In this document: positions 1 to 64,000 of the stretch, in pieces | Layout of the letters: every line of letters begins with the position of its first letter | Position numbering within the stretch: the first letter of the stretch is position 1 | Source of the DNA: Niveispirillum cyanobacteriorum | Lineage (GTDB): Bacteria; Pseudomonadota; Alphaproteobacteria; Azospirillales; Azospirillaceae | Direction of reading: 5' to 3' | Length of the DNA: 64,000 nucleotides | NCBI RefSeq assembly: GCF_002868735.1 | Contig: NZ_CP025611.1 | Location: forward strand, 1,978,501 to 2,042,500 | Translations under genes and position numbers: made by a program | The notes under the pieces: model-generated | What the model was told of the DNA's origin: nothing | The model's database searches: none | Seen by the model: the letters and a program-made list of their open reading frames with translations, nothing else

Positions 1-107
1 AAACGAAGACGCTGAAGATGAACTGGGAAGATGACGTGGTGAAGGGCACGGGCCTGACCCGTGACGGCGCCGTTGTCCACCCGTCGTTCAACAAGCCCGC
101 CGCCTGA
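1..107 (+). CDS. pntAA: NAD(P) transhydrogenase alpha-1 subunit, C-terminal end (partial)
   Basis: Only the last 34 codons are in the window, read in frame from base 3 to a TGA at 105-107. The tail contains [16 protein letters not shown] and AVVHPSF, which is the usual C-terminus of the soluble NAD(H)-binding domain I subunit in the split (three-gene) transhydrogenases. It ends 11 bases before pntAB, which carries the membrane part of the alpha chain, so the identification rests on both sequence and context. The N-terminal dehydrogenase-like domain lies upstream of the window. Confidence 0.85.
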
Positions 108-118
108 GGAGCCAGACA

Positions 119-547
119 ATGATCCTTGCCAATGCGGACAGCGGTGCGGAACTGCTGAACAATCTGGATGCCGCGCGGGAGCAGGCAGTCCAGTTGACCG
201 AACGCATTTCGATGCTGGAGGCGCAGCTTGCCAATGCTGGCGGCATGCCCTTCATCGTCATCGGCCTGACCGTCTTCGTTCTGGCCTGCTTTGTGGGCTA
301 TTACGTGGTGTGGAAGGTGACGCCGGCCTTGCACTCCCCCCTGATGGCCGTGACCAACGCTGTGTCGTCGGTGATCATCGTCGGGGCGTTGATCGCCACC
401 GGTGCCGCCGACAATGGCCTCTCCGCCCTGATGGGCTTTCTGGCCATCGTTCTGGCCAGTGTGAACATCTTCGGTGGCTTCATGGTCACGCAGCGCATGC
501 TGTCCATGTACAAGAAGAAGGCGCCATCCGGCGCCGCCAAGAAGTGA
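119..547 (+). CDS. pntAB: NAD(P) transhydrogenase alpha-2 subunit (membrane)
   Basis: This 142-residue inner-membrane subunit supplies helices for the proton channel that couples hydride transfer from NADH to NADP+ with proton flow. Residues 5-40 look like an amphipathic helix or coiled coil. Three hydrophobic segments follow at about 42-65, 74-96 and 103-124, then a basic tail rich in Lys. The small, separately encoded alpha-2 is the Rhodospirillum-type arrangement; in E. coli it is fused to alpha-1. The ATG follows a GAGGAGCC ribosome site. It sits between pntAA and pntB with gaps of 11 and 16 bases, so one operon. Confidence 0.93.
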
Positions 548-563
548 TCGGGGAGGAACCATA

Positions 564-1994
564 ATGCTCGTCACCGCATCGCTTCTCTATCTCGCGTCCG
601 GCGTGCTGTTCATTCTGGCCCTGCGTGGCCTGTCCAGCCCGGAAACCGCCCAGACGGGCAACCGCTTCGGCATGATCGGCATGGCGCTGGCCATTGTCAC
701 CACGCTGATTGCTCTGCCGGCCCTTACCGGCAAGTCCCTGGAATTTGGCCGTCTGGTCATGATCGTCGCCGGTATCGCCATCGGCGGTGCCGCTGGCATG
801 GTCATCGCCAAGCGGATCCAGATGACGCAACTGCCGCAGTTGGTGGCCGCCTTCCACTCCCTGGTCGGCTTGGCCGCCGTGTTTGTGGCCGGTGCCGCCT
901 TCTACTCGCCCGAAAGCTTCAATATCGGAAAGACCGGCGACATCCATGTCGGCTCGCTGATTGAGATGAGCCTGGGCGTGGCCATCGGTGCCATCACCTT
1001 CACCGGCTCCGTCGTCGCCTTCCTGAAGCTGGATGGCCGGGTCAGCGGCAAGCCGCTGGTGTTCGGTGGTCAGCATATGCTGAATGCCGGTCTGGGCATC
1101 GCCCTGGTCGCCCTGATCATCCTGCTCTGCATCACGCAATCGCCGCTGCTGTTCTGGATCATCGTCATCCTGGCCCTGGCGCTGGGTCTACTGCTGATCC
1201 TGCCCATCGGGGGCGCTGACATGCCCGTGGTCGTGTCCATGCTGAACAGCTATTCCGGCTGGGCGGCGGCGGGCATCGGCTTCACGCTGCAGAACAACCT
1301 GCTGATCATCACGGGTTCGCTGGTCGGTGCCTCGGGCGCCATCCTGTCCTACATCATGTGTAAGGGCATGAACCGGTCGATCATCAACGTGATCCTGGGT
1401 GGCTTTGGCGGTGACGCTGCCGCCGGCGCCGCCGCCGGTGGTGCCGCCATCGACCGCAGCTTCAAGGCTGGTTCCGCCGACGACGCCGCCTTCATCATGA
1501 AGAACGCCTCCAAGGTGATCGTGGTCCCCGGCTATGGCATGGCCGTGGCCCAGGCACAGCACGCGCTGCGCGAAATGGGCGACCTCTTGAAGAAGGAAGG
1601 CGTGGAGGTGAAGTACGCCATCCACCCCGTCGCGGGCCGCATGCCCGGCCACATGAATGTGCTGCTGGCCGAAGCCAACGTGCCTTATGACGAGGTGTTC
1701 GAACTGGACGAAATCAACCGCGATTTCGGACAGGCCGACGTAGCCTATGTCATCGGCGCCAACGACGTGACCAACCCCGCCGCCAAGACCGACCCGGCCA
1801 GCCCCATCTTCGGCATGCCGATCCTGGATGTGGAAAAGGCCAAGACGGTGCTGTTCATCAAGCGGTCGATGGGTGCCGGTTACGCCGGTGTGGAAAACGA
1901 GCTGTTCTTCCGCCCCAACACCATGATGCTGCTGGGCGACGCCAAGAAGGTGACCGAAGAGATCGTGAAGAACCTGTCGGGCAGCGGGCACTGA
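564..1994 (+). CDS. pntB: NAD(P) transhydrogenase beta subunit
   Basis: The 476-residue beta subunit has about nine transmembrane helices in the first 280 residues (domain II) and a soluble NADP(H)-binding domain III. Domain III signatures are clear: [13 protein letters not shown] near residue 324, [15 protein letters not shown] near 355, and [10 protein letters not shown]. The chosen ATG at 564 follows GGGAGGAACC. An in-frame extension upstream exists but would overlap most of the end of pntAB and lacks a ribosome site. The enzyme makes NADPH at the expense of the proton gradient. A terminator follows 30 bases after the stop. Confidence 0.95.
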
Positions 1995-2024
1995 TCCGCT
2001 GACTGGTTGACGGGAGTTAAGAAG

Positions 2025-2057
2025 GGGCCGCTCCGGCGACGGGGCGGCCCTTTTTGT
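2025..2057 (+). terminator. Rho-independent terminator of the pnt operon
   Basis: A GGGCCGC / GCGGCCC stem (2025-2031 with 2044-2050) is followed directly by TTTTTGTTTG. It is 30 bases past the pntB stop. Confidence 0.85.
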
Positions 2058-2111
2058 TTGCATGGATAATATACTTATAATCCCATAGCTGTATTGTGGC
2101 GACTCAGTTGG

Positions 2112-2126
2112 TACGCGTTACGCGTA
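2112..2126. promoter_or_regulatory. Palindromic operator candidate upstream of a toxin-antitoxin-like pair
   Basis: TACGCGTTACGCGTA is a palindrome apart from its central base and lies 18 bases before the first gene of the pair. An A+T-rich stretch with TATAAT (about 2080) precedes it. Because the second gene encodes an HTH protein, autorepression at this site is a reasonable inference. Confidence 0.5.
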
Positions 2127-2143
2127 GCTGATTATGGACAATC

Positions 2144-2521
2144 ATGCAAAAGCAGGACAAGATCGCTATCGACCTTGACCATTTGTCCGAACACCCGGTT
2201 TGGGTGATCACGGCGCGCATGCAAGCGGGCACCCTGCGTCTGTTGGGGCTGATTGAACTGAAGGGCCGAACGCTTCATGTACGCGATGTACATGTCGAGG
2301 GATTGACGCCCGGTGCCTTGGGTCGGGCCGGACTGAACGCGCTGGGCTATGCCTTGATGGAGGTTGCCGATGTCGATGAACTTATCGTTCAGGGAGCGGT
2401 TAGAACAACCGGTGCCCGCCCTGGCCGCCGACCCGCCCCCTTCCGGCTCTCCCGCTCACGCCATCCTGAGGCGGGTTGCCGCGATGGACCGTCCGGTGAG
2501 CGTAGCGGAGACGCTGCGTGA
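2144..2521 (+). CDS. Small protein, possible toxin partner of the following HTH protein
   Basis: The 125-residue product is not assignable to a named family with certainty. A compact alpha/beta body (about residues 1-85) is followed by RTTGARPGRRPAPF at about 88-101. This resembles the RTTG-x(n)-G-x-xP-R-P-I/F-x-F tail I associate with small nuclease-like proteins of the colicin/RelE-like group that sit before HigA-type HTH genes; that comparison is from memory. The last 20 or so residues look like run-on sequence. It overlaps the next gene by 152 bases. No strong ribosome site precedes the ATG. Confidence 0.5.
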   Translation: MQKQDKIAIDLDHLSEHPVWVITARMQAGTLRLLGLIELKGRTLHVRDVHVEGLTPGALGRAGLNALGYALMEVADVDELIVQGAVRTTGARPGRRPAPFRLSRSRHPEAGCRDGPSGERSGDAA

Positions 2522-2870
2522 CCTGGGCCTCGGCCTGCGAAACGCCCATACGATCCTGAACCGTCTGGCGGCTGACGAGGATGTGGTCGTCACCATACCC
2601 GCTGTGCCAGACAGGGCGGCGGCGGGCGCCGCCCTGCGCAGCCTCGGTATTGAGGTGGAATGGCGGCAGGCACCGGTCGCCGTGGACGTAAAGGCTATCC
2701 GGGAACGGTTGGGACTGACCCAGGCCAGTTTCGCCGCGCGCTTTGGTCTGGAATTGGACAGCGTGCGCAACTGGGAACAAGGCCGTTACAGCCCCGACCC
2801 CATCGCCCGTACGCTGTTGAAAGTGATTGAGCAATCGCCAGAAGCTGTGGACAAGGCGGTGGCAGCGTAA
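2370..2870 (+). CDS. HTH (XRE/HigA-type) regulator, probable antitoxin
   Basis: The 166-residue protein carries a C-terminal helix-turn-helix at about 110-160 with the hallmarks DVKAIRERLGLTQ, FAARFGL, VRNWEQGR and ARTLLKVIE, as in HigA-type antitoxins. An upstream segment (about 30-75, RPVSVAETLRDLGLGLRNAH) may form a second winged-helix fold. The ATG at 2370 has a good GGAGG six bases upstream, which supports starting deep inside the preceding gene. An internal ATG at 2484 is possible but would remove part of the N-terminal fold. It likely represses the pair from the palindrome at 2112. Confidence 0.75.
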   Translation: MSMNLSFRERLEQPVPALAADPPPSGSPAHAILRRVAAMDRPVSVAETLRDLGLGLRNAHTILNRLAADEDVVVTIPAVPDRAAAGAALRSLGIEVEWRQAPVAVDVKAIRERLGLTQASFAARFGLELDSVRNWEQGRYSPDPIARTLLKVIEQSPEAVDKAVAA

Positions 2871-2960
2871 GGAACCGATATCGAGGGCGAGGCGGCTAGA
2901 GGGGGTCTTGTCAGCCCTAACCACGGTCGGTTGTGAAGCCGACCAAGGCTCGCATGTTCA

Positions 2961-3018
2961 ACTTTATGGCCGTAAACTTTAATATACCTGTGGATAACTG
3001 ATCCTTATTAAACTTTAC
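2961..3018. other. A+T-rich intergenic patch with a consensus DnaA box and ACTTTA repeats
   Basis: TGTGGATAA at 2989-2997 is the exact complement of the DnaA box TTATCCACA. Around it ACTTTA occurs three times (at about 2961, 2976 and 3013), twice as TAAACTTTA. The patch lies between the HTH gene and the converging peptide-binding protein gene. Confidence 0.45.
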
Positions 3019-3028
3019 GACCGCCCCC

Positions 3029-4597
3029 TCACTTCGGTGCCAGATACCGCACCGGGTGGCTATCCCGCAGATTGTCGATCCAGCCGGTGACGTGCGGGGC
3101 GACGAGGTGGCGGCTGGTGGCGAAGGTGACGGGCATCAAGGCGGCATCGGACAGCAGCAAACTCTCGGCCCGCTGCAAGGCCTCGGCAAAATCGCTACGG
3201 CTGGCGGCACTATCGGCGACCGCCATGGCCGCGTCGAAGTCGGGGTTCTGATAGCCGTTGCCGTTGCGCTGTTCCCGGCTGCGCATGATCTCCAGATACT
3301 TCTCCGGGAAGACCCAGAACCATTCACGCAGCATCAGGTCGGGATAGGAGCCATCCCGCATCCGACCCAGGACCACCTTGGATTCCTGGTTCTCCAGCAC
3401 GGTCTTCACGCCCAGTACCGACTGCCAGCGGGCGGCGATGGCGACCGCCATCTGCTTGTTCGCCTCCTTCGTCGCATAAAGCAACGTCAAGGTCAGGGGC
3501 CGGTCGGAGCCGTATCCCGCCTGAGCATAGAGATCGCGGGCCAGCGCATCACGCGCATCCTGTGTCCAGGCGGCCTGGGCCGGCAGGGCCGGTGCATAAT
3601 CGGGCAGGCCCGGCGGCACGAAGGTGAAGGCCGGCTCCCCATCGCGCAGAATGCGCCGGGCAATCCCCTCCCGGTCGATGGTCAGCGACAGGGCCAGACG
3701 CAGGGCGCGGTTCGATTTCCACGGCTCCCGCCGCAGATTGGGCGCGATGAAATTGATGCCGGCGCGCGGAGCCAGACGGAATTCAGCGGGCAGATTCTCA
3801 CGCACCCAGTCGATCTGGCTGGGGGGCACCGTCTCGGTGATATCCAGTTCACCCGCCCGGAACCGGCGCAGCTCGGCCTGCGTATCCTCGGTCGCATAGA
3901 ACCTTACCCGGTCATAGGCAACCCCGGCGACACCATGGAAATGCGGATTGCGGGCCACTGTCACATGCGACTGCGGCACCTGTTCCACCAGCATGTAGGC
4001 GCCGTTGGAGACAAGGTTGCCGGCCCGCGCGAACCCATCGCCATGTTTCTCCACACTGGGCCGGTGCACGGGATATGTCGCGCGGTGATAGAGATAATCC
4101 GTGAAGTTGGGCTTCGGCGCCTTCAAGCGAACCTGAAAGGTGCGGTCATCCAGCGCCACCACGCCGAGGCTGTCGGGCGGCAGCCTGCCCGCCGCAATCT
4201 CCTCCGCATTCTGGACCGGATAGAGGAAATCCGCGAAAAGCGGGCGCGTGGCCGGATCCACCGCGCGGCGCCAGGACCAGACAAAGTCCGCTGCCGTCAC
4301 AGCACTGCCGTCCGACCAGCGGCCATCGGCGCGCAGGTGGAAAGTGTAGGTCAGCCCATCCTCGCTGACGCTCCAGCGCTCCGCGGCCCCCGGCACCATG
4401 CGGCCCGCCGCATCCGGTGTCAGCAGCCCCTCGAACAGGGATGTCAGGATGCGGCTGTCCCCGGCACCCACGGCCCGGTGCGGGTCCAGGCTTTCACTGT
4501 CGGGACCATTGCCGACACGCAGCACATTTTCCGCCGCCACAGGTAAGGCGCAGAACAGGCAGAGCAACAAAGGCAGAAGGCGGCGCAGCATCATCAT
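3029..4597 (-). CDS. Oligopeptide ABC transporter, periplasmic substrate-binding protein (OppA family)
   Basis: The 522-residue exported protein belongs to the SBP family 5 peptide-binding proteins. A signal peptide (MMMLRRLLPLLLCLFCALPVA) ends near residue 22. The family signature region follows: ESLDPHRA, FEGLLTPDAAGRMVPGAAE, and FHLRADGRWSDGSAVTAADF with WSWRRAVDP. It should capture peptides for an inner-membrane importer, but no permease is adjacent. The oppB-CDF genes at 56.9-63.2 kb lack a binding protein, so the two may work together. An in-frame GTG lies four codons upstream; the ATG at 4597 directly before the signal sequence is preferred. Confidence 0.9.
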   Translation of the reverse strand: MMMLRRLLPLLLCLFCALPVAAENVLRVGNGPDSESLDPHRAVGAGDSRILTSLFEGLLTPDAAGRMVPGAAERWSVSEDGLTYTFHLRADGRWSDGSAVTAADFVWSWRRAVDPATRPLFADFLYPVQNAEEIAAGRLPPDSLGVVALDDRTFQVRLKAPKPNFTDYLYHRATYPVHRPSVEKHGDGFARAGNLVSNGAYMLVEQVPQSHVTVARNPHFHGVAGVAYDRVRFYATEDTQAELRRFRAGELDITETVPPSQIDWVRENLPAEFRLAPRAGINFIAPNLRREPWKSNRALRLALSLTIDREGIARRILRDGEPAFTFVPPGLPDYAPALPAQAAWTQDARDALARDLYAQAGYGSDRPLTLTLLYATKEANKQMAVAIAARWQSVLGVKTVLENQESKVVLGRMRDGSYPDLMLREWFWVFPEKYLEIMRSREQRNGNGYQNPDFDAAMAVADSAASRSDFAEALQRAESLLLSDAALMPVTFATSRHLVAPHVTGWIDNLRDSHPVRYLAPK

Positions 4598-4688
4598 GCC
4601 CTGGTCCACACTGAAGCCGGTGGGGGAAACCGGCGGGCAGAGTGGCCCTTATGGTCCGCGATGTCGAGTGTGCACTGCGGTGAAAGAT

Positions 4689-6614
4689 TTATGACGGAAC
4701 TATCAGCCGCCAGACATCAACCAGCGCCACCCGCCCGCGCAGGGAAAAGGCGCCGATGGGGGCCAGCGGCATGTCGATGGTGCAGTTGCCGGCGGCGCGG
4801 ACGGTATCGTCGCTGACCAGCACGACATAGCATTCATCGCCCATCATTTCGCCGCCCAGCGCCTCCAGCCGGGCCGCCGTATTCACGGTGTCGCCGACGA
4901 TTGTGTAGTTGATGCGGGTCGCGGCCCCGATATTGCCGACAATCACAGGGCCAGAATGCACACCAACACGCAGGCAGACAGGCGGCCGCCCGGCGACGCG
5001 GGCCTCTTCTGCCTCCTCCGCCACGACCTGGGCGATGGCGTGGGCGGCACGCAGGGCGCGGGCTGCATGGTCGGGCTGTTCATCGGGCGCGCCCCAGAAG
5101 GCCATAACGGCATCGCCGATGAACTTGTCCACGGTCCCGCCCTCCGCCTCGATACAGGCGGCGATGCGGGTGAAATGCCGGTTGAGCCAGTCCGCCGTCT
5201 CCTGCGGCGACATCTTTTCCGCCATGGCGGAGAAACCCTTAATGTCGGTGAACAGGACCGTCACCTCCCGTTCCTCCGACGGGATTTCGGCCTGCGCCCC
5301 GTCACGGCGGATCAAGCGCAGGACCAGCGATTTCGGCACATAGGTCTCAAACCAGCGCAGGCCGCTGATCATGGCGTTGAAGGCGGCGGCGGCGTCCGCC
5401 ACCTCCCGGAACCGGCTGTCGGGCAGGCGCGGCACATTCTGGAAATCCAGGTCGCGCAGGGCAACGGCGGCCCCGGACAGCAGACGGATGCGCCGGCTGA
5501 TCATCTTGCCCACGATCATCGCGGCCAGAACCGACCCGATCAGGATGCTGAAGCCGACGACCAGTAGATGCTGGAACCGTTCGATCTCGCGGTCCACATC
5601 CTCTTCCCGCATCACCGCAACCAGGGTGAAGGGATGCTCACCATAGTCGGAGATCGAGCGCAGCAGATAGAAGTAAGAGACGCCATCCACCTCGGCCTGC
5701 CGGAATTGCACATCACTGCGCCGTTCATGCACGCGGGTATCGACCTTCTTGCCCTCGTTCCATTTAGCCAGCTTGGTCCCCACCCCGTCCGGCCCCACGA
5801 CGGACCAGATAGAGGCTGCCACGGGGTCGCCCACTTCCTCCAGGGTCGGCAGGGGTGGGCGGCCCGTCACCTTGGAGAAGTCGAACTTGCGTTCCGCCAA
5901 GGCCGGGTGGGCCAGGACGTAATGGTCATCGAATAGGATGAAGGCGGAGATGTCGTTCTCCATGCCCTTGTCGGCATCCCGCAGGAAACGCGACAGGCCA
6001 TTGAAGCCCACGACCGACGCGACGGCGCCGATGAACTGCCCATCCTTGCGCAGCGGGCCTTGCACCGGCATCACTGTGGTGGCGATCTCGTCGGCCCAGA
6101 TCGGGTCCAGCCAGTGGGCCGATCCGGTCTTCAGCACATCGGCCAGGATTTCCGCCGCGTCCGCCGGCTTGTCCATGGAAAAGGCCGATTCGGTGTTCAC
6201 CATACGGGTGGCGCCCAGCATCCTGCCATCTTCCGCACGCAGCACTCCGATGCCCGCCACCTGCGGCGTGGCGGCCAGCGCCCCCCGCGTCAGCGTCTCG
6301 ATCCGGTCCTGATCCTGGATTGACACTTGCCCCATAGCCAGCAGGTTGGTCAGATAATCCACCTGATTGCGGGCCGGGTCGAGCTGGGCACGTACCCGCG
6401 CCTCCACCATGTTCATGGCCAGCTCGGCCTTGTCGGCCAGCAGGTTGTAGGTGTTGCGGCCCGATGTCTGTACGCCCAGCCAGAAGACGCTGGCCACCGC
6501 CACCAGCATCAGTCCGCCGAAACCCAGCGTCAGGACAAGGGTGATGGGCAGACGCCAACGGCCTTTACGAGCGGTCGTCTCTTCACATCCGGGCAGGGTC
6601 AGCATGGTCTTCAT
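4689..6614 (-). CDS. Membrane-bound class III adenylate cyclase with periplasmic sensor and HAMP
   Basis: The 641 residues read as an N-terminal helix (22-46), a long periplasmic Cache-like sensor region (about 50-345), a second helix (348-369), HAMP (370-422) and a class III cyclase domain (450-620). Metal-binding Asp residues are in FTDIKGFS (D457) and GDAVMAFWG (D501). Lys497 in VDKFIGD and the GDTVNTAARLE motif fit adenylate rather than guanylate cyclase specificity. The product would be cAMP made in response to an extracellular signal. A cyclic-nucleotide-binding protein gene is 1.6 kb upstream on the same strand, a plausible effector. Confidence 0.9.
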   Translation of the reverse strand: MKTMLTLPGCEETTARKGRWRLPITLVLTLGFGGLMLVAVASVFWLGVQTSGRNTYNLLADKAELAMNMVEARVRAQLDPARNQVDYLTNLLAMGQVSIQDQDRIETLTRGALAATPQVAGIGVLRAEDGRMLGATRMVNTESAFSMDKPADAAEILADVLKTGSAHWLDPIWADEIATTVMPVQGPLRKDGQFIGAVASVVGFNGLSRFLRDADKGMENDISAFILFDDHYVLAHPALAERKFDFSKVTGRPPLPTLEEVGDPVAASIWSVVGPDGVGTKLAKWNEGKKVDTRVHERRSDVQFRQAEVDGVSYFYLLRSISDYGEHPFTLVAVMREEDVDREIERFQHLLVVGFSILIGSVLAAMIVGKMISRRIRLLSGAAVALRDLDFQNVPRLPDSRFREVADAAAAFNAMISGLRWFETYVPKSLVLRLIRRDGAQAEIPSEEREVTVLFTDIKGFSAMAEKMSPQETADWLNRHFTRIAACIEAEGGTVDKFIGDAVMAFWGAPDEQPDHAARALRAAHAIAQVVAEEAEEARVAGRPPVCLRVGVHSGPVIVGNIGAATRINYTIVGDTVNTAARLEALGGEMMGDECYVVLVSDDTVRAAGNCTIDMPLAPIGAFSLRGRVALVDVWRLIVPS

Positions 6615-6665
6615 GGGCGCGGACGGTACAGGAGAGGGGGTAGGCCGGCAACAACCGGCCCTGTC

Positions 6666-8126
6666 TCAGCCTTCGATAATGGTCTTTATCCAAAGGCCGG
6701 GTCGCGGCTCCGTCCCCGGCGGAATGTTGTTCAGCACACGGAACCGTTCCTCCGCATAATCCTTGATCGGCATCGCGGCTACGAAATCTGCCACTTTCTG
6801 GCCCGGCTTCACCTGCACCACCTTGATACGGTAGGGCTTCAGCCCCGCTTTCTCCGCAGCGGTCATGCGGCGGAAACCCTGGGCCGTGGACAGGAACCCG
6901 GCATCCAGGCGCCCCGCCTGCTCCAACCCCGCCGTGAACAGAAACCGATAATAGCTGCCATTGGTGCCGGCAATGGCCATCAGCCGCGCGAAGACAGGCC
7001 CATCCTTGCCAGACAGGCGGGTGATGGCGGTGGCGGCGGGCATCCCGTCAATGGACAGCGACCGCAGGTCGGACAGTGGCGCACCCTTGGCCCAGACACT
7101 GACAATATGGTCGCCGGCACTGAAGGCACCCTGGGCCGGCGCCTCGGTAAACACCATCTGTGCGCCGTCCGGGCCAATGCCCAGCACAGCCTTGTCACTA
7201 TTCAGCAGCCGGAAGCCGTTCGGTACCTCGAACCTCAGGCCCAGGCCGGGATGGGCGAACACCCGGCTCCGGACGTAGCCATGATCAGGGCTGTCGCCAT
7301 AGATCATGCCGTCAATGGCCTGCATATACTCATCCTGCCGGACCAGATAGCTGGCACCCGGCGTCACATTGGCCGCTGCGGCCGCCCGCTCGGCCCGGTC
7401 GCCCGTGGGCGGATGGGTCTGAAGATAGGAGAACTGGTCAGCCTTGCCGGCCTGCCCGGCCAGCAGCGCCTCCAGCTGCGCATGCCGGCCCATGGAGGAC
7501 AGGAACCCCGCCATTTCGCGCGGGTCATAGCCCGCCGCCGTCATGTAGCGGATGCCCAGATTGTCGGCCTGCAACTCCTGCCCGCGGGAGAAGCTGGCGA
7601 GCGCCGCCTGAGCCCCCTGCTGGGCCATCTGGCCCACCTGCTGGCCCAGGAAGATGCCGGCCAGCACAGCCCCGCCCTGGGCCAGCACGCCACGGCCATA
7701 GCGGTCGGCGGAATGGCGGGCGGTGACATGGCCAATCTCGTGCCCGACCACGCCCGCCAGTTCCGCCTCGCTGTTGGCCAGCGCCATCAGCCCCCGGCTG
7801 ACATAGACATAGCCGCCGGGCAGGGCGAAGGCGTTGATGATCGGGCTGTCCAGCACCGTGAACGTATAGCGGGTACCGGGAATTTCCGTCTTGGCGGCCA
7901 GTTGCTGCCCCAACCGGTCGACATAGGCCTGAACCTTGGCATCGGCGTATTTGCCACCGAATTCCTTCAGCATCTCCGGATGCTGCTGCGCGCCGATAGC
8001 CGCTTCTTTTTCCGGCGGCATCAGGCCCGTCATCTGCCTGTCACCTGTGACAGGGTTGGTCGAACAGGCGGCCAGATAGAGCGGAAGAAGAAGGGGCAGG
8101 AGCAGTTTCGGGGCGCGGCGGGCCAT
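6666..8126 (-). CDS. M48-family zinc metalloprotease, lipoprotein
   Basis: The 486-residue protein starts with a lipoprotein signal whose lipobox LAAC places the lipidated Cys at 21. The peptidase domain contains HEIGH at 129-133 in VVGHEIGHVTARHSADRYG and the downstream helix with ELQADNLG that supplies the third zinc ligand. This is the BepA/LoiP/YcaL type involved in outer-membrane protein quality control. The C-terminal 200 residues form a second domain without obvious TPR units. The ATG at 8126 follows AAGGAA; an upstream in-frame extension lacks a signal peptide at its N-terminus and is not preferred. Confidence 0.9.
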   Translation of the reverse strand: MARRAPKLLLPLLLPLYLAACSTNPVTGDRQMTGLMPPEKEAAIGAQQHPEMLKEFGGKYADAKVQAYVDRLGQQLAAKTEIPGTRYTFTVLDSPIINAFALPGGYVYVSRGLMALANSEAELAGVVGHEIGHVTARHSADRYGRGVLAQGGAVLAGIFLGQQVGQMAQQGAQAALASFSRGQELQADNLGIRYMTAAGYDPREMAGFLSSMGRHAQLEALLAGQAGKADQFSYLQTHPPTGDRAERAAAAANVTPGASYLVRQDEYMQAIDGMIYGDSPDHGYVRSRVFAHPGLGLRFEVPNGFRLLNSDKAVLGIGPDGAQMVFTEAPAQGAFSAGDHIVSVWAKGAPLSDLRSLSIDGMPAATAITRLSGKDGPVFARLMAIAGTNGSYYRFLFTAGLEQAGRLDAGFLSTAQGFRRMTAAEKAGLKPYRIKVVQVKPGQKVADFVAAMPIKDYAEERFRVLNNIPPGTEPRPGLWIKTIIEG

Positions 8127-8213
8127 GGTTTTTCCTTCCCGGTCGGTCGGTTCCACCTCCCTTATGCCAAAGGCCGGGTACCGGGGGGAAGTCATCCGGT
8201 TGGGGAGGCCGGC

Positions 8214-8663
8214 TCAGCCTTTCGCCCGGCTCAACTCCAAGGTCATGAATTCCAGACGCCGTGCCACATCGCGCAGCATGGGCAGGGCGATGCGCGGAAA
8301 CTCCTCCATCAGCCGGAAAAAGGCATCCCGCCCGATGCGCAGGGTGGAGACATCGCCCACGGCAAAGGCCGTGGCCATGCGTGGCCGGTCGCATAGGATC
8401 GACACCTCGCCGATGATGCCACTGCCGGTGAAGGTACCCAGGTCGATGGGGCCGGATTGGGTGTCGATCACCATATCCACCCTGCCCTCCAGGATGACAT
8501 AGGCGGCGTCTGACGCCTCGTCCTGGCGGAACAGGGCGTCGCCGTCACGAAAACAGGCGGGTTCGCTGGTGAAGGCCAGCAGCTTAAGCTGTGCTGTCTC
8601 CACATCCTTGAACAGGGGCAGGCGCCGGAGCGCCTCGACCTGCGCGGTCAGGCTGGCGATCAA
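8214..8663 (-). CDS. Cyclic-nucleotide-binding domain protein
   Basis: The 149-residue protein is a single Crp/PKA-like cNMP-binding domain (about residues 16-130), with PLFKDV, FRDGDALFRQDEASDAAYVILEG and GIIGEVSILCDRPRMATAFA. The last corresponds to the phosphate-binding cassette, with E, R and A in canonical places. There is no DNA-binding HTH, so it is a signalling adaptor rather than a Crp regulator. It starts with TTG, supported by GGGAGG five bases upstream. The adenylate cyclase gene lies two genes downstream on the same strand. Confidence 0.85.
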   Translation of the reverse strand: MIASLTAQVEALRRLPLFKDVETAQLKLLAFTSEPACFRDGDALFRQDEASDAAYVILEGRVDMVIDTQSGPIDLGTFTGSGIIGEVSILCDRPRMATAFAVGDVSTLRIGRDAFFRLMEEFPRIALPMLRDVARRLEFMTLELSRAKG

Positions 8664-8754
8664 TCTTCCCTCCCTGTGGCGCCGGTTTATGATGGGGCGC
8701 CTTGTTCTATAAGTGGTGCCGCAACCGCCCCCCTCTGTCCAGCCCTACCCCGCC

Positions 8755-9216
8755 ATGACCCTTATCCAACATCATCAACCCATCCTGTTCCGGGCACAGC
8801 CGATGCGACCGGACGATGTGCCCGCGCGGCTGGATCAGGCGGAAATGCTGGCGCGGCAGGGGGCGGTGATGCTGGCCTGGGGCGGCCTGCCCCTCACCGC
8901 AACGCTGCCGCAGGGCGTGACATTGACCCCGCTTCCGGGCGCGCAGGAAAGTGCGGAGGTGCCGGGCCTGATGATGGATGCCGTCGGCCATGTGGCCGAC
9001 CATTCCTGGAAGAAACGGCGGGCGGCGGCCCTGCTGGCCCTGTTCGCCGGCATGCAACCCCGCCTGATCGTGCTGGACGGCGCGCCCAGCCTGTTCCGCT
9101 TCGAACTGCGCCCGCTGCTGGAAATGGCCCGCCGCCGCGATCCGGCACCGGGGGTCAGGGTCTGGCCGGAAGGGGCGACGGTTGGACCGGAACTGCTGGG
9201 GTTGGTGAAGGGTTAA
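8755..9216 (+). CDS. Short protein resembling the N-terminal part of a COG4671-type glycosyltransferase
   Basis: The 153-residue product has the look of the N-terminal half of predicted MurG-like glycosyltransferases: a donor/acceptor fold with LARQGAVMLAWGGLP, a LPQGVTLTPLPG strand, and LIVLDGAPSLFRFELRPLLEMARR. Those proteins are normally near 400 residues. Here the frame stops at 9216 and the next gene runs in from the other side, so the nucleotide-sugar-binding half is missing. It may be a remnant or a stand-alone small protein. A GTG at 8713 is an alternative start. The TAA shares bases with the stop of the convergent regulator gene. Confidence 0.5.
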   Translation: MTLIQHHQPILFRAQPMRPDDVPARLDQAEMLARQGAVMLAWGGLPLTATLPQGVTLTPLPGAQESAEVPGLMMDAVGHVADHSWKKRRAAALLALFAGMQPRLIVLDGAPSLFRFELRPLLEMARRRDPAPGVRVWPEGATVGPELLGLVKG

Positions 9217-9932
9217 ACCGCACCCTCGGGATGGAACATATATCCCGTTCCCCGGATGGTGCGGATATAGCCGGGATGGTTGGGATTGACCTCGATCTTC
9301 TTGCGCAGGCGGGTGATACGCACATCAATGGCACGGTCGAACGGCTCCGCCTTGCGCGTATGGGCCAGTTGCAACAGCTCGTCACGGCTCAGCACCTGAT
9401 TGGGCCGCTGCACCATGACCGACAGAAGATCGAATTCCATGGCCGTCAGGTCCACAACTCGGCCATCGGGTTCATGCACCAGAACCCTGTCATCCCGTTT
9501 CAACAGCCAGGGGCCGAACCGGATATGCAGGTCACTGGGGGGCGGCGGCGGAACCGCGCGGACCGTGCGGCGCAGGACAGCCTTCACCCGTGACAGCAAT
9601 TCACCCAGGTCAAACGGCTTGCAGACATAATCATCGGCACCCAGATCCAGCCCGGCGCTGCGGTCCCGCGGGCTGGTGGCGCCCGTCACGATGATGATGG
9701 GCGGGCAATCGGCACCACGTTCGCGCAGCCATTGCATGATCGTGTAGCCATGATCATCCGGCAGACCGATATCCAGGATCACCAGATCGGGCGTGCCTGC
9801 CGCCACTTGTGCGCGAAAGCTGGCCCCGTCCGGGGCGGCCAGGATGGTAAAGCCCTGACCGGACAGGAACTCGGTCAGCATGCCCCGTAAATCGCTGTCA
9901 TCCTCGACAATGGCGATCGTCTGCGCGCCCAT
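9213..9932 (-). CDS. OmpR/PhoB-family response regulator (orphan)
   Basis: The 239 residues comprise a receiver domain (1-120) with the acidic pair EDDSD, the phospho-acceptor Asp in LVILDIGLPDDHG, the conserved Thr in VTGA and Lys in CKPFDLGE. A proline-rich linker (PPPPPP) leads to a winged-helix DNA-binding domain (about 140-235) with RAIDVRITRLRKKIE and IRTIRGTGYMF. It should activate or repress transcription after phosphorylation by a histidine kinase. No kinase gene is adjacent; the nearest in this window is at 25.8 kb. The ATG at 9932 matches the normal receiver N-terminus (MGAQTIAIVEDD). Confidence 0.93.
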   Translation of the reverse strand: MGAQTIAIVEDDSDLRGMLTEFLSGQGFTILAAPDGASFRAQVAAGTPDLVILDIGLPDDHGYTIMQWLRERGADCPPIIIVTGATSPRDRSAGLDLGADDYVCKPFDLGELLSRVKAVLRRTVRAVPPPPPSDLHIRFGPWLLKRDDRVLVHEPDGRVVDLTAMEFDLLSVMVQRPNQVLSRDELLQLAHTRKAEPFDRAIDVRITRLRKKIEVNPNHPGYIRTIRGTGYMFHPEGAV

Positions 9933-10035
9933 GGACGTACCGATAAAATTGGTTAACGGGATGCAGTAAGGGCAAAATCCCGGTGCCGTCAACGAGTATA
10001 CGATTTGCGGCCTGCTTGCGGACTCCGTAAAGCAG

Positions 10036-10064
10036 AACGGCCCGCCTATTAGGGGCGGGCCGTT
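10036..10064 (-). terminator. Terminator hairpin after the D-Ala-D-Ala carboxypeptidase gene
   Basis: An 11-bp perfect stem (AACGGCCCGCC with GGCGGGCCGTT, seven-base loop) lies 28 bases beyond the stop. The minus strand continues TTCTGCTTT, a weak U tract. Confidence 0.65.
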
Positions 10065-10091
10065 GCAATCGTTGGGGTCTAGCGGGCGGGA

Positions 10092-11336
10092 TCAGGCCGG
10101 CGGCAGGGTCAGGCACTTCTGCCCGGCCTTGGATAGCTGCGCGCAGGCACGACGGGCTGTCTTCTCGTCCAGGCCGGTCAGGCGGGCGCGGTAAAGGGTG
10201 CCCTTGGTCGTGGAGACTTCCATCAGGTGCGGCGTGGCACTGTCCAGCAGGGTACCCGCCTTTTGCGTGGCCTGATTCACGGCCCGCTGGCTCTGCGCCT
10301 TGTCGTTATAGGCGCCGACCTGGATGGCCCAGCCGCCATTGGCACGCGAAGCGGGCACGCTGGCAACCGCCGGGGCAGCGTTGGCGGTGCCGACGATGCT
10401 GTCGGACACGGCGGCAACCACCGCCTCCGGTGCCGTCGGCTTGGTGCGGGTCTTACCCTTGGCGGGCTTGGACTGGTTGCTGGCCACCAGCATGGGCGCG
10501 CCGCGCTTGCCGGTGAAGGCATCGTCCAGAAGGTCGGCCATGTGATTGTCACGCCATGTGCCGGTCTGCCCCCCGAACACGACGCCAATCAGGCGGCGGC
10601 CATTGCGTTCCGCCGAGGCGGCGAGATTGAACCCGGACGCCCGGATATAGCCGGTCTTCAGACCATCCATACCGTCATATCGGCTCATCAGCCGGTTATG
10701 GTTGCGGTGGACGGCACCCTTGTAGGTGAAAGACGACGCCGAGAAATACGGGTAATACTTGGCATGATCATAGATCAGGCTCTGCGCCAGCCGCGCGAAA
10801 TCGCGGGCCGTGGACAGCTGCCCGGCATTGGGCAGGCCAGATGCATTGCGGAAGGTGGTGCGGGTCATGCCCAGCTGGCGCGCACGGTCGGTCATCATGC
10901 GGGCGAAATTCGCCTCGCTGCCGCCCAGCGCCTCGGCCAGGACCACGGCGCAATCATTGGCCGACTTGGTCACCAGCGCCTGGATGCACTGCTCAGTCGT
11001 CACGCTGTCGCCCGGCTGCAGACCCAGCTTGCTGGGCTCCATGTTGGAGGCATGGCGGGAAACGGCCAGCGGCTGGTTCAGGCGGATTTTACCGGCATCC
11101 AGTGCATCGAAAACCAGATGCAGGGTCATCATCTTGGTCATGGAGGCCGGGAAATTACGGGTGTCGGCGCTGGCTTCATGCAGCACCTCACCCGTCCTGG
11201 CATCAATGACGATAGAGGCGTATTTGGCGAGTGCCGCGACGGGGGCGGTAATACTGACCAGTGCCGCCAGGGCGACAGCAGTCGCCATTTTGCGGGAACG
11301 GTCCGTGGAACGCCGCCATACCGTCGTGAAACCCAT
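10092..11336 (-). CDS. D-alanyl-D-alanine carboxypeptidase with SPOR domain (PBP5-like)
   Basis: The 414-residue S11 peptidase trims the terminal D-Ala from peptidoglycan stem peptides. A signal sequence (17-38, ending AALA) precedes the catalytic domain. The three penicillin-binding motifs are present: SMTK (S65-K68), SAN in TKSANDCAVVLAEALGG, and KTG in DGLKTGYIRASGFN. After a Lys/Pro/Ala linker, the last 75 residues (GGWAIQVGAYNDKAQSQ to the end) form a SPOR domain, which binds denuded septal glycan, suggesting action at the division site. The ATG at 11336 follows GGGGACAGAGGC. Confidence 0.93.
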   Translation of the reverse strand: MGFTTVWRRSTDRSRKMATAVALAALVSITAPVAALAKYASIVIDARTGEVLHEASADTRNFPASMTKMMTLHLVFDALDAGKIRLNQPLAVSRHASNMEPSKLGLQPGDSVTTEQCIQALVTKSANDCAVVLAEALGGSEANFARMMTDRARQLGMTRTTFRNASGLPNAGQLSTARDFARLAQSLIYDHAKYYPYFSASSFTYKGAVHRNHNRLMSRYDGMDGLKTGYIRASGFNLAASAERNGRRLIGVVFGGQTGTWRDNHMADLLDDAFTGKRGAPMLVASNQSKPAKGKTRTKPTAPEAVVAAVSDSIVGTANAAPAVASVPASRANGGWAIQVGAYNDKAQSQRAVNQATQKAGTLLDSATPHLMEVSTTKGTLYRARLTGLDEKTARRACAQLSKAGQKCLTLPPA

Positions 11337-11499
11337 GCCTCTGTCCCCCTGCACGCCGTCGATGTCTCGCTTTCCGGCCAAGCTAAAGGCGATGATTATC
11401 AATGTCTAGCGGGAAGTCGTTAAGAAACGCCTTCATATCCGCCAAATTACGGCCTCATTTCAAAGACCTGTCCATAGGGCATACCCGCATAGGATTGCT

Positions 11500-12108
11500 T
11501 CAGACGTTGGCACTGGGGCGGTCGGCAATGCTGGCCAGCCAGCGCTGGATATTGGGCATCGCGTCCAGGGTGATACCGCAAAGACGCGGGAAGAAGATCA
11601 GGGTGGTAAAGGCGGTGATGTCGGGGATGGTGAAACGGTCGCCCGCGATAAACTCCGTTTGCCCCAGATCCTTGTCCAGCTGTGCCAGACGCTTCTCCGC
11701 CTGCGGTTTCTGCGCCTCGGCATAGGCGGGGACCTGACATTCCAGGGCGGCCATCTTGGGATGCGTGTGGCGGAACACACCGGCCAGGGGCAGCAGCAGT
11801 TCGAATTCCATCCGCCGCTGCCACATCTCGATCAGGGCACGCTCCTTGGCATCCCGGCCCATCAGGTTGGGTTCGGGGTACAGTTCCTCCAGAAACCGGC
11901 AGATGGCCACGCTTTCGGAAATGACGGTGCCATCCTCCAGTTCCAGGGCCGGAACCCGGCCACTGGGGACCCGCGCCCGGTATTCCGGCGACAGATGTTC
12001 CCCCTTACCGATGGTCACCAGCCGGCGCGGAATATCTACCCCCTTTTCGGCCAGGAACATGCGCACGCGGCGTGGTGTTGGGGCGATCACATCGTCATAA
12101 AGCAGCAT
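11500..12108 (-). CDS. Glutathione S-transferase family protein
   Basis: A 202-residue cytosolic GST: thioredoxin-like N-terminal domain with PTPRRVRMFLAEKG, the cis-Pro region GRVPALELEDG and the glutathione gamma-Glu contact ESVAICRFLEE, then an all-helical C-terminal domain with the N-capping motif FTIPDITAF. The substrate cannot be told from sequence. It is transcribed away from the gene at 12318 across a 209-base spacer. Two more GST-fold genes (20634 and 39148) occur in the window. Confidence 0.9.
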   Translation of the reverse strand: MLLYDDVIAPTPRRVRMFLAEKGVDIPRRLVTIGKGEHLSPEYRARVPSGRVPALELEDGTVISESVAICRFLEELYPEPNLMGRDAKERALIEMWQRRMEFELLLPLAGVFRHTHPKMAALECQVPAYAEAQKPQAEKRLAQLDKDLGQTEFIAGDRFTIPDITAFTTLIFFPRLCGITLDAMPNIQRWLASIADRPSANV

Positions 12109-12317
12109 GGCTTCCTCCCTTTGTTATGTTCTGCACTCATAATGCCGGGTTCAAAGCTGGCGATCCATGGCGTCAATGTGGCAACTGCTTCGGAATCCGG
12201 CGAAACCAAGGTGATTTCGTGACTTCCGCATCGGGCCGGGAACCAAGGCCTTTCCTCGTTGTTTTTCCCTCGAAGCCGCCCGGGATGGGACGGCACGACA
12301 TGCAACGGAGGGACATT

Positions 12318-12863
12318 ATGTCGAAGATCAAATTCGTTCTGGCTACCACCGCCGCCATCATCGCCTTCCCGGTTCTGGCCCATGCCGCCAAGACCGACAA
12401 GGGTTTGGAAAACCTGTCCGGTGTGGGACAGGAAGCGGTCGCCATGTATGACAAGCTGCAGGGCTCCAAGGCCCTGGCCATCGCCGATGACGGCGCCGTC
12501 GGCTATGCGTCGGGCGTTGATAGCGGTGAGGCCCGAATCGCCGCCCTCGCCCGGTGCGCCGAGGTGACGCGTGAAACCTGTCGCGTGATCTCTGTCGATG
12601 GTCAGGCCGTGACCGGCGGCAGCACGCTGGGCGAACTGGCCCGTAACCACACCGACGCCGCCGACCTGCGCGGCGAGGTCGTGGCCGATTATGAAAAGGC
12701 CGCCGGCGCCAAGGCCCTGGCCATGTCGGATGACGGTGCCTTCGGCTGGGTGGTCCGCGATACCGAGGAACAGGCCCGCGCTGACGCCCTGATCCAGTGC
12801 GAGGCGAGCGGCACCAACTGCTCCATCCAGGCGTCTTCGGCCGGCACAACCGCCGTGCAGTAA
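12318..12863 (+). CDS. Exported protein with two tandem Cys-containing repeats
   Basis: The 181-residue precursor has a signal peptide (1-23, cleaved after AHA). The mature part is an internal duplication with a period of 80 residues: about 41-98 and 121-178. Each copy holds KALA-x-x-DDGA-x-G, an AR-x-x-AL helix and a C-x6/7-C pair (C80/C88 and C161/C168) that could form disulfides. The pattern resembles the small Cys-rich periplasmic DUF4189 group but I cannot assign it firmly. The ATG at 12318 follows GGAGGGAC. A strong terminator follows. Confidence 0.75.
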   Translation: MSKIKFVLATTAAIIAFPVLAHAAKTDKGLENLSGVGQEAVAMYDKLQGSKALAIADDGAVGYASGVDSGEARIAALARCAEVTRETCRVISVDGQAVTGGSTLGELARNHTDAADLRGEVVADYEKAAGAKALAMSDDGAFGWVVRDTEEQARADALIQCEASGTNCSIQASSAGTTAVQ

Positions 12864-12888
12864 GCCGGTCCAGTAATGGACAAATCGT

Positions 12889-12928
12889 GGCCGGGCGGGG
12901 ATCACCCCGTCCGGCCCTGTTTATTTTT
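12889..12928 (+). terminator. Rho-independent terminator
   Basis: A 12-bp stem with one G-U pair (12889-12900 with 12905-12916, loop ATCA) is followed by TGTTTATTTTT. It ends the gene for the repeat protein. Confidence 0.88.
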
Positions 12929-13003
12929 GGCGTCCCGCGCGCTAAGCCTTTGTCAGAAACGGGGTGGAAAGCCCCGGCCAGAGATAAGCAAAGGGGACAA
13001 GCC

Positions 13004-13996
13004 ATGCGGCGCATCGGTGTGATCGGGGCCGGGGCCTGGGGAACGGCGCTGGCCATGGCGGCGGCCCGCGCCGGGGCCGAGGTTGTATTGCAGGCGCGCG
13101 AAACCGACGTGGTGGACAGCGTGAATGCCCGGCATGAGAACAGCCTGTTCCTGCCCGGCATCCCGCTCGACCCCGCCATCCGCGCCACCACTTCGATGGG
13201 CGAGGCAGCGCAAGCCGACGCCCTGCTGCTGGTCACCCCGGCACAGCATCTGCGCACCGCCTGCCGCGCCTTGAAGCCCGACCTGAAGCCTGGTGTGCCC
13301 GTCATCATTTGCGCCAAAGGGATCGAGATCGAGACCGGCAGCCTGATGAGCGAGGCGGCGGAGGCCGAACTGGACAGCCAGCCCGTGGCCGTGCTGTCCG
13401 GCCCCACCTTCGCGGCAGAGGTCGCAAAGGGCCTGCCCACCGCCGTGACGCTGGCCATTCGGGACGAGGCGCTGGGCCGTCGCCTGCTGGCGGCGCTGGG
13501 TGGGCGCACCTTCCGCCCCTATCTGTCGGATGATCTGGTGGGGGCACAGGTGGGCGGGGCCGTGAAGAATGTGCTGGCCATCGCCTGCGGTGTCGTCCAT
13601 GGCCGTAACCTGGGCGACAATGCGCGCGCCGCCCTGATCACACGCGGCCTGGCGGAAATCGCCCGCCTGGGGGCGCGGCTGGGGGCCAGGGCCGAAACCC
13701 TGATGGGCCTGTCGGGCCTGGGCGACCTGACCCTGACCTGCTCCTCCCTGCAATCGCGCAACATGTCCCTGGGTGCGGCGCTCGGCCAGGGGCGCAGCCT
13801 GGACGAGGTGCTGGGCGAGCGCCGGTCGGTGGCCGAAGGCGTCTATACCGCCCGCGCCGTCACGAAACTGGCGGCGGAAAAGGGCGTGGACATGCCGCTC
13901 TGCCAGGCCGTGGACGCCCTGCTGAACCATGGCGCCAACCTGGACGCCATCATCGACGCCTTGATGACGCGGCCCTTCAAGACGGAAACCGTATAA
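13004..13996 (+). CDS. gpsA: Glycerol-3-phosphate dehydrogenase [NAD(P)+]
   Basis: The 330-residue cytosolic enzyme reduces dihydroxyacetone phosphate to sn-glycerol 3-phosphate, the backbone of phospholipids. The N-terminal Rossmann motif is GAGAWGTALA (8-17). Other family signatures are FLPGIPLD, the PAQHLR segment, CAKGIE, LSGPTFAAEVAKGLPTA, the catalytic Lys in GAVKNVLAIACG, and LMGLSGLGDLTLTC. The ATG follows AAGGGGAC. It converges with purH, with a hairpin between them. Confidence 0.96.
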   Translation: MRRIGVIGAGAWGTALAMAAARAGAEVVLQARETDVVDSVNARHENSLFLPGIPLDPAIRATTSMGEAAQADALLLVTPAQHLRTACRALKPDLKPGVPVIICAKGIEIETGSLMSEAAEAELDSQPVAVLSGPTFAAEVAKGLPTAVTLAIRDEALGRRLLAALGGRTFRPYLSDDLVGAQVGGAVKNVLAIACGVVHGRNLGDNARAALITRGLAEIARLGARLGARAETLMGLSGLGDLTLTCSSLQSRNMSLGAALGQGRSLDEVLGERRSVAEGVYTARAVTKLAAEKGVDMPLCQAVDALLNHGANLDAIIDALMTRPFKTETV

Positions 13997-14003
13997 GGGG
14001 TGA

Positions 14004-14029
14004 CGGGGCGGCCCCACCGGACCGCCCCG
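14004..14029. terminator. Hairpin between convergent gpsA and purH
   Basis: CGGGGCGG (14004-14011) pairs with CCGCCCCG (14022-14029) in the 44-base gap between the two stops. There is no clear U tract, so termination on either strand is a moderate inference. Confidence 0.5.
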
Positions 14030-14040
14030 CCTGCCATGGC

Positions 14041-15624
14041 TTAGTGCCGGAAATGGCGCATGCCCGTGAAGACCATGGCAAGGCCTCGCTCGTCGGCGGC
14101 GGCAATGACCTCCGCATCGCGCATCGACCCGCCCGGCTGGATCACCGCCGTGACGCCGGCATCCGCCGCGGCCAGCAGGCCGTCGGCGAACGGGAAGAAG
14201 GCATCGGAGGCAACCACCGACCCCTTGGTGCCGGCCTCTTCCAGACCGGCGGCCTTGGCGGCGTCGGCGGATTTCCAGGCGGCGATGCGGCTGCTGTCCA
14301 CACGGCTCATCTGACCGGCACCGATACCCACCGTGGCGCCGGCCTTGGCATAGACGATGGCGTTCGACTTCACATGCTTGCCCACGCGGAAGGCGAACAG
14401 CAGGTCGGCCAGTTCGGCCTCAGACGGCGCGCGCTTGGTGACGACCTTCAGGTCAGCCTGGGCAATGCGGCCATTGTCGCGGGTCTGCACCAGATAGCCG
14501 CCGGAAACCGACTTCACGAACAGGCCGGGTTCCGCCGGGTTCGGCATGGAACCGGTCAGCAACACGCGCAGGTTCTTCTTGGTGGCCAGGAAGGCCTTGG
14601 CAGCGTCATCCGCGTCGGGCGCGATCACCACTTCGGCGAACAACTTGGCGATCTGCTCGGCGGTGGCGGCGTCCAGGGTGCGGTTCATGGCGATGATGCC
14701 ACCAAAGGCCGACACGGGGTCACAGGCCAGGGCGCGGGTATAGGCGTCCAGGAGATTGTCACCCTCGGCCACGCCGCAGGGATTGGCATGCTTGATGATG
14801 GCGATGGCCGGACGGTCGAACTCCGACACCAGCTCGAACGCCGCATCCGTGTCGTTCAGGTTGTTGTAGGACAGCTCCTTACCCTGCAGCTGCGTCGCGG
14901 TAGCGATGCCGGGGCGCTTATCGCCGGTCGTGTAGAAGGCCGCCGACTGGTGCGGGTTCTCACCATAGCGTAGCGTCTGACGCAGTTCGCCGCCGAAGGT
15001 CAGGCGCTGGGGATATTCCTGCCCCAGCTGGCCCGCAAACCAGCGGGAGATGGCGGCATCATAGGAACCGGTGCGAGCATAGGCCTTGGCCGCCAGGGTA
15101 CGGCGGAAGGCAAGGGTGGTCTGCCCGTCATTGGCCTCCAACTGACCCAACAGCTCGGCATAGTCCGACGCGTCGGTGACCACGGCCACGAAATCATGGT
15201 TCTTGGCGGCACCACGGATCAGGGACGGGCCACCGATATCGATATTCTCGATGCAGGTCTCAAAGTCCGCACCCTTGGCCACCGTCGCCTCGAACGGGTA
15301 CAGATTCACCACCACCAGATCGATGCCGGGGATGTCATGGGCCGACATGGCGTCTGTATGGGTGGGGAAGTCACGGCGGGCGAGGATGCCGCCATGGATC
15401 TTGGGGTGCAGGGTCTTGACGCGGCCATCCATCATTTCCGGAAAACCGGTATGGTCGGACACTTCCGTGACCGCGATCCCGGCATCGGCCAGCGCCTTGG
15501 CCGAACCGCCCGTCGACAGGATGTGAACGCCGCGCGCGGCGAGCGCCTTGCCCAGATCGATCAATCCCGTCTTGTCGGAGACGGAGATGATGGCGCGGCG
15601 GATGGGGACGAGATCGATGCTCAT
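14041..15624 (-). CDS. purH: Bifunctional AICAR transformylase / IMP cyclohydrolase
   Basis: The 527-residue enzyme catalyses the last two steps of IMP synthesis. The N-terminal MGS-like cyclohydrolase domain (about 1-200) has [17 protein letters not shown] and [14 protein letters not shown]. The C-terminal transformylase domain has [28 protein letters not shown] and the catalytic KHANPCG. The length is normal for the family. It is the last gene of an rpe, heparinase-like, purH series on the minus strand, but a near-perfect 28-base palindrome lies just upstream and may separate its transcription. Confidence 0.97.
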
Positions 15625-15665
15625 GGGTCGTGATCCTGGCGGATGGTGCTATGGAACAAACGGAA

Positions 15666-15693
15666 CCGGGCCGATCCATATGGACCGGCCCGG
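15666..15693 (-). terminator. 28-base near-perfect palindrome between the heparinase-like gene and purH
   Basis: The segment equals its own reverse complement except for one pair. On the minus strand it is followed by TTCCGTTTGTTCC, which fits a terminator or attenuator after the heparinase-like gene, 25 bases past its stop and 41 bases before the purH start. Confidence 0.6.
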
Positions 15694-15718
15694 CGGTGAC
15701 TTAACGCCCGAAGGCGCT

Positions 15719-17365
15719 TTAACTGTCGATATCGCTGCCCTCGCGGCGCAAGCCCCATTTGACCAGGGTTTCCCCCGGCTGCGTGGTGCCACGCAGCACG
15801 ATCTGGGTGGTCGCACGGGGATCGGCGCCCTGCCCCAGATAGATGCTATCGGTGGTCTCGATCTCCGCCCCGCTGGCCCGGAACTTCCACAAGGCACCCG
15901 ATGGCAGGCGCAGCAGCAGGGCCGCCTCATCCTCCAGCGTGGCAACACGCACACTGGGATGCAGGTGGAAGCGGACAGCAAACTCATGACTGGCAGAACC
16001 GGCCAACCGATCCTGGCCGCGCAGATCTTCCCCGCTTTCTGCCAGGAACAGTCGGCGGAAATGAATAAGACTGCCCCGGTCACCGTAGCCGTCATGATAG
16101 GCATCGACCAGGGTGCCGGCATCGCCATCCTGGCGGTCGACATGGACATTGGAGGGGCGCCGGGACAAGCCCCCATCATCATTCACGCCACTGGAATTGG
16201 TGTCATCGATGGTCAGCGTGGAATGCGCCGCCGTGGCCGCCAGGGCCGCGCGCCATGGCCCCTGATCCCCCGGATGCGCCCCGCAATTCACGATCAGGCG
16301 TTCACGCCCGATGCTCATCTCAAACGACAGGGTGCCGGCATGCGCATGTTCATCCAGGCCCGGGGCCGGCGGCAGGCCCGTATCCATCAGAATACAGGTG
16401 CGGCCCGCCGTAATGCGTTCAAACCCGATATGGGGGGTGGATTTAAGTGGGCGACCGCGCGCGTCGGCCTGGCCCAAGACAGTGTCGATCAACACCGCCT
16501 CGCCTTCCTGCGCGCCGTTGAACAGGGCAAGGCCCCCGTCGCCATGGCGGAAGAAGCGCAGGGTGGGGGTCATGCGGTCGATGGCGTGTTGCACCGCCTC
16601 GGGCACATCCTCGCGCCCCGCGCGGTAACAACCGCGAATATCAATCAGATGACGCAGCACCAGAAGCTGGGCCGCTGGCGAATGTTCGACATGGCCGCCA
16701 TCGGGCAGCACCTGCTTCGGCAGTTCCCGGTTCAGCAGGGCGCGGGCCCGATCGGTGGCACGCGACAGGCCCGACAGGCACATGCCGCCATAGACCATGC
16801 CTTTCAGCGTGCCCAGCAGGGCAGCACCCTTCAACCGGCCCGGAACCGTATGTTCCAGAAACCGGACCTGACGGGCCAGACTGTCGAACACGCGGGCGCG
16901 CAGTTGGTCGTCTGCACTGGCCAGAAAGAAATCATGCTGGCCGATCCAGGCCGTGACGCGGGTGGCCAGCACATCGGGCGCCCAGGCCACGGGGTGCCAA
17001 CGCTTGCCGAACATATCCAGCCAATGGCTGACCAGTACGCGGGCCTGCCGCCGGGCCGCATCACCGCCGGTGGCGCGCAGATGGCGCAGCCAGTCGAAAC
17101 CATGCATTTCCGCCAGCCAGGGGGCCGACGCCGTCGGTTCGAGCCAGGGCGGCATCTCGCCCGAAAAACCCTGTCCGGCGAACCGGAAACGGTTATTCAG
17201 CAGATCCTGCCCATGATGGGCATCGCCAGGCCAGGGATCGGGCGGGACCAGCGACAATTGCCTGGGCGCCGGCCCCGACAGGGCCATCATCTGGTACAGG
17301 CCGGTCGCACGGTACCAGCCGCCCGACCCCGGCTTGAACCTTTTATGCGCCATGCCCCCAGTCAT
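15719..17365 (-). CDS. Heparinase II/III family protein
   Basis: The 548-residue protein has the (alpha/alpha) toroid plus beta-sandwich layout of heparinase II/III-like polysaccharide lyases. The N-terminal helical part (about 60-330) includes GFDWLRHL and LLNRELPKQVLPDGGHVEHSP; the sandwich part includes HAHAGTLSFEMS, carrying the conserved His, and FHLHPSVR. No signal peptide is visible, so it may act in the cytoplasm or be anchored otherwise. Its substrate is unknown. ATGs at 17365 and 17353 are both usable; GGGGG before the second is noteworthy. It follows rpe by 9 bases. Confidence 0.82.
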   Translation of the reverse strand: MTGGMAHKRFKPGSGGWYRATGLYQMMALSGPAPRQLSLVPPDPWPGDAHHGQDLLNNRFRFAGQGFSGEMPPWLEPTASAPWLAEMHGFDWLRHLRATGGDAARRQARVLVSHWLDMFGKRWHPVAWAPDVLATRVTAWIGQHDFFLASADDQLRARVFDSLARQVRFLEHTVPGRLKGAALLGTLKGMVYGGMCLSGLSRATDRARALLNRELPKQVLPDGGHVEHSPAAQLLVLRHLIDIRGCYRAGREDVPEAVQHAIDRMTPTLRFFRHGDGGLALFNGAQEGEAVLIDTVLGQADARGRPLKSTPHIGFERITAGRTCILMDTGLPPAPGLDEHAHAGTLSFEMSIGRERLIVNCGAHPGDQGPWRAALAATAAHSTLTIDDTNSSGVNDDGGLSRRPSNVHVDRQDGDAGTLVDAYHDGYGDRGSLIHFRRLFLAESGEDLRGQDRLAGSASHEFAVRFHLHPSVRVATLEDEAALLLRLPSGALWKFRASGAEIETTDSIYLGQGADPRATTQIVLRGTTQPGETLVKWGLRREGSDIDS

Positions 17366-17374
17366 GCTGCCCGA

Positions 17375-18058
17375 TCAACCGTTCTGGCCGCGCAGCGCGC
17401 GCATATTGGTTTCATAGGCCGACGGCCCGCCGACAAAGGTCGCCGTGCCGGCCACCAGAACATCGGCACCCACCGCAATGCATTGCTTCGCCGTCTCAAT
17501 ATTCACGCCGCCATCAACCTCAAGATCGATCTGCCGACCGCCCTGGGCGTCGGACACGGCATTGATGCGGCGGCGCAGCTCCGCGATCTTGTCCAACTGG
17601 GACGAAATGAAGCTCTGCCCGCCAAAGCCGGGATTGACCGACATGACCAGCACCAGATCCAGGTCGGCCAGAAGGTAATCCACCATCGACAACGGCGTGT
17701 GCGGGTTCAACACGATACCCGGCTTCTTGCCCAGGGACCGGATCAGCTGCACCGTGCGGTGCGGGTGCGCACCAGCCTCGGGATGGAAGCTGATGATATC
17801 CGCGCCGGCATCGGCAAAGGCCTGGATGAAGTTATCGACGGGCGCGATCATCAGATGCACGTCGAAGACCTTTGCCGTGTGCGGGCGCAGGGCCTTCACG
17901 ACACCGGGACCGATGGTGATGTTGGGCACGAAATGCCCGTCCATGACATCGATATGGATGTAATCCGCACCGGCTGCGTCGATGGCGCGCACCTCCTCAC
18001 CCAGGCGGGCAAAGTCGGCGGACAGGATGGACGGGGCGATCTTGACGGGCTTGGTCAT
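17375..18058 (-). CDS. rpe: Ribulose-phosphate 3-epimerase
   Basis: The 227-residue TIM-barrel enzyme interconverts ribulose 5-phosphate and xylulose 5-phosphate in the pentose phosphate pathway. Motifs are [16 protein letters not shown] at the N-terminus, [12 protein letters not shown] with metal-binding His and Asp, [16 protein letters not shown], and EVDGGVN with the catalytic Asp. Two adjacent ATGs (18061 and 18058) precede TKPVKIAPS; the second matches the family length best. It heads the rpe-heparinase-purH run. Confidence 0.96.
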
Positions 18059-18145
18059 CATGGACCCGGTTGGTATCAACAACAGGCCCCGCCGACAAGT
18101 CGGGTTCGGCGCATGAAAGGCCGGTTATCGGCACATGGCGCGGGG

Positions 18146-19018
18146 TCAGGGCGCCGGGTAGAGCCATTGCATCCCCTGGATCAGGCCCACGGGGAAGGTG
18201 GTTTCATGATAGGTGCCCTGGGACACCTCTGACATGACCTGTAACCCCGGATATTTGCGCGCCCGCAGATGCTTGGCCATATCCTGCTGATCGGCCACCA
18301 TATCGCGACGTTGATTATAGCGTTTATCGCCGGGCTTAGCCGCCTCGAACGACCCGGTGGTCATGTAGACACTGGCCCTCAGGTCCTTGTGCCCCTTGGC
18401 ATAATCCGCCTCCAGCGTGCGCAGGGCATAATCCTTATACCAGATGGACGGGCTGGTCAGGATATAGCTGCTGAAATGCTGCGGCTGGGTGAACAGCACC
18501 CACAGCCCGAACAGCCCGCCATAGGATTGGCCCACCAGGGTGCGGCGGGCAGGATCGATGCGGTAGGTCTTCTCAACCAACGGCATCGCCTCCTTCACCA
18601 GGAAGTCAAGATAGGCCTGCGCACCACCCGACGGGCTGGGCAGGTCCGGATCGGCCCAGGGCGTCAGATCGCGGCGGCGGCTCTCCATGCCATTCTCGCC
18701 CTTGGCCGTGGGCAGACCAACCAGGATAAACTCATCCAGCCGCTTCTGGCTGTGGGCCAGCCGCGTGATGCCGGACGCCACCTGGAACGTGTAATCGCCA
18801 TCGGTCAGGTACAGCACACCATAGCGCCGGCCCACATTCTTCGGGTCCGCATAGCCCGGTGGCAGCTTCACATAGAGATCGTAAGTCCGGCCATTCTGCG
18901 CCGAAGTCACGGTATGGACGCTGGTCCGTTCCACCTGATAGGCGGGAAGGCTTTCCTGGGCGGCGGCGCCCTGAACGGTGAACAGCAGGGCGGCGGTCAG
19001 AAACCAGACAAAACGCAT
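18146..19018 (-). CDS. Exported alpha/beta-hydrolase, esterase D/IroE-like
   Basis: The 290-residue precursor has a signal peptide (MRFVWF to AAAQ, about 1-21). The rest matches the putative esterase family (PF00756) that contains siderophore hydrolases such as IroE: YDLYVKLPPGY near the start, VLYLTDGDYTF, nucleophile elbow GQSYGG, LTSPSIWY, and a late His in TYHETTFPVGL. It would hydrolyse an ester in the periplasm. No siderophore genes are adjacent, so the substrate is open. Confidence 0.85.
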   Translation of the reverse strand: MRFVWFLTAALLFTVQGAAAQESLPAYQVERTSVHTVTSAQNGRTYDLYVKLPPGYADPKNVGRRYGVLYLTDGDYTFQVASGITRLAHSQKRLDEFILVGLPTAKGENGMESRRRDLTPWADPDLPSPSGGAQAYLDFLVKEAMPLVEKTYRIDPARRTLVGQSYGGLFGLWVLFTQPQHFSSYILTSPSIWYKDYALRTLEADYAKGHKDLRASVYMTTGSFEAAKPGDKRYNQRRDMVADQQDMAKHLRARKYPGLQVMSEVSQGTYHETTFPVGLIQGMQWLYPAP

Positions 19019-19161
19019 CCGGGATGTCCCCTTCGGATTGCAGAGATGAGGCCTGTGTATGAATTTCCCGATTGCCAGGTCAAGCGCCCACCCTGGCCGT
19101 TGACGGGGCGCTATCGCGCCCCCACTCTGATCTTACAGATGCGCAGCCCCGGAGGCCGGCC

Positions 19162-19428
19162 ATGGACAGCGTGAACCTCGCCGATGTCGCCAGCAACCTG
19201 ACCCGCCTGATCGAACGGGCCGAGGCGGGGGAGGAGATCATCATCTACCGCGCCGGTCGTCCCGTGGCCCGGCTGATGCCTCCGGTGGCGGGGGCAGCGG
19301 CATCTCCAACGCCAAAGCCAAAGAGGCAACTTGGGGTCCTGGCCGGGCAAGGCTACTGGATCGGCGATGACTTCGATGATCCCTTGCCGGAGGAGATGGA
19401 ACGGGCGTTCCGGGGGGAAGGTACGTGA
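19162..19428 (+). CDS. Phd/YefM-type antitoxin of a VapBC pair
   Basis: An 88-residue protein whose first 45 residues (MDSVNLADVASNLTRLIERA, GEEIIIYRAGRPVARLMP) are the Phd/YefM DNA-binding fold. The acidic tail (DDFDDPLPEEMERAF) is the usual toxin-wrapping segment. The ATG has GGAGGC upstream. Its stop overlaps the toxin GTG start in GTGA, so the two are translationally coupled. It should neutralise the PIN-domain toxin and repress the pair. Confidence 0.9.
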   Translation: MDSVNLADVASNLTRLIERAEAGEEIIIYRAGRPVARLMPPVAGAAASPTPKPKRQLGVLAGQGYWIGDDFDDPLPEEMERAFRGEGT

Positions 19429-19811
19429 GGCTATTGCTCGACACGCATGTATTCATCTGGTCGGCACTGTCTCCAGACCGGCTCCCCGCCCATATCATTG
19501 ACGCAATCTGCTCGGGCGACAATGACATCATCATCAGCACCGCCAGCATCTGGGAAATCGCGATCAAGGTGAAAACCGGACGTCTGGCCTTCCCTCTGGG
19601 CCTGCTGCCCGAGATTCTGCATCGTATGGATATGCAACTACTGGATATCCATCTTGACCATGTTCTGGAGGCGGGAAACCTCCCGCTTCACCACAACGAC
19701 CCGTTCGACCGCATGTTGATTGCACAGGCCAGGATGGAGGCTTTGCTGCTGGTGACGGCAGATGCGATGATCCCAACCTACGCGGTGAAGACCCTGTCGG
19801 CGCGGGCGTGA
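19425..19811 (+). CDS. PIN-domain toxin (VapC family)
   Basis: A 128-residue ribonuclease toxin with the four acidic positions of the PIN domain: Asp in LLLDTHVFIW (D6), Glu in SIWEIAIK, and Asp residues in NDPFDRML and VTADAMI. The DTHVFIW start marks the subgroup common in alphaproteobacteria. It begins with GTG overlapping the antitoxin stop by four bases. The pair sits between the esterase and gloB genes with no mobile-element remnants visible. Confidence 0.92.
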   Translation: MRLLLDTHVFIWSALSPDRLPAHIIDAICSGDNDIIISTASIWEIAIKVKTGRLAFPLGLLPEILHRMDMQLLDIHLDHVLEAGNLPLHHNDPFDRMLIAQARMEALLLVTADAMIPTYAVKTLSARA

Positions 19812-19824
19812 GAAAGGGTAGTCC

Positions 19825-20595
19825 ATGGTTGAAGTGCATGTCGTTCCGGCACTGACCGACAATTACATTCACATCCTGCATGACGCGGCCCATGGCATTA
19901 CCGCCGTGGTGGATCCGGGTGAGGCGGGGCCGGTGCGCGCCTTTCTGACCGACCGCGGCTGGCGGCTGACCCATATTCTGGCCACCCACCATCATGGGGA
20001 CCATATCGGCGGCATCAACGACCTGCGCGCCGACAGCCACGCGATGTTGATCGGGCCTAAGGCGGAGATGGAGCGCATCCCCGAAATGGACGCCACTTAC
20101 GGCGATGGCGACAGCTTCACCCTGGGCAGCCAGACCGTCCGCGTCTTTGACACGCCGGGCCATACGCGCGGCCATTGCGCCTTTTTCTGTGAGGAGGCGC
20201 GGCTGCTGTTCAGCGGCGATACCCTGTTCTCGCTCGGCTGCGGGCGCCTGTTCGAAGGGACGGCAGCCCAGATGTGGGACAGCCTGTTGAAACTGCGGGC
20301 CTTGCCGCCCGAAACCCGAATTTACTGTGGCCATGAATATACGGCCAGCAATGCCCGGTTCGCGCTGTCCATCGACCCGGACAATCTGCCCCTGAAAGCC
20401 AGGGCGGAGCAGGTGGCAGCGTTGCGGGCCAAGGGCCTTCCCTCCATTCCCGCCCGCCTGTCGGATGAGTTGGCGGCCAATCCCTTCCTGCGCGCCGATG
20501 ACCCGTTGCTGGCCGCCCATTTCGGCCTGACCGGCGCGCCGCATGCCAGCATCTTCGCCGCCATCCGCAAGGCGAAGGATGATTTCCGGGGCTGA
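19825..20595 (+). CDS. gloB: Hydroxyacylglutathione hydrolase (glyoxalase II)
   Basis: The 256-residue metallo-beta-lactamase-fold enzyme splits S-D-lactoylglutathione to D-lactate and glutathione, ending methylglyoxal detoxification. The binuclear metal site is shown by THHHGDHIGG (about 53-62), DTPGHTRGHCAFF and FSGDTLFSLGCGRLFEGT; YCGHEYTASNARFA is the substrate/metal segment. The length is normal. It is followed by a GST gene, consistent with a glutathione-related group. Confidence 0.96.
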   Translation: MVEVHVVPALTDNYIHILHDAAHGITAVVDPGEAGPVRAFLTDRGWRLTHILATHHHGDHIGGINDLRADSHAMLIGPKAEMERIPEMDATYGDGDSFTLGSQTVRVFDTPGHTRGHCAFFCEEARLLFSGDTLFSLGCGRLFEGTAAQMWDSLLKLRALPPETRIYCGHEYTASNARFALSIDPDNLPLKARAEQVAALRAKGLPSIPARLSDELAANPFLRADDPLLAAHFGLTGAPHASIFAAIRKAKDDFRG

Positions 20596-20633
20596 TTGCA
20601 CCCCCCGCCGCCCCCCATACCCTGGATGAAGAC

Positions 20634-21245
20634 ATGAAGCTGCGTTACAGCCAGACCTCTCCCTTCGTGCGCAAGGTGTTGATGGCGGCGCATGAGGTTG
20701 GATTGGCCGACCGGATCGACCTGTCGCCGATTGATGTTTGGTCACCTGACAGCCCGATCGTGCGCGAGAACCCCTTGTCCAAGATCCCCACATTGCTGAC
20801 CGATGACGGCATGGTGCTGTTCGACAGTCCCGTCATCGTCGAGTATCTGGACAGCCTGCATGACGGCACCAAGCTGATCCCTGCCACCGGTGCCGCCCGC
20901 TGGCTGGCCCTGCGGCAGCAGGCTATGGCCGACGGGATCTGCGATGCGGCCGTACTGCGCCGGATGGAGGCGCTGCGCCCCGCCTCCCTGCGGTCCGCCG
21001 AATGGGACAGCCGGCAGCGCGCCGCCATCTTCCGTGCCCTCGACCGGCTGGAGGTGGAAGCCGGCGACCTGCCCGACCCAGCAGCACCAACGGTCGGCGG
21101 TCTGGCCGTGCTATCTGCCATGGGATACATGGATTTCCGCTTCGCCCATGAACCCTGGCGTCCGGGCCGGCCATCACTGGCACAGTGGTTTGAAACGGCC
21201 TCGAAACGACACAGCTTCTTGAATACCCTTCCGCCAACGGAATGA
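20634..21245 (+). CDS. Glutathione S-transferase family protein
   Basis: The 203 residues include a GST N-terminal domain (SPFVRKVLMAAHEVGL, NPLSKIPTLLTDDG, FDSPVIVEYLDSL) and a helical C-terminal domain. This matches the small bacterial GSTs related to YibF. Its stop overlaps the ATG of the next gene in ATGA, so co-translation with the cupin gene is likely. The reaction is not predictable. Confidence 0.9.
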   Translation: MKLRYSQTSPFVRKVLMAAHEVGLADRIDLSPIDVWSPDSPIVRENPLSKIPTLLTDDGMVLFDSPVIVEYLDSLHDGTKLIPATGAARWLALRQQAMADGICDAAVLRRMEALRPASLRSAEWDSRQRAAIFRALDRLEVEAGDLPDPAAPTVGGLAVLSAMGYMDFRFAHEPWRPGRPSLAQWFETASKRHSFLNTLPPTE

Positions 21246-21703
21246 ATTTCATGAACCATCTGACGCCAAGGCAGATCATCGACCTGCTGGGCATGCGCCC
21301 GCATCCCGAAGGCGGTCATTATGTGGAAACTTTCCGCGCACGCGCCCCTGACGGCGGACGGGCAGCCCATACGGCCATCTATTTCCTGTTGCAGGCGGGG
21401 GAATATTCTCACTGGCACCGGGTACTGGATGCCGATGAGATCTGGCATTTCCATGCCGGCGCGCCGCTGGTCCTGACCATGTCGCCCAACGGCCATGATG
21501 CCTCGGCCCACCATCTGGGCAGTGATCTGGCCGCTGGTCACCGGCCCCAGATCATCGTGCCCGCCGGCCATTGGCAGACGGCGGTCAGCCTGGGGGCCTG
21601 GACGCTTGTGGGATGCACCGTGGTGCCGGGCTTTGAATTCGCGAAGTTTGAGCTGGCCCCGCCCGACTGGCGGCCAACCCCACGGAAACCGTCAGGAGCC
21701 TGA
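21242..21703 (+). CDS. DUF985 cupin-fold protein
   Basis: The 153-residue protein matches the COG3542/DUF985 cupin family: LGMRPHPEGGHYVETFR, AIYFLLQAGEYSHWHRV, DEIWHFHAG, and LVGCTVVPGFEFAKFELA. The His/Glu set in SHWHRV and EIWHFH is a likely metal or ligand site of a beta-barrel. The function of the family is unknown. The ATG at 21242 overlaps the GST stop; a second ATG at 21251 is possible. Its end overlaps the convergent nrsF-like gene by 12 bases. Confidence 0.88.
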   Translation: MNFMNHLTPRQIIDLLGMRPHPEGGHYVETFRARAPDGGRAAHTAIYFLLQAGEYSHWHRVLDADEIWHFHAGAPLVLTMSPNGHDASAHHLGSDLAAGHRPQIIVPAGHWQTAVSLGAWTLVGCTVVPGFEFAKFELAPPDWRPTPRKPSGA

Positions 21704-22348
21704 CCTGTCCCCCTGGCGCCAGCGGAACAGCACGCGGCCCAGCGGCGCCAGCATGGCACCAAGCATGACGATGGCCACAACCTGGATCGCCACCAACAGG
21801 GGGGCATCCAGATCGTCATGGATCATCCGCTCCCCGAACACCGCCATGCCGCCCCCAGCGATCAGCAGCAGCGCCATCATGCGTACCGGTGCCACCGGGG
21901 CCGCGCGGCGCATGTCGGCGGCCAGGAACAGGGCCGACCCGATGGAAATGACAGGAAAGCACCAGGGGCAGAACAGATGCACCAATTCCGGCATGTCATG
22001 CGCCGCCGCATCCTGATGCCCGCTTTCCCACAGGACCAGCATCCAGAACAGGGCTGCCGGCAGCCAGATCATCCGCTCCCACCCCCGCCGTCCCGGCACG
22101 GAAAAGGAAATGGCCGCGAACCCGGCCAGCAGCGCCGTCACCAACGCCAATCCCTGTTCCGCCAACCAGTCAACCCGCGTCACCACCAGCGACAAGTCTC
22201 CGCGCACCCCATGCCAGGTGGTGGCCAGCAGCATCAATCCGATGGACAGGATGGCCCAGCGCAGCAGCCGCAGAACCGGCGGCGGCAGACGGCGGGCAGG
22301 GGTCCCCTCCGCGCTCAACCGGTCGATCAGGTGGCTTACATCAGCCAT
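21692..22348 (-). CDS. nrsF: NrsF-family (DUF1109) anti-sigma factor, membrane
   Basis: The 218-residue protein has a short cytoplasmic N-terminus (MADVSHLIDRLSAEG) typical for sigma binding, then about six hydrophobic segments. A CPWC motif (about C127/C130 from the chosen start) lies in the loop before a helix and is a candidate metal- or redox-sensing site; in the Caulobacter homologue conserved Cys residues are needed for sensing. The ATG at 22348 overlaps the sigma gene stop; an ATG three codons earlier is also possible. It should hold the ECF sigma factor at the membrane until metal stress. Confidence 0.85.
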   Translation of the reverse strand: MADVSHLIDRLSAEGTPARRLPPPVLRLLRWAILSIGLMLLATTWHGVRGDLSLVVTRVDWLAEQGLALVTALLAGFAAISFSVPGRRGWERMIWLPAALFWMLVLWESGHQDAAAHDMPELVHLFCPWCFPVISIGSALFLAADMRRAAPVAPVRMMALLLIAGGGMAVFGERMIHDDLDAPLLVAIQVVAIVMLGAMLAPLGRVLFRWRQGDRSGS

Positions 22349-22892
22349 GGTCCACATCCTTCCGCAACAATTGCCGCAGCCCCGCGATGCCGCGATGTAC
22401 GGCCACTTTCAATGCCCCGACGCTGACGCCACTGGCCTCGGAGGCTTCCTTCAAACTCATGCCCTGAACCTTCAGCATATCGATGGCCACCCGCTGCCGC
22501 TCCGGCAGTTGCGACAGCAACGGCCCCAGATTGACACTAGGCGGCACATCACCCTCCGGCTGCGGCACGGTGTCGGCCAAACCGTCATCGAACTCCGTCT
22601 CCACGGCCCGGCGGCGATAGGTGCGGCGCAAGGCATCCGACAGCCGGTTGCGTGCAATCGTACCCAGCCAGGGGCCCACCGGGCGCCCCGGCTGATAGGT
22701 CGGCAGGGCCTGGTGCAGGGCCAGCAGCGCATCCTGCACAAAATCCTCCAGATCGGCGGGTCGGGCCAGCTTCCCCCGTCCGACCGCCCGAACCAAGGGC
22801 ACGGCAGCGCGCAGAAAGGCGCCATAGGCGACGCGGTCGCCCTCCTGCGCGGCCGTCAGTAATCGGCCAAGATCCGAATCCTTGTCCGTCAC
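22341..22892 (-). CDS. ECF-family RNA polymerase sigma factor (SigF-like)
   Basis: The 183-residue factor has region 2 (about 20-85: FLRAAVPLVRAVGRG, DLEDFVQDALLALHQ, YQPGRPVGPWLGTIARNRLSDALRR) and region 4 (about 125-175: LPERQRVAIDMLKVQGMSLKEASEASG, ALKVAVHRG). The start is set at GTG 22892, which follows GGATGGGG; the frame is open farther upstream but overlaps the preceding gene. It is directly coupled to the nrsF gene and lies in the bufferin operon, so it probably transcribes this operon from the GTAACC/CGAA promoter at 25700-25724. Confidence 0.9.
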   Translation of the reverse strand: MTDKDSDLGRLLTAAQEGDRVAYGAFLRAAVPLVRAVGRGKLARPADLEDFVQDALLALHQALPTYQPGRPVGPWLGTIARNRLSDALRRTYRRRAVETEFDDGLADTVPQPEGDVPPSVNLGPLLSQLPERQRVAIDMLKVQGMSLKEASEASGVSVGALKVAVHRGIAGLRQLLRKDVDHG

Positions 22893-22917
22893 CAGCACCC
22901 CATCCGACCCAGTACCG

Positions 22918-23190
22918 TCACTTAGGCGGCTGTGAAGGCTTGGCAACGCCGTGTTCTTCCAGGAAGGCCTTGAATTTCTTGGCATCCAGGAAATAGAGGT
23001 CAAGGCATTCATTGAACTTATCCGGGTCCTTGATGGCCTTGCAGAGTTGTTCGGCCTCCTCGTTTGCCGTCTGCTTCTGCGCCTTTTCCGAGGCGCTCAT
23101 GCCGGGCGCGCTGTTCTGTGCCAGGGCCGGCGGGGCAAAGGCCAACAACAGCACCGGCAGAAAGGGCAGGAAGCGGCGAACAAAGGACAT
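22918..23190 (-). CDS. Small exported protein of unknown function in the bufferin operon
   Basis: The 90-residue precursor has a clear signal peptide (MSFVRRFLPFLPVLLLAFAP to ALAQ, 1-25). The mature 65 residues are helical and charged, with two Cys 12 residues apart (LCKAIKDPDKFNEC) and a Pro-rich end. I do not recognise the family. It lies 4 bases after the DoxX gene and 25 before the sigma factor, inside the operon, so it is probably co-expressed. A periplasmic accessory for metal handling or peptide maturation is a guess from context. Confidence 0.7.
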   Translation of the reverse strand: MSFVRRFLPFLPVLLLAFAPPALAQNSAPGMSASEKAQKQTANEEAEQLCKAIKDPDKFNECLDLYFLDAKKFKAFLEEHGVAKPSQPPK

Positions 23191-23194
23191 GGCG

Positions 23195-23701
23195 TCACCT
23201 CGCAGTCAGGACAGGATCAAGCAGACGTCGCCACAGGCCACGCAAGGCCGCATCCAGCGACAACAGCCCCGGCCCCGTCAGGAACAGGACCAGCCCCACC
23301 ATGATCCATGGAATCTGTTCCGCCGCAATGGCGATACCATTCTCAATCCCCTCCGGCGTGCGGCCGATCACCAGGAACAGCACCGCCGACATCACCGCCA
23401 GCCCCGCCGCCCCGACACGGCCCGCCAGCCCAAGCGCCAGCAGGAGGCTAAGCACAATCTCCGCCCCTGTGGTCAGCGGTGCCGCGATAACCGCCGGCAG
23501 AAAGGGCACCGGATGGACATCGGTGAACAGGAAAGCCTGGCTGTCCCATGTGAAGACGCGGTGCCAGCCGGCGGTGGCGAACGGCCAGGCCAGCCAGAGG
23601 CGCCCCAGCAGCAGGAGCACCGCACCGCCCCAGCGCACGGGCAATGCCGCCCCGACGGTGGGGCCCGGATCGACCAGAAGGCGCAGCGTTGAGCGGATCA
23701 T
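23195..23701 (-). CDS. DoxX-family membrane protein (BufD-like)
   Basis: The 168-residue protein has four hydrophobic helices (about 23-45, 68-88, 90-112 and 130-150). GRLWLAWPFATAGWHRVF and AEIVLSLLLALGLAGRVGAAGL are typical of DoxX. DoxX proteins commonly follow bufABC genes. It overlaps bufC by four bases (ATGA), so expression is coupled. The role in bufferin systems is not established; a membrane redox function is one proposal for DoxX proteins. Confidence 0.85.
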   Translation of the reverse strand: MIRSTLRLLVDPGPTVGAALPVRWGGAVLLLLGRLWLAWPFATAGWHRVFTWDSQAFLFTDVHPVPFLPAVIAAPLTTGAEIVLSLLLALGLAGRVGAAGLAVMSAVLFLVIGRTPEGIENGIAIAAEQIPWIMVGLVLFLTGPGLLSLDAALRGLWRRLLDPVLTAR

Positions 23702-24453
23702 GGTTGCTCACCATCGGTTACGGCGGCGATCAGCCCTTGGCCGAGCAACAGCGCCAACAGCGGGGAAAGCGCGCCGGCATCCCGCAGATGCCCGGCCGCC
23801 GTCAGAAGATCGGCCCCCTCGGACAGGGCCTGGACAAAGCCGCCGGCATCGGGCGGCAGCAATGTCGCCAAGACCAGCAGGTCCGGCCCACGCCAGATCA
23901 GCGCCACTGCCTCCGGCCCGACGAGCGGCAGGGGTGCGGCCACTCCCTTGATATCCGCCCGCCCCTCCCACCATGGGCTCAGGACGGACAATGGTCCGGC
24001 CACCAGCGAAGAGGACAGCACCAGCGGCAGACGCAAGCGGGCCAGCGCATCGGGGACGTAAGGCGCTAACGCTGCTGGCCCTACTGGATCGGCATCAGCA
24101 GCGAAATAGGCACAATGCGCAGCCCAATCGGCAGCGGCTAGCACGGGTAACTCCCCCGCCAAATCCGCCCCGAACCCTTTGCCATAGGCCGACAGCATAG
24201 CCTGTCCCGGCGGGTGGGCCCGCAGATGGCGTTTCGCCGCCTCCGCGAAGGCATCCGTCCCCATGGCCCGCTCCACACTGGGATAGGCTTGGGCCAGGAC
24301 ACCAGTCAGGGAAGCCGTGACGGTGGCGGTGTGGATGAACAAGGCCTTGTCGGCCGGCACGGCGGCAGGGCGCAGAAAGGGCAGCGCGCGGGCAAACTCC
24401 GCAGCATCGCCATAACAGGCCCCCAGAATGGCGCGTTGCAGATCGATCAGCAT
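23698..24453 (-). CDS. bufC: DUF2063 protein, bufferin-modification partner (BufC-like)
   Basis: The 251-residue protein starts MLIDLQRAILGACYG, the usual opening of the DUF2063 (HvfC/BufC) fold, and carries FIHTATVTASLTGVLAQAYP and LSAYGKGFGADLAGELP, also family-like. In related systems the C protein docks the precursor leader onto the MNIO enzyme. The ATG at 24453 overlaps the bufB stop by seven bases. The second half is poorly conserved, as is common. Confidence 0.85.
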   Translation of the reverse strand: MLIDLQRAILGACYGDAAEFARALPFLRPAAVPADKALFIHTATVTASLTGVLAQAYPSVERAMGTDAFAEAAKRHLRAHPPGQAMLSAYGKGFGADLAGELPVLAAADWAAHCAYFAADADPVGPAALAPYVPDALARLRLPLVLSSSLVAGPLSVLSPWWEGRADIKGVAAPLPLVGPEAVALIWRGPDLLVLATLLPPDAGGFVQALSEGADLLTAAGHLRDAGALSPLLALLLGQGLIAAVTDGEQP

Positions 24454-25307
24454 GAGGCCGCCCCCCGCACCGCATCCGCCTTTGCCGCCTGGGCCAGCAG
24501 CACCGGCAGCGGTGGCAGGGCCGTATCCCATTCCACCAGGGTAGGGCGTGGCCCAAACTGACGGGTGGCAAGGTCATACAGGGCCCAGACCGGGTCCGGT
24601 ACGGCGCTGCCATGATCATCAATCAGCAGGGTGGCGCCATCCACATCCAGGCTGGCATGGCCGGCAAGATGGATTTCCCCGACCGCATCGCCGGGAAAGT
24701 GCCGCAGCAGCCGTGCCGCGTCCTGCCCCCGGTTGCGGGCCGAGACATAGAGATTGTTGAGGTCCAGCAGCAGGCCGCATCCCGTGCGGGCCACCAGCGC
24801 CGCCAGGAACTCCCCCTCCTCCATCTGGTCCTCCTGGAACCGCAGATAGACGGACGGGTTTTCCACCAGCAGACGCCGGCCCAGCGCATCCTGCACCCGC
24901 TGTACATTGCCGGCGACGATGTCCAATGTCTCCGTCGTCAGCGGCAGGGGCAGAAGGTCGGGCACATGCGTACCGGCCAGACCGGTCCAGGCCAGATGAT
25001 CCGACACCATCGCCGGCTCAAACCGCGCATAAAGCGCCTTCAGCCGGGCCAGATGCTCTCCATCCACGCCATCAGCAGCACCCAATGACAGGGCCACCGA
25101 ATGGAAGGAGATGGGATAGTCCTGACGCAGCCTTTCCAGCTGCGCCAGACGCGGACCGCCGGGCACCAGATAGTTTTCCGCATGCACCTCCAGCCACCCG
25201 ACCGGCTGCGCCGCCGTCAGAAAATCCGGCACATGCAGGTGCCGAAGCCCGACGCCGGCCGTATCGGCCAGGCCTGGGATGGTGGGGGGATGGGCCGGGG
25301 GGCGCAT
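24447..25307 (-). CDS. bufB: DUF692/MNIO enzyme (BufB-like)
   Basis: The 286-residue TIM-barrel protein is a multinuclear non-heme iron oxidase of the MbnB/HvfB/BufB family. It shows GVGLRHLHVPDF, EVHAENYLVPGG, ISFHSVALSLG, VSDHLAWTG, LVENPSVYLRF, LLLDLNNLYVSA, GEIHLAGH and DDHGSAVPDPVWALY, which supply the His/Glu/Asp iron ligands. In characterised bufferins the enzyme converts Cys residues of the precursor into thiooxazole-type groups that bind copper. It lies 26 bases after the precursor gene. Confidence 0.93.
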   Translation of the reverse strand: MRPPAHPPTIPGLADTAGVGLRHLHVPDFLTAAQPVGWLEVHAENYLVPGGPRLAQLERLRQDYPISFHSVALSLGAADGVDGEHLARLKALYARFEPAMVSDHLAWTGLAGTHVPDLLPLPLTTETLDIVAGNVQRVQDALGRRLLVENPSVYLRFQEDQMEEGEFLAALVARTGCGLLLDLNNLYVSARNRGQDAARLLRHFPGDAVGEIHLAGHASLDVDGATLLIDDHGSAVPDPVWALYDLATRQFGPRPTLVEWDTALPPLPVLLAQAAKADAVRGAASC

Positions 25308-25333
25308 GCGGAAACCTGCTGGAAGGGCGATGC

Positions 25334-25633
25334 TTACTTCTTGGCCTTGGTGTTGGTGCCGTCGAAGGCGGTCATGCTGCCGCCAGCGGCTTCACAGGCT
25401 TCCTTGGTCATGGCCTTGAAATCCTGGCCGCTGTAATCGACCTTGGACTGGGTGGCGCAGGAATGACCGGCGGCCTTGTTGGCGCAGTCATTCTCGCCGG
25501 CCTTGGACACGCCATAGCACTTCACCTTCTCCCCCTCGGCGGCATGGGCCGGGGCGGCGATGGCGGCCAGCGACAGGGCACCGGCGACGGCGGCACCAAG
25601 GGTCAGGGCGGTCAGGCGGACGGAAGTCGACAT
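25334..25633 (-). CDS. bufA1: Bufferin precursor peptide (BufA1, DUF2282)
   Basis: The 99-residue protein is a DUF2282 bufferin precursor: a Sec signal used as leader (1-31, cleaved at AHA) and a core with four Cys, C39 in KCYGVSKAG, C50 in NDC, C59 in HSC and C80 in KEAC. The spacing and the KCYGV opening are typical. After modification by BufB/BufC and export it should bind copper or other metals in the periplasm. It is the first gene of the operon, with a promoter candidate 67 bases upstream. Confidence 0.92.
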   Translation of the reverse strand: MSTSVRLTALTLGAAVAGALSLAAIAAPAHAAEGEKVKCYGVSKAGENDCANKAAGHSCATQSKVDYSGQDFKAMTKEACEAAGGSMTAFDGTNTKAKK

Positions 25634-25699
25634 GGGTGCATTTCCTTTGAACGGGGTCCAGGGAGAAGCGGCGCCGTCATCGGCGTCCGTATCTCTCCA

Positions 25700-25724
25700 T
25701 TCGCTGCCGGTTGGCGAAGGTTAC
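25700..25724 (-). promoter_or_regulatory. Predicted ECF (SigF-type) promoter of the bufferin operon
   Basis: Reading the minus strand, GTAACC (-35 like, 25724-25719) is followed after 15 bases by CGAA (-10 like, 25703-25700). As I recall, GTAACC/CGAA is the motif described for Caulobacter SigF targets, which include an equivalent operon. The predicted start would leave a leader of about 60 bases before bufA1. Confidence 0.6.
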
Positions 25725-25849
25725 ACCAGGAGCCAAAAAATTTTCGGCGACTGTGAAATTCTCGATGCCGGCCTGCTTAAGCCATTGAGCTTTTGTCGGA
25801 ATTCGGCCAGCCTCTCCATGGGTCAACCGACTGTCGGAGGGCGTGGCGC

Positions 25850-27349
25850 ATGGCGGCTGACAGCTGGCACTTATGGCCGGCCCGGGCCTTGCGCACGGCG
25901 ACGGACCTGTTCCTGCCCGCCCCGATGCGCGAACGCGGCTTTGATGAGAAGGCGCTGCTGCGTGCCCGGGCCTTCATCCGCGTTACACTGCTGATCCTGA
26001 CCGGTATTCTGGTGCTCTACACCGTCTGGGCCGTGAATGAGGGGCCGTTCGATCCCGTCAGCCTGACCTGGGCCGTTTATGCGCTGCTGGTCGGCGGCAA
26101 TCTGGTGCTGGTGCGCCTCACCGGGCGGTTTCATGAGATCACGATTGCCAATAATCTGGCGGGCCTCAGCCTGATCGCCATCCTGCTGCATTATACGGAC
26201 GGCATCGCCTCCCCTCTGGTGCCGCTGTTCCTGACGGCCTTAGCCACCACGGGCAATTTCGGCGGCAACCGCGCCATCCTTTATTTCTTCTCGGGCTTCC
26301 TGGCCGTCATCTGCGGCACCTATGCCTGGCAGATTTACAGCGGGGAGGCGCCCGCTGATATCCACAGCCGATTCGCCTTTCTGCTGACGGCGCTGCTGCT
26401 GCTGGTGCTGGCAAACCTGTCCTCACAATCGGCCCGCACCAAGACGCGGCGCATGCTGGCCCAGGCGCGCGACGCCGCGATCGAGGGGCGGCGGCGGGCC
26501 GAGAAGACCCTGGGTGACCTGCGCGAGGCGCAGGAACAGATGATCTTGCAGGAAAAGATGGCCAGCCTCGGTTCCATGGTGGCCGGCGTGGCGCATGAGG
26601 TGAACACGCCCGTGGGTCTGGCTGTCACCGGCGCCTCGCAGTTGCGCACCGAAACCGCCAGCATTCTGGCGCTGGCTGCACAGGGGCAACTGCGCCGCTC
26701 CACCTTTGATGAGTATCTGAAGGTGGTGGATGAGTTGGCGACCCTGATCGAAAAAAATGCCACCCGTGCCGCCGAACTGATCCAATCCTTCAAGGAGGTG
26801 GCGGTGGATCAGTCGTCCGACGCCCGCCGTCCCTTTGACCTGCGGGCCTATGCAACCGAGGTGCTGGCCAGTCTGGCACCGCGCATCCGCCATGCCGGGC
26901 ACAGGGTGGAAATGGCCGTGCCCGACGGGATCGAGATGGATGGCCATCCCGGCGCCATGGCCCAGATCATCACCAATCTGGTGATCAATTCCATCGTGCA
27001 TGCCTACCCTGACGGGCAGCGTAACGGCACCCTGCGTCTGGCCGCCCGTGTGCTGGATGGGGACCGGGTCGAACTGGCCTATAGCGATGATGGCCGGGGT
27101 ATTCCCCGTGAACTCTGGCCCCGCATCTTCGAACCCTTTTTCACCACCCGCCGGGGCACGGGCGGGTCCGGCCTGGGTCTGCATCTTCTGTATAATATCG
27201 TGACGGTGCGGATGGGCGGTACGGTGCGGGTGGGTGCTGCCCCCCAGGGTGGGGCCCTGTTCACCCTGACCTTCCCCCGGATCAGCCCCGGAAAGCCCCC
27301 GGAACCGGGCCTGGACGACCTGTCCACCGACCATGTTGCAGTGCAATAA
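25850..27349 (+). CDS. Membrane sensor histidine kinase (orphan)
   Basis: The 499-residue kinase has about six hydrophobic helices in residues 40-205, a coiled coil (about 210-250), the H box GSMVAGVAHEVNTPVG with the phospho-acceptor His, an N box (ITNLVINSIVHAYPDG), G1 (SDDGRGIP), F box (FEPFFTTRRG) and G2 (GSGLGLHL). Its receiver partner is not adjacent. The ATG at 25850 follows GGAGGGCG. It is divergent from the bufferin operon across a 216-base spacer, so a link to metal sensing is possible but unproven. Confidence 0.9.
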   Translation: MAADSWHLWPARALRTATDLFLPAPMRERGFDEKALLRARAFIRVTLLILTGILVLYTVWAVNEGPFDPVSLTWAVYALLVGGNLVLVRLTGRFHEITIANNLAGLSLIAILLHYTDGIASPLVPLFLTALATTGNFGGNRAILYFFSGFLAVICGTYAWQIYSGEAPADIHSRFAFLLTALLLLVLANLSSQSARTKTRRMLAQARDAAIEGRRRAEKTLGDLREAQEQMILQEKMASLGSMVAGVAHEVNTPVGLAVTGASQLRTETASILALAAQGQLRRSTFDEYLKVVDELATLIEKNATRAAELIQSFKEVAVDQSSDARRPFDLRAYATEVLASLAPRIRHAGHRVEMAVPDGIEMDGHPGAMAQIITNLVINSIVHAYPDGQRNGTLRLAARVLDGDRVELAYSDDGRGIPRELWPRIFEPFFTTRRGTGGSGLGLHLLYNIVTVRMGGTVRVGAAPQGGALFTLTFPRISPGKPPEPGLDDLSTDHVAVQ

Positions 27350-27475
27350 TGCGGCTGAGACAGGGCTGTCGCGGACCCTTGGCTTGCGCCATCGGTGCGC
27401 TTCCGCCTAAGCTTCCGGCGTGATGGCGACAAGCAGGGGCCGGATCCGGACCCCGCACGTGTGAGGAGAGGAACC

Positions 27476-28651
27476 ATGGTCGAAGTGGTAATTGCCGGTG
27501 CAGCCCGCACCCCGATTGGCGCGTTCAATGGCGCGCTCGGGTCTGTGCCCGCGCACAAGCTGGGCGAAGTGGCCATCCGCGCTGCCCTGGAACGCGCCAA
27601 GACCGACGCGGCGGAAGTGAATGAGGTGGTACTGGGTCATGTGCTGACCGCCGCCCTGGGCCAGAACCCGGCCCGTCAGGCCGCGATTGCCGCCGGCATC
27701 CCGTCGGGCCGCACCGCCTATGCCATCAACCAGATCTGCGGCTCCGGCCTGCGCGCGGTTGCGTTGGGCTATCAGTCGCTGCTGCTGGGTGACACCGATA
27801 TCGTGGTGGCCGGCGGTCAGGAAAGCATGAGCCTGTCGCCGCATGCCATGTATATGCGTGGCGGCACGAAGATGGGCGACACGTCCATGGTCGACACCAT
27901 GATCAAGGACGGCCTGTGGGACGCCTTCAACAATTACCACATGGGCCAGACGGCAGAGAACGTGGCCGCCAAATATGGCATCACGCGGGAGGAGCAGGAC
28001 GCGTTTGCCGCCGCCTCCCAGAACAAGGCCGAAGCCGCCCAGAAGGAAGGCCGCTTCAAGGATGAGATCGCCGCCGTGACGGTGGCGGGCCGCAAGGGCG
28101 ATGTGATCGTCGATACCGACGAATATCCCAAGCATGGCACAACCATCGAAACCCTGGCCAAGCTGCGCCCCGCCTTCTCCAAGACGGGTTCTGTCACCGC
28201 CGGCAATGCGTCGGGCATCAATGACGGTGCCGCCGCCTTGGTGCTGATGCGCGCCGACAATGCCGCCAAGCGTGGCGTGGCCCCGCTGGCCCGCATTGCC
28301 TCCTGGGCCACCGCCGGCGTCGATCCCACCATCATGGGCACCGGCCCCATCCCGGCCAGCCGCGAGGCGCTGCGCAAGGCCGGCTGGTCCATCGATCAGT
28401 TGGACCTGATCGAAGCGAACGAGGCTTTTGCCGCCCAGGCCATCGCCGTGAACCGCGACCTGGGCTTTGACACCTCCAAGGTCAATGTCAATGGCGGCGC
28501 CATTGCGCTGGGCCATCCGATCGGTGCATCGGGTGCCCGCGTGCTGGTGACGCTGCTGCATGAAATGGTGCGGCGGGATGCCAAGAAGGGTCTGGCGACC
28601 CTGTGCATCGGCGGCGGCATGGGCGTTGCCCTCTGCGTCGAACGCGACTGA
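27476..28651 (+). CDS. phaA: Acetyl-CoA acetyltransferase (beta-ketothiolase)
   Basis: The 391-residue thiolase condenses two acetyl-CoA to acetoacetyl-CoA. The nucleophile Cys88 is in [14 protein letters not shown]; the other catalytic residues are in [24 protein letters not shown] and CIGGGMG. The length is normal. The ATG follows GAGGAGAGGAACC. It lies upstream of phaB, the standard pair feeding polyhydroxybutyrate synthesis; the polymerase gene phaC is not in the window. Confidence 0.96.
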
Positions 28652-28663
28652 CGACAGTTTAAG

Positions 28664-28686
28664 CGGGGGTGCCAAAAGCACCCCCG
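28664..28686 (+). terminator. Hairpin after phaA
   Basis: A nine-base perfect stem (CGGGGGTGC with GCACCCCCG) starts 12 bases after the stop, followed by TTCGCTTTC. The U tract is weak, so it may only attenuate readthrough into phaB. Confidence 0.6.
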
Positions 28687-28693
28687 TTCGCTT

Positions 28694-28738
28694 TCAGGGT
28701 TCGGACTGCCCTGAGGCATATCAAGGCGGCAAACCGCC
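28694..28738 (+). repeat. Dispersed hairpin repeat, copy C (short, degenerate)
   Basis: Two small hairpins (TCAGGG/CCCTGA and GGCGG/CCGCC) flank AGGCATATCAAG. The order, the GGACTGCC arm and the AAGGCGGC-x-CCGCCGCC end resemble the copies at 31063 and 38243. Confidence 0.4.
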
Positions 28739-28799
28739 GCCGGTATTAAAGTTCAATGATTTACAGCCGGCCTGAAGGCCACAACAACGGGGGAAACAA

Positions 28800-29522
28800 A
28801 TGGCACGAGTGGCATTGGTGACGGGTGGTACGCGCGGCATTGGCGAGGCGATTTCCGTCGCGCTGAAGGATGCCGGCTATATCGTCGCCGCGAACTACGC
28901 CGGCAATGACGCGGCCGCCGCCGAATTCACCGAACGCACGGGCATCAAGGCCTATAAGTTCGACGTGTCGGACTTCGACGCGGTGAAGGCGTCCGTCGCG
29001 CAGATTGAGGCTGATCTGGGCCCGGTCGACGTGCTGGTCAACAATGCCGGCATCACCCGTGACGGCACCATGCACCGGATGAGCTTTGAGCAGTGGAACG
29101 CCGTCATCCAGACGAACCTGACCTCTTGCTTCAACACCTGCCGCGCCGTCATCGACGGCATGCGCGAGCGTAATTTCGGCCGCATCGTCAATATCGGCTC
29201 GATCAATGGTCAGGCCGGTCAGTACGGTCAGGTGAACTACGCCGCCGCCAAGTCGGGCATTCATGGCTTCACCAAGGCCCTGGCCCAGGAAGGGGCCGCC
29301 AAGGGTATCACCGTGAACGCCATCGCCCCCGGCTATATCGACACCGACATGGTCCGCGCCGTGCCCGCCGACGTTCTGAAGAAGATCGTCGCCAAGGTGC
29401 CGGTGGGCCGCCTGGGCCAGGCCTCGGAAATCGCCCGTGGCGTGCTGTTCCTGGTGGCGGACGAAGGCGGCTTCATCACCGGCTCGACCCTGTCCATCAA
29501 TGGCGGCCAGCACATGTATTGA
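28800..29522 (+). CDS. phaB: Acetoacetyl-CoA reductase
   Basis: The 240-residue SDR enzyme reduces acetoacetyl-CoA to (R)-3-hydroxybutyryl-CoA with NADPH. It has TGGTRGIGEA at the N-terminus, NNAGITRDGTMHRM, the catalytic Ser in NIGSINGQAGQ, and the Tyr/Lys pair in YAAAKSGIHGFTKALAQE. These residues are characteristic of PhaB rather than FabG. The ATG follows GGGGGAAACAA. A terminator lies 10 bases downstream. Confidence 0.95.
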   Translation: MARVALVTGGTRGIGEAISVALKDAGYIVAANYAGNDAAAAEFTERTGIKAYKFDVSDFDAVKASVAQIEADLGPVDVLVNNAGITRDGTMHRMSFEQWNAVIQTNLTSCFNTCRAVIDGMRERNFGRIVNIGSINGQAGQYGQVNYAAAKSGIHGFTKALAQEGAAKGITVNAIAPGYIDTDMVRAVPADVLKKIVAKVPVGRLGQASEIARGVLFLVADEGGFITGSTLSINGGQHMY

Positions 29523-29531
29523 TCAAGCTTG

Positions 29532-29564
29532 GCGGTGGGGCCTATCTTCGGCCCCACCGCTATT
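29532..29564 (+). terminator. Rho-independent terminator after phaB
   Basis: An 11-bp perfect stem (GCGGTGGGGCC with GGCCCCACCGC, seven-base loop) is followed by TATTCTT. It ends only about 16 bases before the next start codon. Confidence 0.75.
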
Positions 29565-29579
29565 CTTGGGGGCGTTCTC

Positions 29580-30467
29580 ATGGGTTTGGCCGAGGATTAC
29601 CGCCGCGATGGCTGGGTGAAGGTGCCCGGTCTTGTCGATCCGGCGCGCATTGATGCATTACAGGCGGCCTACACGACCCATCTTCTGCCCAGCCGGGCCA
29701 AATTCTTCAGGCAGAATACCAACCGGTATGAACCGAACGATATTGACGGGCATGGCCACGTCATCAATTCCTTTCTGGACCCCCACCATTACCGGTCCGT
29801 TCCGCATGTGCGTCAGGGCGTTCTCGACATCCTGTTCGACCCGGCGCTGAAGGCTGCGCTGGCGGAAGCGACGGGCCATGCCGAGTTGGACCTGATGCAG
29901 TCCATGCTGTTCGACAAGAACGCAGCCACCCCGCCGCATCAGGACTGGTGGTACCTGGACAGCGTGCCCAATGGGCAGCTGGCGGCTACCTGGATCGCGC
30001 TGGAGGATATCCCCGCCGAGGCGGGCCGCTTCTACCTGATGAGCGGCACGCACGAAATGAAACTCCATGATGATCTGCGATCACTGCGCCACGATACCTG
30101 GCTGGGCCTGATGAAGGACTATGTCGACAGCCATGCCGATGCCGTGGAGGCTCCGGAGATGCGCAAGGGCGACGTGATTATCTGGAATTCCCGCACCATT
30201 CATGGCGCGTTGCCCACGCAAGATCCGGCCCTGTCGCGCAAGTCTCTGACGGCGCATTACCTGCCGCAGGGCATGGTGTTCGGCAACCTGTTCACCGCCA
30301 AGGACTGGATCAGCTTCACCCAGGACGGCCCCTACCGTTACTTCGCCAACCAGCCTGAATACAGCCTGGGGGCTGACATCAAGGCCCGCCTGAAGGTCGC
30401 CGTGTACGACAACCCCAGCCTGATGCGCGTGGCGCGGATGGCGCAGAAAATCCTGCGGCGGGCGTAG
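29580..30467 (+). CDS. Phytanoyl-CoA dioxygenase (PhyH)-family protein
   Basis: The 295-residue protein fits the Fe(II)/2-oxoglutarate PhyH family. The iron-binding HxD is in PPHQDWWYLDS, and the distal His and 2-oxoglutarate Arg lie in IHGALPTQDPALSRKSLTAHYLP. WIALEDIPAEAGRFYLMSGTHEM is a typical middle segment. The substrate is unknown; bacterial members hydroxylate diverse small molecules. The ATG at 29580 follows GGGGGCG. Confidence 0.85.
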   Translation: MGLAEDYRRDGWVKVPGLVDPARIDALQAAYTTHLLPSRAKFFRQNTNRYEPNDIDGHGHVINSFLDPHHYRSVPHVRQGVLDILFDPALKAALAEATGHAELDLMQSMLFDKNAATPPHQDWWYLDSVPNGQLAATWIALEDIPAEAGRFYLMSGTHEMKLHDDLRSLRHDTWLGLMKDYVDSHADAVEAPEMRKGDVIIWNSRTIHGALPTQDPALSRKSLTAHYLPQGMVFGNLFTAKDWISFTQDGPYRYFANQPEYSLGADIKARLKVAVYDNPSLMRVARMAQKILRRA

Positions 30468-30485
30468 GTAAAGGCCGGCCCATCC

Positions 30486-30905
30486 ATGCCCCCTCCCACC
30501 CATCCCCGCGTCGGCGTTGGCTGTCTGGTCTGGAAAGGCGGGCAGGTCCTGTTGATCCGGCGGGGCAAGCCACCCGGATATGGCGAATGGTCCCTGCCCG
30601 GTGGGTCGCAGGAACTGGGGGAGACCCTGTTTGCGGCGGCGGAGCGGGAGGTGCGTGAGGAGACAGGCGTCACGGCACGGGCGCGCTCGGTGCTGACGGC
30701 CGTCGACAATATCGTCCATGACGCCGATGGTCGGCTTGCCTTCCACTACACCATTGTGGATGTGGAGGCGGACTGGATTGCGGGTGACCCTATCCCCAGC
30801 GATGATGCCCTGGATGCGCGCTGGGCCGATCTGGTGGCGTGCGAGGCGCTGGTGGTCTGGGAGCCGTTGAAGCAGGTCCTGCGCACAGCCTTCGCCCGCC
30901 GCTAA
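30486..30905 (+). CDS. NUDIX hydrolase
   Basis: The 139-residue enzyme has a complete Nudix box, GGSQELGETLFAAAEREV followed by REETGV, with the catalytic REVREE helix. VGVGCLVWKGGQVLLIRRG and GYGEWSLPGG precede it. It resembles ADP-ribose pyrophosphatase or MutT-like housecleaning enzymes; the substrate cannot be read from sequence. It starts 18 bases after the PhyH gene. Confidence 0.93.
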   Translation: MPPPTHPRVGVGCLVWKGGQVLLIRRGKPPGYGEWSLPGGSQELGETLFAAAEREVREETGVTARARSVLTAVDNIVHDADGRLAFHYTIVDVEADWIAGDPIPSDDALDARWADLVACEALVVWEPLKQVLRTAFARR

Positions 30906-30933
30906 CTCTTGCTGACGGTTGCGACCGATTATA

Positions 30934-30980
30934 GGATCAAGGCACATCCTGGACAGATGTGCCTTGATCCTTTCCATTCT
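30934..30980 (+). terminator. Perfect 14-bp hairpin after the NUDIX gene
   Basis: GGATCAAGGCACAT (30934-30947) pairs fully with ATGTGCCTTGATCC (30957-30970) over a nine-base loop. TTTCCATTCT follows. It lies 28 bases after the NUDIX stop and is less G+C-rich than other terminators here. Confidence 0.7.
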
Positions 30981-31062
30981 GAGAAACCGTGCAACGCACC
31001 TGCTTTTTCTGTTGCACCATGTTTCACATATTCTGAAAAATCGGTATGGCGGCTCCCGCACC

Positions 31063-31158
31063 AAACTGCCGAGGGTATGCGACCCTTGGCAGTTTGAAGG
31101 CTGGCGACTGCCAGCCCGGCACCTCATGGTGCCGCAAGCCAAGGCGGCGGAGGCCGCC
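31063..31158. repeat. Dispersed hairpin repeat, copy A (four hairpins in series)
   Basis: Four consecutive stem-loops lie between the NUDIX and aapP stops: AAACTGCCGAGGGT/ACCCTTGGCAGTTT, GGCTGGC/GCCAGCC, GGCACC/GGTGCC and GGCGGC/GCCGCC, with GCCAAG before the last. The same order is found at 38243-38320. No protein-coding potential is evident. Confidence 0.6.
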
Positions 31159-31184
31159 GCCCGGCGCTTGAGGGAACATGAAAA

Positions 31185-31928
31185 TCAGTGACTCAACACT
31201 TGGCCCAGGAAAGCCTTGGTGCGGTCGTTCTGGGGGGCATCGAAGAACTGGTCGGGCGGGGCCACTTCCACGATCTCGCCCTTGTCCATGAAAACCACGC
31301 GGTCGGCCATGCGACGGGCGAAACCCATTTCGTGGGTGACGACCAGCATGGTCATGCCGGAGGCCGCCAGATCGCTCATCACGTCCAGCACTTCCTTGAC
31401 CATTTCGGGGTCAAGCGCGCTGGTCGGCTCATCGAACAGCATGATGGACGGGTCCATGCAGAGCGCGCGGGCGATGGCCACGCGCTGCTGCTGTCCGCCC
31501 GAAAGCTGGCCCGGATATTTCAGCGCCTGATCGGGGATGCGCACCCGCTCCAGCAGTTGGCGCGCCTTGGCCTCCGCTTCGGCGCGCGGCATCTTCTTCA
31601 CCCACATGGGGGCCAGAATGCAGTTTTCCAGAACGGTCAGATGCGGGAACAGGTTGAACTGCTGGAACACCATGCCGACGTCGCGACGGATACTCTCCAC
31701 ATGGCGCACGTCATCGTCGAGCGGCACACCCTTGACGATGATGTCGCCGGCCTGATGTTCCTCCAGCCGGTTGATGCAGCGGATGGTAGTGGATTTGCCA
31801 GACCCGGACGGCCCACAAATCACAATCCGCTCCCCCTTGGCGACCGACAGGTTGACGTCGCGCAACACATGAAAGGCGCCGTACCATTTATTGACGCCAC
31901 GCAGTTCGATGATGGCTTCGGTGGTCAT
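31185..31928 (-). CDS. aapP: General L-amino acid ABC transporter ATP-binding protein
   Basis: The 247-residue ATPase powers amino-acid import. Walker A is [10 protein letters not shown], the Q loop is [10 protein letters not shown], the signature is [15 protein letters not shown], Walker B is [13 protein letters not shown], and the H loop is VVTHEMG. It belongs to the polar amino-acid (GlnQ/AapP) subfamily. It lies 64 bases after the permease genes on the same strand. The spacing is wider than between the other aap genes, but no terminator is seen there. Confidence 0.95.
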
Positions 31929-31992
31929 TCAGAAAACTCCGTATCGAAGCGACGGGCGGTGATTGTGGCAAACATCTTCAGCATCACAGCCC

Positions 31993-33087
31993 TCACCGCC
32001 GCCTCCCCTGCCCAAGGACGGTCTCCAAATACCGGCTGTAGCGGGAGAGCGCGTAGCAGAACAGGAGGTAGATGACGCCCACAAACAGATAAGCTTCCTT
32101 GTAAAAGCCGCGCCAGGCCGGATCGGTCAGGGCGGCCTTGGCCGTGGACAGCAGATCCAGAAGGCCGATGACGATGACCAGGCTGGTATCCTTGAAGCTG
32201 GCAATGAAGGAATTGACCAGCGGCGGGATCACCAGCGACAGGGCCTGCGGCAGGATGATCAGGCGCTGGCGCTGCCAATAGCCCAGACCAAGGGCCTGGG
32301 CCGCCTCCACCTGTCCCTTGGGGATGGCCTGCAGACCAGCGCGCACCACCTCTGCCACATAGGCGGCGGAGAACAGGCAGATGCCGATCAGGGCCCGCAG
32401 CACCTTGTCGATGGACACACCCGCCGGCAGGAACAGCGGCAGCATGACCGAGGCCATGAACAGGATGGAGATCAGCGGAACGCCGCGCACCAGCTCAATA
32501 TAGACCACCGACAGGCCGCGCATGACGGGCAGGTCCGACGTCCGGCCCAGCGCCAGCAGCACGCCCAGCGGGAAACTGGCCACCAGCCCGACGATGGACA
32601 GAGCCAGCGTCAGCGGCAGCCCGCCCCAGAGTTCTGTCGGGACATAATCCAGGCCCAGCACCCCACCGAACATCATCAGCGCCGAAAAGCCGATGCCCAC
32701 CGTCCAGATATAAATCAGCGCCTTGCCCCAGAACCGGCGATCCGCTGAGACGACCAGGGTGCCGATCATGGACAGGATGGCCAATGTCGGGCGCCAATGC
32801 TGATCATCGGGGAAGGTCCCGAACAGAATGAAGCGCCACTTCTCGGCCAGGAAGGCCCAGCAGGCACCCCCGGCCTCCCGGCAGGCCGCCGCATCACCGG
32901 TCCAGCTGGCCTTGACCAGGGCCCAGTCGATGATGCCCGGAATGGCGCGGGCCAGCACATAGGCGATCAGCAGCGTCAGCAGCGCGTTGTACCAAGTGGA
33001 AAACAGGTTGGCCCGCGCCCAGGCTACCGGCCCCTGATTGGGGCGGATGGGAGCGGCGCGGTCTTGGGTGGTCTCGGTCACACTCAT
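31993..33087 (-). CDS. aapM: General L-amino acid ABC transporter permease
   Basis: The 364-residue inner-membrane permease has the long N-terminal extension usual in AapM (first helix about 33-53, then a large loop with paired Cys). The C-terminal transport domain holds ELVRGVPLISILF and the EAA-type loop EVVRAGLQAIPKGQVEAAQALG, which contacts the ATPase. It starts one base after the aapQ stop, so the two permeases are co-translated. Confidence 0.95.
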   Translation of the reverse strand: MSVTETTQDRAAPIRPNQGPVAWARANLFSTWYNALLTLLIAYVLARAIPGIIDWALVKASWTGDAAACREAGGACWAFLAEKWRFILFGTFPDDQHWRPTLAILSMIGTLVVSADRRFWGKALIYIWTVGIGFSALMMFGGVLGLDYVPTELWGGLPLTLALSIVGLVASFPLGVLLALGRTSDLPVMRGLSVVYIELVRGVPLISILFMASVMLPLFLPAGVSIDKVLRALIGICLFSAAYVAEVVRAGLQAIPKGQVEAAQALGLGYWQRQRLIILPQALSLVIPPLVNSFIASFKDTSLVIVIGLLDLLSTAKAALTDPAWRGFYKEAYLFVGVIYLLFCYALSRYSRYLETVLGQGRRR

Positions 33088-33088
33088 C

Positions 33089-34294
33089 TCACCGCTCCAC
33101 CAGCGCCACGCGGCTGTTGTACCAGTTCATCAGGAAGGACAGGCTGAGGCTGATGATCAGATAGGCCGCCATGATCGACAATACGCCCTCCACCGCCTGC
33201 CCCGTCTGGTTGATCGTGGTGTTGGCGATGGAGACGAAGTCGGGATAGCCGATGGCCACCGCCAGCGAGCTGTTCTTGGTCAGGTTCAGATACTGACTGG
33301 TCGTCGGCGGGATGATGACGCGCAGGGCCTGCGGCAGGACGACAAGCCGCAGCAACTGTCCCCGCGTCAGGCCCAGCGCCGTCGCGGCCTCCGTCTGGCC
33401 CTTGGGCACCGCCAGGATGCCGGACCGCACGATCTCGCCAATGAAGGCAGCGGTGTAGATGACAAGACCGAACAGCAGCGCCGCGAATTCCGGGGAAAGG
33501 GTCATACCGCCGCGGAAGTTGAAGCCCTGCAAGACCGGCATGTCGATGGCCCCGCCACCACTGGCCAGAAGGACCAGCAACGGCAGGCCGAAGACGAGGC
33601 CCAGCCCGATGGGCAGCATCGACAGGCGCTTGCCCGTTGCCGCCTGCCGCTTGGCGTTCCAGGCGGCGATCACCAGGGTCAGGATGATGCCCAGGCCGAA
33701 CAGGGCGGCGACCCAGGCCCAGATCGGATCATCGGCGGGGGCCGGCAGCTTCAGCCCGCGGTTGGACAGGAACACGCCCGGCAGCGGCGCCAGCGCCTGA
33801 CGCGGCCCCGGCAATCCTTCAGTCAGCAGCCCGTACCAGAGGAACAGCTGCAGCAGCAGTGGCACATTGCGCACCGTCTCCACATAGAAGGCAGCGATGC
33901 GCGCCACCAACCAGTTCGACGACAGGCGGGCAATACCCAGCACTACGCCCAGCAGCGTCGCCAGCAGGATGCCGATTCCCGACACTTTCAGCGTGTTCAG
34001 GATGCCGACCAGAAACGCCGTGGAATAATGATCCTGCGGCCCAAATTCGACCAGCGTCTCCCCGATCTGGAATCCAGCCTCCCGGTCCAGAAAGCCAAAG
34101 CCCGACGCGATCGACAACCGCGCCAGATTGTCCATCGTATTGCCGACCAGATACCAGGCAACCAGCGCCACAGCCAAGGCCACGCCAAGCTGCGCCAGGA
34201 CGGCACGGACAATGGGGTTGTTGATGGACAGGTGAAAGGCCGCCCGCCCAGGGGGGGCGGCGGCCTTGGTCGCGGTCGCGTTGCTGTCGCTCAT
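33089..34294 (-). CDS. aapQ: General L-amino acid ABC transporter permease
   Basis: The 401-residue permease has about eight hydrophobic segments. ETVRNVPLLLQLFLWYGLL and the EAA loop GEIVRSGILAVPKGQTEAATALG with LRLVVLPQALRVIIPP are HisMQ-family signatures, and the large periplasmic insertion between the first and second halves is typical of AapQ. It follows aapJ by 24 bases and precedes aapM by one. Confidence 0.95.
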   Translation of the reverse strand: MSDSNATATKAAAPPGRAAFHLSINNPIVRAVLAQLGVALAVALVAWYLVGNTMDNLARLSIASGFGFLDREAGFQIGETLVEFGPQDHYSTAFLVGILNTLKVSGIGILLATLLGVVLGIARLSSNWLVARIAAFYVETVRNVPLLLQLFLWYGLLTEGLPGPRQALAPLPGVFLSNRGLKLPAPADDPIWAWVAALFGLGIILTLVIAAWNAKRQAATGKRLSMLPIGLGLVFGLPLLVLLASGGGAIDMPVLQGFNFRGGMTLSPEFAALLFGLVIYTAAFIGEIVRSGILAVPKGQTEAATALGLTRGQLLRLVVLPQALRVIIPPTTSQYLNLTKNSSLAVAIGYPDFVSIANTTINQTGQAVEGVLSIMAAYLIISLSLSFLMNWYNSRVALVER

Positions 34295-34318
34295 CGGCGT
34301 CCGGTTCCGGGCGTCAGA

Positions 34319-35344
34319 TCAGCGGATCGGCGGGGCATACATCAGCCCGCCATTGGTCCACAGCGCGTTCAGGCCGCGATCCAGCTTCAGCGGCGTTTTC
34401 TTGCCGATATTGCGTTCGAAAATCTCACCGTAATTACCGACGGCCTTGATGGCGCGATAGGCCCAGGCCTTGTCCACGCCAAGACCGGTACCCAGGTCAC
34501 CCTGCACACCCAACAGGCGCTGCACCGACGGGTCGGGGTCCTTCAGCTTGGCATCGATATTGGCCTGGGTGATGCCTTTCTCCTCCGCCTCGATCAGGGC
34601 GTAGATGGTCCAGCTGACAATGTCGCGCCATTGGTTGTCGCCATGACGGACGACGGGCGCCAGCGGCTCCTTCGACATCACCTCCGGCAAGATGATGAAA
34701 TCATCGGGCTTGGTGGCAACAGAGGCACGCACGCCGGCCAGACCGGAAATGTCGGTGGTCAGCACGTCGCAGCGACCGGCGAAGAAGGCGGCATTTACCT
34801 CGTCCAGCGCCTCGATCACCACGGGCTTGAAGGACAGGTTATGGGCACGGAACCAGTCGGCCAAGTTCAGCTCGGTCGTGGTGCCCGGCTGTACACAGAC
34901 GGTGGCACCGTCCAGCTGCTTGGCAGACGTCACGCCCAGGCTTTTGGCAACCATTAGACCCTGGCCATCATAATAGACAGGCGGGGCGAAATCGAGGCCT
35001 TGGGCATCGCGGGTCAGCGACCAAGTGGTGTTACGAACCAGCAGGTCGATCTCACCCGACTGAAGCGCGGTCAGACGCTGCTGCGCCGACAGCGGCGTGT
35101 AGCGGATCTTGGTTGTATCGTTCAGGATGACAGCGGCAACGGCCTTGCAGATATCAACGTCCAGGCCCGTCCACTTGCCCTGGCTGTCGGGGCTGGAAAA
35201 GCCCGGCAGGCCGGTATTCACGCCACAGGTCAGCTGCCCCTTGCTTTTGACCGCATCCAATGTCGGACCGGCGAGCGCCGGAACGGCGGTGAAGGCAACA
35301 TATGCGGCGGCCAGGGCGACCGCACCCCCAAGGCGAAGGCTCAT
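34319..35344 (-). CDS. aapJ: General L-amino acid ABC transporter, periplasmic binding protein
   Basis: The 341-residue exported protein captures a broad range of L-amino acids. A signal peptide (1-25, ending PALA) precedes LDAVKSKGQLTCGVNTGLPGF, GLDVDICKAVAAVIL and TTWSLTRDAQGLDF, all hallmarks of AapJ/BztA. It is the first gene of the aapJQMP operon, the standard order in alphaproteobacteria. The promoter should lie in the 150 bases upstream; no obvious motif was seen. Confidence 0.95.
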   Translation of the reverse strand: MSLRLGGAVALAAAYVAFTAVPALAGPTLDAVKSKGQLTCGVNTGLPGFSSPDSQGKWTGLDVDICKAVAAVILNDTTKIRYTPLSAQQRLTALQSGEIDLLVRNTTWSLTRDAQGLDFAPPVYYDGQGLMVAKSLGVTSAKQLDGATVCVQPGTTTELNLADWFRAHNLSFKPVVIEALDEVNAAFFAGRCDVLTTDISGLAGVRASVATKPDDFIILPEVMSKEPLAPVVRHGDNQWRDIVSWTIYALIEAEEKGITQANIDAKLKDPDPSVQRLLGVQGDLGTGLGVDKAWAYRAIKAVGNYGEIFERNIGKKTPLKLDRGLNALWTNGGLMYAPPIR

Positions 35345-35427
35345 CGTCTTTGGTTCCCCTGTTTTACCGGGGCGGGATGTCCGTCCGCCGCCCCCTTTGA
35401 TGTCAGGCAGTTAAGCATTCAATGCCG

Positions 35428-35451
35428 CAATGAAACAACCCCGTAACGGGG
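35428..35451 (-). terminator. Small hairpin after the MarR gene
   Basis: On the minus strand CCCCG-TTA-CGGGG is followed by TTGTTTCATT, about 47 bases past the MarR stop. The stem is short. Confidence 0.45.
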
Positions 35452-35497
35452 ACAATCGCGACAATTCTCGCCCCTGCCGCAAGGTTAGGCAGGATGA

Positions 35498-35944
35498 TCA
35501 CAAAACATCCCGCGCCAGTTGCTCCAACTGGCCTTCCAGCTTGGCCGACAAGACCTTGAACTGCGCCAGTTCCCCCTCGTCCAGGCAGTTCAGCCACCGC
35601 TGCTGCCACTCCAGGGCCAAAGGCGCGATTCTCTCATAGAGTGCCCTGCCCTTGGGTGTGAAGGACAGACGCAGCAACCGCTGATCAGATGGGTGCGTGT
35701 CACGCGATAGCAGCCCCGCCTCCACCAGCGATGTCACGGCCCGGCTGACCTTGGCCTTGTCCATGGCGGAGCGTTCGACAATGTCGTTGGATGACAAGGG
35801 CTGTTCACGGCCCAGAATCGCCATCACGCGCCATTCGGGGATGGAAATGCCGAACTGCGCCTCGTACCGGCGCGCCAGCTCCCGGCTGACGCGCTTGGCC
35901 AGGACGTTCAGGCGATAGGGCAGAAAATCGTCAAGGTCGAGCAT
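35498..35944 (-). CDS. MarR-family transcriptional regulator, divergent from hmgA
   Basis: The 148-residue winged-helix protein has the MarR core: WRVMAILGREQPLSSNDIVERSAMDKAKVSRAV and the wing with DTHPSDQRLLRLSFTPKG. It is divergent from the homogentisate genes, with an 18-bp palindrome in the 99-base spacer, so it probably represses them and itself until a pathway intermediate binds, as HmgR-type and related MarR regulators do. The ATG at 35944 matches the family N-terminus; an upstream extension would run over the operator. Confidence 0.88.
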   Translation of the reverse strand: MLDLDDFLPYRLNVLAKRVSRELARRYEAQFGISIPEWRVMAILGREQPLSSNDIVERSAMDKAKVSRAVTSLVEAGLLSRDTHPSDQRLLRLSFTPKGRALYERIAPLALEWQQRWLNCLDEGELAQFKVLSAKLEGQLEQLARDVL

Positions 35945-36001
35945 GTCGCAAGGGTGGCCTGCCCAAAGCGGACTTGCAAGCCCCTCATTGATCCGGCATA
36001 T

Positions 36002-36019
36002 TCGTTTCATATGAAACGA
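36002..36019. promoter_or_regulatory. MarR-type operator palindrome
   Basis: TCGTTTCATATGAAACGA is a perfect 18-bp palindrome, 25 bases upstream of the hmgA-like ATG and 58 from the MarR start. Its size and ATATGAAAC half sites fit a MarR dimer. An extra half site, GTTTC, follows at about 36024. Confidence 0.75.
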
Positions 36020-36043
36020 TATAGTTTCAAGCGGGAGAGCACC

Positions 36044-37186
36044 ATGCGCCGGTACATTTCCTTCCCCCGTGTCGAGGGCACCTCCTCACGCCAGGCCCAT
36101 GCCGACCTGCCGACGGGCACGTATGAGCGGGAGTTGGGCCGCGAGGGCTTCTTCGGCCCCGCAACCCACATGTACCATCGCAACGCCCCCACCGGCTGGA
36201 CCAGTTGGGAAGGCCCCTTGCGCCCCCGCGCCTTCGACCTGAATCAACTGGTGGAGGGCATGTCCGTCGGACCCTGGGGGGCAAAGGAAGTGCTGTTCAA
36301 CGCCCATTGCCGCATGCGCATGTGGCGCTGCGACCGGCCCATGGACCATCTGGCCCGCAATGGCGACGGCGACGACCTGATCTTCGTGCATGAGGGCGAG
36401 GGAGAGCTTTACTGCGACTATGGTCACCTGACCATTACGGCAGGCGACTATGTCGTCCTTCCGCGCGGCACCATGTGGCGTCTGAACCCGACCAAGCCGG
36501 TGACGGCCTTACTGATTGAGGCGACAGGATCGATCTACCAGCTACCCGACCGCGGCCTGGTCGGCCCGCATGCCGTATTCGATCCCGCCATCCTGGACAC
36601 GCCCAAGATCAACGAGGCGTTTCTGGATCAGCAGTCAGACAATGGTCCGGGCGGTTCTTGGCGCGTGCTGGTGAAGCGGCGGGGTGCCATCAGCACGGTG
36701 ACCTATCCGTTCAACCCGCTGGATGCCGTGGGCTGGAAGGGTGATCTGGCACCCGTGCGCCTGAATGTGAGGGATGTGCGGCCGCTGATGAGCCACCGCT
36801 ACCACCTGCCACCCAGCGCACACACCACCTTCGTCGCCAACCGCTTCGTCGTCTGCACCTTCGCCCCGCGCCCGTTCGAGACGGATGAGGGGGCGATCAA
36901 GATCCCGTTCTTCCACAATAACGACGATTATGACGAGGTGCTGTTCTACCATGCCGGCGATTTCTTCAGCCGCGACAATATCAAGGCCGGCATGATGACC
37001 TTCCACCCATCAGGCTTCACCCACGGGCCGCACCCCAAGGCATTGGGCAAGATGCTGGTGCAAACCAAGCCCGCCACCGACGAATATGCCGTCATGGTCG
37101 ATACCCGCGACGCGCTGGAGGTGGCGGACCTGCCGGGCGGCGTGGAGAACCCTGCCTACGCCGATAGCTGGCGCGTGAAACCGTAA
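36044..37186 (+). CDS. hmgA: Homogentisate 1,2-dioxygenase family protein
   Basis: The 380-residue double-cupin protein should open the ring of homogentisate to maleylacetoacetate. The N-terminal part has FFGPATHMYHRNAPTGW; the iron-binding region is DEVLFYHAGDFFSRDN followed by MMTFHPSGFTHGPHP, with His and Glu ligands. It is shorter than the classical 430-residue enzyme, as seen in one bacterial branch. The ATG at 36044 follows GGGAGAGCACC; an in-frame ATG at 36011 lies within the operator. The fah and maiA genes downstream support the assignment. Confidence 0.87.
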   Translation: MRRYISFPRVEGTSSRQAHADLPTGTYERELGREGFFGPATHMYHRNAPTGWTSWEGPLRPRAFDLNQLVEGMSVGPWGAKEVLFNAHCRMRMWRCDRPMDHLARNGDGDDLIFVHEGEGELYCDYGHLTITAGDYVVLPRGTMWRLNPTKPVTALLIEATGSIYQLPDRGLVGPHAVFDPAILDTPKINEAFLDQQSDNGPGGSWRVLVKRRGAISTVTYPFNPLDAVGWKGDLAPVRLNVRDVRPLMSHRYHLPPSAHTTFVANRFVVCTFAPRPFETDEGAIKIPFFHNNDDYDEVLFYHAGDFFSRDNIKAGMMTFHPSGFTHGPHPKALGKMLVQTKPATDEYAVMVDTRDALEVADLPGGVENPAYADSWRVKP

Positions 37187-37228
37187 CAGCCTGCCATCAC
37201 ACAGATTTCCGTCCTGGAGTGTTCCCCC

Positions 37229-38242
37229 ATGAAACTCGCTTCCCTACAGCAGGGCCGTGATGGCCGGTTGGTTGTCGTGTCGGATGACCTGTCGCGCTGC
37301 GTGCCCGTGCCGGAGATCGCGCTGACCCTGCAACAGGCGCTGGACCATTGGGACAACGTGGCCCTGGCGCTGAACGCCATTGCGGTCAGGCTGAACACCG
37401 GTGAGATCAAGGGCCAGCCCTTCGATGAGACGGAATGCGCCAGCCCTCTGCCGCGCGCCTATCAATGGGCGGATGGGTCGGCCTATGTGAACCATGTGGA
37501 ACTGGTGCGGAAGGCCCGCAACGCAGAGATGCCGCCCAGCTTCTGGACCGATCCCCTGATGTATCAGGGCGGGTCCGACAGCTTCCTGTCGCCCCACGAC
37601 CCGATCCTGATGGCGGATGAGGCCTATGGCATCGATCTGGAGGGCGAGGTGGCCGTGGTCACGGGCGATGTGCCTATGGGTGTCACCCCGGAGCAGGCCA
37701 AGGCCCATATCCGCCTTGTCATGCTGGTCAATGACGTGTCCTTGCGCGGCCTGATCCCGAACGAGTTGGCCAAGGGTTTTGGCTTCTTCCAGTCCAAGCC
37801 TAGCAGCGCCTTCAGCCCTGTGGCCGTCACGCCCGACAGCCTGGGCGACGCCTGGGATGGCGGCAAGCTGCATCTGCCCTTGTTGTCCGCCATCAATGGT
37901 CAGCCGTTCGGCAAGCCCAATGCCGGGGTCGACATGACCTTCGACTTCCCCACCCTGATTGCACATGCGGCCAAGACGCGCCCCCTATCGGCGGGCACCA
38001 TCATCGGGTCGGGCACGGTATCCAACAAGGATCCGGATGGCGGGCCGGGCCGTCCGGTATCGGAAGGCGGCCTGGGCTATAGCTGCATCGCCGAAATCCG
38101 CACCATCGAGACCATCCGCGACGGCAAGCCCAGCACCCCTTTCCTGCGCTTTGGCGACCGCGTGCGGATCGAGATGAAGGATAAGGATGGGCGCTCCGTG
38201 TTCGGTGCCATTGATCAGGAAGTTGCCAAGTACGAGGGCTAG
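37229..38242 (+). CDS. fahA: Fumarylacetoacetate hydrolase family protein
   Basis: The 337-residue enzyme should split fumarylacetoacetate to fumarate and acetoacetate, the last step of tyrosine breakdown. The metal site is in YGIDLEGEVAVVTGDVP; NDVSLRGLIPNELAKGFGFFQSKP and GTIIGSGTVSNKDPDGG are also family signatures. The length matches the bacterial short form rather than the 420-residue eukaryote-like form. It follows hmgA by 42 bases, with GGAGTGTTCCCCC before the ATG. A hairpin repeat begins just past its stop. Confidence 0.9.
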   Translation: MKLASLQQGRDGRLVVVSDDLSRCVPVPEIALTLQQALDHWDNVALALNAIAVRLNTGEIKGQPFDETECASPLPRAYQWADGSAYVNHVELVRKARNAEMPPSFWTDPLMYQGGSDSFLSPHDPILMADEAYGIDLEGEVAVVTGDVPMGVTPEQAKAHIRLVMLVNDVSLRGLIPNELAKGFGFFQSKPSSAFSPVAVTPDSLGDAWDGGKLHLPLLSAINGQPFGKPNAGVDMTFDFPTLIAHAAKTRPLSAGTIIGSGTVSNKDPDGGPGRPVSEGGLGYSCIAEIRTIETIRDGKPSTPFLRFGDRVRIEMKDKDGRSVFGAIDQEVAKYEG

Positions 38243-38320
38243 AGCGGCTTGCCGGAAGCCGCTCCGGCGGCGACTGCCGCCGCGCGGCACATGCCGCGTT
38301 AGCCAAGCCGCGGATGCGGC
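38243..38320. repeat. Dispersed hairpin repeat, copy B
   Basis: Four consecutive stem-loops: AGCGGCTT/AAGCCGCT, GGCGGC-GACT-GCCGCC, CGCGGCA/TGCCGCG and GCCGC/GCGGC, with GCCAAG before the last. The hairpin order and the GACT loop match copy A at 31063-31158. It starts at the last base of fahA's stop region. Confidence 0.6.
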
Positions 38321-38342
38321 GCCGGCGACTGAGGCAACTTTG

Positions 38343-39101
38343 TTAAAGCCCCCGCAAGCCCCCGCTGGCCCGGATCACCTCCCCCGTGATCCAGGCGGCG
38401 TCGGGTCCGGCCAGCCAGGCGACCACGGCAGCAATGTCCTCAGGCTCCCCAATCCGGCCAAGGGCGGTACGCTTGATAATCTCGCCTTCGCGCGACCGGT
38501 CACCGGACTTGAACCGGTCGGTGGCGGTCACGCCGGGGGCGACGGTGTTGATATTGATGCCCAGCGGCCCCAGCTCCTGCGCCAGGACGCCGGTCATGGC
38601 ATGCACGGCCCCCTTGGACGCGGCATAGACGGAACGGAGGCCCACGGGCATGTCGGTGATGACGCTGCCGATATTGATGATCCGCCCGCCGGGCTTCATC
38701 GCCCGCGCCGCCTCCCGCGCCATCAGCAGGGGCGTGGCGGCATTGACGGCCAGGACCTGGGCCAGTTCCAGCGAATTGATCTCCGCAATAGGCGCGAAAC
38801 GGCCCGTGCCGGCATTATTGACCAGGATGTGGGGCACGCCCAGCGATGCCGACACGGCGGCGAACAGGGCCACGGCCCCGCCCCGGTCCGACAGGTCGGC
38901 AAGGTCGGCCTGGAAGGCCTGCGCCCTCACGCCATATTCGCGGCCACAGCGTTCGGCCAGTTCCTCCGCTGATTGCCGGTGGGATCCATAATGGACAGCC
39001 ACATTCGCCCCCTCACGGGCCAGCCGTTCGGCAATCGCGGCACCGATGCCGCGGGAGGCCCCCGTAACCAATGCTATCCTGCCTTCCAACGGACGGGCCA
39101 T
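38343..39101 (-). CDS. Short-chain dehydrogenase/reductase
   Basis: The 252-residue classical SDR has the cofactor motif TGASRGIGAAIAERL, NNAGTG, the catalytic Ser in NIGSVITDMP and Tyr/Lys in YAASKGAVHAMTG. The start at 39101 follows GAGGGGGAGGG. It lies on the opposite strand between fahA and maiA. No link to tyrosine degradation is known, and the substrate is not predictable. Its 5' end is 47 bases from the divergent maiA start, so the promoters must share that gap. Confidence 0.92.
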   Translation of the reverse strand: MARPLEGRIALVTGASRGIGAAIAERLAREGANVAVHYGSHRQSAEELAERCGREYGVRAQAFQADLADLSDRGGAVALFAAVSASLGVPHILVNNAGTGRFAPIAEINSLELAQVLAVNAATPLLMAREAARAMKPGGRIINIGSVITDMPVGLRSVYAASKGAVHAMTGVLAQELGPLGININTVAPGVTATDRFKSGDRSREGEIIKRTALGRIGEPEDIAAVVAWLAGPDAAWITGEVIRASGGLRGL

Positions 39102-39147
39102 CGCCCCCTCCCCCTCATCGCAACCCCTGGCCGGTGATACCACGAAG

Positions 39148-39780
39148 ATGCAGCTTCACACCTATTTCCGCTCCTCCGCCGCCTATCGTGTCCGCATTGC
39201 GCTGGCGCTGAAGGGCCTTGCCTGGGACCCGGCCTATGTCCACCTGCTGAAGGACGGTGGTCAACAGAAGGCGCCCTCCTATCGGACCGTCAACCCGCAG
39301 GGACTGGTGCCAACCCTGGTGGATGGCGACGCGGTCATCCCGCAATCGCTGGCCATTCTGGAATATCTCGAGGAACGGCACCCGACACCGGCCCTGCTGC
39401 CGGCAGACCCGGCAGGACGGGCCAAGGCGCGCGCCATGGCGTTGGCGATTGTCGCGGACATCCACCCGCTCAACAATCTGCGCGTCCTGACCTATCTGCG
39501 TGGCACCCTGGGTCAGGGAGAGGAAGCCGTGAAGGCCTGGATCGTACATTGGACGGCGGAAGGGTTCGCGGCCCTGGAGCAGATGGCGGAGGGACCGGAC
39601 TTCTGCATCGGCCGGGCGCCCAGCTTCGCCGACCTGTGCCTGGTGCCACAGATGTTCAACGCCCGGCGATTTGGCGTGGACCTGACACCCTATCCGAAGC
39701 TGGTGGCCATCGACGGCCATTGTCAGGCGCTGCCGGCGTTCCAGGCGGCGGCTCCCGGGCGGCAGGGGGATGCGGAATAA
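39148..39780 (+). CDS. maiA: Maleylacetoacetate isomerase (zeta-class GST)
   Basis: The 210-residue protein starts with the zeta-class active-site region YFRSSAAYRVRIALALKG, and carries NPQGLVPTLVDGD, PQSLAILEYLEERHP and the MaiA-like IHPLNNLRVLTYL. It isomerises maleylacetoacetate to fumarylacetoacetate using glutathione, completing the hmgA-maiA-fahA pathway in this cluster. It is separated from fahA by the divergent SDR gene, so it needs its own promoter in the 46-base gap. Confidence 0.93.
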   Translation: MQLHTYFRSSAAYRVRIALALKGLAWDPAYVHLLKDGGQQKAPSYRTVNPQGLVPTLVDGDAVIPQSLAILEYLEERHPTPALLPADPAGRAKARAMALAIVADIHPLNNLRVLTYLRGTLGQGEEAVKAWIVHWTAEGFAALEQMAEGPDFCIGRAPSFADLCLVPQMFNARRFGVDLTPYPKLVAIDGHCQALPAFQAAAPGRQGDAE

Positions 39781-39784
39781 CAAA

Positions 39785-39814
39785 AGGCCCCTTCCGATTC
39801 AACCGAAGGGGCCT
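39785..39814. terminator. Bidirectional terminator between maiA and the CurA-like gene
   Basis: AGGCCCCTTC (39785-39794) pairs with GAAGGGGCCT (39805-39814). The plus strand continues GTTCATTT; the minus strand continues TTTTG. It serves two convergent genes. Confidence 0.85.
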
Positions 39815-39837
39815 GTTCATTTGGATGAGCCGGCGCC

Positions 39838-40860
39838 TTACCGCGCCGGCTCGTCCGAAATCTGAACCGCCAGCTTGCCGGTATTGCCGCCCGTGAACAG
39901 CTTGTTGAAGCTGGTCAGGGTGTTCTCCAGGCCCTGGTCCAGCTCCACCTTCCACTTGATCTGTCCAGCGGCCAGCCAGGGGCCCATTTCGGCATACATC
40001 TCCGCCATGCGGGGCGCGTAATCCAGGACCAGGAACCCCTCCATCCGCGCCCGGCGGCTGACCAGGACGGACAGGTTGCGCGGGCCGGGCGCCGGCTCAG
40101 TGGAATTATACTGGCTGATGGCACCACAGAATGGGATACGACCCTTCACGTTCAGCAGGCTCAGCGCCACCTCTGTGATTTCGCCGCCCACATTCTCGAA
40201 ATAGATATCGATGCCGTCGGGCACAGCGTTCTTCAGCGCCTTCTGCCAGCCCTTTTCCTTGTAATTGACGGCGGCGTCATAGCCCAGCTCGCCCGTCAGC
40301 CAGTTGCACTTGTCAGCAGACCCGGCAATGCCGACAGCGCGGCAGCCCTTCAGCTTGGCGATCTGCCCGACCAGGGAGCCGACGGCACCGGCGGCGGCGG
40401 AAACGACAACCGTCTCGCCTTCCTTCGGCTTGCCGATATCCAGCAGGCCGAAATAGGCCGTGGCCCCCGTCATGCCCAGCGGCCCCATATAGGCCAGCAG
40501 CGGCAGGCCCGGAATGTTCGGCACGCGGCCAAAGGACGACCCGTCGGCAACGGTATAGTCGGCCCAGCTGCCCATGCCGGTGACGATATCACCGACCTTG
40601 AACTTGGCATGGTTGGACTGATCCACTACGCCCAGCACCAGACCACGCATGGTGGTATTCAGCGGGACCGCCGGCAGGTAGCTGTCATACTGCATCCAGA
40701 CCGCATTGGTCGGGTCCAGCGACAGATAGACGGAGCGGACCCGGATCTGCCCCTCGCCGGCGTCGGGCACCGGCGCCTCGCGCAGGGACAGAACCTCGCT
40801 GAAATTTCCGCCCTTGGGGCGGTCCAGCAGCAGCCAGTGACGGTTGATCGCGGTGGACAT
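39838..40860 (-). CDS. NADP-dependent oxidoreductase (CurA-like, zinc-independent MDR)
   Basis: The 340-residue medium-chain reductase lacks the zinc ligands of alcohol dehydrogenases and matches the CurA/leukotriene B4 12-hydroxydehydrogenase group: NRHWLLLDRPKGG, LSLDPTNAVWM, MRGLVLGVVDQS, GPLGMTGATAYFGLLDIGKP, the NADPH motif SAAAGAVGSLVGQIAKLKG and IDIYFENVGGEI. It should reduce alpha,beta-unsaturated carbonyls. Upstream, three GTTC-containing repeats (40902-40951) may be regulator sites. Confidence 0.9.
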   Translation of the reverse strand: MSTAINRHWLLLDRPKGGNFSEVLSLREAPVPDAGEGQIRVRSVYLSLDPTNAVWMQYDSYLPAVPLNTTMRGLVLGVVDQSNHAKFKVGDIVTGMGSWADYTVADGSSFGRVPNIPGLPLLAYMGPLGMTGATAYFGLLDIGKPKEGETVVVSAAAGAVGSLVGQIAKLKGCRAVGIAGSADKCNWLTGELGYDAAVNYKEKGWQKALKNAVPDGIDIYFENVGGEITEVALSLLNVKGRIPFCGAISQYNSTEPAPGPRNLSVLVSRRARMEGFLVLDYAPRMAEMYAEMGPWLAAGQIKWKVELDQGLENTLTSFNKLFTGGNTGKLAVQISDEPAR

Positions 40861-41052
40861 GGAAATCTCCCAGATGATTTATCGGATGATTGAGGGACAG
40901 CATCGTTCAAACGATTGTTCGACTCAAGTGCGTTTTCGTCCGATCGTTCGAAAATCAACAGCCGCGACGGGTTGTCATCCCAACGGTGTTGGCGCAACAT
41001 CACCAGACCCAGGAAACAGTGGAAAGCCCGCAAAGACGGGCCGGGTGGGGGG

Positions 41053-42150
41053 ATGGGTTTTCTTTTGCCAACTTTTGACGACGCGACAGAACAGCGTTTC
41101 GACGTGTGGCGCGCCTCGCGTCTGAACGATGCCTTGTCTGCCCCGGTGGCAATCGGTGCATTGGCCATGTTCAGCTTCTTGCTGTGGGACTGGCTGCTGG
41201 ACCCAACTCAGTTCTATGCCTGCATTGCTATCCGCACCGTCGGTACGCTGGCCATGCTGTGGTGCGCCTGGACATACCGATCCAGGCGCCTGTCGCCACG
41301 GGCGTTGCAGGCGGTCGGTATGCTGGCCGTGACATCGGGAACCGTCACTATCGCCGCGACGCAGTATGTGCTTAAGGACGGTTTTCTTTATGGGCCTGCC
41401 GGTCTGGCCCTATTCCCCACGGTGTCGGCGGTGGTGGTGACACGGGCTCGGCAGGCACCATTGGTCAATCTTCCTGGCTTCATCTTGGTGCTGGTGCTGC
41501 TGTGGGTGCAAGGGATTGAGGGTTTCACGCGTTTCAACGTCACCATGTTCGTTGGGACCGGCATTTTTGCCTCGTTCATCCTGGCACTCGCCCTGGAACA
41601 CACTGCTCGCTATGGGTTTCAGCTTGAATTGAAGCTGGAGGAACAAGCCCATATCGATCCGCTGACCGGCATCGCCAATCGCCGCCGGCTAGAAGATCGG
41701 GCGCGGGAGGAGGTGGAACGTGCGCGTCGGTTCAACCGGCCCCTGTCGCTGATGATCATGGATCTGGACCATTTCAAGGGCGTCAATGACCGCCATGGGC
41801 ACCCGTTCGGCGACAAGGTACTGCGGACCTTAGCCAAGGTGGGGCATGCAAATCTGCGTCAAACCGACCTGTTCGCGCGGGTGGGGGGCGAGGAATTCGT
41901 GGTGCTGATGCCGGAAACCACCCCGGACACGGCGGCACAGATTGCCGAACGCCTGCGCAGCCAGCTATCCGACACCCCCGTGACGGAAGAGGGTGTTACG
42001 ACAACGGTAACACTCAGCATCGGCATTTCCGTCTATGGGCCGGAAGCGCAGACAGTGGAGGCGCTGATGGCCCAAGCTGACCGTGCCTTGTATGCCGCCA
42101 AAGCCCAGGGCCGCGACCGTGTGGTGATCAGTCGCGGAGGGCTGGGTTAG
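41053..42150 (+). CDS. Membrane diguanylate cyclase
   Basis: The 365-residue protein has five or six hydrophobic helices in residues 30-185 and a GGDEF domain from about 200: [33 protein letters not shown], and the active site [13 protein letters not shown]. The inhibitory site RQTD lies exactly five residues before GGEEF, so c-di-GMP feedback inhibition is expected. The ATG at 41053 follows GTGGGGGG. The input signal sensed by the membrane part is unknown. Confidence 0.92.
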
Positions 42151-42202
42151 CGCGCCGACACAGGATATTCTGCGGGTTCTGACCCAACCGGAGTATCGAA
42201 CG

Positions 42203-42679
42203 ATGGATTTCGCTACCGCCGATCTGGTCGATGCACATGAGCCTGTGATCGCCAGTTGTTCCACGCAGTTTCGCAGTTTCGGGAGCTATGCCCGCTTCGC
42301 CGGCCCCATCCGCACCGTTCGCTGCCACCGCGACAACGCCTTGCTGAAATCAATCCTGTCCACGCCGGGCGATGGTGCCGTGCTGGTGGTGGATGGCGGC
42401 GGGTCGCTGGCATCGGCCCTGGTGGGCGATGTCATCGCGGGGCTGGCTGTCCGGAATGGCTGGTCGGGGATCATCGTCAACGGCGTGATCCGGGACAGCG
42501 TCGCCATATCGGCCTTGCCCCTGGGCCTGAAGGCCCTGGGCACCAATCCGCTGAAAAGTGCGAAAACCGGGGCGGGAGAGGCGGATGTGACCGTCGCTTT
42601 CGGTGACTGCACCTTCACGCCTGGCCACTGGGCCTATGCGGATGAGGACGGGGTGGTCGTTCTGCCCACCCCAGCCTGA
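42203..42679 (+). CDS. rraA: RraA-family protein
   Basis: The 158-residue protein matches the RraA fold: [68 protein letters not shown] and [13 protein letters not shown]. coli RraA inhibits RNase E; many family members are instead 4-hydroxy-4-methyl-2-oxoglutarate aldolases. The short length and the DSVAI segment fit RraA proper, but an aldolase role cannot be excluded. The gene ends 9 bases from the convergent alpha-2-macroglobulin stop. Confidence 0.88.
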
Positions 42680-42688
42680 TCCTCACAC

Positions 42689-45600
42689 TCACGGCGCCGG
42701 CGGTACGGCTTCTGCCGCCGGTGCCGCGACGGGGGCCGGCGGCAGGACCGTCAATGTGCCTGCCGCCGTACGAGCATAACGGCTGCCATCAATCAGATCG
42801 TCCAGGCGGGCCGACGGCAGGGTGAAGTTACCCTGGGTAACGGCACGCGCCAGATAGACCAGACGGAAATTGCCGCTGTCGGGCATCCCATCCAGAGCAG
42901 CCACAAACCGGTCGTCGCGGAATTCCACCAGGGCCGCTTCCGACAAGGTGCCCAGCCAGGACAGATCGCCCAACTGCGCGCTGCCGGCCAGCCGCACATT
43001 CTCCACCACCAGACCGGCAGGCAGCGGGTCGATCAGCAGCAGCGGACCCGTCAGCGGCTGTTCGGCCTTGCCCTCCAGCACCACGACCAGCAGGTCGCCG
43101 GCGCGGATGTTCTTCAGGTTGGCCGGCCTGCCCTTGCCATCCTTGAACTGCCGCGTCAGCGTCAGGCCACCCGTCGCTTCCGCCTTGTCAGGGGTAGACA
43201 GGATGCCGGCGATGGTGGTCAGAGTGCGGACCGGCGCATCGCCCTTGTTGGCGATGGACAGGGACGCGCCATCGGCCAGCGCGCGCAGCAGAGGGCCGTT
43301 ATTGCCCGTTACCGCCTGCCCATCCACCGTCAGGTTCAGGGCCGGGCCGCGTGTGGCCAGCGCCTGTGCCGCCAGAAGCAGCCAAGCGCGTTCCTGCGTA
43401 GCCACCAGTGCCGGATCCCGCAGCATGCCGGCCAGGGCGTTTTCCTCTGCCTGGATGCGGGCGGGATCGGCACTGGCGGCAATGAGTAGGGCCAACGTCG
43501 CCGCCCGGTCACGCAGCGGACTGCCGAAATCGCGCACGCCCGCCACACCCGGTAACGGATCATCCAGACGCGACAGGATGTCACCCGCCCGTTGGCCATC
43601 GCCCAGGATGGCGAAGGCAGCGGCAATCTGCGCCCGCGCTAGTCTAGTCGGTACGCGCGCCTGGAACGTCTCCTGGAAGAAGCGCACCGGCGTAGCATCA
43701 ATAGCGCGGGCACGTGCCGCGACATAGAGCGCATAGGCGCGTGCCGGCAGTTCCGCATCCTCCACCCAGCTATTGCCGATGGAGCGGACCAGCCAATCCA
43801 TGCCGCGGCGATAGCCATCTTCGGGCACAGTGAACCCCGCCTCCCGCGCGCGGGTCAGCACGTCGAGTGCAAAAGCCGTCAGCCAAGGGTCAGCAGGGCC
43901 TTCATGCGACCAGAGAGAGAAGGCACCGTCGGCCCGCTGACGTCCGATCAGCCGTTCGACCAGATCGTCTGCCTTGGCCTTCAACTTCTCATCCGCCGGA
44001 AGACCCAAGGCCTTCTGCCAGTCATTGGCACCGGGCAGCGGCAACAGGCGCGAGGCAATCTGATCCGCCGACCCGAAGGGCCGCGCATCGATCAGCAGCA
44101 GATGGGTCAGTGCATCCAGCGTGTCATGCGTACTTGCCATGGCCAGCTTCCAGGAGGCACCGGCGATGGCCCCATCCGGTTTCGGCACCGACAGGGAGGC
44201 CGTCTGGCCGGGCGCGATCTGACCGCGAACCTGCGTGGCCGCGACGGCATGGGCCGGGCGGATATTGAGGGGGAAGCGGCGGGTCAGGCTGTAGCCTTCG
44301 GGGCCCGTCACATTGACAACCAGTACGCCATAGCCGGGATCACCCGCCACCAGGGTGCGGTCGATGGACAGTTTGCGGCCCCGCGCCAGGGCCTGGAAGC
44401 TGGTTTCGGCCTTACCGCCTTCCAGCTTAACCGGCCCTTCCGCCGTCAATGACACCTTGTAGGCCCCTCGCACGGGACCCGACACATTTTCCAGGTTCAG
44501 GGCGATGCGCGCCCTGTCACCGGGTGCCAGGAAGCCCGGCAGGGTCATGTCGGTGGCGATATCGTCGCGCACATCCAAGGCACCCTTGCCCACGCCCACC
44601 TTGGCATCTGACCAGGCGACGGCGGTCAGGGACAGGCGGCCCGCCATATCGGGCAGGACCAGATTAACCTCCGCCTTACCATCGGCACCGACCGTCACCA
44701 CGCCGGAATGCAATGCCGTCACGGGACCGCTGCGCGGCGCCGTTGTGATACGGGTACCGCCCTTTTCCTTATCGCCACCATTGGCGGGCGCGGGGGCGGC
44801 GGTATTGTCGGGATTGACCAGACGGCCATAGACATCGCGCAGCTCTACGGCCAGCCGGCGCTTGCCCAGGAACCAGCCGACCGGATCGACTGTCTGGGTT
44901 TCCGGCAGGCGGGCCACGCTTTCATCCACCGCCGTCACCAGCAGGCGGATGGTCGATCCCGGCTCCGCCCCCGTCACCGTCACAGGCAGCTTCACGCTCC
45001 CGCGCGGATGCACCGCCGGCTGTTCGGCGATGGCGACCGACAGGGAACGGTCGGCGGGATCGACGGCGACCCAGCCCATGCCCAAGGCGCGGCGCGGCGG
45101 CGTACGATTACCGGCGTCGGCGGGCGCGAACGACGTGGCCAGCACATAGGCACCGGCAGTGATGTCTTCGGGCAGCGGCAGTTCGACGAAAGCCCCCTCC
45201 GTCCCTATCTCGCTGACCAGCGTGTGGCGGATGGCGCGGTCAGCCAGCGCGATGGCCACCGTCCCGGCATAGGGGGGGCGCACGAAGACGCGAACCTTTT
45301 GACCCGGCTTGTGCAGGGGTTCCTGCACCTTTACCTCCACCGCGTCCGGCGTGTCGACCAGCTTGGCCGATACCCACCAACCGGCGGAGAAACGCACCGA
45401 CGAGGCGATCCCCGTCGCCGGATCAAACACCTCCAGCCGGTAACGCCCGGCCCGGACCTGTTCCTCTATGGTCGCCGGCTGCCCGGCGGCGACATTGATC
45501 GAGCCGCCCGTCAGGCGGCGATCCTTCACGATGGTGCGGTATTCCCAGCGGCCATCGGCAGCGTACCATTCATAGTCATATTCTTCTTCGAACAGGTCCC

Positions 45601-47530
45601 AGGTCAGGCCATTGCGGGCGAGCTTCTGCCCATCCGGGGCCACGGCCAGGACATCGATGGCCACCGTCGCCCCTTCCGGCACGGCATCACCGCTGAAATT
45701 GGGCTTCAGACCCAGCGCGAAGGGCTGGAATTCCACCGGCAGGACCAGTTCCTTATCGACCGAGCGGCCACCGACATCATGCAGGGTGGCGCGCAGCACC
45801 GCCTCCAGCCGACGGCTGGTATCGGGCAGCTTACCCAGGTCGAAGGTCAGAACAGCCTTGCCATCGGCACCCGTGGTAAAGCCGGGCAGTGCCCGCCTTT
45901 CCGGGGCCAGGCTTTGCTGCGCCAGACCGAAACGGTACCCGTCCAGGCCGGCGCGTGGCTTGTCGGTAGGCCGCAGGGTCAGCGTGATCTCACCCGGCAG
46001 CAAACCGGCAGCCCCGCCAGTCAGGTAACGGGCGTCAACCGTCAGCCCGACCTTGCCATCGGCACCGATACGGGCACGGTCGGCAGTCAGGTCGAATCCG
46101 ACGCGGGCAGGGGCGACCTCCCCCACATTGAACCGCGTCTGGCCCACCGGCGGGCCATTGGGGTCCAGATGCGCCGTCGCCGTCCAGCGGCCCGACGGCG
46201 CGTTGGCGGGCAGTTCCACACGCCAGACATGGGCACCGGCCCCGCCATCATCGACCAGCCGGCGCTCCACCTCCAGCCCATCCGGGCGCACCACCTTGAA
46301 GGTCAGCTTCTGTCCCGGCAGCGCCTTTGCATCCGCGTCGCGCAGCAGCGCCGTCAGCCAGACCGGATCACCGGGTCGATAGGCCCCACGCTCAGGAAAC
46401 AGATAGGCATCGGCATTGCCGGTCAGCAGACGGCCGCCGTCACCCTTGCCGATCAGTTCCACTGCTGGCGCACCGAAATCAAGCAGGGAAAAGCCGCCAT
46501 CGGGTGTGGAGGCGAACAGGGCCTGAGGAGCGGCCTCATTGGCGCCCCCCACCTGGGCCCCATCGAATCGGGCCAGACCATCGGCACCGGTGACCGCCCG
46601 GCCCAGTTCCCGCTTGTCGCGGGCCACCAGACGCAGCTCAACACCAGCCTGCGGCTTGGCCGACGACAGGCTGCGCGCGAAGACATACAGGCCGTTGCCG
46701 GCCTTGAAGCTAGTCAGGCCCAGGTCGGAAACGACGAACCATTGCGTGGCACGCTTGTCCCAGGCCTGGAAGGACAGGGCAGCATCCTCTGCCACCGCGA
46801 CGTAGACGCCGGGGGCCAGATCACCGATCACGGCATCAATGGGAAAGGCGATCTGGGCGGCCTTGTTCCGCTCACCCCCGATGGCCATCTCCCCGCGCCA
46901 GACCTTCTCCCCCTTCTGGTCCAGGACATCGCCGATCTCGAACTCGGTCATGGTCTGGTTGGAGCGGCCATAATAAAGCTGCTCCACCAGGGCACGGTCA
47001 TTCAGGCGCAGCACCGTCAGGCGCGCCCGTTCCACATTTACACCGCGCAGGGGCAATCCCTCTGCATCCACGCGCGGCAGGATGTAGCCCTGGCCCCGGA
47101 AGGACAGGCTGGGCTTGCGATCGGGCACGGCCAGATCACGGCTGATGGCGTCGCTCAACTTTTCCTTGGCACCCGCCGCCGGCAGGCCGGCATTGATGGT
47201 CACGGCATAGCGCTGGCCATGTTTCAGGCCGTCCAGGCACAGGCTTTGGTCGCGTACCGCGATGGACACACCCTGCGCCGGCTCCACCGTCACGAACCGC
47301 GTCAGTTCATTGCTGCGGCCACGCGGGCGCGGCAGGGGGCGGGAGAAGGCGAAACAGGCCTGCGGTTTATCCCGCTCGGCGGCGATTTCCACCCCCGTCA
47401 GCTCAAACGGGCGCGTCTCTGGCCCGGCCTTTGGCGGGGCGGCGGGTGGCGGCGCCCCCTCCTGCGCGGCAAGAGCGGCGGGCGCCAGGAGAAGACCCGT
47501 GGCGAACAGCAGTGCGGGAATGCGCGGCAT
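42689..47530 (-). CDS. Bacterial alpha-2-macroglobulin family protein lacking the thioester motif
   Basis: The 1613-residue exported protein (signal peptide 1-22, ending ALAA) has the repeated macroglobulin beta domains: bait-region-side motifs YLFPERGAYRPGDPVWLTAL and VYDPATGI-like turns, then a C-terminal alpha/alpha toroid (about 1150-1420). At the place where thioester members have YGCxEQ, near residue 1150, this protein reads FGSADQ, so no Cys-Gln thioester can form. It should trap proteases in the periplasm without covalent capture. No pbpC follows, unlike many loci. ATGs at 47563 and farther upstream are alternative starts. Confidence 0.88.
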   Translation of the reverse strand: MPRIPALLFATGLLLAPAALAAQEGAPPPAAPPKAGPETRPFELTGVEIAAERDKPQACFAFSRPLPRPRGRSNELTRFVTVEPAQGVSIAVRDQSLCLDGLKHGQRYAVTINAGLPAAGAKEKLSDAISRDLAVPDRKPSLSFRGQGYILPRVDAEGLPLRGVNVERARLTVLRLNDRALVEQLYYGRSNQTMTEFEIGDVLDQKGEKVWRGEMAIGGERNKAAQIAFPIDAVIGDLAPGVYVAVAEDAALSFQAWDKRATQWFVVSDLGLTSFKAGNGLYVFARSLSSAKPQAGVELRLVARDKRELGRAVTGADGLARFDGAQVGGANEAAPQALFASTPDGGFSLLDFGAPAVELIGKGDGGRLLTGNADAYLFPERGAYRPGDPVWLTALLRDADAKALPGQKLTFKVVRPDGLEVERRLVDDGGAGAHVWRVELPANAPSGRWTATAHLDPNGPPVGQTRFNVGEVAPARVGFDLTADRARIGADGKVGLTVDARYLTGGAAGLLPGEITLTLRPTDKPRAGLDGYRFGLAQQSLAPERRALPGFTTGADGKAVLTFDLGKLPDTSRRLEAVLRATLHDVGGRSVDKELVLPVEFQPFALGLKPNFSGDAVPEGATVAIDVLAVAPDGQKLARNGLTWDLFEEEYDYEWYAADGRWEYRTIVKDRRLTGGSINVAAGQPATIEEQVRAGRYRLEVFDPATGIASSVRFSAGWWVSAKLVDTPDAVEVKVQEPLHKPGQKVRVFVRPPYAGTVAIALADRAIRHTLVSEIGTEGAFVELPLPEDITAGAYVLATSFAPADAGNRTPPRRALGMGWVAVDPADRSLSVAIAEQPAVHPRGSVKLPVTVTGAEPGSTIRLLVTAVDESVARLPETQTVDPVGWFLGKRRLAVELRDVYGRLVNPDNTAAPAPANGGDKEKGGTRITTAPRSGPVTALHSGVVTVGADGKAEVNLVLPDMAGRLSLTAVAWSDAKVGVGKGALDVRDDIATDMTLPGFLAPGDRARIALNLENVSGPVRGAYKVSLTAEGPVKLEGGKAETSFQALARGRKLSIDRTLVAGDPGYGVLVVNVTGPEGYSLTRRFPLNIRPAHAVAATQVRGQIAPGQTASLSVPKPDGAIAGASWKLAMASTHDTLDALTHLLLIDARPFGSADQIASRLLPLPGANDWQKALGLPADEKLKAKADDLVERLIGRQRADGAFSLWSHEGPADPWLTAFALDVLTRAREAGFTVPEDGYRRGMDWLVRSIGNSWVEDAELPARAYALYVAARARAIDATPVRFFQETFQARVPTRLARAQIAAAFAILGDGQRAGDILSRLDDPLPGVAGVRDFGSPLRDRAATLALLIAASADPARIQAEENALAGMLRDPALVATQERAWLLLAAQALATRGPALNLTVDGQAVTGNNGPLLRALADGASLSIANKGDAPVRTLTTIAGILSTPDKAEATGGLTLTRQFKDGKGRPANLKNIRAGDLLVVVLEGKAEQPLTGPLLLIDPLPAGLVVENVRLAGSAQLGDLSWLGTLSEAALVEFRDDRFVAALDGMPDSGNFRLVYLARAVTQGNFTLPSARLDDLIDGSRYARTAAGTLTVLPPAPVAAPAAEAVPPAP

Positions 47531-47749
47531 ATTGATCGGAATGCGGATGACGGGAGGGAACATGCATAGCATGAAACGCCGGGAATATGGCGTCACAACG
47601 GCCAGAGGACGCTGTTTTCAGGCAGTTTGCAACAAGGTCGTTGGCATGACGCCATTCCGCAAGCGCACGATGCGGGGTTTCATTGCCTGATCCCCGCCAT
47701 CATGTTAGCGCCATGCTGGACAAACCATGTTCCGCACCCCAGAGGTCCC

Positions 47750-49159
47750 ATGACAGATGCCGATGACAGTCAGGTACCGCAGCGCCGCGTGCCACAGCTG
47801 GACTGGCCCCGGCTGATCCTCTGGCTGGGTGGATTCGCTCTGCTGGGGCCGGCGCTGTGGAACGGCTTTCCCATCGTGTTCTTCGACACGGCCGGGTACA
47901 TCAAGCGTGTGCTGGACTGGGATCTGGAACCGGGCCGGTCCTTCTTCTATGGCCTGTTCCTCTATGTCACGTCCGGCGGCTGGTTCAGTTTCTGGGGGCC
48001 GATCCTGGCGCAGGCAGGGGCGACGCTCTGGCTGATCCATCTGCTGCTGCGCGCGCATGGAATCGGATTCCGGGATTGGCCGTTGCGGCAGGTGACGGGG
48101 GCGGTCGCCATCGGCCTGGCGGCCCTGACGGGCGTGTCCTGGTATGTGGCGCAGGTGATGCCGGATATCCTGCTGCCGCTGCTGGTCCTCTGTTTCTGGC
48201 TGCTATCTTTTCGCTGGGACGATCTGGACTGGGCGGAGCGTTTGGGCGTGGCGGTCATCGGCCTGCTGGCCTTGATGTCACATATGTCCTCCATGGCGCT
48301 GGCCGGTGGGCTGGTCCTGACCATCGCAGCGGCCAAGGGGCTGGACCGCTGGCGGGGCTGGGGCCTGTCACCGCGTGTCTGGCCGGCGGCGGTCCTGCTG
48401 GTCTTGTCGGTCGTGGCCATGCCGACCCTGCATATGGCGCTGATCGGCAAGCCGGGCTTCACGCCGGGTGGGCCCGTCTTCATCTTCGGGCGGCTGGTGC
48501 AGGATGGGCTGGCCCAGCGTTACCTGAGCGACCATTGCCCTGATCCGACCATTAAGCTGTGTGCCTTTAAGGACAATCTGCCCGCCACCGCCGATGATTT
48601 CATTTGGCATAAGGACAGCCCATTCGTGGCCATCGGCGGCTGGGACAGTGCCTCACCGGAGCTGTCGCGGCTGGTCGGTGGTATCGTCAGCGCCTATCCC
48701 GGCGCCTTCCTGTCAACGGCGCTGGTCGCCACCAAGGATCAGGTACTGATGGTCCAGACGGGTGACGGGCTGGATGAGTGGCAGGAGGTGACACGCTGGA
48801 TCTTCCGCGCCTTCATGGCCGATGGCATGCATCAGGCCTTTGCCGGGGCCAAGCAGCAGCGGCAGAAGACGACGCAGGACCTATTCGATGCGCTGAACCT
48901 GATCCATGTGCCGGTGGCGCATCTGTCGGGACTGGGCCTGATCCTGGTGGCCGTCTGGGGCTTTCGCACCGGTCGGCGCGATCTGTCGGCGCTGGCCCTG
49001 TTCGTCCTGATCGCGCTAATCGGCAATGCCTTCATCAATGGTGCCCTGTCCAACCCGCATGACCGGTATCAAAGCCGCATCGTCTGGCTGGCGACCCTGG
49101 TGGTGGGGCTGGCGGCGTTGCGGGCCGTCACGCCGCCACGGTCAGGGGCGGCAGGCTGA
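47750..49159 (+). CDS. Polytopic membrane protein, possibly GT-C-like
   Basis: The 469-residue protein has about ten hydrophobic helices. The first periplasmic loop carries FDTAGYIKRVLDWDLEPGRSF, an acidic loop right after helix 1 as seen in GT-C glycosyltransferases. A soluble-looking central part (about 245-380) contains two Cys (DHCPDPTIKLCAFKDNLP) and tolerates no family assignment. Function is unknown. The ATG at 47750 follows AGAGGTCC. It overlaps the convergent LysR gene by 32 bases at the 3' end. Confidence 0.7.
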   Translation: MTDADDSQVPQRRVPQLDWPRLILWLGGFALLGPALWNGFPIVFFDTAGYIKRVLDWDLEPGRSFFYGLFLYVTSGGWFSFWGPILAQAGATLWLIHLLLRAHGIGFRDWPLRQVTGAVAIGLAALTGVSWYVAQVMPDILLPLLVLCFWLLSFRWDDLDWAERLGVAVIGLLALMSHMSSMALAGGLVLTIAAAKGLDRWRGWGLSPRVWPAAVLLVLSVVAMPTLHMALIGKPGFTPGGPVFIFGRLVQDGLAQRYLSDHCPDPTIKLCAFKDNLPATADDFIWHKDSPFVAIGGWDSASPELSRLVGGIVSAYPGAFLSTALVATKDQVLMVQTGDGLDEWQEVTRWIFRAFMADGMHQAFAGAKQQRQKTTQDLFDALNLIHVPVAHLSGLGLILVAVWGFRTGRRDLSALALFVLIALIGNAFINGALSNPHDRYQSRIVWLATLVVGLAALRAVTPPRSGAAG

Positions 49160-50027
49160 TCGCCTGGATTTCCCGTACCAGGAAATCAATCAGGGGCTGG
49201 ATCGGGCCATCCTTGGCCCGATCCTCCCCAAACACCGCCGTTTCCACCGGGTCCAGTGCTGGGAACCCATCCGCTGGCCCCAGCACCCGCAGACCAGGCA
49301 CCAGGGCGCCTGCACCCAGGCAAGTCACGCCCAGCCCGGCCAGGGCCGCCGCCCGCACCGCCATGAAGGACCCGCTGGCGTAGGTCGTGTGCCAGGGCCG
49401 CCCCGCCCGGTCCAAGGCGGCCACAGCGCGGGTCCGGTAGATGCAGGGATCGGGCAGCAGGCACAGGGGTACCGGCGCATCCCCCGCGTCTGCCCGCCAG
49501 TCGCTGGACGCCACCCAGACCACGGGTTCGCGCCAGAGGAACCGGCCCTGCGGCCCCGTCTCGTTACGCTTGGCGATCACCACATCCAGGCGGCCCTCGG
49601 CAATCTCCTGCACCATATCGCTGCCCAGACCCACACTCACATCCAGGCGGACGCGCGGATGGGCGCGGCGGAACCGGGCCAGCAGCAGGGGCAGATGTTC
49701 GGGCGCGAAATATTCCGCCACCCCGAACCGCACCAGCCCCGCCGCCTCTGGTGCCATCAGGCGCGCCACCGTCTCATCATTCAGGGCCAGCAGACGGCGG
49801 GCATAGGAGAGCAGCAATTCCCCCTCCCCCGTCAGGGTCATGGCCCGGCCTGTGCGGTCAAACAGGCTACGGCCCAGCGTGGCCTCCAGCCGTTTGATCT
49901 TCATGCTGATGGCCGATTGCGTGCGGTGCAGCCGTTCGGCGGCCGCCGTGAAGCCTTCATGGTCGACGATGGCCACAAAGGCCCGCAGCGCATCCATATC
50001 CAGATCGGTCAACCGGCCCACCATCAT
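49128..50027 (-). CDS. LysR-family transcriptional regulator
   Basis: The 299-residue regulator has the LysR winged HTH at 8-65 (MDALRAFVAIVDHEGFTAAA, LHRTQSAISMKIKRLEATLG, LFDRTGR) and a type 2 periplasmic-binding-like effector domain (about 90-290). It is divergent from the oxidoreductase gene at 50138, the classic layout for a LysR and its target. Start codons at 50027 and 50024 both follow AAGGA. The effector is unknown. Confidence 0.93.
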   Translation of the reverse strand: MMVGRLTDLDMDALRAFVAIVDHEGFTAAAERLHRTQSAISMKIKRLEATLGRSLFDRTGRAMTLTGEGELLLSYARRLLALNDETVARLMAPEAAGLVRFGVAEYFAPEHLPLLLARFRRAHPRVRLDVSVGLGSDMVQEIAEGRLDVVIAKRNETGPQGRFLWREPVVWVASSDWRADAGDAPVPLCLLPDPCIYRTRAVAALDRAGRPWHTTYASGSFMAVRAAALAGLGVTCLGAGALVPGLRVLGPADGFPALDPVETAVFGEDRAKDGPIQPLIDFLVREIQAISLPPLTVAA

Positions 50028-50137
50028 CACAATCCTTGATCATTTTCATAAAGATAATTCGTTTCCCTTATTCAAAGGTCAAGCCCATCCTGTTCCCATG
50101 AAACGGGCCGATGGCCCCCAACCCGATGGAGATAATG

Positions 50138-51124
50138 ATGAAGGCGGTCCTGCTGAAGGATTTCGGTGGCGTGGAACATTTGGAACTGGCCGACCTGCCC
50201 ACGCCCGTGGCCGGCCCCGGTCAGGTGCTGGTGAAGATCCACGCGGCCAGCGTGAACCCGGTCGATACCAAGATCCGCAAGAATGGCCGCGCCATTGCCG
50301 CCGACCTGCCCTCCATCCTGGGCTGTGACATGGCCGGCACCGTGGTCGCCCTGGGCGATGGGGTCAGCGGCTTCACCGTCGGGCAGGCCGTTTATGGCTG
50401 CGTCGGTGGGGTAAAGGGGCTTCAGGGCACCTATGCCGAGTATGTGGCCGCCGACGCCAGACTTCTGGCCCCTGCACCCGCCGGCCTGTCGCTGCGGGAT
50501 GCCGCCGCCCTGCCGCTGGTCACCCTGACGGCGTGGGAGGCGTTGGTGGACCGGGCGCGGGTGCAGCCGGGACAGAAGGTGCTGATCCATGGCGGGGCCG
50601 GCGGGGTGGGCCATGTTGCCATCCAGATCGCCAAGATGCAGGGTGCCCATGTCACCACCACCGTTTCGTCCGATGAAAAGGCCGATCTGGCCCGGTCGTT
50701 TGGCGCGGACGAGGTGGTGAACTACAGGACGGAGCCGGTGGAGGCCTATGTCGCGCGCCTGACGGGCGGTCAGGGCTTTGACATCGTGCTGGACGCCACG
50801 GGCGGCAGCGATATCGCCACCAGCTTTGCCGCCGCGCGGTTCAACGGGCAGGTGGTGACCATCGTTGCCGGCTATACCGCCGACCTGTCGCCCATGCATG
50901 GCAAGGGGTTGAGCCTGCATGTTGTCTTCATGCTGCTGCCCATGCTGTACGACCATGGCTTTGCCATCGACCGCGCGCATCAGGGCCGGGTGCTGGCCGA
51001 CCTGTCGGGCAAGCTGCGCCCCCTGGTCGACCCCACCCGCTTTACCCTGGCCGATGTCGGTGCCGCCCATACGCGGCTGGAGGAGGGCAAGGCACAGGGC
51101 AAGCTGGTGATTGACGTTGCCTAA
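50138..51124 (+). CDS. Quinone oxidoreductase-like alcohol dehydrogenase
   Basis: The 328-residue medium-chain reductase has SVNPVDTKIRKNGRA, LGCDMAGTVVALGDGVSGF, the NADPH motif IHGGAGGVGHVAIQIAKMQGA and FGADEVVNYR. The catalytic zinc ligands are absent, as in QOR-like enzymes. It probably reduces quinones or enones under control of the divergent LysR. ATG 50138 is six bases from GGAG and preferred over ATG 50135. Confidence 0.9.
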   Translation: MKAVLLKDFGGVEHLELADLPTPVAGPGQVLVKIHAASVNPVDTKIRKNGRAIAADLPSILGCDMAGTVVALGDGVSGFTVGQAVYGCVGGVKGLQGTYAEYVAADARLLAPAPAGLSLRDAAALPLVTLTAWEALVDRARVQPGQKVLIHGGAGGVGHVAIQIAKMQGAHVTTTVSSDEKADLARSFGADEVVNYRTEPVEAYVARLTGGQGFDIVLDATGGSDIATSFAAARFNGQVVTIVAGYTADLSPMHGKGLSLHVVFMLLPMLYDHGFAIDRAHQGRVLADLSGKLRPLVDPTRFTLADVGAAHTRLEEGKAQGKLVIDVA

Positions 51125-51296
51125 GCCTGCTTCAACAGGGCGCATTGAAACATTGCCCTTGATCCGCCACTTTGTTGCATGAACATTGTTCTCTGGCGAA
51201 GGTTTCGGCCTTCGCCAGCGTATAAGCATGCAGGGGCGGTGCGGCCGGCGGCACGGGAATGATGCCGGTGATAGAATGCGTCAAGGAGCGTAGGTC

Positions 51297-51794
51297 ATGA
51301 AATTCAACCGTCAAACGACCATCCGGGGCCTGATCGCCGCCGGCGCGCTGCTGGGGCTTTCGGCCTGCGCCAATCCGCAGGCCGATCAGGCCGCCTATGC
51401 GCAGCAGGCCTTCGTCGGCATGCCCAAGCAAACCCTGCTGTCCTGCGCCGGCGTGCCGACGCGCAGCGCCAGCGTCGACAATGTCGATTACTACACCTAC
51501 ACGTCGGAACGGCTGGTCACCACCCCGGCCCCCGGCCCGCATTTGGGCTTCGGTTACGGCTATGGCTACCGCCGCCCCTGGTCGCCCTGGGGCTGGGGCG
51601 TCGGCTTTGATGATTACCCCGAAACCGAAACCCGCGACTGCCAGGCCACCTTCACCCTGAAGGACGGCGTGGTGCAGCGCATCGTCTATAACAGCGCCAG
51701 CGACGGCCAGTCCGCCCGCCTGGGCCAATGCTATCGCATCGTCGAAAACTGCCTGGCCCTGATCCCGCAGCAGCAAAGCCAGCAGCCGAAGTAA
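51297..51794 (+). CDS. Predicted outer-membrane lipoprotein with Gly/Tyr-rich segment
   Basis: The 165-residue precursor has a lipobox LSAC with the lipidated Cys at 25. FVGMPKQTLLSCAGVPTR is the helix-strand opening common in SmpA/OmlA-like small lipoproteins. A GFGYGYGYRRPWSPWGWG stretch (about 82-99) is unusual, then three more Cys, two in the C-terminal part (GQCYRIVENC). I do not recognise a specific family. AAGGAGCG precedes the ATG and a strong terminator follows. Confidence 0.75.
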   Translation: MKFNRQTTIRGLIAAGALLGLSACANPQADQAAYAQQAFVGMPKQTLLSCAGVPTRSASVDNVDYYTYTSERLVTTPAPGPHLGFGYGYGYRRPWSPWGWGVGFDDYPETETRDCQATFTLKDGVVQRIVYNSASDGQSARLGQCYRIVENCLALIPQQQSQQPK

Positions 51795-51819
51795 GCGGCG
51801 CGCAGGTTTTACGCAGAAG

Positions 51820-51856
51820 AAAAAAGCCCGGTGGATCGCTCCACCGGGCTTTTTTC
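51820..51856. terminator. Strong bidirectional terminator
   Basis: A 16-bp perfect stem (51820-51835 with 51840-51855, loop TCGC) is flanked by A and T runs: AAAAAAGCCCGG...CCGGGCTTTTTT. It closely matches the terminator at 53520. Confidence 0.95.
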
Positions 51857-52101
51857 ATGGGCCCCACCGGCACCGCCGGGCGGCCCCGTGCAACAGGATG
51901 CAACACAAAACAAGGGTGCGTTTCATCCTTCCCGCGCTTCAGAGTCCGAACGGCGGCAACTCCGAATTGGGAAGGACGGGGTGGTGGCGTTGATGAGCGT
52001 AGTGTAGCAGAAGTGGCCCCGGAAGTCAGCGGTTAGGGTGCGGTGGGGCAGCCCGGGGGATCCATCTCAATCTCTGACCCAGGCTTGGCGACTGCTGGGC
52101 C

Positions 52102-52121
52102 ATGTAGTAACATAGCTACAT
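52102..52121. promoter_or_regulatory. Inverted repeat upstream of the second VapBC pair
   Basis: ATGTAG (52102-52107) and CTACAT (52116-52121) form an inverted repeat with an A+T-rich eight-base centre, 20 bases before the antitoxin ATG. It is a likely autoregulatory operator. Confidence 0.55.
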
Positions 52122-52140
52122 TAAAGGCAGGAGGTGCGCG

Positions 52141-52401
52141 ATGGCCGTTACAACGGTATCCAGCCGGGAATTGAACCAGGATTTAGGCAAGGCGAAGCGC
52201 GCCGCCACGCAAAACCCCGTCATCATCACCGACCGGGGCAAGCCGGCGTTCGTGTTGCTGTCCTATACGGAATATCAGCGTCTGAACGGTGCCGCACCGG
52301 GCCGCAATCTGGTGGAAGCATTGTCCATGCCCGGCCTATCGGAGATCAATTTTGATCCCCCAAAGGCGGACATGCGGTCCCGCCCGGTGGACTTTTCCTG
52401 A
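52141..52401 (+). CDS. Phd/YefM-type antitoxin of the second VapBC pair
   Basis: The 86-residue protein has the Phd/YefM fold: VSSRELNQDLGKAKRAATQNPVIITDRGKPAFVLLSYTEYQ. The C-terminus (about 55-86) should wrap the toxin. AGGAGGTGCGCG precedes the ATG. The stop overlaps the toxin start in TGATG. It is not closely similar to the antitoxin at 19162, so the two pairs are probably independent acquisitions. Confidence 0.92.
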   Translation: MAVTTVSSRELNQDLGKAKRAATQNPVIITDRGKPAFVLLSYTEYQRLNGAAPGRNLVEALSMPGLSEINFDPPKADMRSRPVDFS

Positions 52402-52817
52402 TGTATTTGTTGGACACGAATGTTGTTTCGGAACTGCGCAAACTGGGCGATGGGCGCGCCGATGCCAATGTGACGGCATGGTTGGCGAACCGGGATGCCA
52501 ACAGCTTTTTCATATCCGTGATCACGGTGATGGAACTGGAGATTGGCATCCTGCGTGTTGAACGGCGGGATCAACGACAGGCCAGCCTCCTGCGCCAATG
52601 GGTCGATACGATTGTGCGGCCAGAATTCTCCGCCCGGACCTTACCCATTGATGACGCCATCGCCCTACGCTGCGCCCGACTGCATGTCCCCGACCCCAGA
52701 AGCGACCGCGACGCGCTCATCGCCGCCACAGCACTGCATCATGGCATGTCGGTTGTGACGCGAAACGTTGCGGATTTCACGGCGACGAGGGTTCCGCTGA
52801 TCAATCCTTGGGAATAG
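52401..52817 (+). CDS. PIN-domain toxin (VapC/FitB-like)
   Basis: The 138-residue ribonuclease has MYLLDTNVVSELRK (D5, E11), ITVMELEIGI, the acidic cluster in PDPRSDRDALIAATALHHG, and VVTRNVADF, the complete PIN set. This is the FitB-type subgroup with the DTNVVSE opening. Its start is coupled to the antitoxin stop. It is followed after 27 bases by an unusual nuclease-like gene. Confidence 0.93.
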   Translation: MYLLDTNVVSELRKLGDGRADANVTAWLANRDANSFFISVITVMELEIGILRVERRDQRQASLLRQWVDTIVRPEFSARTLPIDDAIALRCARLHVPDPRSDRDALIAATALHHGMSVVTRNVADFTATRVPLINPWE

Positions 52818-52844
52818 TGGATATCAACGAATGAGAGGCGTCCC

Positions 52845-53432
52845 GTGCGACAACCCGATGAGCAAGCGGATCTTGAGCTAGTTGCCAACTATCTAGCTAC
52901 CCGGAACCTGATAGTTAGCCGGTTCGAGCACGCAGAGACACAGAAGGGTAAAACACCAGACTTTCGTGTAGTTTGCGGGGAGTATTTGGTTGCCTATTGC
53001 GAAGTGAAGTCTCCTCAAGATCCATGGTTGGACGAACTGCTTGATGGTGCCCAACCGGGGGCCATCGTTGGCGGAATGCGGGATGATCCGATATTCAACC
53101 GTCTCTCCCGACACATGGCGAATGCCGCAAAGCAATTCGATGCGGTAAATCCTAAAAGAACCGCGATCAACATTTTGGCTTTTGTTAATCACGATGATGC
53201 ATCGAACTTCGGCGACATACGTGAAATTGTGACAGGCTATTTCCATGCGACTGATGGCACGCGCATTGCTTCGATGCTGGAATTGGCAAATGGACGCTTG
53301 CTTGAGCCAAGGCGTAAAATTGATGCTATTCTTTGGTTTGAAGCCAGTGAAAAGTTATTCGTGGGCGCAATGATAAATGACGCCGAACCGACGCGAGAGC
53401 AACTGATCAGAAACTTATTAAAGTTGCAGTGA
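52845..53432 (+). CDS. Putative PD-(D/E)XK nuclease-fold protein
   Basis: The 195-residue protein is not a member of a family I can name. Its N-terminal third contains TPDF (Asp39), 13 residues later EVK (Glu53, Lys55), preceded by a helix with Glu: the order and spacing of a PD-(D/E)XK nuclease core. The gene is visibly richer in A+T than its neighbours, with codons such as TTA, ATA and AGA that are rare elsewhere here, suggesting recent transfer. The start is GTG with GAGAGGCG upstream. It sits just behind a VapBC pair. Confidence 0.6.
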   Translation: MRQPDEQADLELVANYLATRNLIVSRFEHAETQKGKTPDFRVVCGEYLVAYCEVKSPQDPWLDELLDGAQPGAIVGGMRDDPIFNRLSRHMANAAKQFDAVNPKRTAINILAFVNHDDASNFGDIREIVTGYFHATDGTRIASMLELANGRLLEPRRKIDAILWFEASEKLFVGAMINDAEPTREQLIRNLLKLQ

Positions 53433-53519
53433 GAGCGCGGGCAGAAGGTACTGACTTGCAAGCCATTTATCCCAATCGAGCGACGACGGTCTTTGATTAG
53501 GAACATAGTGCACCCCAAC

Positions 53520-53557
53520 AAAAAAGCCCGGCGGATCGCTCCGCCGGGCTTTTCTTC
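53520..53557. terminator. Strong bidirectional terminator after aconitase
   Basis: AAAAAAGCCCGGCGGA (53520-53535) pairs with TCCGCCGGGCTTTT (53540-53553), loop TCGC. It ends acnA on the minus strand and the nuclease-like gene on the plus strand. Confidence 0.93.
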
Positions 53558-53606
53558 ACTCCACTCCACCGCCGGGTCACCCCGGCGGTAGGCGAAGCAA
53601 CAAACT

Positions 53607-56312
53607 TTACTCCGCCGCTGCCGGGGCAGCGAGGTTGCGCAGCACGTACTGCAGGATGCCGCCATTCTTGAAATAGTCGACCTCGTCCAGCGTATCGATA
53701 CGGCAGAGCAGGTTGACGACTTCCTTCGACCCGTCGGCGCGGGTGATGGTCAGCTTCAGGTCCATGCGCGGCTTCAGGCCGGCTTCCACGCCTTCGATAT
53801 CGAAGGTTTCGGTGCCGTCCAGCTTCAGGGTGTGGCGGTTCACGCCGGCCGGGTACTGGAGCGGCAGGATGCCCATGCCGACGAGGTTGGAGCGGTGGAT
53901 ACGCTCAAAGCTTTCGGCGATGACGGCAGACACGCCCAGCAGGCGGGTGCCCTTGGCGGCCCAGTCACGCGACGAGCCGGTGCCGTATTCCTGACCGGCG
54001 AACACCACCAGCGGCGTGCCCTCGGCCTGATACTTCATCGACGCGTTATAGATCGGCATCACTTCGCCGGTCGGCACATACTTGGTCAGGCCGCCTTCGA
54101 CGCCGTCCAGCATCTCGTTCTTGATGCGGATATTGGCGAAGGTGCCGCGCATCATGACTTCATGGTTGCCACGGCGGGCGCCGTAGCTGTTGAAGTCAGC
54201 GACGATGACGCCGTTTTCCAGCAGGTATTCACCGGCGGGGCTGGTCTTCTTGATGTTACCAGCGGGCGAGATATGGTCGGTGGTGATGCTGTCGCCCAGG
54301 ATGGCGAGCGCGCGGGCACCCTTCACGTCGGACACGGAACCCGGCGTCATGGTGATGCCGTCGAACAGCGGCGGACGCTTGGCGTAGGTCGACTTGTCGT
54401 CCCACTTATAGGTCATGCCCTCAACGGTCTTGATCTTCTGCCACTGCTCCGGACCCAGGAAGACGTTGGCATAGCGGCTGACGAACATTTCGCGCGTCAG
54501 GAACTGGGAAATCGTGTCCTCGATCTCCTTGTTCGTCGGCCAGATGTCCTTCAGGTAGACGGGCTGGCCGTCCTTGCCGGTGCCAATCGGGTCCTTGGAG
54601 ATGTCCAGGTGCAGCGTGCCGGCCAGGGCATAGGCCACCACCAGCGGCGGGGAGGCCAGATAGTTGGCGCGGACCTGCGGGCTGACGCGGCCTTCAAAGT
54701 TGCGGTTGCCGGACAGGACGGACGCAACGGTCAGCTTACCAGCGTCCACAGCGGCGGCAATCGGGTCCGGCAGGGGGCCGGAATTGCCGATGCAGGTGGT
54801 GCAGCCATAGCCGACCAGATTGAAGCCCAGCTGATCCAGATACGGGGTCAGGCCGGCGGCGTTCAGATAGTCGGTCACAACCTGGGACCCAGGGGCCAGC
54901 GACGGCTTCACCCAGGGCTTGGTCTTCAGGCCCAGCTCCACCGCCTTCTTGGCCACCAGACCGGCGGCGAACAGCACCGACGGGTTGGAGGTGTTGGTGC
55001 AGGAGGTGATGGCAGCGATCACGACATGGCCGTGATCCAGCTTGTAATCCGCACCGGCGACGTCGGTCGGCTGGCTGACAGGGCGGCCGGCCACGTCACC
55101 GGCCAGGAACTCACCAAATTCCTTGGTGACGTTGGACAGCAGCACGCGGTCCTGCGGACGCTTCGGCCCGGCCAGCGACGGCTCCACCGAACCCAGGTCC
55201 AGTTCCAGCGTATCGGTGAAGACCGGGTCGGGCGTGGAGGCATCGCGCCACATGCCCTGGGCCTTGGCATAAGCCTCGACCAAAGCCACGCGGTCGGCGT
55301 CGCGGCCCGTGAAGTCCAGGAAGCGGATGGTCTCGGCGTCGATCGGGAAAATGCCGCAGGTGGCGCCATATTCCGGGGCCATGTTGGCAATCGTCGCACG
55401 GTCGGCCAGGGTCAGCGCGTCCAGGCCGGGGCCGTAGAACTCGACAAACTTGCCCACCACCTTCTTCTTGCGCAGCATCTGGGTGACGGTCAGCACCAGA
55501 TCGGTGGCCGTCGCACCCTCACGCAGCTTGCCGGTCAGCTTGAAGCCGACAACTTCCGGGATCAGCATAGAGATCGGCTGGCCCAGCATCGCGGCCTCAG
55601 CCTCGATACCGCCCACGCCCCAGCCAAGGACGGCCATGCCGTTGACCATGGTGGTGTGGCTGTCGGTGCCGACCAGCGTGTCGGGATAGGCAACGGTGGC
55701 GCCGGTCTGGTCGGTATCGGTCCAGACGGTCTGGGCCAGATATTCCAGGTTCACCTGATGGCAGATGCCGGTGCCCGGCGGGACCACACGGAAATTGTTG
55801 AACGCCTTCTGGCCCCAGCGCAGGAACTCGTAACGCTCGCCATTGCGCTGGAATTCCAGCTCAACGTTTTCGTCGAACGCCTTGGGCGTGCCGAAGCTGT
55901 CCACCATCACCGAGTGGTCGATGACCAGATCGACGGGGGTCAGCGGGTTGATCTTGGTCGGATCACCACCCAGGGCCACCATGGCCTCGCGCATCGCAGC
56001 CAGATCGCAGACGGCGGGAACGCCCGTGAAATCCTGCATCAGCACGCGGGCCGGGCGATAGGCGATCTCGCGGTCAGAGCGCTTGTCGACCAGCCACTGG
56101 GCGACGGCCTTCACGTCGTCAACGCTCACCGTGCGCCCATCTTCGAAGCGCAGCAGGTTTTCCAGCAGGACCTTCATCGAGAAGGGCAGGCGCGACACGT
56201 CGCCCAGACCAGCCTTCTCCGCTTCGGGAATGCTGAAATAATCAACGGACTTGCCGCCGACGGAAAGCGTGCGGCGGGTCTTCAGGCTGTCATGGCCGGT
56301 GAACGTGGACAT
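53607..56312 (-). CDS. acnA: Aconitate hydratase A
   Basis: The 901-residue enzyme isomerises citrate and isocitrate in the TCA cycle. The [4Fe-4S] ligands are the Cys in [12 protein letters not shown] and the pair in [15 protein letters not shown]. Other signatures are [25 protein letters not shown] and the C-terminal swivel domain with [33 protein letters not shown] and [16 protein letters not shown]. Length and motifs fit AcnA/IRP-type aconitase. It is a single-gene unit; a 545-base spacer lies upstream. Confidence 0.98.
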
Positions 56313-56857
56313 CGGGGGGTGACTCCTCCAACGGGGTCGCGGGGTAAACGGCAGACCGTATCTCGCCCCGGCTCCAGCGTCCGGGACCGTTGATCTGCCT
56401 GGATGGCATTTTCGGAGCGTGGTTTAGCGCTTTTTGCGGTGCGGGGAAAGGGCAGGTTGAGGGGATCAGCCCCCGATTTTTGTACAGATCGGGATGGAAT
56501 TACGGCTTGTTGCGAAACGATCTTAATTGGCCACGAGGCCGACTGGCGCACAGGAGGTCAGGTCGAGCTGGGGGCGTGGCCCGACATAAACCAACCACGG
56601 TTGCTTGTCCGGACAAGACCAAGCCTTGGGCCCAATCTACAATGCGTGTTCCCGACGCCCAAAAATTTCCCAACCCGGCCCACACGGATTGGTGAATGGC
56701 CCGCCCGCACCACCAGTTTTGAAATAATATCTCTTTTGCGGTGGCACGGTTGACAGGGCGGACTTTTTCACAGAGATGTCATGCCGTCCGCGCGGGATGC
56801 GTTCGTTGCATGGCTGATACCATGCGGGAACCGAGGCGCGATGGAGGGACCCTGTCG
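56313..56857. other. 545-base spacer between acnA and oppB
   Basis: No gene is supported here. Visible elements are a small inverted repeat CCCGAT/ATCGGG (about 56471-56493), a perfect 14-bp palindrome at 56604-56617, and TTGACA at 56750-56755, a possible -35 box for the opp operon with only a weak -10 about 18 bases on (AGATGT). Confidence 0.5.
56604..56617. promoter_or_regulatory. Perfect 14-bp palindrome, operator candidate
   Basis: CTTGTCCGGACAAG lies in the acnA-oppB spacer, 292 bases from acnA and 241 from oppB. Which gene it would regulate is unclear. Confidence 0.4.
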
Positions 56858-57781
56858 ATGCTGTCTTACACTGTCCGGCGCCTGCTGGAAGCGATCCCGA
56901 CATTGCTGGTGATCGTGGCCTTGTCGTTCTTCCTGATGCATTCGGCACCGGGTGGCCCGTTCGACAGCGAACGCGTGCTGCCGCCGGAGATCGAGGCGAA
57001 CCTGAAGGCGGCCTATAATCTGGACAAGCCGGTCTGGCAGCAGTTCTTGATCTATCTGGCCAATGCGGTGCAGGGCGATTTCGGCCCCTCCTTCACCTAT
57101 AAAGACTTCTCCGTCTCCGAACTGATCGGCACGGGTTTCCCGGTGTCTCTCAAGCTGGGCCTGTCGGCGATCACGCTGGCGGTGATCATTGGCTGTACGC
57201 TGGGCATCCTGGCCGCCATGCGCCAGAACACCAAGACCGACTATTCCATCATGGGTGTCGCCATGGTCGGTATCACCATCCCGAACTTCGTGATGGCGCC
57301 GCTGCTGACCCTGGTGTTTGGTATCTATCTGGGCTGGCTGCCGGTGGCGGGCCTGGGGGATGGATCGTTCCGCAATCTAGTGCTGCCCGTCGTGGCCCTG
57401 TCCCTGCCGCAGATCGCCATCATCAGCCGCCTGACGCGTGGCGGCATGGTGGAAGTGCTGCGTTCCAACTTCGTGCGCACGGCCCATGCTAAGGGCCTGC
57501 CCGAACATCTGATCATCACTCGCCACACGCTGCGCGCGGCATTACTGCCCGTCATCTCCTATCTGGGGCCGGCCATTGCCGGTCTGGTGACGGGGTCGGT
57601 GGTGATTGAGCAGATTTTTGGCCTGCCCGGCATCGGCCGCTACTTCGTGCAAGGCGCCATCAACCGCGACTACACGCTGGTGATGGGCACCGTCATTACC
57701 TATGGCAGCTTGATCGTGCTGATGAACCTGCTGGTCGATTTGGTCTATGGCCTGATGGACCCGCGCGTTCGGTACGATTGA
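56858..57781 (+). CDS. oppB: Oligopeptide ABC transporter permease (OppB)
   Basis: The 307-residue inner-membrane permease has MLSYTVRRLLEAIPTLLVIVA, the usual OppB/DppB opening, six helices, the EAA loop (RTAHAKGLPEHLIITRHTLR) and SVVIEQIFGLPGIGRYFVQG. The start at ATG 56858 follows GGAGGGACCC; a longer in-frame extension has no family support. It is separated from oppC by three inserted genes. No substrate-binding protein gene is in this cluster. Confidence 0.95.
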   Translation: MLSYTVRRLLEAIPTLLVIVALSFFLMHSAPGGPFDSERVLPPEIEANLKAAYNLDKPVWQQFLIYLANAVQGDFGPSFTYKDFSVSELIGTGFPVSLKLGLSAITLAVIIGCTLGILAAMRQNTKTDYSIMGVAMVGITIPNFVMAPLLTLVFGIYLGWLPVAGLGDGSFRNLVLPVVALSLPQIAIISRLTRGGMVEVLRSNFVRTAHAKGLPEHLIITRHTLRAALLPVISYLGPAIAGLVTGSVVIEQIFGLPGIGRYFVQGAINRDYTLVMGTVITYGSLIVLMNLLVDLVYGLMDPRVRYD

Positions 57782-57841
57782 GGAAATAACGATAATAAAA
57801 TCAACGACAAGCCAATGTTCAGCAGGGAAGGACAGGGTTCC

Positions 57842-59677
57842 ATGCGCATCACCAAGCATCTGCGTGCCGGGGTCGCCCTCAGTGCGATGATTATCCTGGC
57901 AGCCTGCGGGCAGCCGGGCGACAAACAGACTGCGGCACCCGCGAAGCCGACCGTGGAAGAAGCCACCGCCTTCATCACCAAGGCCGAGGCCGAATTGGGT
58001 GCCGCGCGGGAGAAGGCGTCGCGCACTGCCTGGGTGCAGAACACCTATATCACGCCAGACACGCTGGCCCTGGCCGCCGACAGCAACGCCTCCTACAGCG
58101 CGCTGGTGTCGCGCCTGACGGCGGAGAGCAAGCGGTTCGTCGGGCTGGAACTGCCGGCCGATGTGGCGCGTAAGCTGAACCTGCTGCGCATGGAAACGGC
58201 CCTGCCGTCGCCCGCCGACCCGGCGCTCAACAAGGAACTGGCCGAGCTGGACGCCAAGCTGGGTGAGTTGTACGCCACCGGCAAGGTCTGCCGCGACGAT
58301 GGCAGCGACTGTCTGACGCTGGACGAGATCGACGATGTCTTCCGCACCTCCCGCGACGAGAAGGAGCTGAAGCGGCTCTGGGCCGGCTGGCACAAGGTCG
58401 GGCAGGAGATGAAGCCGCTGTACCAGCGTGAGGTGGAGATCGCCAATATCGGCGCCAAGGAACTGGGCCTGCCCGATGCCGGCACCCTGTGGCGGTCGGG
58501 CTATGACATGCCGCCGGAGGCGTTCGAGCAGGAGGCCGACCGGCTGTGGGGTCAGGTGAAGCCGCTTTATACGGCCCTGCATTGCTATGCCCGCACCAAG
58601 CTGGGTGAGAAGTACGGCACCGATGTCGTGCCGCAGGACAAGCCGATCCCGGCCCATCTGCTGGGCAATATGTGGGCGCAGGAATGGGGCAACATCTATG
58701 ATCTGGTGGCGCCCAAGCAGGCGGCCACGAATGTCGATGTCACCAAGCTGCTGGTGAAGGCCGGGTACGACCCGATCAAGATGACAAAGACGGCCGAGGG
58801 CTTCTTTACGGGCCTGGGCTTTGAACCGCTGCCCCAGACCTTCTGGGAACGTTCGCAGATCACCCGCCCGCGCGACCGCGAGGTCGTGTGCCATGCGTCT
58901 GCCTGGGATATCGACGACAAGGACGATATCCGCATCAAGATGTGCATGCGGGTCAACGGCGACGACTTCCAGACCGTCCATCACGAGCTGGGCCATAATT
59001 TCTATCAGCGCGCCTACAAGGCCCAATCGACCCTGTTCCGCAACGGCGCCAATGATGGCTTCCACGAGGCCATCGGCGACTTCATCGCGCTCTCGGTAAC
59101 GCCGGGCTATCTGGTGAAGCTGGGCCTGCTGGACAAGGAACCCTCGACCGAGGGCGACGTGCCGCTGCTGCTGCAACAGGCCATGGACAAGGTGGCGTTC
59201 CTGCCGTTTGGCCTGCTGATCGATAAGTGGCGCTGGAATGTCTTCAACGGCAACATCAAGCCGGAAGATTACAACAAGGCCTGGTGGGATCTGCGCACCA
59301 AGTATCAGGGCGTGTCCTCGCCCGTGGAGCGCACGGCAGCGGATTTCGATCCGGGTGCCAAGAACCATGTGCCGACCAGCGTGCCCTATGTTCGCTATTT
59401 CCTGGCCCGCATCCTGCAGTTCCAGTTCCACAAGGCCGCCTGTGATCAGGCCGGCTTCACCGGCCCGCTGCACCGCTGCTCCATCGCTGGCAATGCCGAG
59501 GTGGGGGCGAAGTTCAAGGCCATGCTGGAAATGGGCGCGTCCAAGCCCTGGCCGGAAGCGCTGAAGACCTTCACCGGTACCGATCAGATGGACGCGTCGG
59601 CTATGCTGGCCTATTTCGCACCGCTGAAGGAATGGCTGGACAAGCAGAATGAGGGCAAGAGCTGCGGTTGGGAGTGA
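57842..59677 (+). CDS. M2-family peptidyl-dipeptidase (ACE-like), lipoprotein
   Basis: The 611-residue metallopeptidase has a lipobox LAAC (Cys near 21). The zinc site is HHELGHNFYQRAY (HELGH at 381-385) with the third ligand Glu in NDGFHEAIGDFIALS. The chloride/substrate segment with Tyr and VPYVRYFLARILQFQFH further marks the M2 family. It would release C-terminal dipeptides from peptides in the periplasm. It is placed between oppB and oppC, so it probably feeds the peptide importer with short products. The ATG at 57842 follows AGGGAAGGACAGG. Confidence 0.94.
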   Translation: MRITKHLRAGVALSAMIILAACGQPGDKQTAAPAKPTVEEATAFITKAEAELGAAREKASRTAWVQNTYITPDTLALAADSNASYSALVSRLTAESKRFVGLELPADVARKLNLLRMETALPSPADPALNKELAELDAKLGELYATGKVCRDDGSDCLTLDEIDDVFRTSRDEKELKRLWAGWHKVGQEMKPLYQREVEIANIGAKELGLPDAGTLWRSGYDMPPEAFEQEADRLWGQVKPLYTALHCYARTKLGEKYGTDVVPQDKPIPAHLLGNMWAQEWGNIYDLVAPKQAATNVDVTKLLVKAGYDPIKMTKTAEGFFTGLGFEPLPQTFWERSQITRPRDREVVCHASAWDIDDKDDIRIKMCMRVNGDDFQTVHHELGHNFYQRAYKAQSTLFRNGANDGFHEAIGDFIALSVTPGYLVKLGLLDKEPSTEGDVPLLLQQAMDKVAFLPFGLLIDKWRWNVFNGNIKPEDYNKAWWDLRTKYQGVSSPVERTAADFDPGAKNHVPTSVPYVRYFLARILQFQFHKAACDQAGFTGPLHRCSIAGNAEVGAKFKAMLEMGASKPWPEALKTFTGTDQMDASAMLAYFAPLKEWLDKQNEGKSCGWE

Positions 59678-59698
59678 GGGTTTGAAGGAGGGCCGGTG

Positions 59699-60124
59699 AT
59701 GCCGACATTGCGGCGGGAAGGGAAATGGAAACTGTCGGTCTATGGACCGGGCGACCATCCCCCGCCGCATTTCCACATCATCGGCCCCGACCATGACGTG
59801 GTCGTGCATGCTGTCAGCTTTCAGCCCCTGGGCGGGACGCTGACCGGGGTGCCGGCGGAATTGATGAATTGGGCCAGAACCAACCAGGATGTTATCCTGG
59901 CCATGTTCCAGGCCCTGAACCCGACAAGGAGGGGATGGGATGCGTACACCACGGATCAAATCCGTCACCACCCTGCCGGGGTTCAAGGTGCAGTTGGAGT
60001 GGGATGTCGGCCAAGTGTCGGTCGTCGATATCTCCGACATCATCGACCGGTACGACATCTTCGCGCCGATCCGGGAAAACCCGGCCCGGTTCGATCAAGT
60101 GACGATCGGGGAATACGGGTATGA
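59699..60124 (+). CDS. DUF4160 protein with an abnormal C-terminal extension
   Basis: The first 80 residues are a typical DUF4160 protein: MPTLRREGKWKLSVYGPGDH, PPPHFHI and MNWARTNQDVILAMFQALNP. DUF4160 proteins are usually 80-95 residues and paired with DUF2442. Here the frame does not stop at the normal place but runs 185 bases into the DUF2442 gene, giving a basic, low-complexity tail to residue 141. Either the ancestral stop was lost or a frameshift occurred. GAAGGAGG precedes the ATG. Confidence 0.75.
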   Translation: MPTLRREGKWKLSVYGPGDHPPPHFHIIGPDHDVVVHAVSFQPLGGTLTGVPAELMNWARTNQDVILAMFQALNPTRRGWDAYTTDQIRHHPAGVQGAVGVGCRPSVGRRYLRHHRPVRHLRADPGKPGPVRSSDDRGIRV

Positions 60125-60200
60125 CCTGCACTGGTCGGACCTGATGGAGATCCCCTGCACGCAGCTTTGGCAGCGTTCGCAGGTCCAGGCTGCGGAATAG
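59940..60200 (+). CDS. DUF2442 protein
   Basis: The 86-residue protein matches DUF2442: RIKSVTTLPGFKVQLEWDVG, VDISDIIDRYDIFAPIREN, FDQVTIGEYGYDLHWSDLMEI. AGGAGGGGATGGG precedes the ATG, an excellent ribosome site. DUF4160/DUF2442 pairs are regarded as candidate toxin-antitoxin modules on distribution alone; their activity is not established. It ends 25 bases before oppC and is likely co-transcribed. Confidence 0.85.
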   Translation: MRTPRIKSVTTLPGFKVQLEWDVGQVSVVDISDIIDRYDIFAPIRENPARFDQVTIGEYGYDLHWSDLMEIPCTQLWQRSQVQAAE

Positions 60201-60225
60201 GGCGTTAGGGAAAGAGCAGACGACG

Positions 60226-61140
60226 ATGGTTCAAGACATCACCGGCGGGGCCAAGCGGGCCGCGCTGATCGAGAAGGCGGGCGAGGATGTGCAGGGCAGG
60301 TCCCTGTGGCAGGACGCCCGCCGTCGCCTGTTTGCCAACAAGATGGCAGTGGCCAGCATGATCGTGCTGGGCATCATCACCTTCATGGCAATCTTCGCTG
60401 ACTTCCTCAGCCCCCATGCCTATGACGAGGTCTATTGGGACTATATCGGCGTCGGACCGCAGCTTGAGGGCAGCCACTGGTTCGGCACCGATGCCAATGG
60501 TCGCGACCTGTTCATCCGCACACTATATGGCGCCAAGGTGTCATTGGCCGTCGGTGTCGTGACCACGCTGGTGGCGCTGATGATCGGCGTGGTTTATGGC
60601 GCCATCGCCGGTTACTTCGGCGGGCGGATCGACAGTATCATGATGCGCATCGTCGATGTGCTGTACTCCATGCCGCTGATGTTCTTCGTCATCATCCTGG
60701 TGGTGGTGTTCGGGCGGCACATCATCCTGGTCTTCGCGGCCATCGGCTGTGTCGAATGGCTGACCATGGCGCGTATCGTCCGCGGCCAGACCCTGTCGGT
60801 GAAGCGCAAGGAATATATCGAGGCGGCCCGCGCCGCCGGCGTGTCCACGCCCAACATCATCCTGCGCCACATCATCCCCAACGTCATCGGCCCGGTCATC
60901 GTGTTCGTGACCCTGCTGGTGCCCGTTGTGATCCTGGTGGAAAGCTTCCTGTCCTTCCTGGGTCTGGGTGTGCAGGAGCCGATGACCAGCTGGGGCGTGC
61001 TGATCTCCGAAGGGGCGGCGCAGATGGAAAATGCCCCGCACATGCTAATCTTCCCGGCTGTCTTCCTGGCCGTGACGCTGTTCTGCTTCAATTTCATCGG
61101 TGACGGCCTGCGCGACGCGCTGGACCCCAAGGACCGCTAA
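60226..61140 (+). CDS. oppC: Oligopeptide ABC transporter permease (OppC)
   Basis: The 304-residue permease has a cytoplasmic N-terminal extension with SLWQDARRRLFANKMAVASM, then HWFGTDANGRDLFIRTLYGAKVSL, the usual OppC motif, and the EAA loop EYIEAARAAGVSTPNIILRH. Six helices are evident. It follows the DUF2442 gene and starts the contiguous oppCDF run. Confidence 0.95.
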   Translation: MVQDITGGAKRAALIEKAGEDVQGRSLWQDARRRLFANKMAVASMIVLGIITFMAIFADFLSPHAYDEVYWDYIGVGPQLEGSHWFGTDANGRDLFIRTLYGAKVSLAVGVVTTLVALMIGVVYGAIAGYFGGRIDSIMMRIVDVLYSMPLMFFVIILVVVFGRHIILVFAAIGCVEWLTMARIVRGQTLSVKRKEYIEAARAAGVSTPNIILRHIIPNVIGPVIVFVTLLVPVVILVESFLSFLGLGVQEPMTSWGVLISEGAAQMENAPHMLIFPAVFLAVTLFCFNFIGDGLRDALDPKDR

Positions 61141-61153
61141 GGGAACGGACAAG

Positions 61154-62164
61154 ATGACCGCAGTTTTGGAAGTCCGCGACCTATCGGTCCGTTTCGCCAC
61201 GCCCGATGGCGAGGTCAGTGCCGTGAACGGCGTCAGTTTCGACGTGAATGAGGGCGAATGCGTCGGCATCGTCGGTGAAAGCGGGTCTGGCAAAAGCCAG
61301 CTTTTCATGTCGGTCATGGGCCTGCTGGCCCGCAATGGCCGCACCCTGGGATCGGCAAAGTACCGGGGCACCGAACTGGTCGGCATGCCGGTCAAGGAGC
61401 TGAACAAGATCCGCGGCGACAAGATCGCCATGATCTTTCAGGACAGCATGACCGGCCTGACCCCGCATCTGCGCATCGGCCGACAGATGACCGAGGTTCT
61501 GGTGCAGCATAAGGGCATGTCGGAAAGTCAGGCGGTCAAGCGCGCGCTGGACATGCTGAACCTTGTCCGCATCCCGGAGGCAGGCCGCCGTCTGGCGCAG
61601 TATCCGCACGAATTGTCGGGCGGCATGCGCCAGCGCATCATGATCGCCATGGCGTTGCTGTGCGAACCGGAGCTGCTGATCGCGGACGAGCCGACGACCG
61701 CGCTGGACGTGACGGTGCAGGCGCAGATCCTGGACCTGATGTCCGACCTCAAGCGCGTGACCAAGGCCGCCATCGTCCTGATCACCCATGATCTGGGTAC
61801 CGTCGCCGGCCTGTGCGACAAGGTGCAGGTCATGTATGGCGGACGGTTCATGGAGACGGGCACGGTGCGGGACATTTTCTATGAACCCGCCCACCCCTAT
61901 GCCGCCGGTCTGCTGTCCTCCATGCCGCGCCTGACAGAAGAGCGGTCGGAAAAGCTGTACGCCATTCCCGGCCAGCCGCCGAACCTGCAGCGCCTGCCCA
62001 AGGCCTGCCCGTTCCAGGAACGCTGCGACTTCGTGCATGACCGCTGCACCACCGAACTGCCGCTGCTGCGCGAGGTCGGGCCCGGCCATACCAAGGCCTG
62101 CCATCTGTTCAGCCTTCAGAACCCCGTTTCCGACCCGGCGGCACCGTCGCTGGTCGTCGCCTGA
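61154..62164 (+). CDS. oppD: Oligopeptide ABC transporter ATP-binding protein (OppD)
   Basis: The 336-residue ATPase has Walker A GESGSGKSQ, the signature LSGGMRQRIMIAMAL, Walker B LLIADEPTTALDV and the C-terminal oligopeptide/dipeptide domain with the Cys-rich motif CPFQERCDFVHDRC and a final Cys in KACHL, which binds an Fe-S cluster in some homologues. The Gln after GKS is less common than Thr or Ser. It starts 13 bases after oppC. Confidence 0.95.
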   Translation: MTAVLEVRDLSVRFATPDGEVSAVNGVSFDVNEGECVGIVGESGSGKSQLFMSVMGLLARNGRTLGSAKYRGTELVGMPVKELNKIRGDKIAMIFQDSMTGLTPHLRIGRQMTEVLVQHKGMSESQAVKRALDMLNLVRIPEAGRRLAQYPHELSGGMRQRIMIAMALLCEPELLIADEPTTALDVTVQAQILDLMSDLKRVTKAAIVLITHDLGTVAGLCDKVQVMYGGRFMETGTVRDIFYEPAHPYAAGLLSSMPRLTEERSEKLYAIPGQPPNLQRLPKACPFQERCDFVHDRCTTELPLLREVGPGHTKACHLFSLQNPVSDPAAPSLVVA

Positions 62165-62182
62165 TTGCCCGGAGTTGATGCC

Positions 62183-63184
<1,002 letters not shown>

Positions 63185-63377
63185 GGTCACCTAAACCATT
63201 GGCCTGCCATATCAGTGAACGCTAACACGCATTTGCAGGCGGTGAGGGATAGGGCTGCGGCCAACGCAGTCTAAAGCTGCGCGCCTTAAAGGTTTGGTTA
63301 ACGAAGCAACTGCGATAAGGGCTGCAACAATCAGCACTGTCGCAATTGCTTTCAGCCGGACCGCAAGGGGTGCCGAC

Positions 63378-64000
63378 ATGGGTACGCTTTTTCATCGTCT
63401 CACCAATATCTCCCTGTCGGCCCGCATCGTCGGGTTGACCACCTTGTCCTTGCTGCTGCTGGCAACCGGTCTGGTTCTGGTCAGCGACCGACTGGTTGAA
63501 AGCTATGCAAGGCGTCAAGCTGGCGAACAGCAGGACCTGTCCATGCGGGTGGCGTGGCAGGTTCTGGACAGTGTGGGTGCGCCATTCCGGCGCGACGGCA
63601 AGCAGCTTTACGCAGGCGACACGCTGCTGAACGACAATTTCGGGCCTGTCGATACGATCAGCAGGATTGCCGGCAGTACCGCCACCATCTTCGTTCTGGA
63701 TGGGGCGGAGGCGGTACGCATCGCCACCAACGTGAAGAAGCCCGATGGCAGCCGCGCCGTCGGCACCAATCTGGCTCGCAACCCCGCCTATGAGGCTGTG
63801 GTAGGCGGCGGCCGGAGCTTTCGTGGTGAGGCCGATATCCTGGGCGTCACCTATCTGACCGCCTATGACCCGATCAAGGATGCGGGCGGGAAGATTATCG
63901 GCGTGCTGTATACCGGCGTCGAAAAGGCCCCCTACATGGCGCAGGTGGCAGAACTGAAGCGGTCATTGTTGCTGACATCCGCAGGCATCACACTTGTCCT
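63378..64000 (+). CDS. Cache-domain membrane sensor, probably a chemoreceptor (partial)
   Basis: The frame opens at ATG 63378 after AAGGGGTGCCGAC and is still open at the window end (207 codons). Helix 1 is at about 17-35, then a periplasmic domain (40-190) with ATIFVLDGAEAVRIATNV and GGKIIGVLYTGVEK, characteristic of the single Cache_3-Cache_2 sensors; a second helix begins near 195. The rest, beyond the window, is probably HAMP plus a methyl-accepting domain, but a kinase or cyclase output is possible. Confidence 0.75.
   Translation, partial: MGTLFHRLTNISLSARIVGLTTLSLLLLATGLVLVSDRLVESYARRQAGEQQDLSMRVAWQVLDSVGAPFRRDGKQLYAGDTLLNDNFGPVDTISRIAGSTATIFVLDGAEAVRIATNVKKPDGSRAVGTNLARNPAYEAVVGGGRSFRGEADILGVTYLTAYDPIKDAGGKIIGVLYTGVEKAPYMAQVAELKRSLLLTSAGITLV

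Follow-up and report, generated by a model that had tools for sequence, protein, structure and literature searches.

The locus described here raises the question of whether a bufferin operon can carry its own regulators behind a single promoter, and which signal such a switch would answer. In the window (the whole stretch of 64,000 nucleotides that was analysed), seven minus-strand genes at 21692-25633 encode, in order, bufA, bufB, bufC, doxX, a small exported protein (SEP), an ECF sigma factor and nrsF. The explanation we favour, a self-contained operon with a metal-responsive switch, has in our estimate a probability of roughly 60%. Published systems are cited from excerpts of the papers concerned.

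Gene content and conservation of the operon

An earlier note had proposed seven minus-strand genes of these families forming a bufferin operon with its own ECF sigma factor and NrsF genes inside. All seven were located (Table 1), and families and order confirmed a Buf1-type operon; Pfam supported every gene except SEP. The matches, all above their cut-offs, were DUF2282 (58.6 bits), MbnB_TglH_ChrH (335.1), DUF2063 (48.1), DoxX (45.1), Sigma70_r2 and Sigma70_r4_2 for the sigma protein (54.5 and 42.1) and NrsF (PF06532; 59.9 bits against a gathering cut-off of 26.8). In addition, BufB reached 366 bits with the NCBIfam model MNIO_BufB (cut-off 310). Among the best 25 of 71 NCBIfam matches, the BufA precursor was hit by the BufA2 model only (38.7 against a cut-off of 60) and the sigma protein by the sigma70-ECF superfamily model only, and DoxX, sigma and NrsF stayed below every specific cut-off.

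Table 1. Positions of the operon genes and of the predicted regulatory features in the window
Feature	Coordinates	Strand	Description
Promoter, GTAACC-N15-CGAA	25700..25724	(-)	Predicted, sigma-type; 91 nt before the bufA start
bufA	25334..25633	(-)	Buf1 (DUF2282) precursor, 99 aa, four Cys; Pfam DUF2282 above cut-off
bufB	24447..25307	(-)	MNIO maturase; Pfam and NCBIfam MNIO_BufB; aligns with PDB 3bww
bufC	23698..24453	(-)	DUF2063 partner protein; Pfam DUF2063 above cut-off; ATG at 24453
doxX	23195..23701	(-)	DoxX-family membrane protein; Pfam DoxX above cut-off
SEP	22918..23190	(-)	Small exported protein, 90 aa, invariant C50 and C62
ECF sigma factor gene	22341..22898	(-)	GTG start uncertain, 22898 or 22892; Pfam
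nrsF	21692..22348	(-)	Membrane anti-sigma factor, 218 aa; Pfam NrsF above cut-off
CPWC codons of nrsF	21959..21970	(-)	C127 and C130; CP[WYL]C in 9/9 Niveispirillum proteins
His177 codon of nrsF	21818..21820	(-)	Column of the second conserved Cys in other NrsF proteins

Of the components that define a Buf1 cluster, a four-Cys DUF2282 precursor, a BufB-type MNIO and a DUF2063 partner were found, and a thiooxazole would be expected on the central Cys of the precursor. The four Cys of BufA were invariant in the eight Niveispirillum proteins aligned, and by eye its N-terminus has a hydrophobic stretch followed by a likely cleavage site, AHA/A. The absence of a mass shift on the four Cys had been suggested as a refutation test; this was wrong, as in Buf1 precursors modification is confined to the central Cys, while a disulphide links the first Cys to the last (PMC12452194). 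The statement that neighbouring genes overlap or lie at most 26 bases apart was borne out: the largest gap, bufA/bufB, is 26 bases, bufB/bufC and bufC/doxX overlap by 7 and 4, doxX and SEP are 4 apart, SEP and the sigma gene 19-25 (depending on the GTG start), and sigma/nrsF overlap by 8.

Eight Niveispirillum copies, counting that of the window, lie complete on a single contig; all of them kept the seven-gene order, and it is because of this that we regard the operon as more than a chance arrangement. A ninth copy is split, with a cut SEP, the sigma gene and nrsF at the end of a contig. Two of the 11 Niveispirillum genomes were without the operon, and these same two lacked both DUF2282 and NrsF, which occurred together in the other nine. 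Among the relatives within the genus, the order was constant down to 48% NrsF identity. A divergent histidine kinase gene was rejected as part of the operon, being found beside it (at least 40% identity) in one of seven other bufA-holding Niveispirillum loci; similarly, a convergent cupin gene adjoined it in only two of eight other loci. Having either gene beside the operon is confined to the closest relatives. No relative of NrsF was found in plasmid records, a set that may lack entries close to the genome of the window.

The operon as a whole is not unique. Buf1 clusters with sigma and NrsF genes have already been published (Antoine et al. 2025; PMC12452194), and the same two genes are present here; the comparison was made with a part of that paper that gives neither gene order nor promoter use for them, and the regulators-inside order may occur among its clusters too. 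The same order, bufA-bufB-bufC-doxX-sigma-nrsF on one strand, occurs in a second genus, g82 (genomes G150 and G510), where no match to SEP was found; in G150 a GTAACCTT site stands before bufA, as in Niveispirillum. The sigma factor of G150 clustered with sigma factors of other layouts and not with those of Niveispirillum, in a tree of 48 rows from 50 loci (L147, with no sigma hit, and L163, with sigma in two pieces, were left out).

Two studied systems are close in content and differ in layout. In Caulobacter crescentus, sigF-nrsF and CC3254-CC3257 share the families, the promoter type and the order precursor-MNIO-DUF2063-DoxX, but there sigF-nrsF is read from a separate promoter, and eight genes in three units make up the regulon (PMC3511200), whereas here the regulators are inside the operon. 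In Sinorhizobium meliloti, rpoE7-ecfR7 and SMb20530-20527 likewise combine a Buf-type operon, an ECF16 sigma factor and GTAAC-type promoters, but the operon is divergent from the regulators, with two promoters in all (PMC6180224), whereas here all genes lie on one strand.

NrsF residues and the possible signal

The CPWC motif that the earlier note had pointed out in NrsF was indeed found, at residues 127-130, but the loss of the second conserved Cys had been missed. In all nine Niveispirillum NrsF proteins the first conserved Cys is kept, now within CP[WYL]C, and the second is His, so they depart from the two-Cys NrsF/OsrA subtype; in comparison, Caulobacter NrsF has Cys131 and Cys181 (PMC3511200), both Cys are said to be conserved in the S. 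meliloti system (PMC6180224), and NrsF of g82 carries one Cys at site 1 and, at site 2, a His that directly follows a Cys. Rows with both Cys served to match the columns, Caulobacter NrsF and OsrA themselves being outside the alignment.

The alignment comprised 70 rows, 69 of them readable (G734 was an unreadable fragment). Proteins of neighbour loci were taken as stop-to-stop frames with no read-through of stop codons, and 20 loci were hand-picked from 81 matching genomes with low scorers favoured, so that row counts are not frequencies. CP[WYL]C together with His was present in 9/9 Niveispirillum rows and 0/60 others. CxxC as such is not unique, since three other rows also have it, with Glu at site 2. 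At this site all 69 rows have Cys, His or Glu, with His in the nine Niveispirillum proteins and 33 others. The NrsF proteins studied so far rely on two Cys, yet the second was absent from 47 of the 69 readable rows, in a sample partly chosen for likeness to the window's NrsF.

Since Cys, His and Glu are all possible metal ligands, whereas an intramolecular disulphide would need Cys, the pattern favours coordination of a metal; we give sensing by metal rather than by disulphide an even chance. Kohler et al. allow intermolecular disulphides and a further sensor (PMC3511200). By hydropathy, C127/C130 and H177 share one face of the membrane, which would be the periplasmic one given a cytoplasmic N-terminus and six segments; a greedy hydropathy scan called five, and the position of the sixth (about 93-110) was judged by eye. 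The predicted structure (mean pLDDT 49.6) was too poor to judge the closeness of CPxC and His177. As to the metal, copper is probably the main natural signal. In Caulobacter, copper induces the sigF regulon, and loss of sigF function makes the cells sensitive to copper (PMC8224329). Counting against a metal signal, neither H2O2 nor cadmium nor chromate activated reporters for the like operon of S. meliloti and its sigma gene; the excerpt names no copper test (PMC6180224).

It could be argued that sigma and NrsF answer oxidants such as peroxide and hypochlorite. CPWC would then work as a disulphide switch of the thioredoxin kind, and the bufferin operon would be an oxidative-stress output. The CxxC spacing is typical of redox motifs, which counts in favour of this explanation. 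In addition, the peroxide response of OsrA in Bradyrhizobium requires Cys179 of the conserved pair C129/C179 (PMC3420878), an NrsF-type system of Brucella responds to hypochlorite (PMC8315932), and Caulobacter lacking functional sigF is reported to resist oxidative stress less well in stationary phase (PMC8224329). However, the very Cys on which the peroxide response depends is the residue replaced by His in every Niveispirillum NrsF and 33 other rows, and agents generating reactive oxygen do not induce the SigF-dependent genes of Caulobacter (PMC3511200). An oxidant switch thus seems unlikely to us, and we retain the metal-responsive one.

The predicted bufA promoter and the probable size of the regulon

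The promoter predicted upstream of bufA has an equal spacer in all eight Niveispirillum loci, including the window's, and lies 81-106 nt before the gene. The end coordinate given earlier, 25724, equals the first base of this Caulobacter-SigF-like promoter, although the promoter itself had not been named. The published consensus (T/C)GTAAC-N17-CGAA (PMC8315932) is identical in spacing to GTAACC-N16-CGAA (PMC3511200); compared with it, (T/C)GTAAC and CGAA are present here but the spacer is one base shorter. Caulobacter SigF was outside our sigma tree, and the likeness to ECF16 comes from the promoter motif. In the 64 kb alone the motif falls short of significance, at least one match having turned up in 15 of 100 shuffles, and the case for the promoter therefore rests on its conservation. 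The tight motif GTAACCTT-N13-CGAA occurred once in each of the nine carrier genomes, before bufA, and in neither non-carrier, whereas its reversed control gave one site in the 11 Niveispirillum genomes.

The relaxed motif GTAACC-N15-CGAA gave 1-6 sites per genome in the 11 genomes, fewer than the reversed control in ten (the exception was G067, 3 vs 1), and a wider regulon was rejected on these counts. A few sites besides that of bufA recurred: one sequence was common to G000, G070 and G072, and G071 and G075 shared two, of which one has a near copy in G069; except for the bufA site, none was common to all nine carriers. One site of the window's own genome stands before what we take to be an HxlR-like regulator gene. 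Judged by these motif counts, a regulon of one operon is likely. A second GTAAC[CA]-N14-17-CGAA was not found in the eight loci with the full operon. By motif, the bufA promoter is the only recognisable one and of the type used by such sigma factors; therefore, the probable target of the sigma factor is upstream of the sigma gene itself. That an operon of this kind is under its own sigma factor we consider very likely.

The self-amplifying circuit proposed earlier is thus partly supported. Placement inside the operon is, however, neither needed nor sufficient for amplification: in Caulobacter, copper raised sigF and nrsF by log2 1.84 to 4.70 despite their own promoter (PMC8224329; the value of 1.84 is marked as passing a weaker test only), whereas under chromium and cadmium sigF was not strongly autoregulated (PMC3511200). 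Given the copper induction, a self-amplifying sigF/nrsF circuit is not new.

The regulators might also be mere neighbours. Most transcription of the sigma gene would then start within doxX or SEP, at a housekeeping promoter or one of its own, and the bufA promoter would contribute no amplification. In Caulobacter, sigF is controlled by SigF together with a second, as yet unidentified regulator (PMC3511200), which would hold a basal level, and our sigma-70 scan of 21600-25900 had little power, with 0 sites found against 0.4 expected in shuffles. Against this stand the gap of only 19-25 bases between SEP and the sigma gene, the lack of a second SigF-like site in the eight loci and the gene order fixed down to 48% NrsF identity. 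We find this arrangement distinctly unlikely and prefer transcription of the regulators from the bufA promoter.

SEP, the proposed mechanism and its meaning

The small exported protein named in the earlier note is present, but its apparent restriction to one lineage had been overlooked. In the collections searched, SEP was found only in Niveispirillum and Nitrospirillum, and its sequences indicate a lineage-restricted family of two-Cys, apparently exported proteins. Both Cys were invariant in an alignment of 14 sequences (the fragment from G072 was excluded), dN/dS was 0.12-0.32 in seven pairs, and SEP precedes the sigma gene in all nine Niveispirillum carriers. The window's SEP had no match in Pfam or NCBIfam at E 0.01; weak scattered Pfam matches were seen for other members of the set. 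Assignments to Defensin_propep (E 0.00019, 4/14) and PepSY_2 (E 0.0051, 5/14) were rejected as chance. The structure model (mean pLDDT 67.5) has a core predicted to be helical at middling confidence, with no PDB fold match at E 0.001 and a best sequence match in PDB of E 0.59. In genus g11, SEP stands by itself, all six loci being without matches to the window's buf, doxX, sigma or nrsF proteins in the 11-12 kb covered; one adjoins what is presumably a TonB-receptor-like gene.

That SEP is a further precursor and second MNIO substrate rather than a helper would fit its small size, exported look, two invariant Cys and constant place before the sigma gene, as well as the known tandem-precursor clusters (PMC12452194), but it seems very improbable in view of the six g11 loci, Cys contexts unlike those of BufA and the predicted helical core. 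The Caulobacter regulon table lists no SEP-like gene (PMC3511200), and the excerpt from Antoine et al. reports further conserved genes in extremely low proportions and names none like SEP (PMC12452194). A search of literature largely outside subscription journals, the first bufferin paper not among it, found no report of a SEP-like gene or of His at the second NrsF site, and no paper on Niveispirillum and a sigma factor. Within the literature searched, the CP[WYL]C-His pairing, SEP and the regulators-inside order in a second genus appear to be new.

We infer the following sequence of events for a self-contained bufferin operon with one promoter. Basal sigma factor would be kept at the inner membrane by NrsF until a soft metal in the periplasm, most likely Cu(I), binds a site formed by His177, in the final periplasmic loop, together with CPxC, where TM4 reaches its outer end; metal-bound NrsF would then release sigma. 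RNA polymerase with this sigma factor would start at GTAACC-N15-CGAA before bufA and transcribe the whole operon as a single transcript. BufA would be modified by BufB and BufC, then exported, and would buffer the metal. With sigma and NrsF made from the same transcript both would rise, and the switch would reset once the metal is bound. SEP may be a periplasmic two-Cys helical protein that was recruited to the operon and aids metal or thiol handling.

A bolder version, which we hold to be rather doubtful, is that NrsF proteins themselves sense metal in the periplasm and that their second ligand position drifts between Cys, His and Glu, Niveispirillum having a three-ligand CPxC and His site in a single-promoter, single-target operon with SEP as a dedicated periplasmic two-Cys co-sensor. 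If true, it would explain why some relatives, with Cys at site 2, respond to peroxide and others mainly to metals. The Cys/His/Glu pattern makes sensing by NrsF directly and cheaply testable by point mutation. Provided that transcription follows the apparent layout, this is a natural minimal circuit with output and switch behind one promoter, which would allow the control of bufferins to be studied without a wider regulon.

Gene content and order of the operon

The gene families that the earlier note had read from the sequence were confirmed: Pfam assigned six of the seven genes accordingly, and NCBIfam gave the name BufB for the enzyme. The nearest NCBIfam model to the precursor was BufA2, with a score below the cut-off; judged by its Pfam DUF2282 match and four cysteines, the putative precursor belongs to the published Buf1 family, as described in an excerpt of PMC12452194. 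The window is part of a 3.4 Mb contig in a genome of 6.05 Mb and five contigs.

Features of the operon and its surroundings (window positions)
Feature	Position	Strand	Assignment or remark
bufA	25633-25334	minus	DUF2282 (Pfam), four Cys
bufB	25307-24447	minus	NCBIfam names the enzyme BufB
bufC	24453-23698	minus	Pfam
doxX	23701-23195	minus	Pfam
SEP (small exported protein)	23190-22918	minus	without family
ECF sigma gene	22898-22341, start uncertain	minus	Pfam
nrsF (membrane anti-sigma)	22348-21692	minus	Pfam
sensor histidine kinase gene	25892-27349	plus	divergent from bufA
small ORF	19425-19811	plus	presumably PIN-domain VapC toxin-like
ORF	19825-20595		presumably glyoxalase-II-like

The small ORF stands just before the ORF that we take to be glyoxalase-II-like. 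The kinase was matched at 40% identity or above in only one of the seven other genus loci holding bufA.

A search of 82 genomes of the order found DUF2282 in 46 and NrsF in 21. In Niveispirillum both were present in the same nine of 11 genomes and missing from the same two. The seven-gene order was seen on one contig in eight of the nine carriers, the window's genome counted; in the ninth (G072), a cut SEP gene, the sigma gene and nrsF lie at a contig end and bufA is on a different contig. The two non-carriers, G066 and G067, had no match to the tight promoter motif described below, nor to DUF2282, NrsF or SEP, as if the operon had been gained or lost as a whole unit.

Outside the genus, a buf gene adjoining the sigma gene is mostly divergent from it. 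Among 13 NrsF loci from the order's other genera, bufA was divergent beside the sigma gene in two (G058, G053), within the stretch but kilobases off in two (G017, G023), and not found in the 12-14 kb stretches of the remaining nine. In a class-wide sample, the genus NrsF profile matched 33 genomes that are not of this genus; of 28 loci taken from them, bufA was divergent beside the sigma gene in nine, doxX lay immediately ahead of the sigma gene in one (G150), and 18 had no buf gene within 1.5 kb on either side. Of 20 loci hand-picked from a phylum-wide sample, three were divergent (G667, G513, G628), one had the regulators inside (G510) and 16 had no buf gene. Wider stretches of G150 and G510, which belong to one genus, showed the order bufA-bufB-bufC-doxX-sigma-nrsF, without SEP.

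In a tree of 48 sigma sequences, Caulobacter SigF not among them, the nine Niveispirillum sigmas grouped together (support 100/99) and G150 grouped with G058, G033b, G140 and G432 (96/76, the fork drawn open). The tree suggests that the order with the regulators inside arose more than once; the alternative is that this order is old and was lost many times.

The putative promoter before bufA and the proposed regulatory circuit

The Caulobacter SigF motif is given as GTAACC-N16-CGAA in an excerpt of PMC3511200. A single GTAACC-N14-18-CGAA match was found in the window, 91 nt before bufA; since at least one such match also occurred in 15 of 100 shuffles, the motif in the window alone carries little meaning. 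Genome-wide, the N14-17 pattern was rarer than its reversed control (23 vs 55). In all eight genus loci, however, the motif lies 81-106 nt before bufA, and its 15-base spacer is the same in each. The tight form GTAACCTT-N13-CGAA had exactly one site in each of the nine carriers, always before bufA, and none in either non-carrier genome; it was chosen after eight bufA sites had been seen, so the bufA matches are not independent of the choice, whereas the lack of other sites is. Its reversed control gave one site across the 11 genomes. The weight of this putative promoter motif rests on position and conservation.

No second GTAAC[CA]-N14-17-CGAA was found in the eight full genus loci (14-16 kb each), and a sigma-70 consensus scan of 21600-25900 gave zero sites, with 0.4 expected by chance. 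The sole recognisable promoter for the Niveispirillum sigma gene is the putative one before bufA. Several relatives whose NrsF has two cysteines (G001, G033a, G059, G061, G064, G065) have a GTAAC[CA] site directly before the sigma gene.

The earlier note had interpreted the layout as a self-amplifying metal-stress circuit. Its interpretation is supported in part; such a circuit is plausible but not novel. Excerpts of PMC8224329 report that in Caulobacter copper induces the SigF regulon, with sigF itself (log2 4.44, 4.70, 2.78 and 2.17 in four conditions) and likewise nrsF, and that a sigF mutant is copper-sensitive. The regulon is also induced by chromium and cadmium, with little autoregulation (PMC3511200, excerpt), and in the like system of S. 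meliloti reporters were silent to H2O2, cadmium and chromate (PMC6180224, excerpt). The Niveispirillum layout would let sigma, anti-sigma and output rise jointly from one promoter, and this may matter for resetting no less than for amplification.

The cysteine and histidine site of NrsF

Two conserved cysteines are described for Caulobacter NrsF (C131 and C181), whose change to serine raised basal expression, and Kohler et al. excluded a C131-C181 bond within one molecule during stress, but not intermolecular bonds (PMC3511200, excerpt). In OsrA, C129 was required for sigma binding and C179, also conserved, for the peroxide response (PMC3420878, excerpt). The first of these columns (site 1) held Cys in all 69 readable NrsF sequences and the second (site 2) held Cys in 22, His in 42 and Glu in five. 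The set is not a random one, and its nameable members include neither the Caulobacter nor the Bradyrhizobium sequence. A CxxC at site 1 was present in 12 of the 69, namely all nine from Niveispirillum, always with His at site 2, and three with Glu. In the window these residues are C127 and C130 (CPWC) and H177; by hydropathy, both cysteines fall where TM4 begins and H177 falls within the loop ahead of the last TM, on the same side. We infer a putative metal site, because all the site 2 residues observed can bind metal, whereas an intramolecular disulphide would need Cys.

The three sequences combining CxxC with Glu come from outside the genus (G180, L169; G251, L173; G547, L221), and those of G788 and G747 likewise carry Glu at site 2, but only one Cys at site 1. 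Genome G033 (L079, L082) encodes two distinct NrsF proteins; site 2 is His in one and Cys in the other, which makes them a natural pair for signal comparison.

The SEP family

SEP has 90 residues and a signal-like N-terminus. An alignment of 14 sequences contained 17 invariant columns including the start Met, two of them Cys (C50, C62), and three helices were predicted at residues 33-79 with middling confidence. The dN/dS was 0.12-0.32 over seven pairs, and SEP is under purifying selection by this measure.

A pattern-based scan covered 84,980 species, with one genome per species, and yielded 13 loci. Their records bear the names Niveispirillum, Nitrospirillum, Azospirillum sp. or alpha-proteobacterium; all 13 are members of Niveispirillum or of a second genus, called Nitrospirillum in most record names. 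SEP was present in two of 385 genomes of the class sample, both from the window's genus, and in 15 of the 82 genomes of the order, only in Niveispirillum (9/11) and the second genus (6/7). The homologues of the latter lie at 6148-6420 in L071 and in five similar loci (L072-L076). Around SEP the other operon proteins of the window had no match in any of these six loci, and GTAAC[CA]-N14-17-CGAA was not found in up to 350 bases upstream of it. Three of these genomes (G060, G062, G063) had no NrsF match anywhere. In one locus followed gene by gene, the neighbours are presumably adenosine-deaminase-like and TonB-receptor-like genes.

For the specialist, SEP as a family and the site in NrsF are what deserve attention, rather than the operon itself.
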